Shown here: in pieces, positions 1 to 34,748 of the stretch | Position numbering within the stretch: the first letter of the stretch is position 1 | Layout of the letters: each line of letters opens with the position of its first letter | From: a virus | Direction: 5' to 3' (one strand) | DNA: 34,748 nt | Virus record (IMG/VR): IMGVR_UViG_3300044825_000641 | Coordinates: 1-34,748 of that record | Made by a program: the position numbers and the translations under genes | Notes under the pieces: model-generated | What the model was told of the DNA's origin: nothing | The model's input: the letters and a program-made list of their open reading frames with translations, nothing else | The model's database searches: none

Positions 1-451
1 ATTCTGGGGTTATCGTTGCCGCCATCGCAGAGCAACTCCTTGGTGTCGGCCATAGGTGCGGGTTGTTCACTTGATCCACTAATCTGATTTGGATTGGCTG
101 TCCATTCTCCCGATGCGTTTTGCCCTGTTTCAGCAGGCCAGAAGTCCCTCCGGCTCCCGTGTCTGGAGTTCGCCACAATCCAGATTCTTTCTCGTTTGTG
201 GTTTGCTCCAACGCTTGACGCTCCCAGCACTCCCCACCGCGCATCAAACCCCATCGCGGCCAAGTCTCCGAGAACTCGGTCAAGTCCTCGAGAAACGAGC
301 ATTGGTGAGTTTTCCACGAACACGAATCTTGGTCGTACTTCGTGAATGATCCTTGCCATTTCTCGCCACATTCCTGATCGCTCTCCATCAAGCCCATCTC
401 CTTTTCCTGCAATTGAGATGTCTTGGCATGGAAAGCCGCCAGATATGACAT
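1..451 (-). CDS. Overlapping +1-frame protein of the FHAKTS / WPRWG / LWPTP type, partial
   Basis: A second open frame, one base out of register with the methyltransferase, runs from an ATG at 451 to the window edge (150 codons, no stop). The ATG is preceded by GAGG with an 8-base gap, a usable ribosome-binding site inside the methyltransferase gene. The product reads MSYLAAFHAKTSQLQEKE near its start, then CGEKWQGSFTKYDQDS, WKTHQCSFLED, FSETWPRWGLMRGGECWE, SGLWRTPDTG and LWPTPRS. I recall these as signatures of a recurrent phage protein family often filed near methyltransferases. FHAKTS is the +1 reading of the methyltransferase motif GFPCQDIS, and TWPRWGLMRGG is the +1 reading of DLAAMGFDARWG. 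I infer an overprinted gene; its function is unknown. A methyltransferase assembled through a natural or sequencing frameshift is the main alternative. Confidence 0.6.
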   Translation of the reverse strand, partial: MSYLAAFHAKTSQLQEKEMGLMESDQECGEKWQGSFTKYDQDSCSWKTHQCSFLEDLTEFSETWPRWGLMRGGECWERQALEQTTNEKESGLWRTPDTGAGGTSGLLKQGKTHRENGQPIQIRLVDQVNNPHLWPTPRSCSAMAATITPE

Positions 452-656
452 CAACAATTCCTCGCCACGGTTTGCCGTCAAAGGTTTGAACGTCATCCCA
501 AATCGGGAAACTCGGGAGAAGTCCGTCATTTTGTCTGGCGGCAAGTACGCTAGCTGCGTAGGGCTCCCATTCGACTGCACAGACGGTTCGCCATCCGAGC
601 AAATGTCCCCCAAGTATTCCTCCACCAGCGCCCGCGAAAAGAGCCAGCTCATTCAT
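1..656 (-). CDS. DNA cytosine-5 methyltransferase, C-terminus beyond the window
   Basis: Transfers a methyl group from SAM to C5 of cytosine in DNA. The gene starts at 656 and stays open to position 1, so 218 codons of the N-terminal catalytic part are visible. Motif I is LFAGAGGG (residues 6-13). Motif IV, GGFPCQDIS, carries the catalytic Cys77. Motif VI is ENS (115-117) and motif VIII is HKRERIWIVA (153-162). The target-recognition region and motifs IX-X lie off the window. The start codon overlaps the stop of the preceding gene as ATGA, which suggests translational coupling. In a phage such an orphan enzyme usually protects against host restriction. The same DNA also carries a second open frame (separate entry). 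The family call is secure; target specificity cannot be read. Confidence 0.95.
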   Translation of the reverse strand, partial: MNELALFAGAGGGILGGHLLGWRTVCAVEWEPYAASVLAARQNDGLLPSFPIWDDVQTFDGKPWRGIVDVISGGFPCQDISIAGKGDGLDGERSGMWREMARIIHEVRPRFVFVENSPMLVSRGLDRVLGDLAAMGFDARWGVLGASSVGANHKRERIWIVANSRHGSRRDFWPAETGQNASGEWTANPNQISGSSEQPAPMADTKELLCDGGNDNPR

Positions 657-1042
657 GCGACCTTGAGCTTTTCTTTCGCGGCCTTGACCACCGCAGCTCT
701 GAACTCTTGCGGGCCAGAGAAAGCCCACTCAAATATCCCCAGCTCCGCACCCTTAGCTTGTATCCCGGGCCAGCTCTCATGCCAAGGCTTCTCGTTCACA
801 ATATCCGGTAGGTCAACTTCTTCCTCGTCCATCCAGCCGCCGTCGTTTAGCCAGGTGCTCGGATAGGGGATGTATTGCCCCTTAGCTTTAGTCCACGATT
901 CCGACCGCTTGGCCCTAGCTATCGCGGCCAAAAGCTCTTCAATCGGGGGTCTGATTTTGGCCAGCTTATCCCATGTCCGCATGGCTTGGAGCTTACTTTT
1001 CTTCTTTGGATAAGCCTGCCAGAAGGTCTCAAAGTCAGTCAT
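653..1042 (-). CDS. Replication-organiser-like protein (FWxxYPKK motif)
   Basis: The 129-residue product opens with MTDFETFWQAYPKKKSKLQA, followed by TWDKL and later YIPYPSTWLNDGGW. This FWxxYPKK...W..L...YPxTWL pattern is the C-terminal signature of many phage replication proteins and replisome organisers that help load the host helicase. Here it stands alone without the usual N-terminal winged-helix domain, so it may be a stand-alone accessory or the remains of a larger protein. The start at 1042 was chosen because GGGAGAGG lies just upstream; an upstream in-frame start would extend deep into the preceding gene. It overlaps that gene by 8 bases and shares an ATGA overlap with the methyltransferase. 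Confidence 0.6.
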   Translation of the reverse strand: MTDFETFWQAYPKKKSKLQAMRTWDKLAKIRPPIEELLAAIARAKRSESWTKAKGQYIPYPSTWLNDGGWMDEEEVDLPDIVNEKPWHESWPGIQAKGAELGIFEWAFSGPQEFRAAVVKAAKEKLKVA

Positions 1043-1307
1043 CTTCCCTCTCCCGTATTTGCTTGGCCAGTTCCTTCTGGTCGGCATAGTCGGCAAGCTT
1101 GGCGCACTCCCCGCGCTCATAGGTTGCAGCCTTTTTTATGGCCTTGACCATGACCTCTGAGGCGCTCTGCTTTACCTGTTGGACGACTATCTCAATCATC
1201 TTCTGCAGCTGGGCGTCTGAGGCCGTCCAGAGCGGTTTAATCAGGTCTGATTCAGTCCTGACCATCCCGACCCCGTTGGCCAGGTTATGTAAGTCATCTT
1301 TTGTCAT
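1035..1307 (-). CDS. Hypothetical helical protein
   Basis: A 90-residue charged, mostly helical protein with no domain I recognise. The middle part (about residues 30-60) alternates hydrophobic and polar residues as in an amphipathic helix, and the end is very acidic and basic (KQIREREDD). It is translationally linked on both sides: its ATG overlaps the stop of the upstream membrane protein as ATGA, and its end overlaps the replication-like gene by 8 bases. Operon position suggests a minor role in DNA metabolism, but no residue pattern supports a specific activity. Confidence 0.65.
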   Translation of the reverse strand: MTKDDLHNLANGVGMVRTESDLIKPLWTASDAQLQKMIEIVVQQVKQSASEVMVKAIKKAATYERGECAKLADYADQKELAKQIREREDD

Positions 1308-1507
1308 TGTCTCCTCAGACAGTTATAGCTTTGAATCCCGATGCGGAATACCCCGGAGAAGCGGCAGTCGTCGATGATTTGCCCCTCGGTGTAAAGCACC
1401 CCGGCAGAAAAGCCTAGAACCAGCGCCAGAACGATTCCAAGGCTCGCAGCCCAAAGCTTTTTAACCAAGAGACCGGCTTTTTTTACTTGCTCTAGTTCTT
1501 CCTTCAT
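1304..1507 (-). CDS. Small single-pass membrane protein
   Basis: A 67-residue protein with a lysine-rich amphipathic N-terminus (MKEELEQVKKAGLLVKKL), one membrane segment at about residues 19-42 (rich in Ala, Leu, Val, Gly) and a short tail with two cysteines (DDC, YNC) that would lie outside the cytoplasm. It is the first gene of the leftward operon that leads to the methyltransferase. AAGGAAGAA is part of its own start rather than a clear ribosome-binding site; the leader holds only GGAG-like bases. I do not recognise a family. Confidence 0.6.
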   Translation of the reverse strand: MKEELEQVKKAGLLVKKLWAASLGIVLALVLGFSAGVLYTEGQIIDDCRFSGVFRIGIQSYNCLRRQ

Positions 1508-1529
1508 GCGGAGACATTAACCTAGCTGG

Positions 1530-1551
1530 AAACTGTTTGCAACTTTGGTCA
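1530..1551 (-). promoter_or_regulatory. Operator-like AAACAGTTT site upstream of the left minus-strand operon
   Basis: On the minus strand this reads CTATGACCAAAGTTGCAAACAGTTT, ending 23 bases before the first start codon of the leftward operon at 1507. The core AAACAGTTT (1538-1530) is the motif found in three other promoters here. The CTATGA..AAAG.TTGCAAA part also recurs upstream of the small terminase gene at 30042-30058. A TTGCAA -35 and a GTTAAT -10 (15-base spacing) are possible but poor. Binding is inferred from repetition only. Confidence 0.4.
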
Positions 1552-1806
1552 TAGGTTCCCCAAGGGTGATAGCTCCTGATCACTTCCGCGCCAGCAGGGA
1601 GAAAGAATACATACCCCTACCTACGCAACCCTAAGGCAACGATTCATCCTTGTCAGGCTTGTCTCACCCATGTACCCGACAAGTTCCGCAGTCCCTCGTT
1701 GACAGGCTGCTCCGGTGAGCTGGTGGTGAACCGCTACCGTATGTTTCCTTCCGCGCCACCCAGTTAGGTGCTTGGTTTCGCCCGGAGTGCGGTCAGCGGC
1801 GGCCAT
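1552..1806. other. Gene-free stretch with direct repeats and short inverted repeats
   Basis: No convincing coding frame lies here; the 106-codon minus frame at 1621-1941 runs through a terminator and a folded RNA candidate and has no family features. The bases CTTCCGCGCCA occur twice, at 1583-1593 and 1748-1758. Short complementary pairs exist: CTCCGG 1709-1714 with CCGGAG 1782-1787, CTTGTC near 1658 with GACAAG near 1678, and CTCCTG near 1573 with CAGGGAG near 1595 (one bulge). GC content is high and even. It lies downstream, on the minus strand, of the pseudoknotted RNA candidate and could be a second RNA domain reached by terminator read-through. Confidence 0.35.
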
Positions 1807-1828
1807 AAAAAAACCCCAAATCCTTGGG
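1807..1828 (-). terminator. Rho-independent terminator of the candidate RNA
   Basis: On the minus strand a CCCAA / TTGGG stem (1828-1824 with 1819-1815) with a four-base loop is followed by G and then seven T (1813-1807). The stem is short but the U-tract is ideal. It gives the candidate RNA a defined 3' end and argues against the coding frame that crosses it. Confidence 0.6.
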
Positions 1829-1958
1829 TGGTGCGGCCTTGGCGGGCATCCTTGGAATAAGTCCTCATCACAGAAATGACCAATTCCAAGTCTTTTTCGC
1901 ACCACCGAAAAATTCGGGGTATGACTGTGATGAGATTCCAACAGGTGCCACCCTGCTG
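1807..1958 (-). ncRNA. Candidate pseudoknotted small RNA with intrinsic terminator
   Basis: Five complementary pairings fit one compact fold. Read 5' to 3' on the minus strand: hairpin 1958-1939 (7 pairs, one of them G-U only on the minus strand), a 10-base arm at 1934-1925, hairpin 1917-1905, a 9-base arm 1906-1898, an 8-base arm 1890-1883, then the partners 1873-1864 (pairs with 1934-1925), 1858-1851 (pairs with 1890-1883) and 1835-1827 (pairs with 1906-1898), then a terminator. The first pairing crosses the other two, which makes a pseudoknot. All three long arms are perfect. I cannot assign an RNA family. Phage-borne ornate RNAs such as GOLLD are one possibility to test. Confidence 0.55.
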
Positions 1959-2042
1959 ACGCCTCGATTGTAAACCTTCTTAGCCCGAAAGTCGAATTCC
2001 TGAGTAATTTATAGGGTTACTAAAAAAAGTTGGGTTTGCCTG

Positions 2043-2070
2043 TTGACATGGCTAGTAAACAGTTTATTAT
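2043..2070 (+). promoter_or_regulatory. Early promoter with AAACAGTTT operator in the spacer
   Basis: A perfect TTGACA -35 (2043-2048) and a TATTAT -10 (2065-2070) are separated by 16 bases. The motif AAACAGTTT (2057-2065) fills the spacer and shares its last T with the -10 box, the same arrangement as the promoters at 26219 and 33630. A six-base inverted repeat, GTTGAC (2042-2047) and GTCAAC (2081-2086), brackets the promoter. Transcription would start near 2077 and read the whole plus-strand operon. An operator between -35 and -10 would repress by occlusion. Confidence 0.75.
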
Positions 2071-2117
2071 TCATATCACGGTCAACGCTCAGACCGGATT
2101 TCTAAAGGAGCTTCACC

Positions 2118-2258
2118 ATGTTTCAAGTTACTTTCTACGCTTTTTCCAAAGTTCTTAATAAAGGTTTTGTGAATGTTGAAATTCACAAATCTCTTGATGA
2201 TGCAAGACTTCGCGCTCTCGCTCTAAATTGGACAATCCAATCTGTTGAGCAAATTTAA
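2118..2258 (+). CDS. Small early protein, 46 residues
   Basis: First gene of the plus-strand early operon. The ATG at 2118 follows AAAGGAG by 7 bases, an excellent ribosome-binding site, about 40 bases after the inferred transcription start. The product begins MFQVTFYAFSKVLNKGFVNV and ends SVEQI; alternating hydrophobic residues suggest a small beta-alpha fold with a helix around residues 26-36. A GC-rich tetraloop hairpin follows directly. First-gene position behind a strong promoter makes a host-takeover or regulatory peptide plausible, but no family is recognised. Confidence 0.65.
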   Translation: MFQVTFYAFSKVLNKGFVNVEIHKSLDDARLRALALNWTIQSVEQI

Positions 2259-2263
2259 TCACC

Positions 2264-2277
2264 GGGGCTTCGGCCCC
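2264..2277 (+). terminator. UUCG tetraloop hairpin after the first early gene
   Basis: GGGGC-TTCG-GCCCC forms a very stable five-pair stem with the classic UUCG loop, followed by TTCTTC rather than a full T-run. It can act as a weak terminator or as an mRNA-stabilising 3' end, so the first gene would be made in excess over the rest of the operon. Confidence 0.5.
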
Positions 2278-2294
2278 TTCTTCGGAGAGAATAG

Positions 2295-2486
2295 ATGCCA
2301 ACATACAGCCTACATCGAGATGAGCCTCTGCTCCATGTCGATACCCTTCCCAACAAAAGTCTGCGCTGCGTATGCGGCTGCACTTGCTACACCACCACTT
2401 CTGAGGGTGTAGAGCACTTCCTAAACGACCATCTTGACTGCGGAGACCAACATGGATCAAGCACTCCATCACCAGCAGCAGCTTGA
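2295..2486 (+). CDS. Small Cys/His protein, possible zinc finger
   Basis: A 63-residue protein starting at an ATG preceded by GGAGAG. The central part reads LRCVCGCTCYTTTSEGVEHF, then LNDHLDCGDQH. Clustered cysteines (C25, C27, C29 area) followed by His residues about 15 positions later could bind zinc, as in small phage DNA-binding or host-inhibitor proteins. The last 10 residues are Ser/Pro/Ala and look unstructured. It overlaps the next gene by 35 bases in another frame. No named family is recognised. Confidence 0.6.
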   Translation: MPTYSLHRDEPLLHVDTLPNKSLRCVCGCTCYTTTSEGVEHFLNDHLDCGDQHGSSTPSPAAA

Positions 2487-2697
2487 GCAACAAGAATATG
2501 AGGAACGTGACGCGCCACTACCTATTGCTGACTATCGCAGTAAGTATCAGTCGCTCGCGGCCAAAGCTCTTGGTGTTGCCCAGGCACTAAAAGATTTGCG
2601 TGATGCAAATTACCACGGCCCAGCCGTACTTGTTGAAGAACGTCTTATCGAATTAGCAACTGAGTTTCAAAACCTAAAAAGGAGAGGACATGACTAA
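2452..2697 (+). CDS. Hypothetical helical early protein
   Basis: An 81-residue protein, Gln/Glu-rich at the start (MDQALHHQQQLEQQEYEE) and helical later. The ATG at 2452 was preferred over one at 2434 because GGAG lies 6 bases before it. The C-terminal half alternates Leu and charged residues as in a helical hairpin or coiled coil. It overlaps the following HTH gene by 8 bases (ATGACTAA), implying coupled translation with that regulator. Function unknown. Confidence 0.6.
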   Translation: MDQALHHQQQLEQQEYEERDAPLPIADYRSKYQSLAAKALGVAQALKDLRDANYHGPAVLVEERLIELATEFQNLKRRGHD

Positions 2698-2902
2698 GTC
2701 TGGAAAAGTAGCTCAACATCTGCGTACCTTTAAGCACATCACTAGCTGGGAGGCAATTCAGAAGTACCGCGCCACTCGCCTAGCGGACATTATCTTTAGG
2801 TTGAAGTGTAAAGGCTGGCTGATTAGCACCGTGATGATGGAAACAAAAGACGGTACTCGATTTGCTCGGTACGTTCTATTAAAGGCTCCTAAAAATGGAT
2901 AA
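2690..2902 (+). CDS. Helix-turn-helix DNA-binding protein (HTH_39-like)
   Basis: A 70-residue protein. Residues about 8-50 read HLRTFKHITSWEAIQKYRAT then RLADIIFRLKCKGW, matching the HTH_39 pattern: a leading loop, ITSWEAI, an R-L-x-x-x-I-x-x-L recognition helix, and a KKGW turn before a beta wing. These small phage proteins are presumed DNA-binding regulators. GGAGAGG precedes the start. It is a candidate for a protein acting on the AAACNGTTT sites found elsewhere here, though nothing in the sequence proves that. The family call rests on pattern recall. Confidence 0.7.
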   Translation: MTKSGKVAQHLRTFKHITSWEAIQKYRATRLADIIFRLKCKGWLISTVMMETKDGTRFARYVLLKAPKNG

Positions 2903-2990
2903 AGAAGATTTGATGGAGCGCATCGGTTATGTAGTGATTACCGCTATACTGGTGTTGTTTTATGTAGTGATGATGATGTTTTCTTACTAA
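2895..2990 (+). CDS. 31-residue single-pass membrane peptide
   Basis: The peptide MDKEDLMERIG is followed by a run of about 18 hydrophobic residues to the C-terminus, ending VVMMMFSY. The charged N-terminus would stay in the cytoplasm. AAGG about 10 bases before the ATG may serve as ribosome-binding site, and the start overlaps the HTH gene by 8 bases. Size and topology fit a small early membrane effector; no family is known to me. Confidence 0.5.
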   Translation: MDKEDLMERIGYVVITAILVLFYVVMMMFSY

Positions 2991-3003
2991 CTGGAGAATA
3001 GCT

Positions 3004-3531
3004 ATGACGACAGGAATTGTGAACATTCGTGGTAAAGAGTATCAAACCGTAGCCCTGCGGGTGCAGAAGTTCCGCGAGCAACATCCAAGCTGGTCACTCA
3101 CTTCAGAAGTGTTGTTTCGTGACGCTGACTGCGTAGTAATGAAATCAATAATCGCTGACGAAACCGGGCGAGTTCTAGCTACCGGCCACGCAGAGGAATA
3201 TCGCAACGCCAGCCAGATTAACGGCACTTCTGCCCTTGAAAACGCAGAAACGTCAGCTCATGGACGTAGCCTCGCAGCTCTAGGGCTCGGTGGGACTGAG
3301 TTTGCATCGGCCAACGAAGTCCAAAACGCCATCCAGCAGCAGAAACCTAAAGCTAAAGTTGAAGAGCGTAAAAGCCGATCAAAAGAAGAGCTGCTCAAGG
3401 TTATGAATACTGCCGTTACGCCCCAGACCCTAGCTGTCTTTTGGAGCGCCTTAAAAGAAGATGAGCGCGAGCTGATCCGCAATGAAGTTGCCACCTACGG
3501 CACCAAACTAAAGGAGACTCAAAATGCGTGA
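3004..3531 (+). CDS. Putative single-strand annealing recombinase
   Basis: A 175-residue protein immediately before the exonuclease and SSB genes. Residues 79-97 read ENAETSAHGRSLAALGLGG, close to the GxA-aETSAiGRALA signature of phage Rad52/Erf-type annealing proteins. The preceding strands (WSLTSEVLFRD, SIIADETGRVLATGHAEEY) fit the beta-sheet that precedes it in such folds. From about residue 110 the chain is Gln/Lys-rich and helical, as in the flexible tail of these proteins. It would coat 3' single strands made by the exonuclease and pair homologous sequences. GGAG lies 8 bases before the ATG. The gene overlaps the exonuclease start by 8 bases. Context supports the call more than sequence does. 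Confidence 0.6.
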   Translation: MTTGIVNIRGKEYQTVALRVQKFREQHPSWSLTSEVLFRDADCVVMKSIIADETGRVLATGHAEEYRNASQINGTSALENAETSAHGRSLAALGLGGTEFASANEVQNAIQQQKPKAKVEERKSRSKEELLKVMNTAVTPQTLAVFWSALKEDERELIRNEVATYGTKLKETQNA

Positions 3532-4165
3532 ACCCAATCCATACCAGCAAGACGGTAACTGGTGGAACGACCGCCTGGGCAAGCTCACCGGCTCGCGGAT
3601 GTCGGCGGCCATGAGCTTTCTGAAGTCCGGTAAAGAATCTTCTGAGCGCAAGAACCTACGGATTGAAATAGTCCAAGAGCGCATATCCCAGACGTTTGCG
3701 GACAAATACATCACCCAAGATATGCAATGGGGTATCGAACAAGAGGCGATGGCTAAAGAAGCTTTTGAGAAGCTTACGGGTCTGACCGTGACAGACGTTG
3801 GTTTTATCGACCACCCGACCATCAATTTTTGCGGTTGTAGCCCTGACGGGTTTACGTCTGACAATTGCCTCATTGAAGTGAAATGCCCCAAAACTCGGAC
3901 GCACATGGGCTACATCATTGACCAAGTAGTCCCCGACGAATACAAACCCCAGATGATCCTCCAGTCTGCCGTTACTGGCAGGGACGTCTGGTTTGTGTCC
4001 TACGATCCCCGTATTGGCCCGGGTAAGGAGCTATTCATCCGCAAATTTAAGCCGACCCACGAAGAGATTAAGGCCGTCGAAACGGCTGCGGAAGAGTTCC
4101 TAAAAGAGTGTGATGACCTATTTGAGTTTTTTACTACCAAAGCAGTTTATTTTCAAGGAGAGTGA
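3524..4165 (+). CDS. YqaJ/lambda-exonuclease family 5'-3' exonuclease
   Basis: A 213-residue PD-(D/E)XK nuclease. The order of motifs is R-x-GK-x-TGSR (17-25), MQWGIEQEAMAKEAFEK (67-83), CSPDG with catalytic Asp108, IEVKCP with Glu118 and Lys120, and YKPQMILQSAVTGRDVWF (140-157), all as in lambda Exo and YqaJ recombinases. It resects double-stranded ends to 3' overhangs for the annealing protein encoded just upstream. Length matches the family (lambda Exo 226). GGAG precedes the ATG by about 8 bases. It ends four bases before the preferred SSB start. Confidence 0.92.
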   Translation: MREPNPYQQDGNWWNDRLGKLTGSRMSAAMSFLKSGKESSERKNLRIEIVQERISQTFADKYITQDMQWGIEQEAMAKEAFEKLTGLTVTDVGFIDHPTINFCGCSPDGFTSDNCLIEVKCPKTRTHMGYIIDQVVPDEYKPQMILQSAVTGRDVWFVSYDPRIGPGKELFIRKFKPTHEEIKAVETAAEEFLKECDDLFEFFTTKAVYFQGE

Positions 4166-4167
4166 CG

Positions 4168-4551
4168 ATGATACTTGTAGGATTGGCCCGGCTGGGCAAT
4201 GACCCTGAAGTTCGATACACACCAGACAATAAGCCGGTGATGGATTTATCCCTAGCTTTTGACTACGGCAAGAAAGGGCCAGACGGAAAAAAACAAACCC
4301 AATGGGTGTCCGCGACCATGTGGGGAGACCGGGTTGTCAAACTAAGTCAGCACCTAACCAAAGGCCAGCAGTTGTTCGTAACCCTTGGAGAACCTCATAT
4401 CGAGGAATACAAACGCAAAAAAGACGGAACCGAGGGCGTATCCCTAAGAGCTAGGCTGAATGAGTTGGAGTTTGCCGGTGCGCCTAAAACTAAGGTTGAT
4501 CAACCCGAACATTACGATGCCACGGGACTTATAGACGATATGCCGTTTTAA
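4168..4551 (+). CDS. ssb: Single-stranded DNA-binding protein
   Basis: A 127-residue OB-fold protein. The N-terminus (LVGLARLGNDPEVRYTPDNK) is the usual SSB opening, followed by TQWVSATMWGDRVVKLSQ and LTKGQQLFVTLGE. The last residues, IDDMPF, are the acidic tip that recruits partner proteins. The ATG at 4168 is preferred because AAGGAG ends 7 bases before it; a GTG at 4162 would leave only one base. It protects replication intermediates and works with the exonuclease and annealing protein. The intervening low-complexity tail is short compared with E. coli SSB. Confidence 0.95.
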   Translation: MILVGLARLGNDPEVRYTPDNKPVMDLSLAFDYGKKGPDGKKQTQWVSATMWGDRVVKLSQHLTKGQQLFVTLGEPHIEEYKRKKDGTEGVSLRARLNELEFAGAPKTKVDQPEHYDATGLIDDMPF

Positions 4552-4564
4552 CTTTGGGGGCTAT

Positions 4565-4744
4565 ATGGATGACGATATTTCAACAATCATTGTCCGGGTC
4601 GATAGCTTGATGCTAGAACTAAAGCGTGAGACTCGATCCATGACAGGCGCGGACAAAAATAAGATTACCGACATCATCTTAGATATGCGCTGGCAGCTTG
4701 CTAGGGCTTTAACTGCGATTGGTAGAAATGGCATCAAAGACTAG
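4565..4744 (+). CDS. Small helical protein, 59 residues
   Basis: Starts 14 bases after the SSB stop, behind a GGGGG-rich leader. The product begins MDDDISTIIVRVDSLMLELK and contains DIILDMRWQLARALTAIGR; the heptad spacing of Ile/Leu suggests an amphipathic helix that could dimerise. It overlaps the next gene by 17 bases in another frame. No family recognised. Confidence 0.5.
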   Translation: MDDDISTIIVRVDSLMLELKRETRSMTGADKNKITDIILDMRWQLARALTAIGRNGIKD

Positions 4745-4931
4745 AGCCTGGGCCCTGCGAGACAAATACGGGCGCTTTGTTCTGACGCATGATGACCCTA
4801 GACATCCGTTTAGGACTTATGTGTTCCGAACCCGTAGGGACGCCGAAAGCTGGCTACTTGCAAATGTTTACTGGCGCAATAAGGCCAAACCTGTTGCAGT
4901 CACCATAACCGTTAAGGAACTCTATGACTAA
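4728..4931 (+). CDS. Hypothetical protein
   Basis: A 67-residue protein from the ATG at 4728; a TTG at 4719 would add three residues and cannot be excluded because neither has a strong ribosome-binding site. It is rich in Arg and aromatic residues (WALRDKYGRFVLTHDDPRHP, FRTRRDAESWL) and probably forms a small alpha/beta fold resembling uncharacterised phage proteins with a WxLRDxYGRF start. The end overlaps the following membrane protein gene by 8 bases (ATGACTAA). Confidence 0.55.
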   Translation: MASKTRAWALRDKYGRFVLTHDDPRHPFRTYVFRTRRDAESWLLANVYWRNKAKPVAVTITVKELYD

Positions 4932-5106
4932 CTACGTTCCACACCTTGCGGCAGGCGACGTTTGGGTTTTCTTGCTTTCGATGATTGCCCTGATTGTCGT
5001 GTCGTGCCTATATCAAATTAAATCGGAGAGAAAAAATGAGACTAATCGCATTACTATCCGCCGCCCTCGTAGCCGGGTGCGCCACAACGGAACCCACGAC
5101 CTCTAA
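4924..5106 (+). CDS. Small membrane protein overlapping the lipoprotein gene
   Basis: A 60-residue protein with one membrane span at about residues 12-30 (VWVFLLSMIALIVVSCLYQ) and a basic tail. The last 71 bases overlap the lipoprotein gene in another frame. This nested layout recalls Rz/Rz1 spanin pairs, but the tail is far too short and too basic to reach across the periplasm, and the pair lies in the early operon, away from the endolysin. The tail may simply be read-through of the overlap. Function unknown. Confidence 0.5.
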   Translation: MTNYVPHLAAGDVWVFLLSMIALIVVSCLYQIKSERKNETNRITIRRPRSRVRHNGTHDL

Positions 5107-5290
5107 GGCCCCAGCTCAACATCTAATCGTCGATAAAGAGGTTCACGCCATGACCCGGCTAGAGACCGCCAACGCCATCCAAGACTGCCAGGCAGCACGG
5201 ACTAGGGCGGTGGTGATTTACGGGCGTCGGGTTGTTGGCGGGGTAACTCGGGACGTTGTGATTGATGTGACTTGCGCCCCACTTTATTAA
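5036..5290 (+). CDS. Outer-membrane-type lipoprotein
   Basis: An 84-residue precursor. MRLIALLSAALVAGC is a full signal peptide with lipobox LVAGC, so Cys15 would be acylated and the mature chain of 70 residues anchored in the envelope; the residue after Cys is Ala, which permits sorting to the outer membrane. Two further cysteines (QDCQ and the near-terminal VTCAP) could form a disulfide. GGAGAG ends 5 bases before the ATG. With the Rap1a-like gene next door it forms an early envelope cassette that could alter phage adsorption or superinfection. No family recognised. Confidence 0.75.
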   Translation: MRLIALLSAALVAGCATTEPTTSKAPAQHLIVDKEVHAMTRLETANAIQDCQAARTRAVVIYGRRVVGGVTRDVVIDVTCAPLY

Positions 5291-5299
5291 GGGAAAACC

Positions 5300-5632
5300 A
5301 TGAGAGCCATACTAATTGCATTATTGATGATCCCGGCCATAGCGCGGGCTGAGTTTGAGACCGGAAACCAGCTCTATCAAAAGATGACCGGCACCAGCAT
5401 CGGGGACAAGATGTACGCCCTCGGATACATCGCTGGGGTGTTTGACGCCTACCAGCATATGTTCCATTGCCCTCCGGCTAACTCTTTAACGCTGGGTCAG
5501 GTTAATGACATTGTTAGGCAGTATCTTGAAGTCTACCCAGCCCAGCGCCACCGGACTGCGGATCAGCTAGTTAAAGAAGCCTTGCAAAAAGTATGGCCCT
5601 GCCAGAACCGAGGCGGTGGAACTCGACTATAA
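5300..5632 (+). CDS. Rap1a/Tai-like periplasmic protein
   Basis: A 110-residue precursor with a Sec signal peptide (cleavage after the ARA at 15-17). The mature part reads TGNQLYQKMTG, then MYALGYIAGVFDAY, CPP, LTLGQVNDIVRQYLEVYP and RHRTADQLVKEALQKVWPC. This is the pattern of the Rap1a/Tai immunity domain: a five-helix periplasmic fold held by one disulfide, here Cys57-Cys101. In Serratia, Rap proteins neutralise cell-wall amidase toxins of type VI secretion. Many homologues are plain phage or envelope proteins of unknown role. It is the last gene of the early operon and could modulate peptidoglycan hydrolases or protect the infected cell. Confidence 0.75.
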   Translation: MRAILIALLMIPAIARAEFETGNQLYQKMTGTSIGDKMYALGYIAGVFDAYQHMFHCPPANSLTLGQVNDIVRQYLEVYPAQRHRTADQLVKEALQKVWPCQNRGGGTRL

Positions 5633-5661
5633 AAAAACCTCCCGATTTTTAGGCCGGGAGG
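5631..5661 (-). terminator. Terminator closing the leftward late operon
   Basis: On the minus strand a perfect seven-pair stem CCTCCCG/CGGGAGG (5661-5655 with 5644-5638) is followed by seven T (5637-5631). It lies 37 bases after the endolysin stop and overlaps the end of the last early gene on the other strand. There is no T-run in the plus direction, so early transcripts would need read-through arrest by collision or another signal. Confidence 0.85.
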
Positions 5662-5697
5662 GGTTCAAGCCGCCAAGGAGTAGGCGGAGAGGAGACA

Positions 5698-6135
5698 TCA
5701 ACTAAAAGCTCGGGTGCCCTGCCGGTCAATAATCAGCTTTTGGCCGCGTGGGGCGGTTTCTGGGGTGTTTGGGACGCTGATGTGCGTCCAGCTATCAAAC
5801 TCTAGGATGATCTGATCAAACGGCACCGAGGCCGCTATACAGGTTTCTACGACCTGCCTGGGGGTCATACCCGGTACTCGAATGTCCGCAGCGCACCCAA
5901 TCCGGTGCTGGGAGCTGTCTTTAGAGCCCACGGCGTCATTGACTTGCTTAGACCGAAAGCCGCTATTGATCATCACGGCCTTACCCCCAACGGCGGTTTT
6001 GACCTCTTGTAAGAGCGCAGCAAGCCGCTTTAAGTTCTCAATCTCGGCGTCATTCGGGGTGTTGTCCCAGCCGTTTCGCGCTGCGGTCTCGGAGCGGGTC
6101 AGCTCTTCAAGGCTAAAGTTAGGACTTAGCTGCAT
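5698..6135 (-). CDS. Endolysin, M15 (VanY/peptidase) family
   Basis: A 145-residue zinc peptidase that cleaves cross-links in peptidoglycan. Ligands fit the M15 pattern: SGFRS (58-62), SQHRIGCAAD with His77 and Asp84, and WTHIS with His118; Glu112 just before is the likely general base. The N-terminal LSPNFSLEELTRSETA is typical for phage members. There is no signal peptide, so release depends on the holin encoded just upstream, whose gene overlaps this one by 17 bases. It is the last gene of the late operon. Confidence 0.93.
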   Translation of the reverse strand: MQLSPNFSLEELTRSETAARNGWDNTPNDAEIENLKRLAALLQEVKTAVGGKAVMINSGFRSKQVNDAVGSKDSSQHRIGCAADIRVPGMTPRQVVETCIAASVPFDQIILEFDSWTHISVPNTPETAPRGQKLIIDRQGTRAFS

Positions 6136-6532
6136 CTTTTTTTCCCTTTACGTCGATGATCTTTTCAAGGGTGCGGCCACCAAAATAAAACGACATGATC
6201 AACATTCCCCATTGACCTAATAGCTCAACATAGTTGTTGTTGACCTCAATGTCTGCCGCCGACATTGCTGCAAAGGTGGTATAGACCCCAAGAATAAAAA
6301 TCAGCGTCATGGGCCGGATATTCTTGGATAACCAAGAGTCCGACTTCATATCGGCTTCCATGCGCTTGGTCAGGTTGTCTTGCTCGTTCATATCCGCCTG
6401 GAGCTGGGCAAGCTCACCCTTTTGCTGCATCTCCATAAGCGCAGCCTGAGCCTTAGCTTTGGCTTCGGGATCAGGAATAACCTTGTCGAGGATTTTGCCC
6501 CCGACTTCTAGCAACATTCCAATAGGTAACAT
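6119..6532 (-). CDS. Holin (three-TM, GTA-release type)
   Basis: A 137-residue protein. The N-terminus (GKILDKVIPDPEAKAKAQAA) and a long Gln/Glu-rich helix are followed by LSKNIRPMTLIFILGVY, a second hydrophobic stretch and MSFYFGGRTLEK. This is the layout of the 3-TM holin family first described for gene-transfer-agent release. It opens the inner membrane to let the endolysin out and sets lysis time. It overlaps the endolysin gene by 17 bases. Confidence 0.85.
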   Translation of the reverse strand: MLPIGMLLEVGGKILDKVIPDPEAKAKAQAALMEMQQKGELAQLQADMNEQDNLTKRMEADMKSDSWLSKNIRPMTLIFILGVYTTFAAMSAADIEVNNNYVELLGQWGMLIMSFYFGGRTLEKIIDVKGKKDAAKS

Positions 6533-6559
6533 TATGTTTCCCCCTTACAATTATTGTTA

Positions 6560-7006
6560 CTACCATAACCCCATTTGTTTAAGAACGCCATAAATCACCG
6601 CAGCGGTTATTAAAATAATTCCCCACTCTTTTCGGGATTCCATCTGTTTGCGGTAGAACTCATCGTTTAATTCTCGGTGATCTTTGCGTAGTCTGACAAT
6701 AAGGGCCCGCACTTCGGACACGGCCTGCTTGCCAAATTCTTTCTCTACATCGCGGTACATGGCGGCTTCTGCGTCTTTAATCTGGCGAATGACCCGGTAC
6801 TCTTTGACCGCATCTATCCAGACCATATCGCCCCGGCGTTGAACTTCTTGCTGGCGGCGCTTCCAGGCTACTCTGGCCTTGGCTTCTTCGTCTAAAAAAC
6901 TGTTTACTTCTTTGGCGGTATCTTTGATCTCCCGCCCTACTTTTATTGCTTCCTTTATTCCCCCTAGTGCGGCCCTAACCGAAGCTGCTGGGTCTAAATC
7001 TGCCAT
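6560..7006 (-). CDS. Coiled-coil protein with C-terminal membrane anchor
   Basis: A 148-residue protein, almost wholly charged helix from residue 15 to 125, ending in a single membrane span (GIILITAAVIYGVLKQMGLW). Orientation of the basic flank predicts a tail-anchored protein with the coil in the cytoplasm. It is encoded between the other membrane coiled-coil protein and the holin, three bases from the former, so a role in lysis timing or late membrane events is likely. I know similar unannotated proteins in aquatic phages but no function. Confidence 0.7.
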   Translation of the reverse strand: MADLDPAASVRAALGGIKEAIKVGREIKDTAKEVNSFLDEEAKARVAWKRRQQEVQRRGDMVWIDAVKEYRVIRQIKDAEAAMYRDVEKEFGKQAVSEVRALIVRLRKDHRELNDEFYRKQMESRKEWGIILITAAVIYGVLKQMGLW

Positions 7007-7009
7007 GAT

Positions 7010-7276
7010 TCATTTATCTGCCTTATCGTTGAGGCGATCATAAAGCATACTAATAAGGCTTTCTAGCTTATCAAACCGCCCGTTCATTTCCGCTCGCACT
7101 TCTTTGATTGCTTCGCGGAACTCGTCCCTGCGGGCGTAAACCTCTGGCAAATCTTTTTCTATTCGATGGATGTCTCGGCGCAGCTCTTTAACCGCGTCCC
7201 ATATCTCACGGGCAAACCAGCCAAGGGCTGCCAGTATCGCGCCAAGGCCGATATTGATAACAGTTTGCCAATCCAT
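7010..7276 (-). CDS. N-terminally anchored coiled-coil protein, lysis cassette
   Basis: An 88-residue protein with one membrane span at residues 5-22 (TVINIGLGAILAALGWFA) followed by a continuous charged coiled coil. The topology is that of an inner-membrane spanin subunit or of the small accessory proteins often found next to phage endolysins. No lipoprotein partner is nested nearby, so a spanin role remains unproved. The start lies directly after the collar-fibre gene. Confidence 0.7.
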   Translation of the reverse strand: MDWQTVINIGLGAILAALGWFAREIWDAVKELRRDIHRIEKDLPEVYARRDEFREAIKEVRAEMNGRFDKLESLISMLYDRLNDKADK

Positions 7277-7277
7277 A

Positions 7278-8039
7278 TCATGCCTTCATTATGTAACAGA
7301 GCGCATAGTACGGAGGCAGATTTGCATTGGTGCCAGATGTACCGGACGATGCAGTTGTGCCGCTATATGTGTGATTGTGGTCGCCAGCAGTTGTTGTAGT
7401 GCCAGTATATTGGCCGTCATTTGTAGCATTTTGACTGCCGCCAGTAATTACTCCTGATCCTCCGCTATCACTATTTTGAGCAATAACCGTGAAACCGTGC
7501 GTATGTGATCCAGCGTTTGCAGTTGTGCCACTGAAAGTATGGGTGTGAGCCACAGTGATGGCATCAGCCGAACCTCCGGTAGCGTCCACCGCATAGGTAG
7601 ACCCGGCACCAACGATAAATCTGTTCCTAAGATCAGGTGTTCCGTTAGAACCATTACATAGATACCAGCCTACTGGTATTGAACCAATTGACCCTGACCA
7701 CAATACGATTGACCCGCTTGGTAGTGGCGTCGGTGGGGTTGGGGCAGTTCCAATAATTCCATACAGGTTGTCGTAGGTCTGAATGGTTACGTCATTGGAA
7801 TCTTTCAGGATGAACTTATAAAAGAACCCTTCGGTGAGCCAAATCTGGCTCGGTGGGCGGCCATCAGTCCCCAGAATGATTGGGTTAGTGTTGGCTACCA
7901 GACCGGCGTTGTCCGTGTAAGTCGCAAGCGGGGTGGTCGATCCAGCTTGGTAGGTGTAAATCTTGCCCGCGTTTAGTGGCGCACCGTTATTGGTAAAAAA
8001 CTGAAATGCGTTGCCTACTGGCGATAGATTGACTGCCAT
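7278..8039 (-). CDS. Tail fibre with phage collar domain
   Basis: A 253-residue structural protein. The first 90 residues (NAFQFFTNNGAPLNAGKIYTY, later GTDGRPPSQIWL and FFYKFILKDSNDV) are the usual phage-fibre anchor module. Residues 105-150 match the collar domain: GSIVLWSGSIGSIPVGWYLC, then NGTPDLRNRFIVGAG. A Gly/Thr/His-rich region with repeated HTHTFSGT, SHTHGF and DHNHTYSGT follows, and NLPPYYALCYIMKA closes it as in microcystin-dependent-type proteins. The His pairs probably bind metal along a trimeric fibre. It overlaps the start of the gene upstream by one base. Confidence 0.88.
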   Translation of the reverse strand: MAVNLSPVGNAFQFFTNNGAPLNAGKIYTYQAGSTTPLATYTDNAGLVANTNPIILGTDGRPPSQIWLTEGFFYKFILKDSNDVTIQTYDNLYGIIGTAPTPPTPLPSGSIVLWSGSIGSIPVGWYLCNGSNGTPDLRNRFIVGAGSTYAVDATGGSADAITVAHTHTFSGTTANAGSHTHGFTVIAQNSDSGGSGVITGGSQNATNDGQYTGTTTTAGDHNHTYSGTTASSGTSGTNANLPPYYALCYIMKA

Positions 8040-10219
8040 TATCGGTTCCCTCTAAAAATGTCCCCAATGGTGCGTTTTTGCTTTACGCCAGCCAGCGGTT
8101 CTAAAGTTTCACGTTCAAATTTTTGTGCCGCTTTCTTTTCCCTTGCCTGCTTGGCTATGGTTCCCAAAGGCAATATGTTTGCGGTCGATACATTAAGGCC
8201 AAGCTCCACGGCTCGTCCAGCTTTTTCTGCCAGCGAGGCGACCAAAGTGTTGCTGTTATTGGCATACCCGCCTTTGGGTTGAGCCATAACTTTGCGAGAT
8301 ATTTCGCCCAAGTCCCGCAGCGTTTTAGCTGAATCAGGATCAAATACTTCCAAAAGTTTGGGCTCAAGCTCTTTAAGAATCTTGTTGTATCCCGCTTGAG
8401 AAAAGTTGCCCTGACCGTCAATAGCTTTGCTGCGGATAATATCTAATACGCCAGCCGCTACTGCCTGCTGCTCTGGTGAACCCTTACCTAACGCGGCCAT
8501 CATCTGACGGACGTTGGCTTCCGTTCCTTTGCCCTTACTTAAAACAAATGTGTCAATAAAGTTTTCAGGAGCTACCGCGCCCTCAACCGCAGCTTTATAG
8601 GCTGGGTCTCTTTTTAGCGCATCAAACCGTTCCTTAGCGGTTCTGCGAGCTGCATCGGCCATCGGTTTTAGCTTGGCGGCATCACCGGTTAAGGGTAAGT
8701 TTTCTAGCGAATCACGCACCACCCCAAGAGCAAACTTCCGATTACCGTCGCCAGCCCGTTCAGCTTTACGAATTTCTGATGCTAGGTTTGTTCGCAGGGC
8801 TTCAAACTCTTCAAACGTCATGGTTGCGCCATCACGGTAACGCTGTAACTGACGCTCAATTTCTGGCGGCAAGAACTCGCTTTTGAGCTGTTTGCGTAAG
8901 TTTTGGTCGGCGTTTCCAACAAACTTTTGTGCGTCTATCGGAAACTGTCCGCCTGCGGCATCCCGCAAGTCGCCATAAAGTTTACTAATTACATCGTTAC
9001 GCTGACGGTCAATCATCATATAGCCGTCAATAACCTGTTGGCCAAAGTCTGACGCCTTGACCCCAAATACGTCTGGAGCTGCTTTGTCTCGGATCAGGGT
9101 TAAGTTATTGATCAGCGATTGGTTTTGCTCACCAAGTCGTGCAGCGATGTTATTCAGCTCACCCCTGCGGTTTAGCTCATCACTTAGGGCCACTAGGTCT
9201 CCGGTTGCCTGACCGCGAGTAAGGCGGATTGGCTCGGGCAGATTTAAGGCTTTGCTGTGCGCCTCTAAGGCTGGAAGGTTTACATCCTTTAGCGGTATTT
9301 GAGAGGCTTGAGCCTGCATTTCAACCGGCAGAGAATTGACGGCTGCCTGCACCGCCGCAGGGTCTTTACGCCCAGCAGCGCCAACGCTTGCCAGCCCGGG
9401 CAGCCCTGCCGGGTCTTGCGGCCTGATAATTCCCTGCTGCGCCTGGAACTCTTGGTATGACAGGCGTGGTTTTTGAGCTGGAGCCTGAGCCCTCGGTAAT
9501 GCTGCCGCTGGGGCGCTCGTAACGATTGGAGGCAGCTTGCTTTCTTCAAAAGCTTTACCAAGCTGCTCCAAGGCTTCTCTAGCCTCGGGTCTGCGCGGCT
9601 CGTAGGTTGACTCTTTCATGCGCTGGGCAAACACATCCTGAGAGCCGGGCTGAACACCTTTTTTAATTAACTGTTCAGCGGCAGCTATTGGAGCCACTAC
9701 GGCTTGAGTACCTAGCGCGGTTACAGCTTCAGCCGCAGGCACAATGTCGGGCTTCAGAGCCTGCAATACTTGGCGGTCGCCAGATACTAGGCCCGTTAAA
9801 AAGTCTCCAAAAGAGCGCCTACGGGCCGGTGGAGCTGATGCGGTACCGATGACACCAGACGGGCCGACTTGTGGAACGGCTGCGGCCAATGTCTGCTGTT
9901 CCCTTTGAACTGCTGCCTTTTCCTCTTGGCCAATAGACGTTATCCGCTCGCGGATGACCTGGCCCAAGTCTGGCACCTTTTCCTCGGGAGCTTGCCCTAA
10001 ACGCTGGCGAATAATGTCGCCAAGGTCAGGAACTGCACCAATCTTTAAGAAAAACGCCTCGCGTTGAGCTATATCGCGCTTATTGAACTGCTCTCTGGCG
10101 TCTGGATTACTTAAAATCCTGTCAACGTGATTGGGCAATATGCCCATCTGAATCATTTGATTCCGTGCGCCCTCTAACTGATCAGGCGTCAGGTTTTCAA
10201 ACCGATATAAGTCGTTCAT
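8039..10219 (-). CDS. Large internal/ejection-type virion protein
   Basis: A 726-residue, mostly helical, Ala/Gln-rich protein. The N-terminus carries two near-copies of PDLGxxIRxR (residues 63-72 and 83-92). A middle linker is rich in Pro/Ala/Gln, with hydrophobic AAEAVTALGTQAVVAPIAAA around 165-185 that could insert in a membrane. The rest is long amphipathic helix (GATMTFEEFEALRTNLASEI). Size, composition and position after gp10/gp4-like genes match the P22 gp16/gp20 or T7 gp16-type proteins ejected with DNA to form a trans-envelope conduit. No lytic transglycosylase motif was found. Overlaps its neighbours by 4 and 1 bases. Confidence 0.6.
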   Translation of the reverse strand: MNDLYRFENLTPDQLEGARNQMIQMGILPNHVDRILSNPDAREQFNKRDIAQREAFFLKIGAVPDLGDIIRQRLGQAPEEKVPDLGQVIRERITSIGQEEKAAVQREQQTLAAAVPQVGPSGVIGTASAPPARRRSFGDFLTGLVSGDRQVLQALKPDIVPAAEAVTALGTQAVVAPIAAAEQLIKKGVQPGSQDVFAQRMKESTYEPRRPEAREALEQLGKAFEESKLPPIVTSAPAAALPRAQAPAQKPRLSYQEFQAQQGIIRPQDPAGLPGLASVGAAGRKDPAAVQAAVNSLPVEMQAQASQIPLKDVNLPALEAHSKALNLPEPIRLTRGQATGDLVALSDELNRRGELNNIAARLGEQNQSLINNLTLIRDKAAPDVFGVKASDFGQQVIDGYMMIDRQRNDVISKLYGDLRDAAGGQFPIDAQKFVGNADQNLRKQLKSEFLPPEIERQLQRYRDGATMTFEEFEALRTNLASEIRKAERAGDGNRKFALGVVRDSLENLPLTGDAAKLKPMADAARRTAKERFDALKRDPAYKAAVEGAVAPENFIDTFVLSKGKGTEANVRQMMAALGKGSPEQQAVAAGVLDIIRSKAIDGQGNFSQAGYNKILKELEPKLLEVFDPDSAKTLRDLGEISRKVMAQPKGGYANNSNTLVASLAEKAGRAVELGLNVSTANILPLGTIAKQAREKKAAQKFERETLEPLAGVKQKRTIGDIFRGNR

Positions 10220-11610
10220 CTTAGCCGACCTGTCTGGGTCAATCTGTTGATGTTTTCATACTTGGTCAGGAATTCACTCAGTTCTTCCCGGTTCTTAGGT
10301 AATAGCTTATCAAGAGCTTCTTTACGGCGAGCTGGATCGCGCTCACCCTTATTGGCGGCGATAGCTTCAAAAATCCGTTGATCAGAGTTGGCAGCCCATG
10401 CCTGCTTAAAGGCGTTCATGTTTGCGTCACCGTACTGTTGGGCAAACTTTTGAGCTGCCTGGGCTTCCATGTCGATACGGGTTAAGTCACCCACAAGGCG
10501 GCGAGCAACTGAGACAAGAACAGATGGCGGGTAAGTCTCATCACCGTTAGCTTTGGCCACCAAAGCTTTACCGGCGTCTGTGGCCATTGACCCACCAGAG
10601 GCTTGCAATACCGCAAGTTCCACGTTGGCAATATCTTTACTTAACTGCTTAAACCGCTCGTCGCCAAAAGTTTCAAGAATAAATCTTTCAAGCTGCTCGC
10701 CCTTACCAGTAGTAAACCGGCGGTCTTTTTCTATTGACCGAACAGTTTCTAAAACCGCGTCTACGTTCCGAGAGGCTTTTTGTACCGTTCCTTGACCGGC
10801 AACTAGGTCTTGGCGATATTTTGTTCCCGCAGCTAAATCTGATGCTTCGTTTGGTAGCTGGGCGCGTGGAATACCAGCTCTGGGTATCTGATGGGGTAAA
10901 GTAAACCCACCATCGCCCTGTGCTACTACGGCTGGAGCTGCTGGAGCCGGTGCGGCGGGAGCTGGTGCGGCTGGAGCTGCTCTTGGCGCTGCCGGTGCTG
11001 GCGGTGGTGCTTCTGCTGGCGCTGCTACCGGAGGGGCCCCACCGCCCATCGGGGCTGTCATATCCGCAGGGGTTACCCCGCGAGGCCGAAAGGCTGGCTG
11101 ATTTTGCGGGATGGTTGACACACCAATAGCTGACGGGCCACCAAGGGCAGTAGTTCTTGCGGATGTATCCAGGCCAGCTAACAGCCGTTCCTTAGCAAAG
11201 TTTCTTAATTGACCCGGGTTTTCCGTTGCCATCTTTATGTATGGCGCCATCAACACATCAGCCTGCTCTTTTGGAATGTTGAGCATCTTAGCCTGGTTAT
11301 AGCCGTGTTCTGTAACGTATGACAGAAGCTGTTGAGGATTGATTGAGTTTGGGTCTTGCTCGGCAGCAACAACCATTGGGTTGTTAATTAGTGCCGTCAT
11401 GCCTGACGTAATTGCATTTAATCGTCTGTCAGCCAACCCAAATTCAGCCGCCGCTGTTTCTGTCTGAGTCTTTTTAATCAGCTCTGGATATAGCTCGGAT
11501 AGGCGAGAGAACTCCACCGCCTTGGTCGCGGTGCCAAGTAGGTCGCCCAGCGACATAGCTTGCGGGCCTTTGAAACCCAGGGAAATTTCAGGTTTTAGTT
11601 GGCTGGCCAT
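10216..11610 (-). CDS. Internal/ejection-type virion protein with Ala-Pro linker
   Basis: A 464-residue protein in two helical halves. Residues about 1-165 include SLGDLLGTATKAVEFSRL, and residues about 255-464 include RFTTGKGEQLERFILETFGD. They are joined by a linker of about 60 residues made almost only of Ala and Pro (for example APAAPRAAPAAPAPAAPAP), whose DNA is an imperfect repeat of GCTGGTGC-type units at 10930-11035. Such linkers keep ejected proteins flexible enough to pass the portal. It overlaps the next ejection-type gene by four bases. Function is inferred from context. Confidence 0.6.
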   Translation of the reverse strand: MASQLKPEISLGFKGPQAMSLGDLLGTATKAVEFSRLSELYPELIKKTQTETAAAEFGLADRRLNAITSGMTALINNPMVVAAEQDPNSINPQQLLSYVTEHGYNQAKMLNIPKEQADVLMAPYIKMATENPGQLRNFAKERLLAGLDTSARTTALGGPSAIGVSTIPQNQPAFRPRGVTPADMTAPMGGGAPPVAAPAEAPPPAPAAPRAAPAAPAPAAPAPAAPAVVAQGDGGFTLPHQIPRAGIPRAQLPNEASDLAAGTKYRQDLVAGQGTVQKASRNVDAVLETVRSIEKDRRFTTGKGEQLERFILETFGDERFKQLSKDIANVELAVLQASGGSMATDAGKALVAKANGDETYPPSVLVSVARRLVGDLTRIDMEAQAAQKFAQQYGDANMNAFKQAWAANSDQRIFEAIAANKGERDPARRKEALDKLLPKNREELSEFLTKYENINRLTQTGRLR

Positions 11611-11619
11611 AATTTAACC

Positions 11620-12705
11620 TTATGCGTAACTTGTCATTGCTGCTTGAGGCGCAAATGATGATGTTGGAACTGCACCCGGAATTCCACCGGCTTGAGCAAC
11701 CGGCCCTAATGGATTGCGACCCAACAAGGCTGATAGCTGTAAATAATTGGCTGGCCCTTGTAGAGCTTGAGACCACGCATTAGCCGCACCTACTGTTCCA
11801 GCAGCTTGGGCTGCACCGGCTCCGGTAGTAAGCCCTGTTAGGTTGGAGGCTAGGTTTTGCGAAGCCTGAACCCCGGTATTAACCGCACCTTGTCCCATAC
11901 CAGCTATGTTGGCTAGGGTGTTGTAAATGTTTCCGCGCTCGGTCTGAAACCGATTAAAGGCGTTGCCATATTCAGTTGACGCTAGACCCTGACCAAACTC
12001 TTGCAAGGCCCGCAGGGTGTTACCTGATAAAGCCCCACCCCCTACGTTAGCTAGCCTTTCGGTAGCCTGGGTGCCGTACTGCATCCGAAACGCCATAGAG
12101 GGATCAAGATATTCTTGTAGCGGGCTGTATGCTTCTCCGCCTGCAAGCTCTTGAATTGTTGTCGGCTGGGCGCTTGGCGCAAAAGCAGACATTGCCCGGT
12201 TGTAGGCTTGTGTTGTATCTAAACTTTGGTCTGTTGGCTGACCGACAACAAAATTGCGACCTGTTTGTGGGTCTGTAATTGTTGTCCCGGCGGCGGGAGC
12301 ACTACTAACAGGGCCACCAAGTCCTGACTCTAAAATTGCTGCGCCAAGCGGGCCAGCGTCAGGAAAAGATTTAACCGGGCCGCCAAATCCTATTTGTGCC
12401 CTACCGGCTAGTTCTTGATTTATTGATCGTTCTGCTGGAGGTTGAAATTGTTGCGGCCTTGCATATGGCTGATTAAATCGTTGCTGAAGATATGGCCTTA
12501 GAGCTTCAATATCTCTAAGCGCCCTGTATCCCTGCTCCCGATATGGAGCCAAATCCGCCCGAGAAATGTCATACATTTCCCGTTCCATTCTCATGGCACG
12601 GTCTGCGGCCTCCGCTTGGGTTCTGGCTGCGCTTCTTGCGGCGCTAGCCCCCATCGCCCCGCTGACTAGGCTACTTCCTACTATTGCTGCCGCTACCCAA
12701 GACAT
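11620..12705 (-). CDS. DNA-transfer/ejection-type virion protein
   Basis: A 361-residue protein whose start, MSWVAAAIVGSSLVSGAMGA then SAARTQAEAADRAMRMEREM, is the standard opening of P22 gp7-like and related podovirus DNA-transfer proteins: a glycine-rich hydrophobic segment followed by a long helix. DLAPYREQGYRALRDIEAL and the later TEYGNAFNRFQTERGNIYNTLANIA are also recurrent in that group. The Ala/Gly-rich C-terminus ends at a stop 10 bases before the next gene. It probably sits inside the capsid and enters the cell envelope with the DNA. Confidence 0.75.
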   Translation of the reverse strand: MSWVAAAIVGSSLVSGAMGASAARSAARTQAEAADRAMRMEREMYDISRADLAPYREQGYRALRDIEALRPYLQQRFNQPYARPQQFQPPAERSINQELAGRAQIGFGGPVKSFPDAGPLGAAILESGLGGPVSSAPAAGTTITDPQTGRNFVVGQPTDQSLDTTQAYNRAMSAFAPSAQPTTIQELAGGEAYSPLQEYLDPSMAFRMQYGTQATERLANVGGGALSGNTLRALQEFGQGLASTEYGNAFNRFQTERGNIYNTLANIAGMGQGAVNTGVQASQNLASNLTGLTTGAGAAQAAGTVGAANAWSQALQGPANYLQLSALLGRNPLGPVAQAGGIPGAVPTSSFAPQAAMTSYA

Positions 12706-13157
12706 AATTTTTCTCCATCCGAACTGTTTATTAAAACTTTAAGCCTGTTTTGTGAATCAAACAAGGCAGTCTCATCTGGCTCGATAAGCTCTGCCTCAAT
12801 TTCATCCAAATCGGTCTTATCAGTTCGGTGGAAGGTGACCCCGATGGAATCACTCACCGCCAGCGTTACCCGCTTGGTTCCCGCTTTGGATTCGATTATA
12901 TCGCCCGGGCGCAGAGTAACCATTCCTTTTTCTGACCAAGCAATGATTTCCCCTGCCGCACACATAAAAAAATGATCTTTTTTGTGAATTTTTCCAACTA
13001 TCAAGGTGCCTGCCGGACGGATCAATTTCCGGCAATACATACCGCCCGAAAAGTAGTGTTCGGTCTTTAGGTCTGCTTGCGGAACCTTGACCATTTCCGC
13101 CTGGAGCCGGTCAATCATTTCCCGCGTTGGGACAAATTGTTCTATGACCTCAGACAT
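12693..13157 (-). CDS. Cupin-fold protein in the tail-completion cluster
   Basis: A 154-residue protein. HYFSGGMYCRKLIRPAGTLI, then GKIHKKDHFFMCAAGEIIAW, VTLRPGDIIESKAGTKR and SIGVTFHRTD follow the order of strands in an RmlC-like cupin, including His near the first metal-binding strand (HKKDH) and the G-x-x-x-x-PGD turn. Metal binding is possible but the second motif lacks a clear second His set. Similar proteins sit in podovirus morphogenesis operons, where their role is unknown. It overlaps neighbours by 13 and 8 bases. Confidence 0.7.
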   Translation of the reverse strand: MSEVIEQFVPTREMIDRLQAEMVKVPQADLKTEHYFSGGMYCRKLIRPAGTLIVGKIHKKDHFFMCAAGEIIAWSEKGMVTLRPGDIIESKAGTKRVTLAVSDSIGVTFHRTDKTDLDEIEAELIEPDETALFDSQNRLKVLINSSDGEKLCLG

Positions 13158-13371
13158 CGTAGTAAGGCACCTTTTTGACTTCTCCGTTCACGGTGATATT
13201 GATAAATCCGCGTGGGTTAGCCGGTAGGGTTGCAGAACCAGCCGTGGCCGAGGTACTGCTTGTAAAGTTCAATAAGTTCAAAAAGAAAAGCTGCCATGCC
13301 GGGGTGGGGCGGCCAGCCTGGTTAGCTATTGGGCTCGTAGGTATGACCTGATTCTGGGGAAGTTGAGCCAT
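13150..13371 (-). CDS. Small structural-cluster protein
   Basis: A 73-residue protein beginning [20 protein letters not shown], then RPTPAWQLFFLNLLNF, and ending in a short beta hairpin (FINITVNGEVKKVPYYDV). The final GYINI/ING-E-x-KKVPYYD-like pattern recurs in small phage proteins encoded beside tail-needle or stabilisation genes. It touches the gp10-like gene by one base and overlaps the cupin by 8. Function unknown; a tail adaptor is plausible. Confidence 0.6.
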   Translation of the reverse strand: MAQLPQNQVIPTSPIANQAGRPTPAWQLFFLNLLNFTSSTSATAGSATLPANPRGFINITVNGEVKKVPYYDV

Positions 13372-15269
13372 CAGTTATCCCCTGCCTCTGCCTTTAGGTT
13401 CGCAGACACAATCACCGCCTTAACTGGGTCGGAGATTGAAACTTCAAAAATTCTGTCCCGCGCCCAACCCAGTCTCCGCCAGATGGCACGGTTGTAATAG
13501 TTTCCTTGAACGCCAATCGACACCCAGTTCTCGTTTGACCAAGTAAATCCGCCGTCATCCGACCAGCGCAACATAGCTTGGGGATTCTCGCCTTGACCGT
13601 GTTCCAAACCCACTCCAGGCTGAAACTGGATTTGTAACTCTGCAAAATACTGGCGCTGCAAGTCGGTCGTAATGTGTGGGCATCTTCTGATGCGGCGCAC
13701 CAATTGTCCGTCATCGGTGTATTGCGATAGGCTTAATTTATAAAGTTTGCCATTTTCATAGTCTCCAACTAAAACTTGTTGGTTAAAGAAACAGCAACAG
13801 TTTCCACGGTGGCGCTCAAACTGGTTCAAGTCGTTGGTGTAGAGCCACTTGTGCCACAACCCCGTAGTGTTGTCATAGGCCCAAGTAAGGCCGTTAGTAC
13901 CAATCGAAGGGAAAGTCACAACGTAGGTCTCATGGCCCTCAAGCTGGTACGTCCAGGCTATCGCATCGGATACGTCTTGCCCGACCAAAGTATTCTCGAC
14001 CGCGTGAGTAGAAATCCGCTCTGGGACGTATCCGTTCATGCGGACTATGGTCGCCTCGCCTCGGTTGTTTTTCGAGACATAGGCAAAGGAGTTACCCATC
14101 CGGGCGCATGAGAAGGCCGCAGCGATTCCCTGCTGGGTGCTGGAGCCCTGAATCCTTTGGAAAGGAAAGGGAGTTGATCCAACATCGAGCCAGGCTTCTG
14201 AGGACATTTCACCCAAGAGATAAACTTCACGCCGATCCACAATGATGGCCACTAGGTCATCTGGTGAGCCATCCTTTGAGGCAAAAGACAGCGGGTTAGT
14301 GATGGGCGAAAGTAAGTTTGTTGCGGCCCATTGCTGGCTTTCTGGCTTGTTATAAACGAAGTAATTATCCGAAATATCGACCGTCACCCCGCCCTCAAAG
14401 GCTCCATCCGTTGATGGCAGAACCGTCCAGTTTAGGGCGTAAATGGTGGTGCTGGAGACCGTCTGCGCTACGCTGACCGTATAAGTCCCCGCTCCCCCTG
14501 AGCCTGTTCCCAAGGCCGTAATGATGGTTCCATCGGTAATTCCGGTACCCTCAATAGTCTGACCTACTCTTAGGGTACCGCTGGTCACCGCGCTAACGGT
14601 CAAAGTTGTGCTGGCAATTGAGCCGGTCACAATAGCGGGTGCTGCGGTTGAGTTAATTGCCGTGCTGGCAACTGTCTGTGAGTCGCTAACCGTGTACGTT
14701 CCCGTTCCTCCGGTTCCTGTTCCTAAAGCTGTGATGACGGTGTTTTGTTGTATTCCAGAGCCAAAAATAGCTTGTCCGACCGCAATTGTGCCGCTCTGCA
14801 TCACGCTGACAGTCAACGTAGTACCAGAAATTGAGCCGGTAAAAATTGCCGCAGACGGGTTGCTGATGTACCAAGTGTAGCGATAAGAGTCGTCCACAAT
14901 GTAGACGTTGATTCCGTTATCGACTATCCCGACCTGACCTGCTGATGTGTTCATCTGGCCAATCATCTTGGGGGTCAAGTCGTCCTCTAGGACGTACACA
15001 AAGTCCCCGCAGACTGCGACAACCTGTTGGCCACCGGATAGGGTTCTCAACCCTCGGACTTCTTCCTGATTGGGAAACTGGGCGACAGTCTCCAGACCCG
15101 GGGTGGGATAGAGCGCAATAATGCCGCGCTCGCCCTGAGCCTTCATGGGATCAATTTCAGGGTAGAAATTGATGCACTCTTGGGCGTCTTGGGTAATCGA
15201 GGGCGCTTCGTAAGCTGCACCGACAAAGCCAAAGTCCGGCATTACTGGAAGCCTCCGGTCAAAATCCAA
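13371..15269 (-). CDS. P22 gp10-like DNA-stabilisation/tail hub protein with two inserted beta modules
   Basis: A 632-residue homologue of the phage stabilisation family, which plugs the portal channel after packaging and forms the tail hub. Family features are [16 protein letters not shown] (25-40), [12 protein letters not shown] (52-63), [60 protein letters not shown] and [17 protein letters not shown]. Residues 143-206 and 214-277 are two copies of a beta module absent from P22 gp10. Removing the inserted stretch (about 135 residues) leaves about 495, close to gp10's 472. The gene overlaps the gp4-like gene by 28 bases. Confidence 0.92.
14439..14843 (-). repeat. Two tandem copies of an Ig-like beta module within the gp10-like gene
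   Basis: Copy 1 lies at 14843-14652 and copy 2 at 14630-14439. Each encodes about 64 residues of the pattern TGSI(S/A)xTTLTVS, SGTxxVGQxI, GxGI, xTxITALGTG, G(T/A)GTYTVSxxQTV(A/S)ST. A third copy is in the gp4-like gene. The modules are low in charge and likely form surface domains. Confidence 0.85.
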
Positions 15270-16210
15270 CCGGCATCAGCCCGCTTACCGACCACCAGCA
15301 CATCGTCATATCGAGCGGACTGCATGGGCTTCATATTGGTACGCTTAATCGTAGCCTTAGCCTGGGAGGCTAGTCCGTTGATCATGGCTACTTGCTGGGG
15401 GTTTGACTTCCCATACATGGGCATAAGTCTCTCGGCCAGGCACCAGCGCAGGCACATGATGTAGCCCTGCGGGATAACGATGTTGTCGTTGATGCTATTG
15501 AATCGCTGGAAAATGGTGTCGCAGAAGATGTGCATTTCGCCCTGAGAAGGGTTTGGCCAGAAGTAAAACGTGCCCATAACCTCGGACGGCTGGTAATACA
15601 TGGCCTTGGGCCACGGGCCGTTTTGGGTCTTAAGCCCAATCAGCTCGTAGTTCTCAAGGTTTAGGATCGCAACCGGGTAGTCCAGACCGCCATTTACAAC
15701 AGGCAACGCATTAGAGTTAGTGTTCACTCGCACATAAGCTGAGTTCACCCCCAGCGGGCGCTCGTAGTACGCGGTTATTGTGGTGCTACTTGCGGTCTGG
15801 GAATTGTTTACTGTGTAGGTTCCGGCGTAGTTCACGTTTCCGCCCGCACCAGTACCAAAGCCGGTAATCTTGGTTCCCGGGGTGATTCCAGAGCCTGAGA
15901 GCGTCATCCCTAGAGCTATTCCGCCCTCGGCGATTCCGGTGACCGTCAGGGTCGTACCTGAAATTGAGCCGGTAAAGGTTGAGTTCACCTGACCTGTGGG
16001 GCCGATGGTGTATTGGGTCTGGCCTGCGGTCAGGGTAAAGATAATCTCGGTCTTGTAGTAGACCATCATTTGCTCATTTGACCATTGATCAATCATGTCG
16101 TTGAGCATATCGAAGGCGTCTTGTGCCTCCGCAGGGGCTGGGGTTTCTCCCGCAGCCAAGGCGCCAATATCCTTCATGGCGCGGCTGATGATGTCAATTG
16201 GCTGGGTCAT
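15242..16210 (-). CDS. P22 gp4-like tail accessory factor with one inserted beta module
   Basis: A 322-residue head-completion protein. The N-terminal helices ([17 protein letters not shown], then [19 protein letters not shown]) and [14 protein letters not shown] are typical of the gp4 family, which binds under the portal and starts tail assembly. Residues 79-147 are a third copy of the module seen in the gp10-like protein. The remaining part ([22 protein letters not shown], later LNYYQP-like and [10 protein letters not shown]) is longer than P22 gp4 (166 residues) and resembles the larger gp4 relatives of other podoviruses. It overlaps the next gene upstream by four bases. Confidence 0.88.
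15770..15976 (-). repeat. Third copy of the beta module, in the gp4-like gene
   Basis: It encodes [14 protein letters not shown], then [20 protein letters not shown] and [18 protein letters not shown] (residues 79-147). It matches the two copies in the next gene, with a three-residue insertion in the Gly-rich loop. The start [12 protein letters not shown] is identical to copy 1 at 14843. Confidence 0.85.
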
Positions 16211-16515
16211 AACGTCACCTTAAAGGTTTCCACCTTCCACGGCGGATCACGGTTTTCCGCATTTTCTAACGCCGCAACCTGTTCGTCTAGCCTCGTTTTG
16301 ATTAGATGGCGACTACCCTCTTGGGTGTCCAAATCTAACCAATGGGCTACTTGTTGCTCGGTCAGGTTATCCGAGTAGTCATATTTTGTGCGGAACTTCC
16401 AATAGCCCTCGGTCGCCACCGTATGCTTGTCGGTGACGGCCTCGACGTAATACTTGACGGTATGAACTTTGCCGTCTTTTTGAGTCAGCTCTTGGATTTT
16501 CCAGATGTAATTCAT
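16207..16515 (-). CDS. Conserved phage hypothetical (DUF7936-like)
   Basis: A 102-residue beta-rich protein. [19 protein letters not shown], then [20 protein letters not shown] and [20 protein letters not shown] form a pattern I know from marine and freshwater phages, where it lies among tail genes without a known role. Both flanks overlap by four bases, so it is translated with the tail-fibre assembly-like protein and the gp4-like protein. Confidence 0.7.
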
Positions 16516-17072
16516 TCTGTAACCTCGGTAGGCTGTTCTACGGGCTGTTCTACGGGTTGTTCTAATGGTTTCTGATCAGGACTTAGGGGCCAGTTAATTG
16601 CGGGTAGGTTTGCCAACTCATCAACCGTTGTGCAAGCTATGACCGCAGCTCGTGAAATATCCGCAGTCGTTCTAATGCTCTGACGCCAAGTGTTCCAATC
16701 CGGTGCTACGGTGCCTTGAGTTTCCATAGCCTTGACTACCATCCAATCCGAAGGCAAAAGGATTGTGTAAGCCATTTGATTGATTTGTGCAACCTGTTGT
16801 GATTTTAGTTGGTCTAAGTCTTTTGGTATAGCCGTATAGTTAATATCGACCGTGTTAGTTTGAGCGTTGTAGACTGCAAGCTCTGGGGATACCCAGTAAT
16901 ACTGTTGGTTTGCTTGCGGGCCGTAGACTACATCAACCAGACCAATTTCTGCCCGTTGTTCTGGGGTGGATTGTTGTATCCATTGTGCAGGGTAGACGAT
17001 GCCATTATATGTCCACTCCACTCCGGGCTGAACATACATAACAATTTGTCCGTCTTGTATTGTGGCAAACAT
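16512..17072 (-). CDS. Tail-fibre assembly-like protein (DUF4376-like)
   Basis: A 186-residue protein. The N-terminal half (MFATIQDGQIVMYVQPGVEW, TYNGIVYPAQWIQQSTPEQR, IGLVDVVYG) is the usual beta domain of gp38/DUF4376-type proteins encoded after tail fibres. The C-terminal half has a helical hairpin (QMAYTILLPSDWMVVKAMET, DWNTWRQSIRT) as in DUF4376. It may chaperone fibre folding or attach to the fibre. The last 20 residues are repeats of PVEQ encoded by a 12-base tandem repeat. Confidence 0.75.
   Translation of the reverse strand: MFATIQDGQIVMYVQPGVEWTYNGIVYPAQWIQQSTPEQRAEIGLVDVVYGPQANQQYYWVSPELAVYNAQTNTVDINYTAIPKDLDQLKSQQVAQINQMAYTILLPSDWMVVKAMETQGTVAPDWNTWRQSIRTTADISRAAVIACTTVDELANLPAINWPLSPDQKPLEQPVEQPVEQPTEVTE
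16531..16566 (-). repeat. 12-bp tandem repeat coding the PVEQ tail
   Basis: The plus-strand unit GGCTGTTCTACG occurs at 16531 and 16543 exactly and a diverged third unit starts at 16555. Read on the minus strand it gives EQPVEQPVEQ. Such a repeat can slip and change the length of the protein's C-terminal tail without breaking the frame. Confidence 0.8.
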
Positions 17073-17074
17073 AA

Positions 17075-19570
17075 TTACCTCGCTAAAGAATACTTAAATG
17101 GATTTGTGGCAAATGCGGCGTAGATGTAGGTTCCACCTGAACCATTTGGATCGTTTGGGGTTCTGACCTTAAAACCATTAGATAAAATATCAAATGATCT
17201 AGAAACGCCACCCCATGATGTGCTTTCTGCTGCGGACGAATTTGCCCCAAGAACAGCATCATTTGGATTGTCTACATCACGCGATGTATCGTACATATAC
17301 CAATCCGAAGTATTATTGGTGCGTTTTATTAGTAACCACCTTGGACTAAACCCTGTGTAGACAAACGGGCCGTCCGAACTTGCATTTCCAGTATAAATGC
17401 CAAAGGCAGAGTAGCCAGCAACTTCGGCAAAGCAGTAGGCGACATAAGTAACGCCGCTATTGTTTACTGAATACCCAGTTCCAGCGATTGTAAACACGGT
17501 GCTATTAAAAGCAGTTGGAGTACCGCTAGCGTTGTTCCATTCAGGTGCGCTACTTACTACTGCTTGTGTGCTTTCAAGAAGTAATTTACTTGGCGCTGTT
17601 CCTGCATTTCTGTGCTGAACAATCCAACTTGTCGTAGAACTTCGTGCTTTAATAATAAGCATTGCAGGAGTTACACCTAAACCATGCCCTACCGTTGCGC
17701 CCTGCGTAGCGTTACCAGTATAAGTAATAATCGAGAACCCAGCCGTGGTGTTTGCTCTTACTGTGCTGGTGATAGTGCCGCTGGTGTTGGTAGCGTTTGA
17801 GCCGCCAGCGTTCCAAAGCCATGACACATAGGTTGCTGTGTTAGTGTTTAGTTGGGCAAGCGCACCTACTGTAAATCCGTCTGAGTTAAATGCAGTCAGG
17901 CCAGTAGTTTCTGTTGTTGCAGCATCTGTGGTATTAGATTCCAGTTGGTTTTGCGTTCCACGCACAGCATCGTATAGGCCATGATCCGTAGCCCCGCTGC
18001 GGCTCTTGATCCACACAAAGTCAGGCTGAAACGGAGAACCTGTTACAGAGCGAGAAGAGCCTGTTCCGGTGTATAGCTCGATGTCAAAATACTTATTCGC
18101 CTGTGTCGTACTCGTAGCACCTATGGTCGGCGTTGAGAGGTTTTGGGTACACAATGCCTTAAAGCCTGATGGTGCGGTGTAGGCGAATGGGCGTTGGCCG
18201 AAGTTAAATGATGCGCTAGTGCTTTGTGACGAACCAGAATTGTGGCTATATGCAGGGCAATATGTTCCACTTATTCCAGTAAATGCCGCATTTGTTCCCG
18301 CTACTGGGTCGCCAGAACCGTACCAAGTTCCGTTTTTTCCAAAATAAATTTTTCCATTATCCAAATCAAAAGCGCACATTAAAACATCGCCATTTGATGC
18401 GGAACCAGTACCATAAGAGGAAAAACTACCATTGTTCCATTTGTTATTACTTCTTGCTATGTACCCGTATGTTGTTGCTGTACTACCAACATAAGTATTA
18501 GTGGCATTAAATGAAGTATCGGCGATACCAACACACAAATTTGAATTTGTATCTGCGTTTTGCAGATATTCAAAATACCACTTACCAGACGACACAAAAA
18601 TGGAAGAAATTGCCGCTTGACTAGAGCCTAATGATGTTGCGGACGCATCTAAATTTCCATTGGCTAGTGTGATGTTTGCGCCTTTCCATAGCGGATTCAG
18701 CGTAGCGTAATTCCCACGCACCTCACCACCGACACCTGTATCCGTACCGTAGGATGTTGGCGTATCCACAAGGCTGTCATTGCCAACACCAGCGGTTACC
18801 GAGAAGTTGTTAGGCGTCCAGTTGTGGCCGTTTCCAGAGTAGTCTTTACCAAGCGTTCCAGCGGTGGTGTTGGAGTTGTCTGAGAAGTTTAGGTAAAAGC
18901 CGTTAGTGCCGTATGTGCCTGTGTATTTGATAGGCTCCCATACGCCTGTCGATGCGTTGGTTTGACCGAATGAGGAAGGCGTTAAGGCCTGACCGTCGAT
19001 GAAGTTGACTTCTGTTAGGTAGCCGTTGAAACTGCTTATTGGAGAGCCGTAGTCAGGATCGTAAAATGTACCAATCGTATGAAAAAATGCCCTGTTGATT
19101 TCTCCATTAGAATTTTGCGTTGGGTTTGTATTAGTTCCAAATGTAGTTACTTCAGAACCATTAACATACAATCTCATACGATTTGCAGCAGTAGCGTTAG
19201 GGGTGTCCCACACCGCAACTATATGGTACCAACTAGAAACATCACGAAATACCTGTGTTGTTATTTTTCGACCATTATAGGAGGGGTCTTGATAGCACCA
19301 ATACTCAATAGTATCCCCTGATAAAAAACGAATACCGTGTTGCTTATTTGTTGTCGGAGATGCTAGATAATCAAACAACGCAAAAATAGTTTCGCTGTCT
19401 ACTCCAAGGCGGCTTCTCTTAACCCATCCACTCCAAGTCCAAGTTTGAAGATTGCCAGCACTTGCAGGTGTTCTATTCAGATACGCACTATCCGCAGAGT
19501 TAAACCGCAGACTGCGCTGTATCTGATATGCACCGCCAGTTCCAGGTACCGCAGTACCAAGAATCATCAT
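17075..19570 (-). CDS. Large adhesin-like virion protein: LamG + SPRY + C-terminal beta domains
   Basis: An 831-residue Ser/Thr/Gly/Asn-rich protein. Residues 20-205 form a concanavalin/LamG-type lectin domain (RSLRFNSADSAYLNRTP, WTWSGWVKRS, WYHIVAVWDT, MRLYVNGSEV, GYLTEVNFIDGQ). Residues 322-465 fit a SPRY domain (SSGKWYFEYLQ, NLCVGIAD, GYIARSNNKWNNG, GDVLMCAFDLDNGKIYFGKNG). The remainder resembles the DUF7483 domain that often follows SPRY in aquatic phages (PDFVWIKSRSGATDHGLYDA, FDILSNGFKV). It is probably displayed on fibres and binds glycans. The start at 19570 forms an ATGA overlap with the tail fibre; a second ATG follows at 19567. Confidence 0.8.
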   Translation of the reverse strand: MMILGTAVPGTGGAYQIQRSLRFNSADSAYLNRTPASAGNLQTWTWSGWVKRSRLGVDSETIFALFDYLASPTTNKQHGIRFLSGDTIEYWCYQDPSYNGRKITTQVFRDVSSWYHIVAVWDTPNATAANRMRLYVNGSEVTTFGTNTNPTQNSNGEINRAFFHTIGTFYDPDYGSPISSFNGYLTEVNFIDGQALTPSSFGQTNASTGVWEPIKYTGTYGTNGFYLNFSDNSNTTAGTLGKDYSGNGHNWTPNNFSVTAGVGNDSLVDTPTSYGTDTGVGGEVRGNYATLNPLWKGANITLANGNLDASATSLGSSQAAISSIFVSSGKWYFEYLQNADTNSNLCVGIADTSFNATNTYVGSTATTYGYIARSNNKWNNGSFSSYGTGSASNGDVLMCAFDLDNGKIYFGKNGTWYGSGDPVAGTNAAFTGISGTYCPAYSHNSGSSQSTSASFNFGQRPFAYTAPSGFKALCTQNLSTPTIGATSTTQANKYFDIELYTGTGSSRSVTGSPFQPDFVWIKSRSGATDHGLYDAVRGTQNQLESNTTDAATTETTGLTAFNSDGFTVGALAQLNTNTATYVSWLWNAGGSNATNTSGTITSTVRANTTAGFSIITYTGNATQGATVGHGLGVTPAMLIIKARSSTTSWIVQHRNAGTAPSKLLLESTQAVVSSAPEWNNASGTPTAFNSTVFTIAGTGYSVNNSGVTYVAYCFAEVAGYSAFGIYTGNASSDGPFVYTGFSPRWLLIKRTNNTSDWYMYDTSRDVDNPNDAVLGANSSAAESTSWGGVSRSFDILSNGFKVRTPNDPNGSGGTYIYAAFATNPFKYSLAR

Positions 19571-22500
19571 GCCAGGGCTCCCGTGGCGGCAATGTAGACG
19601 TTAGTGCCGTTAGAGTAATACGACAACCAGTATGTGCCGGTGGCCGATAACGTGCTCAAAACGCCGGATGCTACTTTGGTTGTAGCTGCTGCGGTAACTG
19701 CGTAATTACTGTTATTAACCAACAAAATGTTTCCGGTTTGGCCCGATGTAATGTTGGTAAATGTCAAGGTGATGCTTCCTGTTGGGGTGCAAGTAAAGTT
19801 ACTTGCTGCGTTCATATCGAAGGAACCATCGTTGTCTGCCGTGATGGTAGCCCGTACCGCTTTTTCCGCACGGATGTTTCCGCTGGAGTCGATACGCATA
19901 CGCTCGGTAAGAGTTCCAGAACCATCTGGCGTAGTCAAAAACAAAATTCGTCCCGGCATATCATTGCTTGCGCCGGGGGTGCCATCTACTTCAGCAGTAA
20001 TTTCTGCTGCGGTTGTATATCCAGTTCCGTTTGCTCCTCGCCAAAGTAATCGACCTAATGTATCTCCACTTTGAACAATCGTATTTGAACCAACTGTCGC
20101 ATTACGAGATTTATCAAAATAATATGTTGGGCCAGAAGTTGATGCCGCAAACCTTCTTAAATAAAGATCACCACTTGTTGATTGAATGTCTAATGATCCT
20201 GAAGGCGAACTTGTCCCGATACCAACATTACCGCTGGAGTCGATACGCATACGCTCTGCGTCATTTGCAAAAAATCTTAAAGCATCAGAAGTATGGCTAT
20301 ATCTAATACCGCCCTGACCATTATTAGTGTCTGAGAAAAAAACACCACTATCGCCAGTTGTTGATGTACGAATGTTTATAAAATTAGAAGCGTCAGATGT
20401 TGTCCCAATATCTAATTTATATGAAAGGCTTGTAGCGCCAATCCCCACATTACCGGATGAAGGATTAAACGTGAGCTTGGTCGATGAAACGTCCAGCGTT
20501 GTTTCGTTGCCGGTTGTAAGGTCTGAAAATGTGATGTAGCGGGTTGCGTTGGTGGTGGTGTCGTCGGTGATTGTTACGCCTGACGTATCACTTGACCAAG
20601 TTGGAACCCCGCTTGCCAGCTTTAGAACCTGACCGTCTGTGCCAGCAGCTAGAAATGTGGTTGTTCCAGTAGTTGACTGATACGGTAACGAACCCGTCGC
20701 ACCACCGGCCAAGTTTGTGGACGTTCCGACCGACACCGTGGACGATGCCACGTTCCTCCAATATCCACCTGTTGAGTAATACTGAAGCAAAGAGTTGTCA
20801 GAAATTGGTGTCGAGAGCTGGACGTTTTGGTCAGTTCCACCAAGCTGCGACCCTGGGAAAATCTTGACATACATCGAACCCGAACCGCCTGAGCCGTTAT
20901 TGGTAACGATACCAATTTCAGCCTTAATGTTCGGTGCCGACGGTTTTGTGGCGGTCATAGCACCACCACCGGCGGGGTCATACCAGAGCGTGTCGTTGTT
21001 GTTATAGGCGCTTAAATCAAAACCTTTAGCCAAACCTACCGCAACCACCCGACCAAATGCGTTTAGGGCGATGTCCTCGTAGGCAACACCTACAAAAGCG
21101 TTTCCGTCGGTGATACCAGCCGTTGACGGGCCCATAGTAATCACACCGGATGATCCAACGACCCCAGTTTTAATGACTAATTGACCCTTGGTAATTGCTG
21201 AAGATGCCTTACCGTAGACAAAAATCTGCTCGTTGACCTGGGTGTCGTACCCAGCTCCGCTATCTATGCGGAAGTTTAATGTCCCGGTTGCACCCCACCA
21301 CGCCCTACCGACAACAGGCGTTACGGTCGCGGCGGTATTAAAGTCTAGGTAATCAAGATAGTGCGCTGTGGTGCTTAGAGTCCCGGTTGAGGGATTAAAG
21401 GTGTATTTGGCACTCGTCGTATAAAGCGTTGATGCACTACCAGTTGCAGCATCGTTAAATACCGGATACCGGGTGGCGTTAGCCGTGTCCGCAGAAATCG
21501 TCAGGCTTGCTGCGGGAATCGTAGCCCAGGCCGGTAAGCCGCTCGATAGGGTCAAATACTGGCCGTTTGTGCCTGCCGCCAGCATAGCGGTAGTGCCACT
21601 AGCCGACTGATATGGAAGGCTGCCTGTGGCCCCGCCAGCAAGGTTTGTGGCCGTTGTGGCGCTAGTTGCTGATGTTGCGGTGGCTGCGTTGCCGTTAATC
21701 GACCCAGAAATGGTGTTTGTCACCGTCAGGTCGGTCAGAGTACCTAAACCTGTGATTCCTGAGTAGGTTCCAGACAGCCGCGAAGAGTCAATCGTGCCGC
21801 TGGTTATTTGGTTCGCAGCAATCGCTATATTGGTGTCCGAGGCGCTTGTCAGTTGACCTTGGGCATTAACTTGGAACGTAACTGCCTTATTTGCCCCACC
21901 GTAAGTTCCGCCGGTAACCCCGGTGTTGGCGATATTAAATGTGTCGCCACCAGTTAAAGACAGGCCCGTACCGGCAAAGTAGACGCCGCCTACGGAAAAG
22001 TTGTTCCAATCAACCGCAGTCACCCCAAGGGTGCCACCTGGCTGGGCGGTACAGTACCAAGCTGAACCAGCTAGACCGCCTTCGGTAACGAACACCAGAG
22101 CTGAAATCAGTTCATCCCATGAGTTTGCGTCCGCAGACCGCGCCCACGGGCCAGAACCAGCAACGTAAATACCGTTTTCGTAGTCGTTTAACTGATCCTT
22201 AACTAAGACCCGCTCACCGGCCTGAACCGTTACGCCGTCAACAGTCTTAGGCGCTCCAGACAGGGTAAGGTTGCCTGTGGTGGCCGCAACGACCGGCTGC
22301 TTCCACGAAATACCAAGGGCAAGAGAATCGACGTACAGCTTGGTGGTCAGGTCATTGTTCCCGACCGGCTGGTTTTGTTGCGATGCAGTAGTAAACTGAG
22401 CTGCCGCAGGCGTAGTTAAACCGACTGTCGTGCTGTTAATCGTGCTGTTAGTAATCGTCACCCCGTCCAAATTGGGGTTTACGGGCGCATAGAAGGGCGT

Positions 22501-22608
22501 TCCCGCTGGGCCGATTAAGTTGATGCACTCGTAGGGCGGCAGGGGCTGAAACGTGCCCTGAACCGGCAAAAAGTTTACTGTCTGGGTCTTGGCGGTATCG
22601 TTAGCCAT
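19567..22608 (-). CDS. Tail fibre protein with internal repeats
   Basis: A 1013-residue trimeric-fibre-type protein. The N-terminus (PYECINLIGPAGTPFYAPV) and LTTKLYVDSLALGISWKQPV, then TVDGVTVQAGERVLVKDQ and NGIYVAGSGPWARSADA are standard in podovirus and myovirus fibres. Two copies of NLAGGATGSLPYQS...AAGTxGQxLxLxSGxPxW lie about 310 residues apart (DNA near 20590-20715 and 21515-21650). Two copies of ERMRIDSSGN occur, one followed by VGIGTSSPSG. There is no S74 chaperone at the end; it stops with a compact beta domain (FTCTPTGSITLTFTNITSGQ). This is a probable host-range determinant. Confidence 0.85.
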   Translation of the reverse strand: MANDTAKTQTVNFLPVQGTFQPLPPYECINLIGPAGTPFYAPVNPNLDGVTITNSTINSTTVGLTTPAAAQFTTASQQNQPVGNNDLTTKLYVDSLALGISWKQPVVAATTGNLTLSGAPKTVDGVTVQAGERVLVKDQLNDYENGIYVAGSGPWARSADANSWDELISALVFVTEGGLAGSAWYCTAQPGGTLGVTAVDWNNFSVGGVYFAGTGLSLTGGDTFNIANTGVTGGTYGGANKAVTFQVNAQGQLTSASDTNIAIAANQITSGTIDSSRLSGTYSGITGLGTLTDLTVTNTISGSINGNAATATSATSATTATNLAGGATGSLPYQSASGTTAMLAAGTNGQYLTLSSGLPAWATIPAASLTISADTANATRYPVFNDAATGSASTLYTTSAKYTFNPSTGTLSTTAHYLDYLDFNTAATVTPVVGRAWWGATGTLNFRIDSGAGYDTQVNEQIFVYGKASSAITKGQLVIKTGVVGSSGVITMGPSTAGITDGNAFVGVAYEDIALNAFGRVVAVGLAKGFDLSAYNNNDTLWYDPAGGGAMTATKPSAPNIKAEIGIVTNNGSGGSGSMYVKIFPGSQLGGTDQNVQLSTPISDNSLLQYYSTGGYWRNVASSTVSVGTSTNLAGGATGSLPYQSTTGTTTFLAAGTDGQVLKLASGVPTWSSDTSGVTITDDTTTNATRYITFSDLTTGNETTLDVSSTKLTFNPSSGNVGIGATSLSYKLDIGTTSDASNFINIRTSTTGDSGVFFSDTNNGQGGIRYSHTSDALRFFANDAERMRIDSSGNVGIGTSSPSGSLDIQSTSGDLYLRRFAASTSGPTYYFDKSRNATVGSNTIVQSGDTLGRLLWRGANGTGYTTAAEITAEVDGTPGASNDMPGRILFLTTPDGSGTLTERMRIDSSGNIRAEKAVRATITADNDGSFDMNAASNFTCTPTGSITLTFTNITSGQTGNILLVNNSNYAVTAAATTKVASGVLSTLSATGTYWLSYYSNGTNVYIAATGALA
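19880..20256 (-). repeat. Exact 26-bp repeat within the tail-fibre gene
   Basis: The same 26 bases occur at 19880-19905 and 20231-20256, coding the ERMRIDSSGN element on the minus strand. Exact identity at third codon positions suggests recent duplication or gene conversion and gives a site for recombination within the fibre. Confidence 0.85.
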
Positions 22609-22618
22609 GAACTGCCCC

Positions 22619-22951
22619 TTACTCGGTGGCTACTAAGGTCAGATACAGGGTGTTGGTTCCTGACGAAATAGCCTTGATGTAAATATCTGGTGCGCCGCAA
22701 TCAATAACGATTGGGTAAAACATATTCGGAGCCAAAACAAATGACCCACCGTTCCCTGATGAAGCAATCGCAGGCGTGGCCATATTGGTCGCAGTCGTCC
22801 CAAAGGTGATGGCCGCCGTGCCGGTTCCGACGTTCAAAAGAGCTACGCGGAAGGCCCGGGTTGGGGTGTCTGTAACCAGTTGCAGCGCCGCTGACGGTGA
22901 GGTCGTTAAATCTAGGCGAAAGGTGGGAGATAAAATTTTCAGAGAGTTCAT
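22619..22951 (-). CDS. Small beta-rich virion protein
   Basis: A 110-residue protein with alternating hydrophobic strands: FRLDLTTSPSAALQLVTDTP, TRAFRVALLNVGTGTAAITF, GGSFVLAPNMFYPIVID and YIKAISSGTNTLYLTLVA. This is the pattern of small jelly-roll or Ig-like head or tail accessory proteins in aquatic phages. It sits between the fibre and the glycosyltransferase and overlaps the latter by four bases. Specific role unknown. Confidence 0.65.
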   Translation of the reverse strand: MNSLKILSPTFRLDLTTSPSAALQLVTDTPTRAFRVALLNVGTGTAAITFGTTATNMATPAIASSGNGGSFVLAPNMFYPIVIDCGAPDIYIKAISSGTNTLYLTLVATE

Positions 22952-23652
22952 GCTTGCACCTCAGATGTTGGTTGCGAAATTATCCTACTTTTAAGCCAAT
23001 TTCCAATATGTCCTTCAAAGATTTTGTTACCGATATGACCCATGTTGATTTCTGGGTCTAGCCATACCGTTCCGCCTATTTCCCGCCAGCGTTTACAAAA
23101 CGAAAAATCCTCGCCGTATTTCCATTTTTTCTCGGGATCAATAAATGACTCGTATAACGGATAAAACTGGTTATTAACTGCGGCATCGTGATAAAAGGTC
23201 TCTGGATAGGCTTCAATCATCTTGGTTACGCAGTTTTTTGTTATTTTTAAAAAGCCCGTTGGTACGCGATCCACCTCTAAAAGCCCCGTTTCTGGGTCGG
23301 CTCTTAGATACTTTCTATCTTCAATCCAGCCTACGTTGAACTTTAGCGGATCAACCCTTGCCGGATAAGCCCCAGCCACAAAGTCTACTGGGTGGTCTAT
23401 AAGCTTTAAAAGGGCTCCCTCTTCCCAGGCTACGTCCGAGTCAATAAATACCAGTTCATCGCAGTCAGAGTGGTAAAAATTGGTTGTTATTACCCCTCGG
23501 CAGTCGGCTATTAGGGCGTTTCCTACGTCATCCACAAATGTAAAACGGTCGCCACGCTTGATCAGGGCTATGCAGTCAGTCATCAGAGAGCGCATAGTTC
23601 CCATGTGAACAACGCCTGTATAGGCTGGCATGGCAATCATTATGTGTTTCAT
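22948..23652 (-). CDS. GT-A-fold glycosyltransferase
   Basis: A 234-residue enzyme. The N-terminal MKHIMIAMPAYTG and the nucleotide-sugar/metal motif FIDSDVAW (Asp71-x-Asp73, a DXD site) are followed by VDFVAGAYPARVDP, VPTGFLKI, GEDFSFCKRWREIGGTVWLD (Glu181-Asp182 as likely base) and MGHIG (His206). This is the pattern of GT2-like phage glycosyltransferases. It could modify DNA bases, capsid or tail proteins, or host surface glycans; its place between coat and fibre genes favours a virion or surface target. The ATG at 23652 was chosen for the GGAGGAG five bases upstream. It lies after a strong terminator. Confidence 0.85.
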   Translation of the reverse strand: MKHIMIAMPAYTGVVHMGTMRSLMTDCIALIKRGDRFTFVDDVGNALIADCRGVITTNFYHSDCDELVFIDSDVAWEEGALLKLIDHPVDFVAGAYPARVDPLKFNVGWIEDRKYLRADPETGLLEVDRVPTGFLKITKNCVTKMIEAYPETFYHDAAVNNQFYPLYESFIDPEKKWKYGEDFSFCKRWREIGGTVWLDPEINMGHIGNKIFEGHIGNWLKSRIISQPTSEVQA

Positions 23653-23667
23653 GTCTCCTCCAAAAAG

Positions 23668-23696
23668 AAAAGCCACCCCTTTTGAGGGTGGCTTTT
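23668..23696 (-). terminator. Terminator between coat-associated and glycosyltransferase genes
   Basis: A perfect 11-pair stem, AAAAGCCACCC (23668-23678) with GGGTGGCTTTT (23686-23696), and a 7-base loop. On the minus strand it is followed by CTTTTTGG. It lies 17 bases after the stop of the small coat-associated gene and just before the glycosyltransferase ribosome-binding site. It would reduce transcription of fibre genes relative to scaffold and coat, which are needed in hundreds of copies. Confidence 0.85.
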
Positions 23697-23713
23697 CATG
23701 TCAAACAAACATC

Positions 23714-23950
23714 TTAGGCGGTAATACCGATGTTTTTCAATGCAGTAATGATGCTATTTACGCGAGCGCAAACATCGGCTGTGGAGGCCGTTGTTGACAC
23801 CAGCGGAGTAATTGCACCAGCCTGAACTACGGGGGTTTCGCCATAAAAGCCAACTTCACCTCCAGCGATACCGATGAGAACACCATCGGATGCGCTACCG
23901 TTTAACAGGTAGTTGGAGGTTTGGGTAGATGCGGGGCCCGGATTGCTCAT
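23714..23950 (-). CDS. Small coat-associated protein (decoration or head-fibre type)
   Basis: A 78-residue protein directly after the coat gene, 23 bases apart. The N-terminus is Ser/Thr-rich and the end reads TADVCARVNSIITALKNIGI, the short helical C-terminus seen in many small phage proteins next to coat genes (usually DVxAKxNAIITALKxxGI). It is expressed at coat level because the terminator follows it. A decoration or head-fibre subunit is the likely role. Confidence 0.65.
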   Translation of the reverse strand: MSNPGPASTQTSNYLLNGSASDGVLIGIAGGEVGFYGETPVVQAGAITPLVSTTASTADVCARVNSIITALKNIGITA

Positions 23951-23973
23951 TTTTAGGTTCCTTTCTCAGTTAA

Positions 23974-25221
23974 TTAGGCTGCAACTCGGCAACCGAGTTC
24001 AGGATAGAGGGGAGCCCAGCCGTACAGAACATCCAGACGGGTCGGGATCGAGTCGTTGTTGATCGTATATTGACGAACAACACGAATCGACAGACCAAGC
24101 TGCTTGTCCGAAGCGCGGCCAGCAAAATGAACGCCATCCGGCAGCTCCAGGTCAGCGGTTGCCAGCGTGTAGGCGTTCCGATGGAACACCAGGTTCTGCG
24201 GGCTAACGGCACCGGTCTTGTTAAAGGGCGTGACCGCAGCAGAAGCCGAGGTTGAAGCCACTTCAACGTTCTGGAACTGTCCACCGGTGATGATTGCCGG
24301 GGAAACGGTTACAGAACCAGAGCCGCCCGAGGTGATGGTCACATCTGACATCACAACAAACGACCGCTTGACGTTGCCGCCATAGGGCTGACGGTTCTGG
24401 GGGTTGACCGCAAACACGCCATCAATCTGGATTGTGTCGCCAGCCTTCAGAACTGCGTTGGCAGTAGCGGCAGCAATCGTGATTGTGGAGGTCTGTGCCC
24501 AGCCAGTTGTCAGCGAACCCGTGAAGGTCACCGTGTTGGTGGACATCGTTGCGGTGGCGTATGAACCATAGGTGTGTGCAACCACGTTCTGATCCATGTA
24601 CCAGTTCATGCCGATGGTGTCTTTACCCATCAGGCCCTTTTCGTACTGTGCCGAAATCGTGCCCTGGGGGTTAAAGAGTCCCTTGAGCGAACCGACGATG
24701 GAAGCGCCCGTGAAAGGATCAACCACGCAAGAACGCTTGCCGTCACGCGGAGCTGCCTCGCCGTCCAGATAAGCTTGGGCGGTCAGGAAGGTAGCGATGT
24801 CGGAGGGAACTACGCCAGCGGTGCCAACGGTGTTGGCGGTGTTTAGAACGGCCATAGTCGTGCCATCAAAGTCCATTTTGTTGGCGATAGCGGCGATAGC
24901 GGGCTTCAGAACACGGTCGCTGAACATATCCAACGACAGGGCTAAGTCCTGGGTTGTGAACTGGGTGTCAACGTGGAACTGGGTTGAGAGGGTCACCGGG
25001 ACGGAAGTCTCGTTGAAGTCCTCGACGTTAAGCGCAGGGCCGGTCGTACCAATAAAACGACCCGGACGGCGGACGTTTACGGTGTTACCAATCTTAGCGC
25101 CAACAACCGCAAATTGATCGTCATAAGAACGGTCAACGCGGGCCGTGAACGTAAGTTCGTTTTCCAAGACCATCAACGCCTCGTTGGTGATCATGGAGAT
25201 AGTTAGCAAATTATTTGCCAT
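23974..25221 (-). CDS. Major coat protein, P22 gp5-like
   Basis: A 415-residue HK97-fold coat protein. MANNLLTISMITNEALMVLE is the typical gp5 N-terminal arm, followed by IGNTVNVRRPGRFIGTTGPA, FHVDTQFTTQDLALSLDMFS, VLKPAIAAIANKMDFD and a region (about 230-330) that corresponds to the inserted domain. AGDTIQIDGVFAVNPQNRQP is also typical of the family. Length is close to P22 coat (430). GGAG lies 9 bases before the ATG. It is expressed from the promoter upstream of the scaffold gene. Confidence 0.95.
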   Translation of the reverse strand: MANNLLTISMITNEALMVLENELTFTARVDRSYDDQFAVVGAKIGNTVNVRRPGRFIGTTGPALNVEDFNETSVPVTLSTQFHVDTQFTTQDLALSLDMFSDRVLKPAIAAIANKMDFDGTTMAVLNTANTVGTAGVVPSDIATFLTAQAYLDGEAAPRDGKRSCVVDPFTGASIVGSLKGLFNPQGTISAQYEKGLMGKDTIGMNWYMDQNVVAHTYGSYATATMSTNTVTFTGSLTTGWAQTSTITIAAATANAVLKAGDTIQIDGVFAVNPQNRQPYGGNVKRSFVVMSDVTITSGGSGSVTVSPAIITGGQFQNVEVASTSASAAVTPFNKTGAVSPQNLVFHRNAYTLATADLELPDGVHFAGRASDKQLGLSIRVVRQYTINNDSIPTRLDVLYGWAPLYPELGCRVAA

Positions 25222-25255
25222 TTTTCATTGCTCCAAAAAAGGTTTAGGTTGCCCC

Positions 25256-26170
25256 TTACCGAATCTTCCCCGCAAGGCGAGCAGCCTTCCATTGCTGGTA
25301 GGTGCCGTGGTATTGACGGTTGGAATCCAATCCTGTCTCTACCGAGGCGCTGCTTGCCTTAATGGGCGTAATCGGAGCCGGAGCACTCGATTTCTTCGCA
25401 ACAGGTTCCTTCTTGCTAGGCGGCTCGGCTTTCTCAAACTTTGCCTCCAACTTCCCAATCTCTCTGAGCTGCGCGGTAAGCGACTTCTCGCCTAAAGAAC
25501 GTGCGTACTCGGGGTTGTCCGCTAGGTAATACAGGAGTTGAGGCCCGTATTCACTCTCGATGATTGCCTCACTTACTGGGGCACTAACAGGAATATCCCC
25601 GGCAGCGGCAATCGTTTCATCCAAGTCCGGCAAGTCACTTTTCGCAGCTTCTAGCCGCTTTTGAAACTCCGCCTGCTTACGGCTTTGTTCCTCGGCAGCC
25701 TTGCGAGCCATTTCTTGCTGTTCACGCTCCCGCAGCTTCTTGTCGGTTGTCCACTCGGCCAGAGCTTCAGCGTACTCCAGGGCGTCATTGAATTGGCTTG
25801 GATCGGGTTTAGGGTCTGGGTCGGCCTTCTCAGGCGGGTTCGCCTTGGCTTCCAGCTCCTTGACTCGATTCTCCAGCTCTTGACGGGCCTGGCGCTCGCG
25901 TTCCGCTTCTTGGCGGGCGAGCTCACGCTGCTTCGTCAGTTCCGAAAACCGCTTTTCAAGCTTGGGATTTTGCTTCTTTTCACCTGTTGCAGCCTCTGGT
26001 TCGCTGGTCGGTTCACTCGCCTCGGGCTCGACTGCTGGCTCCGCTTCTGCGGCCTCAACAGGTTCCGGCGCTAAACCAATTTTCTTCAACGAAAATTCGG
26101 CTAAATTCTCACTTGTTACCACATTCGCAGCCTGTTTCCGGGCTGGCTCTTGTGCTACTGCTTCGGACAT
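25256..26170 (-). CDS. Scaffolding protein
   Basis: A 304-residue, highly charged helical protein. It has a long acidic start (EPVEAAEAEPAVEPEASEPT), a central coiled coil with dense Arg/Gln/Glu (RQEAERERQARQELENRVKE), and a basic helical C-terminus (YHGTYQQWKAARLAGKIR) that would bind the coat protein as in P22 gp8. Length equals P22 scaffold (303). GGAG precedes the ATG by 6 bases. It is the first gene after the operator-bearing promoter at 26219-26247. Confidence 0.85.
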   Translation of the reverse strand: MSEAVAQEPARKQAANVVTSENLAEFSLKKIGLAPEPVEAAEAEPAVEPEASEPTSEPEAATGEKKQNPKLEKRFSELTKQRELARQEAERERQARQELENRVKELEAKANPPEKADPDPKPDPSQFNDALEYAEALAEWTTDKKLREREQQEMARKAAEEQSRKQAEFQKRLEAAKSDLPDLDETIAAAGDIPVSAPVSEAIIESEYGPQLLYYLADNPEYARSLGEKSLTAQLREIGKLEAKFEKAEPPSKKEPVAKKSSAPAPITPIKASSASVETGLDSNRQYHGTYQQWKAARLAGKIR

Positions 26171-26218
26171 GGATTACTCCAAGAATAAACCCGATGAACC
26201 CATCGGTAGGTAAAGCAA

Positions 26219-26247
26219 ATTAGAAACCGTTTACCAATAGATGTCAA
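26219..26247 (-). promoter_or_regulatory. Scaffold/coat promoter with AAACGGTTT operator in the spacer
   Basis: On the minus strand TTGACA (26247-26242), a 17-base spacer and TCTAAT (26224-26219) form a near-consensus sigma70 promoter. AAACGGTTT (26232-26224) sits in the spacer and shares its last T with the -10 box, exactly as in the early promoter at 2043-2070. It lies in the 80-base gap between portal and scaffold and would give high, separately controlled output of scaffold, coat and the small coat-associated gene. Confidence 0.75.
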
Positions 26248-26250
26248 CTA

Positions 26251-28410
26251 TCACATATTGGCTATCTGTCGCTGCTGTTGGATGAACGGGTTTTCGGTCT
26301 GATTGACTTCCCGCTCCGCAAACATAGCTACCTGGTTTTGCTCGGCATCCTTCTCCCTGATTGCCTGCTGTAATTCCCCAATATCCATGCGCTTTAATAG
26401 CATCTTGGTGATGGCATCCAGCTCGGTCTTATCCTGAGCTGTCTTGGCCGCCAGAATCTGCTGGTTGACCTTGGCCTCGTTGATTGTGTCGGTGTTGTAG
26501 GCCCGCGAGGTGACATCCATGAGCTTGCGCTTGGTCTCACCCTCTTGCTTGATCGACTCGACATCCCCGCGATACTGCTTTTCGAGCTGTAAGGCGGCGA
26601 CCAGTTGCTGCATATCCGCAAGTTGCTTCTCTTGCTGCATGAGCTTCATCTGAATCTCGGGCGGAACCTCAGACTTGTCATCAATCTGGGCTAGCGGGTT
26701 GACCGCAGCCAGGCGGTCGGCAATGACCTCAGCCCCGGGGAAGTCCATGTTCCTGAACACCAAATCGCCCGCAAGATTGAAGAGTTCTTGGTTATTAGCA
26801 ATCATGGGCATCATGGCCTCGACAGCCTCGCGGCGCTTGCTTTGATAGCCCGGGCCGGTGTCCATGTAGACGTCATACTCACCTACTGTAACGTCATTCA
26901 GAACCTTCTCAACGCCCATTTCATCAACGGTTCGCTGGTTAATTGTTACCATTTCCGGTGTGCCATCGTAGCCAATAATCCGCAGCACCCGCTCCCGGTC
27001 GTAAATCTTCGGAATCAGGTCAAGAATGATTCGCCCGGTGTGCTTCATGGATCGGGTCAGGTTGTCGAAGAAGTGGAAGTTGGTCATATCCACTTGACTC
27101 TGCTGGCCCAAGATGGCCTTGCCAGACTGATTGCCTTGGGGAAGCTGGGACGGGTCGTAGATACCCACGACTGACTGCAAATCCTTGTCTATCGACATCG
27201 CCGCAGAAATAACCCCGGCTGGCGGCGGCTCCGGCTGAAGTCTCGTAGGTTGCGGAGCCTCCTTACCGTTAATGTCAGTCTGCTTGTAGCGCAGAACCGG
27301 CATCGACTTGATGTTGGCCTGTGCCCACTCATTCTCGTGTCCTTCGTCCTGGCCCTCGGCCATGAGCCACTTGGCCTTGGGAGCCAGGGCAATGCTCTCG
27401 GTCAGGCTGGTCTGCCAGTAGTTATACATCCGCTGGGCGTCCTTGGCGTTTCGCACTAGCCCATACTTCTTGCGCTTATCTTCGACCGTAAGCTGCTGGC
27501 CATAGACCGGGACTACGGGAATGTACCTACCCGGCCAATCGCGCTCTTCTAAAATCTCTAATCCGGTGAGCTTGCACCACTTGACTTGCTTACGGATGGT
27601 CTCGCGCTCGCCAACCACCATAATGCCTGCCGCAGCCATGATCTCAGGGCTCGGAGCTTCATCCTTATAGACTTTGGTGCCATCAGACAAAAGCAAGAGC
27701 TTGGTCTTTTTGCGCTCGATGTAGAAATACTCGGCTACGCGGATGTCCTCCTTCTGAACCCAATCGGGGTCAAAGTCACCCGTCCCGCGCTGGTTGAAGT
27801 CTCCGCCATCATCCGCGTCTGGATACTGCTTATGGAAGTCGGCCTTGCTCATCAAACTGGTAATTAAAACCTTCTCGGCGTCCGACCCGTCAGGCTGGAC
27901 AGAATTTGGGTCAAAGTAGACCGAGAACGGGTTTTCGATGGGGCGAAGGTAGATTTCCTGATCAAAGCTGTCCTCGCGGATGTAGTCCGTGACAATCCGC
28001 CAGTATCCCCAGCCAATCCTGACCGCATACTCGCCAGCCGTGTCGTAAGCGGTATCGGCGTCTGAGTTCACCTCGATATGCTTGAAGATTCCTGTGATGA
28101 CATCCGCAACCTTGGCGTTGGCCTCGGAGTTCATGGAATGTGCCCGCATCCTGGGTCTAGACTGCCGCATCTGGTTGACGATTTGCCGACAGTAGGTGTC
28201 TAGCTTATTGATCGTCAGGCAGGGTCTCGCTTCTAGGTGGCGGGAGTTCTGAACCTCAATCGGCCATTGATTTCCCGCTGAAAACCGCAAGTCATCTAAG
28301 CCCTGCTGGCGGTTTTCGGTGTCTGCTTCATTGGAAAACTTCAGGAAGTCGATTGCTTCCTGTATGCGGGAGTCCGCTGGGATTGCGCTCGGAACGTCAA
28401 TTTTTGCCAT
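26251..28410 (-). CDS. Portal protein, P22 gp1-like
   Basis: A 719-residue portal (P22: 725). It forms the dodecameric ring through which DNA enters and leaves. Family features include DFLKFSNEADTENRQQGLDD near the start, GNQWPIEVQNSRH, RPCLTINKLDTYCRQIVNQM, GEYAVRIGWGYWRIVTDY, LRPIENPFSVYFDPNSV, VPVYGQQLTVEDKRKKYGLV and SGKAILGQQSQVDMTNFHFF. The C-terminal 120 residues are coiled coil, matching the barrel that reaches into the P22 capsid. Only three bases separate it from the large terminase gene. Confidence 0.95.
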   Translation of the reverse strand: MAKIDVPSAIPADSRIQEAIDFLKFSNEADTENRQQGLDDLRFSAGNQWPIEVQNSRHLEARPCLTINKLDTYCRQIVNQMRQSRPRMRAHSMNSEANAKVADVITGIFKHIEVNSDADTAYDTAGEYAVRIGWGYWRIVTDYIREDSFDQEIYLRPIENPFSVYFDPNSVQPDGSDAEKVLITSLMSKADFHKQYPDADDGGDFNQRGTGDFDPDWVQKEDIRVAEYFYIERKKTKLLLLSDGTKVYKDEAPSPEIMAAAGIMVVGERETIRKQVKWCKLTGLEILEERDWPGRYIPVVPVYGQQLTVEDKRKKYGLVRNAKDAQRMYNYWQTSLTESIALAPKAKWLMAEGQDEGHENEWAQANIKSMPVLRYKQTDINGKEAPQPTRLQPEPPPAGVISAAMSIDKDLQSVVGIYDPSQLPQGNQSGKAILGQQSQVDMTNFHFFDNLTRSMKHTGRIILDLIPKIYDRERVLRIIGYDGTPEMVTINQRTVDEMGVEKVLNDVTVGEYDVYMDTGPGYQSKRREAVEAMMPMIANNQELFNLAGDLVFRNMDFPGAEVIADRLAAVNPLAQIDDKSEVPPEIQMKLMQQEKQLADMQQLVAALQLEKQYRGDVESIKQEGETKRKLMDVTSRAYNTDTINEAKVNQQILAAKTAQDKTELDAITKMLLKRMDIGELQQAIREKDAEQNQVAMFAEREVNQTENPFIQQQRQIANM

Positions 28411-28413
28411 GTT

Positions 28414-29709
28414 TTACCCCATCCATGAGCCCGGAATCTGGTAAACCGGCTTCTTTGGGCCAGCCTTCCGTGGTTCGTTTACCACCAATCCAATGTACCG
28501 AAACGCATCTGCACCGTGCGAATAAATGTCGTGCAGGGGCGCTTTGGAAAACTGTTTGGTATCTGGGTCAACATCATACCGATAGTGCCGCAAGCATTGT
28601 AGCCCCTGATAGCAGTTTTCCTTATCGAAATAGCACTTCGTAAACATCGTGCGAGCCGCGTTGATCGAGTCCGCAATCGGGGTTCTCGGTATGACCTGAA
28701 CCTTGTAATTGGCCTGCCGAACTATGTCCGCAATCGACCGACCAGCCGCCGCTAGAGTTGTGTTCTCGGCGTCATGGGGCAGCCAAATGGTGTCGTACAC
28801 ATACCCAAAGGACTGCATCTGGGCTAGGTAGTAGCTCATGGTCTTTTGGTTATCTTCCATGTACCGGATGAGCCGAATCTCAAAGCCTATGAACTGCACA
28901 AACCAAATGGCCGTGTTGTCCGCCCAGCCAAGGTCGAATACCGCGTGGACGGGTTTCACGGCGTCATACGGGACTTTGGTGATCCGGCCATCCATTTCAG
29001 CAAGCGTCAGCTCATGGGCAAATACCGCCCCATCGACCGTCCGGCGGCATAAGCCTTCCCAGACGTTTAGGTAGGCATCGTGATCCCTGACCTCTAGGTT
29101 CTCTTTCTCTTCCCGCAAGGTCTGTGGAAACCACGGGTTATCCCGCCAGGTAATCTTCTGGATTGTGGCGTTCTCCGGTGGGCTGATCACAAACCGCTGG
29201 TAGGTGTCGTCGGTCTCAAGCTCCGGGTTAAAGGTCACCCATATCTCGGAGCCGTCCTTACGGATCGTGGGAATCAGGATATTCCAGCTCGTTTTGGATA
29301 TGGTCTGTGCCTCTTCGCACCAGCAGATGTCCACGCCCTCAAAGGACTTGATGGACATGATGTTGTTTTTTAGGCCCACAAAAAAGAACTCGGTGCCGTT
29401 CCTACCCCTGATGCTGGTCTGGGTCACCTCATAGAACTCCGTTAGCCCAAGGGCGTCGATTTGGTCAGCCAATAGCTTATGGACTGAATCCTTAATCGAG
29501 ACCTGAAACTCCCGGGCGCAGAGAATCCGCAGCGGGTCTTTAGCTCCCTTAATCAGAAGCGCTCTAGCCACCCCCCAGCTCTTAGCTCCACCCCGGCCAC
29601 CGTACAGAACCTTGTACCGCTTGGGCTCAAACAGGCAGGCCAGCTTTACCGGAAACTCGGCCTTTGCAACCGCCTGGGCTAGTAGCTCTCTGTCCTCAAC
29701 CTCAGACAT
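28414..29709 (-). CDS. terL: Terminase large subunit
   Basis: A 431-residue packaging motor of the PBSX/Terminase_3 type. The ATPase domain has Walker A GGRGGAKS (37-44), Walker B DICWCEEA with Glu132-Glu133, and the coupling motif TFNP (159-162). The RNase-H-like nuclease has FDLGWAD (Asp259), PHDAE (Asp314) and HGADAFRY (Asp401) as metal ligands. It cuts concatemers and pumps DNA through the portal encoded next. The start overlaps the end of the small terminase gene by 8 bases. Confidence 0.96.
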   Translation of the reverse strand: MSEVEDRELLAQAVAKAEFPVKLACLFEPKRYKVLYGGRGGAKSWGVARALLIKGAKDPLRILCAREFQVSIKDSVHKLLADQIDALGLTEFYEVTQTSIRGRNGTEFFFVGLKNNIMSIKSFEGVDICWCEEAQTISKTSWNILIPTIRKDGSEIWVTFNPELETDDTYQRFVISPPENATIQKITWRDNPWFPQTLREEKENLEVRDHDAYLNVWEGLCRRTVDGAVFAHELTLAEMDGRITKVPYDAVKPVHAVFDLGWADNTAIWFVQFIGFEIRLIRYMEDNQKTMSYYLAQMQSFGYVYDTIWLPHDAENTTLAAAGRSIADIVRQANYKVQVIPRTPIADSINAARTMFTKCYFDKENCYQGLQCLRHYRYDVDPDTKQFSKAPLHDIYSHGADAFRYIGLVVNEPRKAGPKKPVYQIPGSWMG

Positions 29710-29992
29710 CTATGACTTCGGGCTTAACGAACGTCACTTGGATCGCGTTCAGGATTGGGCTGCCGTCAGCGTTCTCCATCTGGTTTACTTGGATGGCTTT
29801 GCCGTCTAGCCGGTCAATCACTTCCTTCACCGCCCAAGGCTCACCAGCTTCTGCCTGCTGTAAGAGCTGCTCCACTATCCGAGGCAATCTTGTAGGGTTC
29901 TGGACAAGCGCCTTCCGCAGAGCGTCATAGAACATCTTGCCCTTGGCTTTGTTGTTATTACCTATCGGTGCTGGCATATCGGTTGATAGCAA
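29702..29992 (-). CDS. Terminase small subunit-like protein (DUF5681-like)
   Basis: A 96-residue protein just before terL. GNNNKAKGKMFYDALRKALV, then LPRIVEQLLQQAEAGEPWAV and KEVIDRLDGKAIQ match the DUF5681 pattern found at the small-terminase position in many phages. A TTG at 29992 has AGGA 8 bases upstream; an ATG at 29977 would remove five residues but lacks any ribosome-binding site, so the TTG is preferred. It would recognise the packaging site and recruit TerL. Confidence 0.75.
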   Translation of the reverse strand: MLSTDMPAPIGNNNKAKGKMFYDALRKALVQNPTRLPRIVEQLLQQAEAGEPWAVKEVIDRLDGKAIQVNQMENADGSPILNAIQVTFVKPEVIDV

Positions 29993-30018
29993 ACGTAAGT
30001 TCCTAATCTGATGTGTAA

Positions 30019-30058
30019 ATTTTGCCTGATCTGTTTACTATTTGCAACCTTTTCATAG
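30019..30058. promoter_or_regulatory. Divergent regulatory region between small terminase and the plus-strand gene
   Basis: Minus strand: CTATGAAAAGGTTGCAAATA then GTAAACAG. It contains a possible TTGCAA -35 (30047-30042) and CAAAAT -10 (30024-30019) with 17-base spacing, and TAGTAAACAG (30040-30031), identical over 10 bases to the early-promoter operator region at 2053-2062. Plus strand: TACTAT (30036-30041) could be the -10 box of the gene at 30088. The CTATGA...AAAG.TTGCAAA block repeats that at 1530-1551. Promoter strength in either direction looks modest. Confidence 0.45.
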
Positions 30059-30087
30059 TAACCTATTCGTTCTTTCAGGAGGCTCTT

Positions 30088-30297
30088 ATGGAATCTAAGT
30101 ATCCCTTTATGTCTTTTTACCTCGATGGCTCGCAAGTCTGTGCTGAGTTCCACTCTCAATGGGCGGAAATGTCCGACATCCGCAAACTTGAGGTGCTCAA
30201 TACGGTCATGGAGCTGGTCATTGAAAAAACCTCGTCCGTTGTTACTTCCCTAGAGATCCAACGAACATCTCAATCGGGTCACCGGCTGGTGCAGTAA
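30088..30297 (+). CDS. Plus-strand orphan gene inside the late minus operon
   Basis: A 69-residue protein starting MESKYPFMSFYLDGSQVCAE. The ATG at 30088 follows a strong AGGAGG by 6 bases; a longer reading from 30022 has no ribosome-binding site. The sequence looks like a small beta-alpha protein (FYLDGSQVCAEFHSQWAEM, then a helix to about residue 47). It is the only plus-strand gene right of 5632. Its last 56 bases overlap, tail to tail, the end of the HExxH gene. It could be an early regulator read from the divergent control region. Confidence 0.65.
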   Translation: MESKYPFMSFYLDGSQVCAEFHSQWAEMSDIRKLEVLNTVMELVIEKTSSVVTSLEIQRTSQSGHRLVQ

Positions 30298-31798
30298 GTC
30301 CTAAAAACCGGGTAAGCGGATCGGTCAATTTGTCATTTCTGACCATCAACAAATTTTTGGGGTTGACATCTAATCCATACGGATTTGCCGCAGACTTTTC
30401 CTCAAACGGGAAAAATTTAGCTTGTTCGGCAGAAGTTAAATTTGATCTGCGTTCAACCAACCGTGCAACCGCTTCACCCTGCAATCTTTGATAAACGTCA
30501 AAAAGTTCTTGTTCTGAATAGTTTTTTGCTGTCCCAAATTTTTGTCGAGTTTCTGTCAATGCTTTGGCCTGATCTTGTAATTCCTTGATTCGGCGTTTTA
30601 AATTAGTAACCTCTTTTTGCACTTCTGCTGGTGGATTTGGGTCATTCTGGTATTGATTTCGCAGCTCATTAAATCGAGACATCAACGGATCATGGGCAGC
30701 TTCTATCTTTCTGAATCCCTCTTCATCTAAAAATTTGCCCATTTCTTTGGGATTTCCTCCGCGCGGCCATCCCTCGACATTTTCAATTGCGTGAGAAAGT
30801 TCATGCAAAGTTGTTGGTTTTGCTCTTGGACTATTCAGCATCATTCGTGGGGCACCAGCTATCGTTTCTGGCGTGTCCTCAAGCTGTCGAGCTTTTTTAA
30901 AGAGGTCTGATCTAGTTTTTTCAATTTCTGGGCCGCCCATTTCCCTAAAAATTCTGTCAGCTTTTTCCCTATCTTCTCGAAACAAATTTTCGTTTTGTTC
31001 CCAAAATTTGTCGTATTCCTTAACTTTTGGGCTTTCGCTAAATTCTTTCGCTTCTTGACGCGCCGCATCAATTTTTGCTTGACGTTCAGGCGTGTTAAAC
31101 GGCTTTCTAAATATCTTTTCGTTGTAGCTAATCCAATTTAATCCAGGGCTAAAAGTGGCAACATTTAAACCGGAACCACCTGATCTAAAACTTCCCGACA
31201 TTTCCCCCAGTTTCGGATAAGCTTGGAATAGTTCTGGGTGCTCAAGAATGTCGGAAATTTTGAATCCTTCCGCATATTTTCCAGCCTCCGGGTAATAAGT
31301 GCTTTTTAATTCCTTTCCGGTCATTTTTGCCGGCGCATCGCTGATTTCTTGCACCCATTCCCCGCTTGGCAATCTTGCAGTCTTGGTTTTTCTAAAAATT
31401 TCCGAAACGGGAACGCCAGCAGTTTCTAATTTTTCAGCTTTACTTAAATTTTTTGCGTTCCAACCTTGAGATTTTGGGCCAATAAACATCCCCAGCGAGC
31501 CGGTCGGGGCACCTCCGCTAGTCAGCATCCCACCACCCATGATGTTGGTCGCTACGTTTATAGCTTCTTCCTCGTTTAGTGCCTCGCCACGCGCAGCTCT
31601 AGCTGGAGCCTTTACAGCTCGGATGAAGTCAGCAATGACCTTGGGGGCGATGATGTCCGGCATATAGCGGTCACCGCCCATGACTGAGCCTCGGGTCACA
31701 TAGCCCGGGTCAGACGGCAAACTACCCCGAAATCGGGGCAGCAGAGTTAATCGCTCAACGTCTGGATCGAGTCTAAATAGCTCGGACAGCGTTGGCAT
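30242..31798 (-). CDS. HExxH metallopeptidase-like protein (polyvalent-protein type)
   Basis: A 518-residue protein. Residues 329-342 read TTLHELSHAIENVE, an HExxH zinc site (His332, Glu333, His336). GEAVARLVERRSNLT at 441-455 supplies Glu442, a possible third ligand of gluzincin type, and resembles the region after HExxH in peptidases fused in phage polyvalent proteins. A charged coiled coil lies between. The first 330 residues match nothing I know. Encoded with the packaging genes, it could be a virion protein that is processed or injected with DNA. It starts one base inside the preceding tiny gene (TAATG). Confidence 0.65.
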   Translation of the reverse strand: MPTLSELFRLDPDVERLTLLPRFRGSLPSDPGYVTRGSVMGGDRYMPDIIAPKVIADFIRAVKAPARAARGEALNEEEAINVATNIMGGGMLTSGGAPTGSLGMFIGPKSQGWNAKNLSKAEKLETAGVPVSEIFRKTKTARLPSGEWVQEISDAPAKMTGKELKSTYYPEAGKYAEGFKISDILEHPELFQAYPKLGEMSGSFRSGGSGLNVATFSPGLNWISYNEKIFRKPFNTPERQAKIDAARQEAKEFSESPKVKEYDKFWEQNENLFREDREKADRIFREMGGPEIEKTRSDLFKKARQLEDTPETIAGAPRMMLNSPRAKPTTLHELSHAIENVEGWPRGGNPKEMGKFLDEEGFRKIEAAHDPLMSRFNELRNQYQNDPNPPAEVQKEVTNLKRRIKELQDQAKALTETRQKFGTAKNYSEQELFDVYQRLQGEAVARLVERRSNLTSAEQAKFFPFEEKSAANPYGLDVNPKNLLMVRNDKLTDPLTRFLGLTAPAGDPIEMFVGSLGK

Positions 31799-31944
31799 TA
31801 CTTCTTGCCCTTAGAACCTTTTTTGACAGCCTCACGCTTGGTCGCATAAGCAATCGCCACGGCCTGCTTAACTGGTTTTCCGGCTTTAACTTCCGTCTTG
31901 ATGTTCTGCTTAAAAGCCTTCTCGCTGGTGGATTTCTTTAGCAT
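31798..31944 (-). CDS. Small basic phage protein, 48 residues
   Basis: Reads MLKKSTSEKAFKQNIKTEVK, then AGKPVKQAVAIAYATKRE and a Lys-rich end. The S-KKAFSxNIxxExxAGKPxKQAVAIAYxxKR pattern recurs in tiny basic phage proteins. The start at 31944 is set by AGAGG five bases upstream; a longer frame to 32262 is an artefact of two other real genes. The charge suggests DNA or RNA binding; no function is known. Confidence 0.75.
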   Translation of the reverse strand: MLKKSTSEKAFKQNIKTEVKAGKPVKQAVAIAYATKREAVKKGSKGKK

Positions 31945-31946
31945 CT

Positions 31947-32105
31947 TTACCTCTTTTTGGCTGTTTTTGCTGACTCTTTGAACGCCTTTGCGGTCGGTGC
32001 CCCTTTGCTTCCTGGCTCCCGCATCTTCTCCGGCGTCTTGCCCGCAGCCTTCTGGGCCTTGATCCGCTCGCGTTTCGCATGAATGTTCGCGTATAAGCCC
32101 TTCAT
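31947..32105 (-). CDS. Small basic phage protein, 52 residues
   Basis: Starts MKGLYANIHAKRERIKAQ and ends KGAPTAKAFKESAKTAKKR. This MKGLYANIxxKRxRI...PGxKGAPTAxAFKxSAKTAK pattern is widespread in tailed phages of aquatic bacteria. It overlaps the previous gene as ATGA and is followed by another basic protein two bases on. GAGG is 7 bases before the ATG. Unknown role; possibly packaged or nucleoid-associated. Confidence 0.8.
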   Translation of the reverse strand: MKGLYANIHAKRERIKAQKAAGKTPEKMREPGSKGAPTAKAFKESAKTAKKR

Positions 32106-32266
32106 TCTGCTGCCTCGCTTTCCTGTTTGATGGTGTTTGCTCGGATTTGGGAGAGCCACCAATTGCAGTCCGCAATCGCGCCATCCAACGCTTGAAGGTT
32201 TCCCACGGCGATTGCGCGTTGTTGATTAAGTTCCGCAATTCGCGCCTGTATAGATTGCTCATTCAT
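32102..32266 (-). CDS. Small helical protein, 54 residues
   Basis: Reads MNEQSIQARIAELNQQRAIA, then VGNLQALDGAIADCNWWLSQ and a short acidic tail. The heptad pattern suggests an antiparallel helical hairpin; this MNEQxIxxRIxELxxQRxxA type often sits beside the MKGLYANI gene in phages. It is easily missed because other frames are open here. Start overlaps the preceding stop (TGATG), end overlaps the next start (ATGA). Confidence 0.75.
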   Translation of the reverse strand: MNEQSIQARIAELNQQRAIAVGNLQALDGAIADCNWWLSQIRANTIKQESEAAE

Positions 32267-32550
32267 CAGCATCCCCAGTTTTTGAGCGCCGCAGCCTTAC
32301 GGGTTGGGCGGCCCTTGTCGTCCTTCATTGGCCCCGGCACCCCGCTCATCCTCGCGCAAAAACTTTTTTTGCGAGCTGCGTCAGCTTTTGTTTTAGGGTT
32401 TGGAGCTGGAGCTTTAAGGTTTGAATTATTTTTTGCATTGTATTCGGCCCTTCCTTTTGCGGTCATTCCCGCACCCTGCTCGACGGGCTTATAGTTTTTG
32501 CCCTTGCCGGTCGTGGTTCTGGGAATAGGTTTATTGGTAACTTTGGCCAT
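32266..32550 (-). CDS. Conserved basic phage protein (DUF6321-like)
   Basis: A 94-residue protein. GAGMTAKGRAEYNAKNNSNL, then KSFCARMSGVPGPMKDDKGR and PTRKAAALKNWGC are the DUF6321 signature of T4-like and many other aquatic phages. Function unknown; the invariant Cys near KSFCARM and the terminal Cys stand out. The ATG at 32550 is preferred over one at 32556 because GGTGG lies 7 bases upstream. It overlaps the GroES gene end by 20 bases. Confidence 0.8.
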   Translation of the reverse strand: MAKVTNKPIPRTTTGKGKNYKPVEQGAGMTAKGRAEYNAKNNSNLKAPAPNPKTKADAARKKSFCARMSGVPGPMKDDKGRPTRKAAALKNWGC

Positions 32551-32833
32551 TTTCATCCACCCAGCAGACGTCTTTCCAAGACATGATCAGGTACTTTTCA
32601 CCCGCCTCTTCGTACTCTTGGAACGTCAGGTATTCGCCTGTCGTCCCGTATTGAATCTTGTCGCCCACCTTACAGGGGTTTGGCATTAAACGGCCCTTCT
32701 TGTCGTACTCCCCCGGCCCTACCGCAACGACTTCACCCATATTCGGGTTTTCCCGCATGATTACATCCAAAATGGCGCTCTTCTCGCGCTCAATCGGTTT
32801 GACAACAATACGGTCACGCATCGGTCTGATCAT
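32531..32833 (-). CDS. GroES-like co-chaperonin
   Basis: A 100-residue member of the Cpn10 fold. PMRDRIVVKPIEREKSAI is the first strand and start of the mobile loop. GEVVAVGPGEYDKKGRLMPN is the roof loop, KVGDKIQYGTTGEYLTF the core, and KYLIMSWKDVCWV the last strand (compare VLIMSESDI in GroES). The mobile-loop part (AILDVI) has the hydrophobic residues that bind GroEL. No GroEL gene is visible, so it would cap the host chaperonin, as T4 gp31 does for coat folding. No clear ribosome-binding site; it overlaps the upstream gene by 20 bases. Confidence 0.88.
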   Translation of the reverse strand: MIRPMRDRIVVKPIEREKSAILDVIMRENPNMGEVVAVGPGEYDKKGRLMPNPCKVGDKIQYGTTGEYLTFQEYEEAGEKYLIMSWKDVCWVDENGQSYQ

Positions 32834-33011
32834 TTTTCGGGGGCCGTCCTCTTCGTTTAGGTTCTAGGTTTCTATCGTCAACAATGGGCTCTGGGGTCTT
32901 TTGGTACTCCCCGCACCATTGGCTGTCTTGCTTCATTACAAACTCTGGGTACCGCTGGCACATACCGAACTTGCCGGTAGGCTGGAAAAACCGACAAGTC
33001 CCGCAGTTCAT
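32814..33011 (-). CDS. Small Cys-rich protein with AT-hook-like tail
   Basis: A 65-residue protein. MNCGTCRFFQPTGKFGMCQR, then QDSQWCGEYQ has four cysteines in the order C-x2-C...C...C, likely one zinc or iron site. The C-terminus contains KRRGRPPK, an AT-hook core (RGRP) that would bind AT-rich minor grooves. The combination suggests a small nucleic-acid-binding protein. Overlaps its neighbours by 4 and 20 bases. Confidence 0.65.
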   Translation of the reverse strand: MNCGTCRFFQPTGKFGMCQRYPEFVMKQDSQWCGEYQKTPEPIVDDRNLEPKRRGRPPKNDQTDA

Positions 33012-33364
33012 TTCAGGTTTTCCAGCTTGTAAATTGTGGTGTTGATCAGGTCAGTAATGCCGTCGATTAGATTCTGAATTTCCGAATCTTTCGGCAGCTC
33101 TTCACGGGTCTCGTCCACATACTCTTGCATAGCCTTCATATACTTAAGCGGGTCTTTTTCGATGTAGAACTCGGGCTCAAACTCCCCTACCAGCCCATTT
33201 CGGCCCATGTAAGTCTCAATCAGACCGTCTACTAAATCAGGCATGGCTTCGTAATACTTCTGCAAAGCCTTGTGCGCCGAGTAGCTCTTGGTCTGCCAAT
33301 GCTGAATATGAGCGCAAGTCGCTGAATGTAAGAGCGTCTGCGCGAAAGCTTCCATTTCACCCAT
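33008..33364 (-). CDS. DUF5856-like, ferritin-like helical protein
   Basis: A 118-residue helical protein. FAQTLLHSATCAHIQHWQTK, then SYSAHKALQKYYEAMPDLVD and GLIETYMGRNG follow the DUF5856 pattern of T4-type phages. The repeated His and Glu in the first two helices (H13, H19, H22, H30, E39) resemble the di-iron or Dps-type four-helix bundle. Metal binding is inferred only. Overlaps neighbours by 8 and 4 bases. A start two codons in (ATG at 33358) is also possible. Confidence 0.7.
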   Translation of the reverse strand: MGEMEAFAQTLLHSATCAHIQHWQTKSYSAHKALQKYYEAMPDLVDGLIETYMGRNGLVGEFEPEFYIEKDPLKYMKAMQEYVDETREELPKDSEIQNLIDGITDLINTTIYKLENLK

Positions 33365-33689
33365 TTTGTGATTGTGCCTCTGGTTGTTGGTTCAGGCAAT
33401 AGACATTCACCATGCGCGGCCCTGTTTTTGCAGTTGTTGGCTTTCCCTTGATGCACTCCACCCGACCGGAGGCGACCAGCTTAAATAGCACCGCCTTTAC
33501 GGAATGATTCTTCGCATGAACCTTAATTGAGATTTCGCTGCGAGTTAGGTTCGGAGTCCGCTTTAAGACCTTCAGGATGTCTCGGGACAAAAACGGTCTG
33601 CGTCTGCGTTTCTTGGCTTCCATAGCAGAATTATAAACCGTTTGTTGTGGGGGCGGGTGTACCACAACCTGAATCTCACCACTACTCAT
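33357..33689 (-). CDS. Small DNA-binding winged-helix-like protein
   Basis: A 110-residue protein. From residue 23 it reads MEAKKRRRRPFLSRDILKVL, then NLTRSEISIKVHAKNHSVKA and VLFKLVASGRVECIKGKP: a basic N-terminus, a helix-turn-helix and a wing. Such proteins regulate transcription or replication. The start at 33689 overlaps the RusA gene as ATGA with GGGGG upstream. A perfect TATAAT with the AAACNGTTT motif lies just before Met23 (ATG at 33623), so an 88-residue form may be made from a leaderless transcript. It is one candidate to bind the AAACNGTTT sites. Confidence 0.65.
   Translation of the reverse strand: MSSGEIQVVVHPPPQQTVYNSAMEAKKRRRRPFLSRDILKVLKRTPNLTRSEISIKVHAKNHSVKAVLFKLVASGRVECIKGKPTTAKTGPRMVNVYCLNQQPEAQSQNG
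33630..33643 (-). promoter_or_regulatory. Internal promoter element with AAACGGTTT and TATAAT
   Basis: On the minus strand AAACGGTT is directly followed by TATAAT (33635-33630), the same geometry as the early and scaffold promoters. No good -35 lies 16-18 bases upstream (CCCGCC), so an activator or alternative contact would be needed. Transcription from it would start within about seven bases of the ATG at 33623. Confidence 0.45.
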
Positions 33690-34045
33690 TCTGTGCCGCC
33701 CCCAAGTAATCTTACCTTGATCATTCCCCCAATTTGTTGGCTGACTTTATATTCGCAGTCGATCCGGTTGTCGTTGATGTTCCAGGCGTCCGCAAGACCA
33801 TCCTGACCGGCCTTGAACGACCCAATCATATTGTCCTGATCCCGCTTTCTTTTATCTGGTGGGTAGAACTCAATTTCTAGTTTGATCTTTCCTTCTTCGG
33901 GTAAGGCCCACTTAGCCTGCATCGCTAAGACCCTGACAGCGAACCGATACTTTTTCTTGGCCGACGCCTGGGGCGCCCAATGGCCAGAGTAGTTAGGGCT
34001 TAGTTCCTTGGGCGGCCAAGGTAAACATAATCTATCTTTATTCAT
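33686..34045 (-). CDS. rusA: RusA-type Holliday junction resolvase
   Basis: A 119-residue resolvase that cuts four-way junctions before packaging. The N-terminus LCLPWPPKELSPNYSGHW is typical, and the metal site is RDQDN (two Asp), DGLADAW and NINDNRID, the D-x-D...D pattern of RusA. The ATG at 34045 overlaps the preceding stop as ATGA; in-frame upstream ATG (34054) and TTG (34060) also exist. Placed beside late genes, it likely supplies unbranched DNA to the terminase. Length is standard (E. coli RusA 120). Confidence 0.9.
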   Translation of the reverse strand: MNKDRLCLPWPPKELSPNYSGHWAPQASAKKKYRFAVRVLAMQAKWALPEEGKIKLEIEFYPPDKRKRDQDNMIGSFKAGQDGLADAWNINDNRIDCEYKVSQQIGGMIKVRLLGGGTE

Positions 34046-34748
34046 TCCGTACATTCGCAAGGTAAATCAAACCCAACAAATGGCAAAGTAATTTGAGCTT
34101 GATGCATCATTATTATTTCTTTCCATGCGTAATTTCTTCCTAACCCTTTAATTATCGTAAGTTCAGCATTTTCTTCCATTTTTAATGCTCTGTTTAATAA
34201 ATTTGGATGTTTTTCATACAAATCAATTATTTCTTTTGGTTTGCTTGATGGGCAAAAAAAACAAGCTGATTTTCCGGGTAAAGTAATACCCGATTTTTTT
34301 ATTGTTTCAATACATTCTTCACGTTCCCATCCCCATTCAATTAGAGGAAATTTGTAATCGTATTGTTTATCAATTCTTTTTAATGCATTTTCTTTACGGC
34401 GCTCTTCGCCTGCATCGTAACCAATATATTTAATAACTTTTAATCCGTTGGCCCAGGCATCAATAGCAGGTTGCCATTGTTTTATAAATTTGTGTTGTGG
34501 TCTTATTTTAAAATGATCGGAACAACGTTTAAAACCATAAGCTATACTCGGCAAAGATTTTAAATTTTGACATTCTTGTTCCAATGTAACTTTTACCCCA
34601 TCTTTTTCTTTTTGAACAATTATTATTTCGGGATAATTTTTATTTTTTAACCAATTAGAAAAATTTTTTATATGTTCATAAATTTCTGGACGTTCTGCGC
34701 CGGTGTCGGCAAATAAAATTAAATCTATTGGTTGTTTTTGATTTACAA
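34042..34748 (-). CDS. PAPS-reductase/ATP-pyrophosphatase-family protein, N-terminus beyond the window
   Basis: The frame is open to the right edge, so at least 235 codons are visible. LILFADTGAERPEIYEHI is the part just after the PP-loop in the PAPS-reductase-like superfamily, whose SGGKDS motif would lie off the window. SIAYGFKRCSDHFKIRPQHK and the Cys pair CFFCP follow. Phage members are of unknown function; relatives include DndC-type sulfur-modification enzymes and sulfonucleotide reductases. The gene is strikingly AT-rich (long T and A runs, ATA and TTA codons) beside GC-balanced neighbours, which suggests recent acquisition. It ends in an ATGA overlap with rusA. Confidence 0.8.
   Translation of the reverse strand, partial: VNQKQPIDLILFADTGAERPEIYEHIKNFSNWLKNKNYPEIIIVQKEKDGVKVTLEQECQNLKSLPSIAYGFKRCSDHFKIRPQHKFIKQWQPAIDAWANGLKVIKYIGYDAGEERRKENALKRIDKQYDYKFPLIEWGWEREECIETIKKSGITLPGKSACFFCPSSKPKEIIDLYEKHPNLLNRALKMEENAELTIIKGLGRNYAWKEIIMMHQAQITLPFVGFDLPCECTE

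Follow-up and report, generated by a model that had tools for sequence, protein, structure and literature searches.

A C5 cytosine methyltransferase probably specified as two polypeptides by overlapping frames of one stretch of phage DNA

At one edge of a viral contig (IMG/VR record IMGVR_UViG_3300044825_000641, analysed over its full length of 34,748 nt and hereafter called the window), the same stretch of DNA carries two long open reading frames, which very probably specify a single C5 cytosine methyltransferase (MTase) as two polypeptides: alpha, the large domain, in frame 0, and beta, the small domain, in the +1 frame. In C5-MTases, the large domain is made up of motifs I–VIII and motif X and the small domain of the target-recognition region (TRD) and motif IX (PMC3404938), while the C-terminal motif X helix folds back onto the large domain (PMC5944983). 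Alpha would provide the AdoMet-binding and catalytic motifs I–VIII, followed by a linker and motif X, and beta, translated from an ATG of its own, the target-recognition region with its PTP repeats and motif IX. Upon joining alpha, beta would complete the DNA-binding cleft and determine which sequence is methylated; with both starts fed from a single upstream gene, similar amounts of alpha and beta would be made. Engineers have obtained two polypeptides matching the two domains by circular permutation (PMC5944983); here, alpha would keep motif X by way of the linker, and the domain division would be reached without circular permutation. We infer the translation of both frames, the formation of a complex, methylation and an anti-restriction role from the patterns described below.

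To our knowledge, long same-strand overlaps in double-stranded DNA phages have rarely been proved. The overlap reported here spans 230–370 codons. It is kept in hundreds of phages and prophages across a range of many bacterial phyla, and its two frames appear to split the work along structural domain borders. If this is true, many genes annotated as “DNA cytosine methyltransferase” are without the recognition half, left unannotated in the +1 frame, and alpha-type genes expressed alone should prove inactive or unspecific. Loci of the single-chain, split and nested forms, annotated frame by frame, make the origin and the upkeep of overprinted genes directly testable.

Layout of the locus in the window

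The features of the locus are collected in Table 1. From its ATG to the window edge, alpha runs for 218 codons and beta for 217 codons without a stop. The edge cuts both ORFs, and motifs IX and X fall beyond it: everything stated here on the C-termini of alpha and beta is taken from relatives, the nearest of which (locus L010) is 87% identical in beta. Joining the ends of the record to recover the C-termini was tried and rejected, the other end carrying an unrelated ORF and there being no terminal repeat.

Alpha matches the Pfam family DNA_methylase PF00145 (E = 1.1e-32) and phrog_363 (E = 9.7e-62), and it is a C5-MTase by the presence of motifs I, IV (PCQ), VI (EN) and VIII in this order, in agreement with an earlier reading of the window that was made from the letters alone (the sequence-only reading). 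Beta matches phrog_1008 (E = 1.7e-15) and has full-length homologues in phages, viral contigs and prophages. The four beta motifs put forward in the sequence-only reading (FHAKTS, CGEKWQGSF, TWPRWGLM and LWPTP) were all located in the +1 frame, and FHAKTS and TWPRWGLM are, as proposed, the +1 readings of GFPCQDIS and DLAAMGFD in alpha. By contrast, the start that had been assigned to the +1 frame, an ATG at position 451 opening 150 codons, is internal: the start conserved in relatives is the one at position 652, which opens the 217 codons given above.

The alpha and beta start codons are combined in a double start, ATGAATG, in which the beta ATG lies 4 nt downstream of the alpha ATG. A Shine–Dalgarno-like AAGG precedes the alpha ATG with a spacing of 4 nt and the beta ATG with a spacing of 8 nt. 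The stop codon of the upstream, replication-initiation-like gene overlaps the alpha ATG, which suggests coupled translation of both subunits.

Table 1. Features of the two-frame locus, in window coordinates.
Feature	Position	Strand	Basis or remark
Whole two-frame feature	656-1	minus	
Alpha, C5 cytosine methyltransferase frame (f0)	1..656	minus	Pfam PF00145, phrog_363, motif coordinates
Beta, +1 frame ORF (f1), putative small-domain / specificity subunit	1..652	minus	phrog_1008, full-length homologues, kept ATG
Alpha motif I, FAGAGGG	638-618	minus	
Alpha motif IV, GGFPCQDIS	440-414	minus	
Alpha motif VI, ENSPM	314-300	minus	
Alpha motif VIII, RERIWIVA	194-171	minus	Adjoins the hand-over of constraint from alpha to beta
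Beta FHAKTS	433-416	minus	
Beta CGEKWQGSF	370-344	minus	
Beta TWPRWGLM	265-242	minus	
Beta LWPTP	55-41	minus	
Beta residues 1-95, N-terminal extension overprinted on motifs I-IV	368..652	minus	Window's clade
Putative beta-frame target-recognition region, first part (LWRTP ... LWPTP), edge-cut	2..178	minus	Codon-position pattern, cassette variation, PTP homology
Double start ATGAATG	650..656	minus	Alpha ATG 656-654, beta ATG 652-650
Shine–Dalgarno-like AAGG	661..664	minus	Read from sequence
Upstream replication-initiation-like gene	653..1120	minus	TGA stop 655-653 overlaps alpha ATG

Openness and constraint of the two frames

At the level of sequence, the locus is an overlapping gene pair, that is, two open frames which are both under selection. 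Relatives were collected in three sets: L010–L089 via the +1 protein, L090–L169 via the MTase protein alone, regardless of the +1 frame, and L170–L247 from bacterial genomes via the +1 profile. In the relatives, both frames are open along the whole gene, over 230–370 codons, with stops no more than about 20 nt apart. In the second set, 80 out of 80 loci have the +1 ATG, and the +1 stop lies at most 60 nt from the MTase stop in 75 out of 79, whereas a usable MTase start codon occurs at this position in only 63 out of 80, the other 17 having an in-frame ATG or GTG upstream. The +1 start is thus the better kept of the two.

The number of stops to be expected was obtained from codon shuffles preserving each MTase protein and its codon usage (L007 was left out of the later stop counts). 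No +1 stop occurs in 196 of 199 sequences, with 2.15 such sequences expected; over the same 199 sequences, there are 0 stops versus 266.6 expected in codons 3–95, 2 versus 369.3 in codons 96–165, and 2 versus 262.9 in the variable region, counts which ignore relatedness among sequences that reach below 50% MTase identity and stem from many phyla. The +2 frame has stops at or above expectation in most regions and no overall depletion. For the window alone, cut as it is by the edge, the same codon shuffle gives 2.3 expected +1 stops versus none observed (p ~0.04). The negative controls, single-chain and split MTases, contain 48 +1 stops versus 77.0 expected and 27 versus 34.1, respectively, in the catalytic region. 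Across the recognition region, shuffles keeping the +1 protein lead to 248.6 expected stops in the alpha frame; 14 were observed, all of them in 2 of the 63 sequences. The avoidance of stops and the kept ATG in the both-frame loci argue that two proteins are made.

Selection is also visible at synonymous sites, where third bases are fixed column by column, as overprinting had led the sequence-only reading to anticipate. The codon for Asn2 is AAT in 198 of 198 sequences, while 67% of the other Asn codons are AAC; among further invariant residues, Gly136 is specified by GGG in 203 of 204 cases and Ala5 by GCT in 197 of 202. In a comparison of protein identity with codon shuffles, the +2 frame exceeded its null just as the +1 frame did, and this comparison therefore failed to tell the frames apart. 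A control with flanking genes showed third-position change of 0.33 versus 0.44 at 15–20% protein divergence, which is in the expected direction but confounded.

The frame under constraint changes along the gene. In substitutions between relatives (pair counts are not independent), the MTase third position is the most variable in codons 3–40 and in most of motifs I–VIII; from about codon 158, directly past motif VIII, the pattern is that of the +1 frame, with differences of ~0.31–0.45 at the +1 third position and ~0.02–0.15 at the second. The +1 pattern runs through motif IX to some 20–25 codons ahead of the MTase stop: in the last 75 to 45 codons, +1 positions 1, 2 and 3 differ at ~0.13, 0.10 and 0.42, which is the pattern of a +1-frame gene. 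Over the last ~20 codons, which cover motif X, the MTase-frame pattern returns. Entropies at motif IX are 0.45, 0.44 and 0.89 for +1 positions 1, 2 and 3, and those at motif IV are 1.39 for the MTase third position and 0.4 for the others.

Judged by these substitution patterns, the hand-over of constraint sits at domain borders, with the MTase frame holding motifs I–VIII, the +1 frame the recognition region and motif IX, and the MTase frame again motif X. Substitutions in the recognition region follow the +1 frame, which assigns this region to beta; the alpha frame over it is an unconserved linker. A TRD and motif IX are, then, absent from the alpha polypeptide, the constraint there lying in the +1 frame, while motif X is present in the same polypeptide as motifs I–VIII (GNGQVP, in the MTase frame of relatives). 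Since each frame stays open where the other dominates, translation of alpha would continue along the linker as far as motif X, and that of beta would begin at a separate ATG.

Domain content of beta and the architectures of related enzymes

Phage MTases of this group occur in three architectures (single-chain, split and nested), to which loci were assigned by short motif patterns, those with a deviating motif IX going to other classes. In the single-chain form (L258, L262, L263, L267 and the Rabbitrun enzyme), motifs I–VIII, PTP repeats in most cases, FAEWMMGWPxGWVT and motif X are read in one frame. In the split form (Catdawg gp6/gp5, phiBT1, L257 and L261), the first ORF ends past motif VIII and a +1 ORF contains PTP, EWMMGWP and motif X. 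In the nested form, which includes the window's locus, motifs I–VIII and X lie in the MTase frame and the +1 ORF contains PTP and EWLMGWP, its motif IX reading NPxWVEWLMGWPxGWT. The EWxMG motif was found in the +1 frame in 239 matches, in frame 0 in 29 and in the +2 frame in 2. In a tree of the catalytic domain, the architectures are clustered yet interconverting, with nine changes.

These architectures link beta to the small domain. The phrog_1008 profile matches the C-terminus of the single-chain Rabbitrun enzyme (E = 3e-32) and Catdawg gp5 (E = 5e-59). The single-chain profile aligns EWMMGWPxGWV...GNGVVP with RKLHPRECARVMGYPDSY...GNSVV of M.HhaI, i.e., with motifs IX and X; the match to the M.HhaI segment RKLHPRECARVMGYPDSYKV...GNSVV is weak, at 1.3 bits on its own, but colinear with a strong N-terminal match. 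A model of a single-chain enzyme (pLDDT 83, pTM 0.82) matches M.HhaI over its full length. Argued from this homology, beta most likely adopts the small-domain fold. We found no Pfam or NCBIfam family for beta, a search of the PDB with its profile yielded only a match at chance level, and the AlphaFold2 model of beta alone was poor (pLDDT 58, pTM 0.24).

In the sequence-only reading, it was suggested that the signature of the second protein may derive from the catalytic loop of the first. This stands for FxAKTS and TWPxWG, which are overprints (+1 readings of the catalytic domain) and are missing in single-chain relatives; it does not stand for the WPTP region and the C-terminal motif, which correspond to the recognition region and motif IX and are read in the MTase frame in single-chain enzymes. 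The prediction of a widespread family of overprinted genes was borne out, homologues of beta being situated nearly always inside a C5-MTase gene. We consider it possible, albeit rather doubtful, that the N-terminal ~95 residues of beta, overprinted on motifs I–IV, form a domain newly gained in the window's clade that serves a separate function, such as the folding or dosage control of alpha, or a second anti-host role. On this reading, the complete overlap would cause a catalytic subunit and an exchangeable specificity subunit to be inherited as one unit, while the recognition cassette would be swappable because the alpha frame there is a mere stop-free linker.

Several pairs of loci (e.g., L041/L048 and L026/L035) are 97–99.6% identical in catalytic DNA while the variable region of beta is 18–37% identical and differs in length; in the same pairs, motif IX is mostly 70–100% identical. 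Beta would accordingly seem to behave as an exchangeable specificity part, and phages seem to swap its recognition cassette, presumably to alter specificity and to shield phage DNA from host restriction.

Some individual loci deserve mention. In L266:2162-2932, a catalytic N-terminus and a +1 C-terminus are joined in one frame, without motifs VI–VIII, which is suggestive of an indel or of faulty assembly. L307, itself split, is near-identical to the single-chain loci L288 and L300; either its +1 shift took place very recently or the sequence contains an error. In phiBT1 (L252:1405-2337), the gene 9.1 methylase is annotated as “may be inactive”; downstream of it lies an unannotated +1 ORF of 310 codons with PTP motifs and motifs IX and X, and the pair may constitute a working two-subunit enzyme.

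Alternative explanations and known systems

According to the sequence-only reading, the +1 product is a separate protein that acts on the MTase or on host restriction. Such a regulator or anti-restriction factor, merely sharing DNA with the MTase, would agree with the failure of AlphaFold2 and family searches to place beta in any known fold or family, with the lack of a counterpart of its first ~95 residues in single-chain enzymes, and with four bacterial loci (L182, L207, L221 and L237) where the MTase frame is interrupted and the +1 frame open. (These four are either decayed prophage genes or loci retaining beta alone.) However, single-chain MTases have the C-terminal module of beta joined to their catalytic domain in one frame, in the split forms this module includes motif X, alpha is without a conserved recognition region or motif IX, and the variation in beta resembles that of an exchangeable recognition cassette. 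We consider a separate protein improbable; beta most likely serves the MTase as its specificity subunit. Slightly less probable again is the production of one protein by programmed frameshifts, +1 past motif VIII and back ahead of motif X. The frame of constraint does switch at exactly these two points, but a frameshift product would need neither an MTase frame that avoids stops across the recognition region (14 versus 248.6 expected) nor a stop-free +1 frame over the catalytic domain (0 versus 266.6 in codons 3–95) with an invariant ATG.

That the +1 frame is a shadow ORF, open merely through codon bias and the conservation of the MTase, is highly unlikely and was ruled out at the sequence level. 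High-GC codon bias is able to open alternative frames, and the window taken alone reaches only the p ~0.04 mentioned above; on the other hand, with the protein and its codon usage held constant, the shuffles predict some 900 stops where 4 were seen, substitutions in the recognition region track the +1 frame and not the MTase frame, and the single-chain and split controls do show +1 stops in the catalytic region. The least credible of the alternatives is that an indel introduced by sequencing or assembly broke a single MTase up into two frames. Isolated cases exist, namely L266, where an indel seems to join the frames, and L307, the split copy among single-chain loci, but the double ORF is shared by hundreds of independent contigs, isolate phages, plasmids and bacterial genomes, and an artefact was ruled out by this recurrence across independent sources. 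The loci were examined for what speaks against overprinting (+1 stops in relatives, a lack of synonymous constraint, a sequencing indel), and none of the three held for the family.

The two-polypeptide reading has precedents among known enzymes. The beta subunit of M.EcoHK31I, of ~176 aa, is translated from a different frame inside the gene for alpha. The window-type arrangement resembles M.EcoHK31I (YGGCCR) and M.EaeI in that the large subunit contains motifs I–VIII and X and the second polypeptide motif IX (here known from relatives), and it shares with M.EcoHK31I the reading of the second polypeptide from another frame of the large-subunit gene. Unlike the shorter beta of M.EcoHK31I, window-type beta measures 230–370 aa and overlaps alpha nearly end to end from ATGAATG, and the arrangement, again unlike M.EcoHK31I, is spread over phages, plasmids and prophages. 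Furthermore, M.EcoHK31I has motif IX on the second polypeptide but a TRD reported on the large subunit (PMC3404938), whereas the window-type recognition region appears to be selected in the beta frame. The location of the recognition region and motif IX on the second subunit is shared with M.AquI; M.AquI beta also carries motif X (PMC3404938), whereas the window's clade has motif X in the alpha frame. The AquI-like form, in which the second ORF has motif IX as well as motif X, is represented by Catdawg gp6/gp5 and phiBT1. The single-chain actinophage MTases (L258, L262, L263 and Gordonia phage Rabbitrun gp78) are alike in catalytic family, in EWMMGxPxGW and, in most, in PTP, but all their motifs are read in one frame of one protein, and their catalytic domain is not overlapped by an open +1 ORF.

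The ShiLan element is another case of a phage methylase gene that conceals a second, out-of-frame protein. There, this protein is an HNH endonuclease (PMC11855218), a homing insertion unrelated to methylation, whereas the hidden beta would be part of the enzyme. The +1 product belongs to phrog_1008 (60/60 members), the name of which, “DNA methyltransferase”, is silent on its members being out-of-frame partners inside a C5-MTase gene. The nested +1 ORF has already been annotated in Paenibacillus phage Diva (“g49 internal gene”) and in phage K1ind3 (“Mte8-like protein”); these records give it neither a function nor a link with the small domain, and they start beta further downstream. Among the openly accessible papers searched, we found none that treats this phage arrangement as an enzyme of two subunits. 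Most records examined annotate one frame only, sometimes the +1 frame. Two Leptospira interrogans plasmids (L248 and L255) harbour the same nested MTase, for which the annotation says no more than DNA cytosine methyltransferase; the alpha frame of L255 seems to have lost its motif X end.

Elsewhere in the window, portal, head and tail genes are recognisable. A minus-strand ORF of 726 codons (8039-10219) has no PHROG match. Another minus-strand ORF (34042-34746), cut by the right edge, contains the cysteine motif SACFFCPSS and, by eye, resembles PAPS-reductase-like phage proteins.

Follow-up and report, generated by a model that had tools for sequence, protein, structure and literature searches.

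A pseudoknotted phage RNA, leader or noncoding, that matches no Rfam family

Results

The DNA analysed here, which we call the window, is the IMG/VR virus record IMGVR_UViG_3300044825_000641 at its full length of 34,748 nt (positions 1–34,748). Its terminase and portal genes run leftward, on the minus strand, and an RNA element lies upstream of the leftward genes and points in the same direction. On the other strand, upstream of the RNA, there are recombination genes: among the 67 loci that we compared, a YqaJ-exonuclease cluster is found in 44 and an SSB cluster in 37, and other genes follow downstream of the RNA on its own strand. In most relatives the element lies opposite the early recombination operon. 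The leader of that operon contains a hairpin-like stretch, CGGTCAACGCTCAGACCGG, at 2079–2100 of the window (plus strand), which is kept in relatives. The record begins within a cytosine methyltransferase gene (1–655, minus strand) that runs off its start, and a PAPS-reductase-like gene lies at the opposite end (34042–34581, minus strand). We searched the window for a terminal repeat of 15–200 bases and found none; the record is not demonstrably circular.

Sequence comparison confirms that the minus strand from 1960 to 1807 specifies a structured RNA that is genuine but unregistered. It has about 154 nt, from its GUCAGC start to the last of seven U, and is conserved on its own as a homologous unit. 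We are nearly certain of its existence and architecture. The sequence-only reading, made before any homologue was compared, had placed the RNA at 1807–1958. The 3′ end at 1807 stands, and the 5′ end is most likely 1960 because of a −10-like box (TANNNT) that keeps a fixed spacing of 6 nt. In the window this box belongs to a predicted promoter on the minus strand (1995–1967, TCGACT – 17 nt – TACAAT), whose −10 element ends 6 nt before the RNA start. A TANNNT at exactly this distance is present in 47 of 54 upstream regions of types A–C (the RNA types are described below) and in all 13 of type D; if distances of 4–8 nt are allowed, the counts are 52/54 and 13/13, compared with 0–5 at control offsets.

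The RNA ends in the seven U of a predicted intrinsic terminator (1813–1807, minus strand), and U runs are kept in all complete homologues. The earlier claim that the RNA carries its own terminator, a stem plus seven U, needs to be amended in one respect. The U-tract is as described, but the stem is the long helix P2 and not a separate hairpin at 1828–1815, which is an alternative pairing observed in type A alone. In every complete family member P2 runs directly up to the U-tract. A GC-rich stem stands directly before a U-tract and downstream of a promoter-like box, the arrangement by which we recognise an intrinsic-terminator leader.

The palindrome AAACNGTTT occurs six times in the window (1530–1538, 2057–2065, 6897–6905, 26224–26232, 28549–28557 and 33635–33643), where 0.8 copies are expected, and two of these copies lie in promoter-like regions that flank the RNA. 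Across 69 loci the palindrome is found near the early promoters in 41 and in the promoter of the RNA in none. This distribution suggests that early promoters and RNA promoter are controlled separately, and AAACNGTTT is a possible repressor operator. It also fits a different view of the element, according to which the 154-nt RNA released at the terminator is the end product, working in trans as a stable structural RNA (a protein binder, decoy or oligomer-former), and read-through would be incidental. Such an RNA would have its own promoter-like box, free of AAACNGTTT (0/69 RNA promoters against 41/69 upstream regions), its own U-tract and a compact fold with a kissing loop. We return to this view below and consider it somewhat unlikely.

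Relatives of the window were located through the YqaJ exonuclease gene. In them the RNA unit is about 71–89% identical where it aligns in full. The conserved block is uneven and some relatives keep just the unit 1808–1960, which indicates that the RNA is a module. In the IMG/VR viral collection two search patterns gave 113 matching stretches. A pattern based on the 5′ hairpin accounts for 90 stretches in viral contigs, which together with one member from a genome contig yield 58 complete distinct RNAs. The second pattern, built from another RNA that occupies this position in three loci (L008, L010 and L019), accounts for the other 23. Judging from these sequences, an intricately folded small RNA appears to head one block of genes in many freshwater-type phages.

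Other searches were less productive. The pattern CTCATCACAG...GGTGGTGCG had seven matches in viral contigs, and the five that we inspected were chance-like, in coding or unrelated DNA. Of 13 pattern matches in genome contigs only one (L162) had a family-like continuation, the others being chance-like. A descriptor scan of the fetched loci for further RNA types returned, among the matches listed, known members and otherwise mostly chance. In isolated phages neither the RNA nor its versions in types B and C had a match, and the unit of locus L074 had none in isolated phages or in plasmids.

The member from a genome contig (L193, G001:C17:540000-556000) is a type B RNA in a 582-kb contig of an Akkermansiaceae metagenome-assembled genome. 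Its neighbours are an HNH-like gene and a YqaJ-like exonuclease, and genes of chromosomal type are near (names from reading translations); for these reasons the region looks like a prophage. Its occurrence in this family is a clue to the host of this phage group. No other member was found in 195 genomes of the family and 288 of the phylum. The locus also bears on the idea that phage DNA replication starts at an origin between divergent operons and is primed or regulated there by the transcript, in the form of a structured pre-primer RNA. In the window the RNA does sit at a divergent junction and adjoins replication and recombination genes. In L193, however, the genes on both sides share one strand, so the RNA is not always at a divergent junction, and we consider a role as primer highly improbable.

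RNAs of four types, A–D, share one plan: a 5′ hairpin (H1), a helix P1 that crosses P2 to make a pseudoknot, P2 itself ending at the U-tract, a helix P3, a hairpin P4, and a kissing loop between H1 and P4. The sequence-only reading had recognised three perfect arms in crossing order, of 10 bp (1934–1925 with 1873–1864), 9 bp (1906–1898 with 1835–1827) and 8 bp (1890–1883 with 1858–1851), and all three are there. The first is P1 (1864–1934), which is lengthened by one G–U and extendable by 1938–1935 with 1858–1855. The second is real but not a whole helix; it is the inner part of the 22-bp P2 (1920–1898 with 1835–1813, made up of 1920–1908 with 1825–1813 and 1906–1898 with 1835–1827), a stem of about 20–22 bp across types. 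The third is P3 (1851–1890), although its 3′ strand, 1858–1851, may instead extend P1. Since P3 and the P1 extension have this strand in common (1858–1851 and 1858–1855), they cannot both form fully.

Two further hairpins that flank the arms had been noted. H1 is formed by 1958–1952 with 1945–1939 (loop GUGGCA at 1951–1946). P4 (1847–1836, GCC-CGCCAA-GGC) with its loop CGCCAA was missed. Positions 1843–1840 of the P4 loop pair with 1950–1947 of the H1 loop. The kissing pair is UGGC with GCCA in the window and UGGCA with UGCCA in many relatives, and in type D it is UGAC with GUCA, a compensatory change relative to types A–C.

That these pairings are unlikely to arise by chance is borne out. The region folds better than all of 200 shuffled sequences (z = −5.3). 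The covariance check that had been proposed, in which relatives without compensatory changes would speak against the structure, turned up such changes in the homologues and the structure was not refuted. In 14 type A sequences 95.2% of cells are paired, compared with at most 57.5% in slid controls. Two-sided changes occur at 13 pairs, a number reached by none of 500 shuffles. In type D 98.5% of cells are paired and two-sided cells number 44 where 12.4 are expected, but the “pair types” measure was not above shuffles in this type. In H1 99% of cells are paired and three of the seven pairs show two-sided changes. The first search pattern contained H1 and GGAA, hence the conservation of these letters is partly by construction; conservation of the variable letters of H1 and of all other helices is independent of the pattern.

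The crossing helices were also tested by exchanging strands between members. For P1 the energy of own strands compared with swapped strands is −19.2 vs −11.5 kcal/mol in type A, −24.5 vs −15.5 in type B, −29.9 vs −21.0 in type C and −17.3 vs −10.0 in type D, and the own value was reached by 0/5000 permutations in types A, B and D and by 3/5000 in type C. With types A–C pooled, 36 of 50 alleles have no better partner than their own 3′ strand. For P2 the values are −35.4 vs −18.5 kcal/mol over all types (0/5000). The same test is strong for P3 in type B (0/5000), weaker in type A (8/5000) and not significant in types C (324/5000) and D (1314/5000), where there are few variants. The RNA is thus pseudoknotted, as had been proposed.

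The assignment to the minus strand also holds, because G–U pairs that would be A–C on the other strand recur in the helices of homologues. This observation is relevant to the possibility that the conserved features act at the DNA level, as inverted repeats or as sites where a protein binds or cassettes are exchanged, with the RNA fold as a by-product. Inverted repeats (GTCAGC...GCTGAC) do flank the unit, and bodies have been exchanged between similar flanks. Against this stand the recurring G–U pairs, valid only in minus-strand RNA, the separate covariation of nested and crossing helices, and the promoter-like box at fixed spacing. We regard an explanation at the DNA level as extremely improbable.

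P1 is hypervariable yet complementary. Its two strands show mean differences of 0.38 and 0.50 in type A, as opposed to 0.09 for the rest of the RNA; from these means P1 alleles appear to diverge about 4–6 times faster than the remainder. Two loci (L028 and L032) with flanks 96–98% identical have one difference in the rest of the RNA and ten in P1. Conversely, the pairs L014/L036 and L027/L035 have a common P1 allele in flanks that are merely 79–85% identical, which indicates that alleles are exchanged between backgrounds. Perhaps P1 alleles are under diversifying selection. Drift in a helix whose sequence is unconstrained, together with recombination, could also account for the diversity, and the single-stranded loop adjoining P1 is variable as well.

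Downstream of the U-tract, GCUGAC (1797–1792, minus strand) is complementary to the 5′ end of the RNA (1960–1955). This pairing, P0, is GUCAGC with GCUGAC in types A–C and GUCGGAA with UUCCGAC in type D. P0 and H1 use the same 5′ strand and are mutually exclusive. One following domain (TGCGCGAAACGCCAGC) has GCTGAC in front of it where the RNA is of type B or C, but CCGAC where the RNA is of type D; since this domain occurs after either type of RNA, the P0 letters belong with the RNA. The proposal of P0 draws mainly on this one type-level change and a few one-sided variants, and the complementarity could instead reflect inverted repeats in the DNA.

The sequence that follows is itself a structured RNA domain with its own pseudoknot (1797–1550, minus strand; “module 2”, of the D1 kind). 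Two-sided changes are present in 25 of 38 consensus pairs and 517 of 532 cells are paired (counts without a shuffle control), and the additional pseudoknot, CARCGA with UCGYUG, covaries. First RNA and second domain together come to about 410 nt. An ORF of at least 50 aa starts no more than 16 nt from the end of the second domain in 6 of 31 D1 members. The pairing across the terminator and the adjoining domain lend support to an option raised by the sequence-only reading, that the element is one domain of a larger phage RNA.

By eye there are about five kinds of domains that follow the same RNA, one of which holds a stretch like a tRNA T-arm (L081: CGGTTCAAGTCCG), with no tRNA called. In relatives such as L074 and L109, which are phage-type loci, the domain directly after the RNA is Rfam Betaproteobacteria-1 (RF02932; L074:4072-3951, E = 2.5e-13, and L109:12541-12421, both minus strand and above the cut-off of 49.4 bits). 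Neither the RNA nor the window's second domain reaches this cut-off. The second domain had no match in plasmids, and in phages one record with a weak 49-base stretch. Betaproteobacteria-1 was found in 2 of 120 bacterial genomes from the order of a Herbaspirillum genome, and no such pseudoknot RNA was seen ahead of it when we read the two loci by eye.

A search with 4227 Rfam 15 families, among them ribozymes, riboswitches, tmRNA and phage RNAs, gave no match in the window at curated cut-offs. Lax filters returned chance-level matches only (E 1.8–2.4), and the GOLLD and ROOL covariance models did not match. The Rfam check suggested earlier therefore agrees with the view that no known phage feature explains the RNA. 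A search for tRNA or tmRNA found none. Of the functions that had been raised, a regulatory RNA and one domain of a larger RNA may each apply; a ribozyme gained no positive evidence: no Rfam ribozyme model matches, and on inspection the topology differs from HDV-like or other self-cleaving ribozymes.

Discussion

Our results support the earlier interpretation of the locus as regards structure, strand and the lack of a known family. What the RNA does is harder to say. Our tentative preference, which falls a little short of even probability, is that it is a conditional terminator or leader of the leftward operon. From the features of the sequence we infer a course of transcription, termination, read-through and switching with an effect on downstream genes. 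Transcription would start at about 1960 and run leftward. The first 154 nt would fold into a compact domain in which P1 and P2 cross, probably side by side, held by P3 and the H1–P4 kissing loop. Because P2 ends on the U-tract, this domain could act as an intrinsic terminator that releases a small RNA. On read-through, GCUGAC after the U-tract would pair with the RNA's own 5′ end as P0, breaking H1 and the kissing contact since it takes the 5′ strand of H1. The second domain would then fold ahead of the leftward replication and late genes. There would thus be two mutually exclusive states, H1 with the kissing loop or P0, and the output would be either a small RNA or a leader mRNA.

Several observations favour the leader model: a fold that covaries in four types, with the −10-like box at a constant 6 nt and P2 abutting the U-tract; a P0 that tracks the type of RNA and not the following domain; a following sequence that also covaries as an RNA of this strand; the position of the RNA, upstream of leftward genes and, in most relatives, facing the early recombination operon on the other strand; and the ORF soon after the second domain in 6/31 D1 members. 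Other points speak against it. The loop closed by P2 has about 60 nt, and termination at P2 may be slow or weak for this reason. Read by eye, many relatives seem to have a separate promoter for the next gene (TTGCAAAC...TATTCT), which therefore need not depend on read-through. We found no structure that would open P2; the exclusive pairs are H1 versus P0 and P3 versus the P1 extension. Finally, a switch alone leaves the fast diversification of P1 unexplained.

An RNA that works by itself in trans is the somewhat unlikely view introduced above. That RNA bodies are found ahead of different following domains agrees with it, but P0 complementarity past the terminator and a constant following RNA domain suggest that the longer transcript matters. 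Moreover, a target for the variable arm was sought in the phage's own genome without yielding a candidate: words of the own P1 arm are hardly commoner there than those of other alleles (0.076 vs 0.070 per word).

The nascent RNA could also bind RNA polymerase, like the putRNA of phage HK022, and cause terminators to be ignored along the leftward unit. The putRNA is an RNA element described as acting in nascent form, to suppress pausing as well as termination in the early genes of phages (PMC9378689). Like it, the RNA described here would be a phage leader that opens a transcription unit and could act on polymerase; it is compact and is predicted to start at about +1, in front of a very long operon. 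It differs in being a pseudoknot with its own terminator stem, whose most variable helix is a major structural element, and we think an antitermination role of this kind very unlikely.

Among other phage RNAs, the 6S RNA of phage lambda (the pR′–tR′ leader) is likewise short, terminated and followed by a long late unit; the RNA in the window differs by its conserved, covarying fold. The pRNA of phi29 (Phage_pRNA) is another small RNA from a phage, whose complementary loops could join molecules. The RNA in the window is also small with complementary loops, but it has another fold and no Rfam match, and its phage has ordinary terminase and portal genes. GOLLD and ROOL are phage- or prophage-encoded, elaborate, pseudoknotted RNAs with kissing loops, whose function is unknown (PMC12286853). 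Our RNA resembles them in all these features of origin and fold. Theirs, however, measure about 600–800 nt or more and are often near tRNA islands, whereas ours is about 154 nt long, or about 410 nt if the second domain is counted, and came with neither a tRNA nor an Rfam match. Going by sequence, it is a new phage structured leader or noncoding RNA that matches no Rfam family.

In P1 letters are exchanged from phage to phage while the two strands stay complementary, a pattern that hints at a recognition code or a switch. P1 may be a paired identity code, in which the scaffold stays the same, both strands are swapped together and RNAs or nascent transcripts recognise their own kind in trans. 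We consider this distinctly unlikely. If it were true, the code could serve superinfection exclusion or allele-specific assembly, with selection for new alleles. In a limited literature search we came across no close parallel to such a paired, shuffled helix, and we know of none.

The RNA represents a common but unregistered phage RNA family, with strong covariation and a long-stem pseudoknot built into its terminator. It also links Betaproteobacteria-1, an orphan Rfam family, with a phage locus. The way in which P1 is shuffled in evolution is unusual, and it could reveal self-recognition or competition among phages at the level of RNA.

Follow-up and report, generated by a model that had tools for sequence, protein, structure and literature searches.

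On balance, the comparative evidence favours the view that the palindrome type TAAACNGTTTA is a repressor operator located on the early and internal promoters of a freshwater phage and its relatives, and that it is read most likely by wHTH_C, a small winged-helix protein which would hold the place of Cro in this clade. A single regulator acting on several modules had been proposed in a preliminary description of the same DNA. This idea agrees with the detection of one shared putative operator, kept throughout an uncultured clade, at the promoters of early, packaging (TerS), capsid (scaffold) and accessory (wHTH) genes. The operator would provide a testable single-operator regulon for a widespread group of uncultured freshwater phages without a known regulator. 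Literature searches on the motif, on operators shared by early and late promoters and on winged-helix replacements of Cro revealed no description of the operator or of the protein.

The phage and its relatives

The window, i.e. the whole stretch of DNA that was analysed, comprises the 34,748 bases of a virus record. It contains P22-like head genes, of which those for portal, scaffold, coat and large terminase matched head-and-packaging PHROGs. According to the portal comparison, the nearest named phages are two Manatee Spring contigs (MW202674 and MW202520, both freshwater) and Xanthomonas phage PBR31, with identities of 47-63 %. Near DNA searches matched approximately 2 % of the query in phages, at the large terminase, and gave no match to the window in E. 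coli genomes. The window is regarded as a freshwater phage belonging to a clade of uncultured, apparently lytic podoviruses. Neither a tyrosine integrase nor a serine recombinase/resolvase nor an HTH_3 repressor was detected in 16 clade records, which may be fragments.

A long leftward unit starts at 1507, passes the contig ends and includes the genes for terminase, portal, scaffold and coat. The rightward early unit begins at 2057. Each unit would be transcribed continuously. Two genes of the early unit, both on the minus strand, code for a DNA cytosine-5 methyltransferase (3-728, clipped by the window edge; TIGR00675 with 86.7 bits, under the cut-off of 100.65) and a phosphoadenosine phosphosulfate reductase-like protein (34042-34584; phrog_424). 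A gene for a GroES-like co-chaperonin (phrog_3188) is located at 32531-32833 on the minus strand and was found in most of the relatives compared.

Distribution of the palindrome in the window

Exact copies of AAACNGTTT start at positions 1530, 2057, 6897, 26224, 28549 and 33635. Six copies compare with a mean of 0.82 expected, and none of 100 dinucleotide shuffles reached this number; the pattern read backwards does not occur in the window. Three copies are intergenic (1530, 2057 and 26224), one lies at a gene start (33635) and two are intragenic (6897 and 28549), the first three and the copy at 33635 being the promoter copies. The following sites were identified:

2043-2070, plus strand: PR, rightward early promoter; -35 TTGACA (2043-2048), spacer of 16, -10 TATTAT (2065-2070)
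2057-2065, plus strand: core of the putative PR operator TAAACAGTTTA, overlapping the -10
1514-1542, minus strand: PL, leftward early promoter; TTGCAA (1542-1537), 17 nt, TAATGT (1519-1514)
1530-1538, minus strand: core of the putative PL operator, overlapping the -35
26219-26247, minus strand: promoter between the portal and scaffold genes; TTGACA (26247-26242), spacer of 17, TCTAAT (26224-26219)
26224-26232, minus strand: core of the putative scaffold operator, overlapping the -10
33630-33643, minus strand: element of the wHTH gene; core 33635-33643, TATAAT 33635-33630, just before the ATG at 33623
30019-30047, minus strand: promoter-like TTGCAA-17-CAAAAT before the small terminase (TerS) gene, with the degenerate operator AAACAGATC
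6897-6905, no strand: exact copy within ORF 6560-7006, taken as chance
28549-28557, no strand: exact copy within the large terminase gene, taken as coding

The five coordinates given in the preliminary description are all correct, though the list omitted the two intragenic copies. Its central observation holds exactly at three promoters, where the final T of the motif doubles as the first T of the -10 box (2065, 26224 and 33635). AAACNGTTT, described there as a palindromic half-arm (AAAC/GTTT), is a full palindrome except for its central base. Because of this symmetry the motif cannot point anywhere, and the statement that the copies point in the direction of transcription is meaningless. Of the two further sites described, that at 1530 overlaps a -35 and not a -10 box, while that at 30031-30040 is degenerate in the window and exact in some relatives. 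The latter is situated between the starts of TerS and of a small divergent ORF of approximately 69 amino acids (30088-30297, plus strand), and relatives also possess a divergent start codon there. The copy at 28549 has a counterpart in a similar coding context in the terminase gene of L151, which lacks the promoter sites.

A promoter scan recovered the promoter at 2043-2070 with 11 of 12 matches. It did not recover the scaffold promoter, because the -10 of the latter lacks an A at position 2, nor the promoters at 33635 and 30019-30047. No -35 was seen at the wHTH_C promoter (33635). The first leftward gene has its start codon at 1507, six bases past the PL -10, and at both the wHTH_C (33623-33635) and the PL promoter (1507-1519, both minus strand) exactly six bases separate a -10-like box from the ATG, a spacing also present in L166, L076 and others. 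Due to this short distance, leaderless transcripts would result.

Two promoter geometries

Relative to the promoter boxes, the operator occurs in two layouts. In the first, the motif lies on the -10, as at PR, the scaffold promoter and the wHTH_C promoter. In the second, seen at PL, it lies on the -35, with TTGCAA followed after 17 nt by TATTCT, TAATCT, TAGTAT, TAATGT or similar. PR itself shows the second layout in L078, L111, L170, L175 and others (TTGCAAACNGTTTACTAATC...); hence the geometry of the right early promoter switches between relatives. The constant position with respect to the -10 that had been suggested thus applies to PR, scaffold and wHTH_C and fails at PL and at some right promoters. 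When 74 motif copies were scored, 20 were found in a -35/-10 frame with at least 9 of 12 matches, and by position all 20 are PR or scaffold sites.

A site that may sit on either box fits a protein blocking RNA polymerase better than an activator or a fixed element. As expected of a repressor operator, the sites overlap the contacts of RNA polymerase without adopting one fixed, activator-like position, and occlusion of the polymerase would be the consequence of their occupation. It is improbable that the motif serves an activator or, as a promoter element, an RNA polymerase modified by the phage. This reading would explain the constant -10 overlap at PR and scaffold, the scaffold -10 (TNTAAT) without the key second A and the missing -35 at wHTH_C. 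However, the PR and scaffold promoters already contain TTGACA, PL and the alternative PR have the site on the -35, the palindromic symmetry suggests a dimeric protein, and equivalent outgroup sites adjoin Cro-like genes. A sigma-like or activator element was rejected on account of the two geometries.

Conservation among relatives

In 17 clade sequences (423 kb), which are related so that their counts are not independent events, 25 copies of AAACNGTTT were found in 17.4 kb of intergenic DNA, whereas 64 odd palindromes of the same composition gave an intergenic mean of 0.78, the next best of them reaching 5 copies. The coding DNA of these sequences (~406 kb) harbors 49 copies compared to a control mean of 6.7, a number that is too high because spurious ORFs cover several of the PR and PL sites, coding and intergenic DNA having been separated by a simple ORF picker; the excess also includes coding sites repeated in relatives. 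The scan of relatives proposed earlier thus revealed sites concentrated upstream of genes. Upstream of the scaffold gene, the core is exact in 32 of 33 distinct clade sequences (at least 66 % identity in the scaffold protein) and carries one mismatch in the remaining one, while it was exact in none of 25 more distant outgroup phages. That the copies reflect chance or the composition of AT-rich promoters has a negligible probability: the motif is short and two of the six window copies are intragenic, but shuffles, control palindromes and the conservation in relatives speak against it. Chance was rejected on the basis of the shuffles and the control palindromes, and the scaffold-upstream counts contradict it as well.

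Within 19 aligned scaffold promoters, which had been chosen for an exact core, the core arms and TTGACA are invariant; changes occur at the second -10 base, over much of the spacer and directly next to the core. The sequences of the PR alignment were selected by a pattern containing the core, and conservation of the PR core in that alignment is therefore by construction. Unbiased numbers are those for 51 PR loci and for the regions upstream of scaffold, TerS and wHTH_C. The exact PR core was found in 38 of the 51 loci with an HTH_39 gene. The remaining 13 comprise 11 loci truncated by the contig start, L087 with a single mismatch and L097 with a deletion. Compared to its near-identical relative L098 (2360-3080), L097 (80-760) lacks approximately 65 bp comprising the right early promoter and operator, which is either a real variant or an assembly fault.

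Upstream of TerS, 51 clade sequences yielded 15 exact matches, 16 with one and 20 with two mismatches, the window being among the latter and some of the mismatched hits lying at positions other than the promoter site. At the TerS promoter, the exact core is found in distant clade members. In distant relatives, PL contains AAATAGTTT with one mismatch, and in L111 a longer form, TTGCAAACNGTTTGCAA, was detected that may show the full site.

Candidate readers of the operator

Both helix-turn-helix proteins that had been named as possible regulators were compared with the distribution of the operator, which argues for the one encoded at 33357-33689 and against the one at 2690-2902:

33357-33623, minus strand: wHTH_C, winged-helix protein of 88 amino acids, favoured repressor candidate
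2690-2902, plus strand: HTH_39 protein (PF14090), considered as operator reader and disfavoured

It is highly improbable that the operator is read by the HTH_39 protein, which, like Cro, is produced from the rightward early operon. Its gene is located in the PR operon, it is present in 10 of 10 clade records and it yields a confident winged-helix model. Its profile, however, also detects it in three outgroup records (L276, L280 and L270) that have nearly the same recognition helix and no wHTH_C. At the promoters of these three, no AAACNGTTT was seen, one L280 copy lying outside the 20 kb read; the L276 and L280 copies examined sit in ORFs, and L270 is devoid of any copy. L276 and L280, with the nearly identical helix (ITSWEAI..YRATRLAD), carry other palindromes at their early promoters, and the family is far wider than the motif, with 485 confirmed relatives in viral contigs versus 65 for wHTH_C. 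The protein was rejected as reader since the operator is not present wherever a protein with the same helix occurs. A third candidate, p118 (33008-33364; phrog_858), was discarded as well, as L046, L047, L152, L276 and L280 possess p118 and no promoter copies were seen in them.

The wHTH_C profile was found in 10 of 10 clade records and in none of the 13 outgroup records searched, a co-occurrence with the operator that comes close to one event because both share one clade history. Its start is probably at 33623, an ATG that is conserved and corresponds to residue 23 within the longer ORF 33357-33689. The DNA element just before the start is present in 54 of 56 loci of relatives, the exceptions by pattern being L183 (exact core, no TATAAT) and L207. 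Members of the nearer subgroup have the core first, then TATAAT, six bases and the ATG of wHTH_C. The far subgroup has kept the element upstream of wHTH_C though the reading frame through it differs. At the position of wHTH_C, L054 contains a syntenic wHTH gene with a weak profile match (E 0.003) and a different helix, and no AAACNGTTT was found on its contig of 9.2 kb.

AlphaFold2 predicted a winged-helix core for wHTH_C (core pLDDT about 90). Among the families that the structural aligner listed, the fold resembles many MarR/ArsR-type domains without a single clear relative, many unrelated winged-helix folds being tied; VIA gave Z values of up to 11.4 versus Rv1404 (rmsd 1.2 over 64 residues). 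Foldseek returned no match at E 0.001 or better for the wHTH_C or the HTH_39 model. By sequence, no family exceeded its curated cut-off for wHTH_C, the best being HTH_24 with 17.6 bits versus 21.9.

Since wHTH_C had no match among 50,697 annotated phage records, it is a protein without known function. This would also be compatible with a regulator of the host that reads the operator and ties the phage promoters to the state of the host, and phage sites for host regulators do exist. Nevertheless, such an origin of the reader is unlikely: outgroups with related structural genes lack the site, even if their hosts may differ, and the early promoters of outgroup phages carry palindromes adjoining a phage-encoded Cro-like gene, which suggests that the outgroup reader is made by the phage.

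Outgroup operators and a possible operator exchange

The P22_Cro family (PF14549) was detected in none of 14 clade records at E 0.1 and in five of seven outgroup records. In L280, a Cro-like gene lies beside two copies of TGTAAAGCTGNCTTACA, which overlap TACATT and TACAAT boxes as in PR; within the 20 kb examined, this palindrome occurs at early promoters only. L276 contains TTAAGATAGCTTAA-type sites (seven strand hits compared to 0.23 expected) at the start of its Cro-like gene and near that gene, at the right early promoter, where the site overlaps TAATAT, and upstream of a wHTH gene; a further such site, differing from the query at two positions, precedes a TerS-like gene. In the control region of this phage (6090-7199), Cro-like and winged-helix genes both lie behind the same palindrome type. 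Because the wHTH gene of L276 follows a Cro-type operator, an operator before a wHTH gene does not alone name the reader. A search for repeated palindromes in outgroup phages at strict settings yielded none that were informative and also missed the known sites of L276 and of the window.

An arrangement with one palindrome on several promoters seems to predate the clade of the window, because the palindromes of L280 and L276 sit on corresponding promoters. In the clade, the sequence of the palindrome appears to have changed, and probably the reader too. TAAACNGTTTA, TGTAAAGCTGNCTTACA and TTAAGATAGCTTAA would then form a natural series, with a different operator going along with a different repressor at corresponding promoters, which bears on the question of how phages exchange a master switch while keeping control of several promoters.

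Proposed mode of action

According to the favoured model, the operator type TAAACNGTTTA is common to PL, PR and the promoters within the leftward unit (wHTH_C, TerS and scaffold). A dimeric DNA-binding protein on the site would cover the -10 or -35 and thus block the RNA polymerase of the host. wHTH_C, the product of the leftward early unit, would bind the palindrome, block the early promoters and also dampen the TerS and scaffold promoters, taking the place of the Cro-type repressor that has its own palindrome in outgroup phages. It would limit itself, because a copy of its operator precedes its own gene. A repressor acting on early and capsid promoters needs a release step, and our guess is that replicating phage DNA titrates or dilutes the protein. 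Some data are at odds with the wHTH_C model, as the TerS copy of the window is degenerate and PL of distant relatives has one mismatch. The AAAC and GTTT arms are 5 bp apart from centre to centre; this leaves little room for two ordinary winged-helix domains next to each other and makes a simple winged-helix dimer difficult.

More tentatively, it is conceivable that Cro has given way, in an abundant clade, to tiny winged-helix repressors of a family not described before, that the early, packaging and capsid operators were rewritten in the process, and that the repressor governs the whole genome, is self-limiting and is titrated by replicating DNA, a scenario we regard as possible rather than probable. 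If it is true, promoter firing follows the copy number of the genome.

On the other hand, the protein might maintain lysogeny or a carrier state, like the repressor of cluster A mycobacteriophages, and not govern the lytic cycle. One operator on most promoters would shut down the whole genome, and cluster A phages have genome-wide sites (PMC6550527). We consider this distinctly unlikely, as the candidate gene is itself part of the operon to be silenced and the 16 clade records revealed no tyrosine integrase, serine recombinase/resolvase or HTH_3 gene. It is for the latter reason that a lytic-cycle governor is preferred over a lysogeny switch.

Noncoding elements

A conserved, structured noncoding sequence is located between the early promoters (1545-1990, minus strand). 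It comprises a TATAAT-like box near 1972-1967, a small stem and an RNA of approximately 150 nt that ends in GGGGTTTTTTT near 1808; a second noncoding element then runs up to the 1530 site. In 25 relatives, 99.5 % of the cells of the first element are paired over 44 predicted pairs, six of which are changed on both sides, compared to 6 of 35 on the opposite strand. For the second element (30 sequences), 17 of 35 pairs are changed on both sides, compared to 11 of 33 on the opposite strand. In many relatives, both sides of a further stem found by eye, CTCATCACAG/CTGTGATGAG, are changed; this stem would form a pseudoknot. Rfam gave no match at the gathering score for this region, which is a candidate for a new phage RNA. 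Another hairpin, CCGATGGGTTCATCGG, with a T-rich tail is present in the leader of the scaffold gene (26191-26206, minus strand). Both of its arms change together in relatives (CCAATG/CATTGG; CCAGTTA/TAACTGG), even in those without the operator.

Comparison with known systems

In its predicted fold, wHTH_C is similar to the small winged-helix regulators of the MarR/ArsR type, a fold shared by many families, but it differs from them in that it has no sequence match above a family cut-off. Of the named relatives nearest by portal, PBR31 is a temperate phage with an integrase and repressors according to PMC10975493. None of PBR31, MW202674 and MW202520 possesses wHTH_C, which the clade has, and their four, one and zero motif copies, respectively, lie inside annotated genes.

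Cluster A mycobacteriophages (L5, Bxb1) have one type of repressor site at many places in the genome; the motif varies between related phages, and a repressor site is situated upstream of the repressor gene (PMC6550527, PMC9283540). These operators and stoperators are 13 bp long, asymmetric, oriented and mostly located outside promoters, and the phages are temperate. By contrast, the clade has palindromic sites of 9-11 bp in promoters and no integrase was found. Asymmetric, oriented, mostly non-promoter sites of 13 bp are thus not what was found here, as is also evident from the palindromic core and its intergenic enrichment.

The Cro operators of P22 and lambda (OL/OR) are palindromic and located on divergent early promoters. 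The clade resembles these phages, as it likewise has palindromic operators on both divergent early promoters, overlapping the -10 or -35, and it shares P22-like head genes; its outgroup relatives possess genes of the P22_Cro family. What separates the clade from P22 and lambda is that it yielded no gene of the Cro, CI or HTH_3 type (P22_Cro in 0 of 14, HTH_3 in 0 of 16 records), that structured noncoding sequence and not a repressor gene lies between its early promoters, and that its operators are also present on the scaffold, TerS and wHTH promoters.
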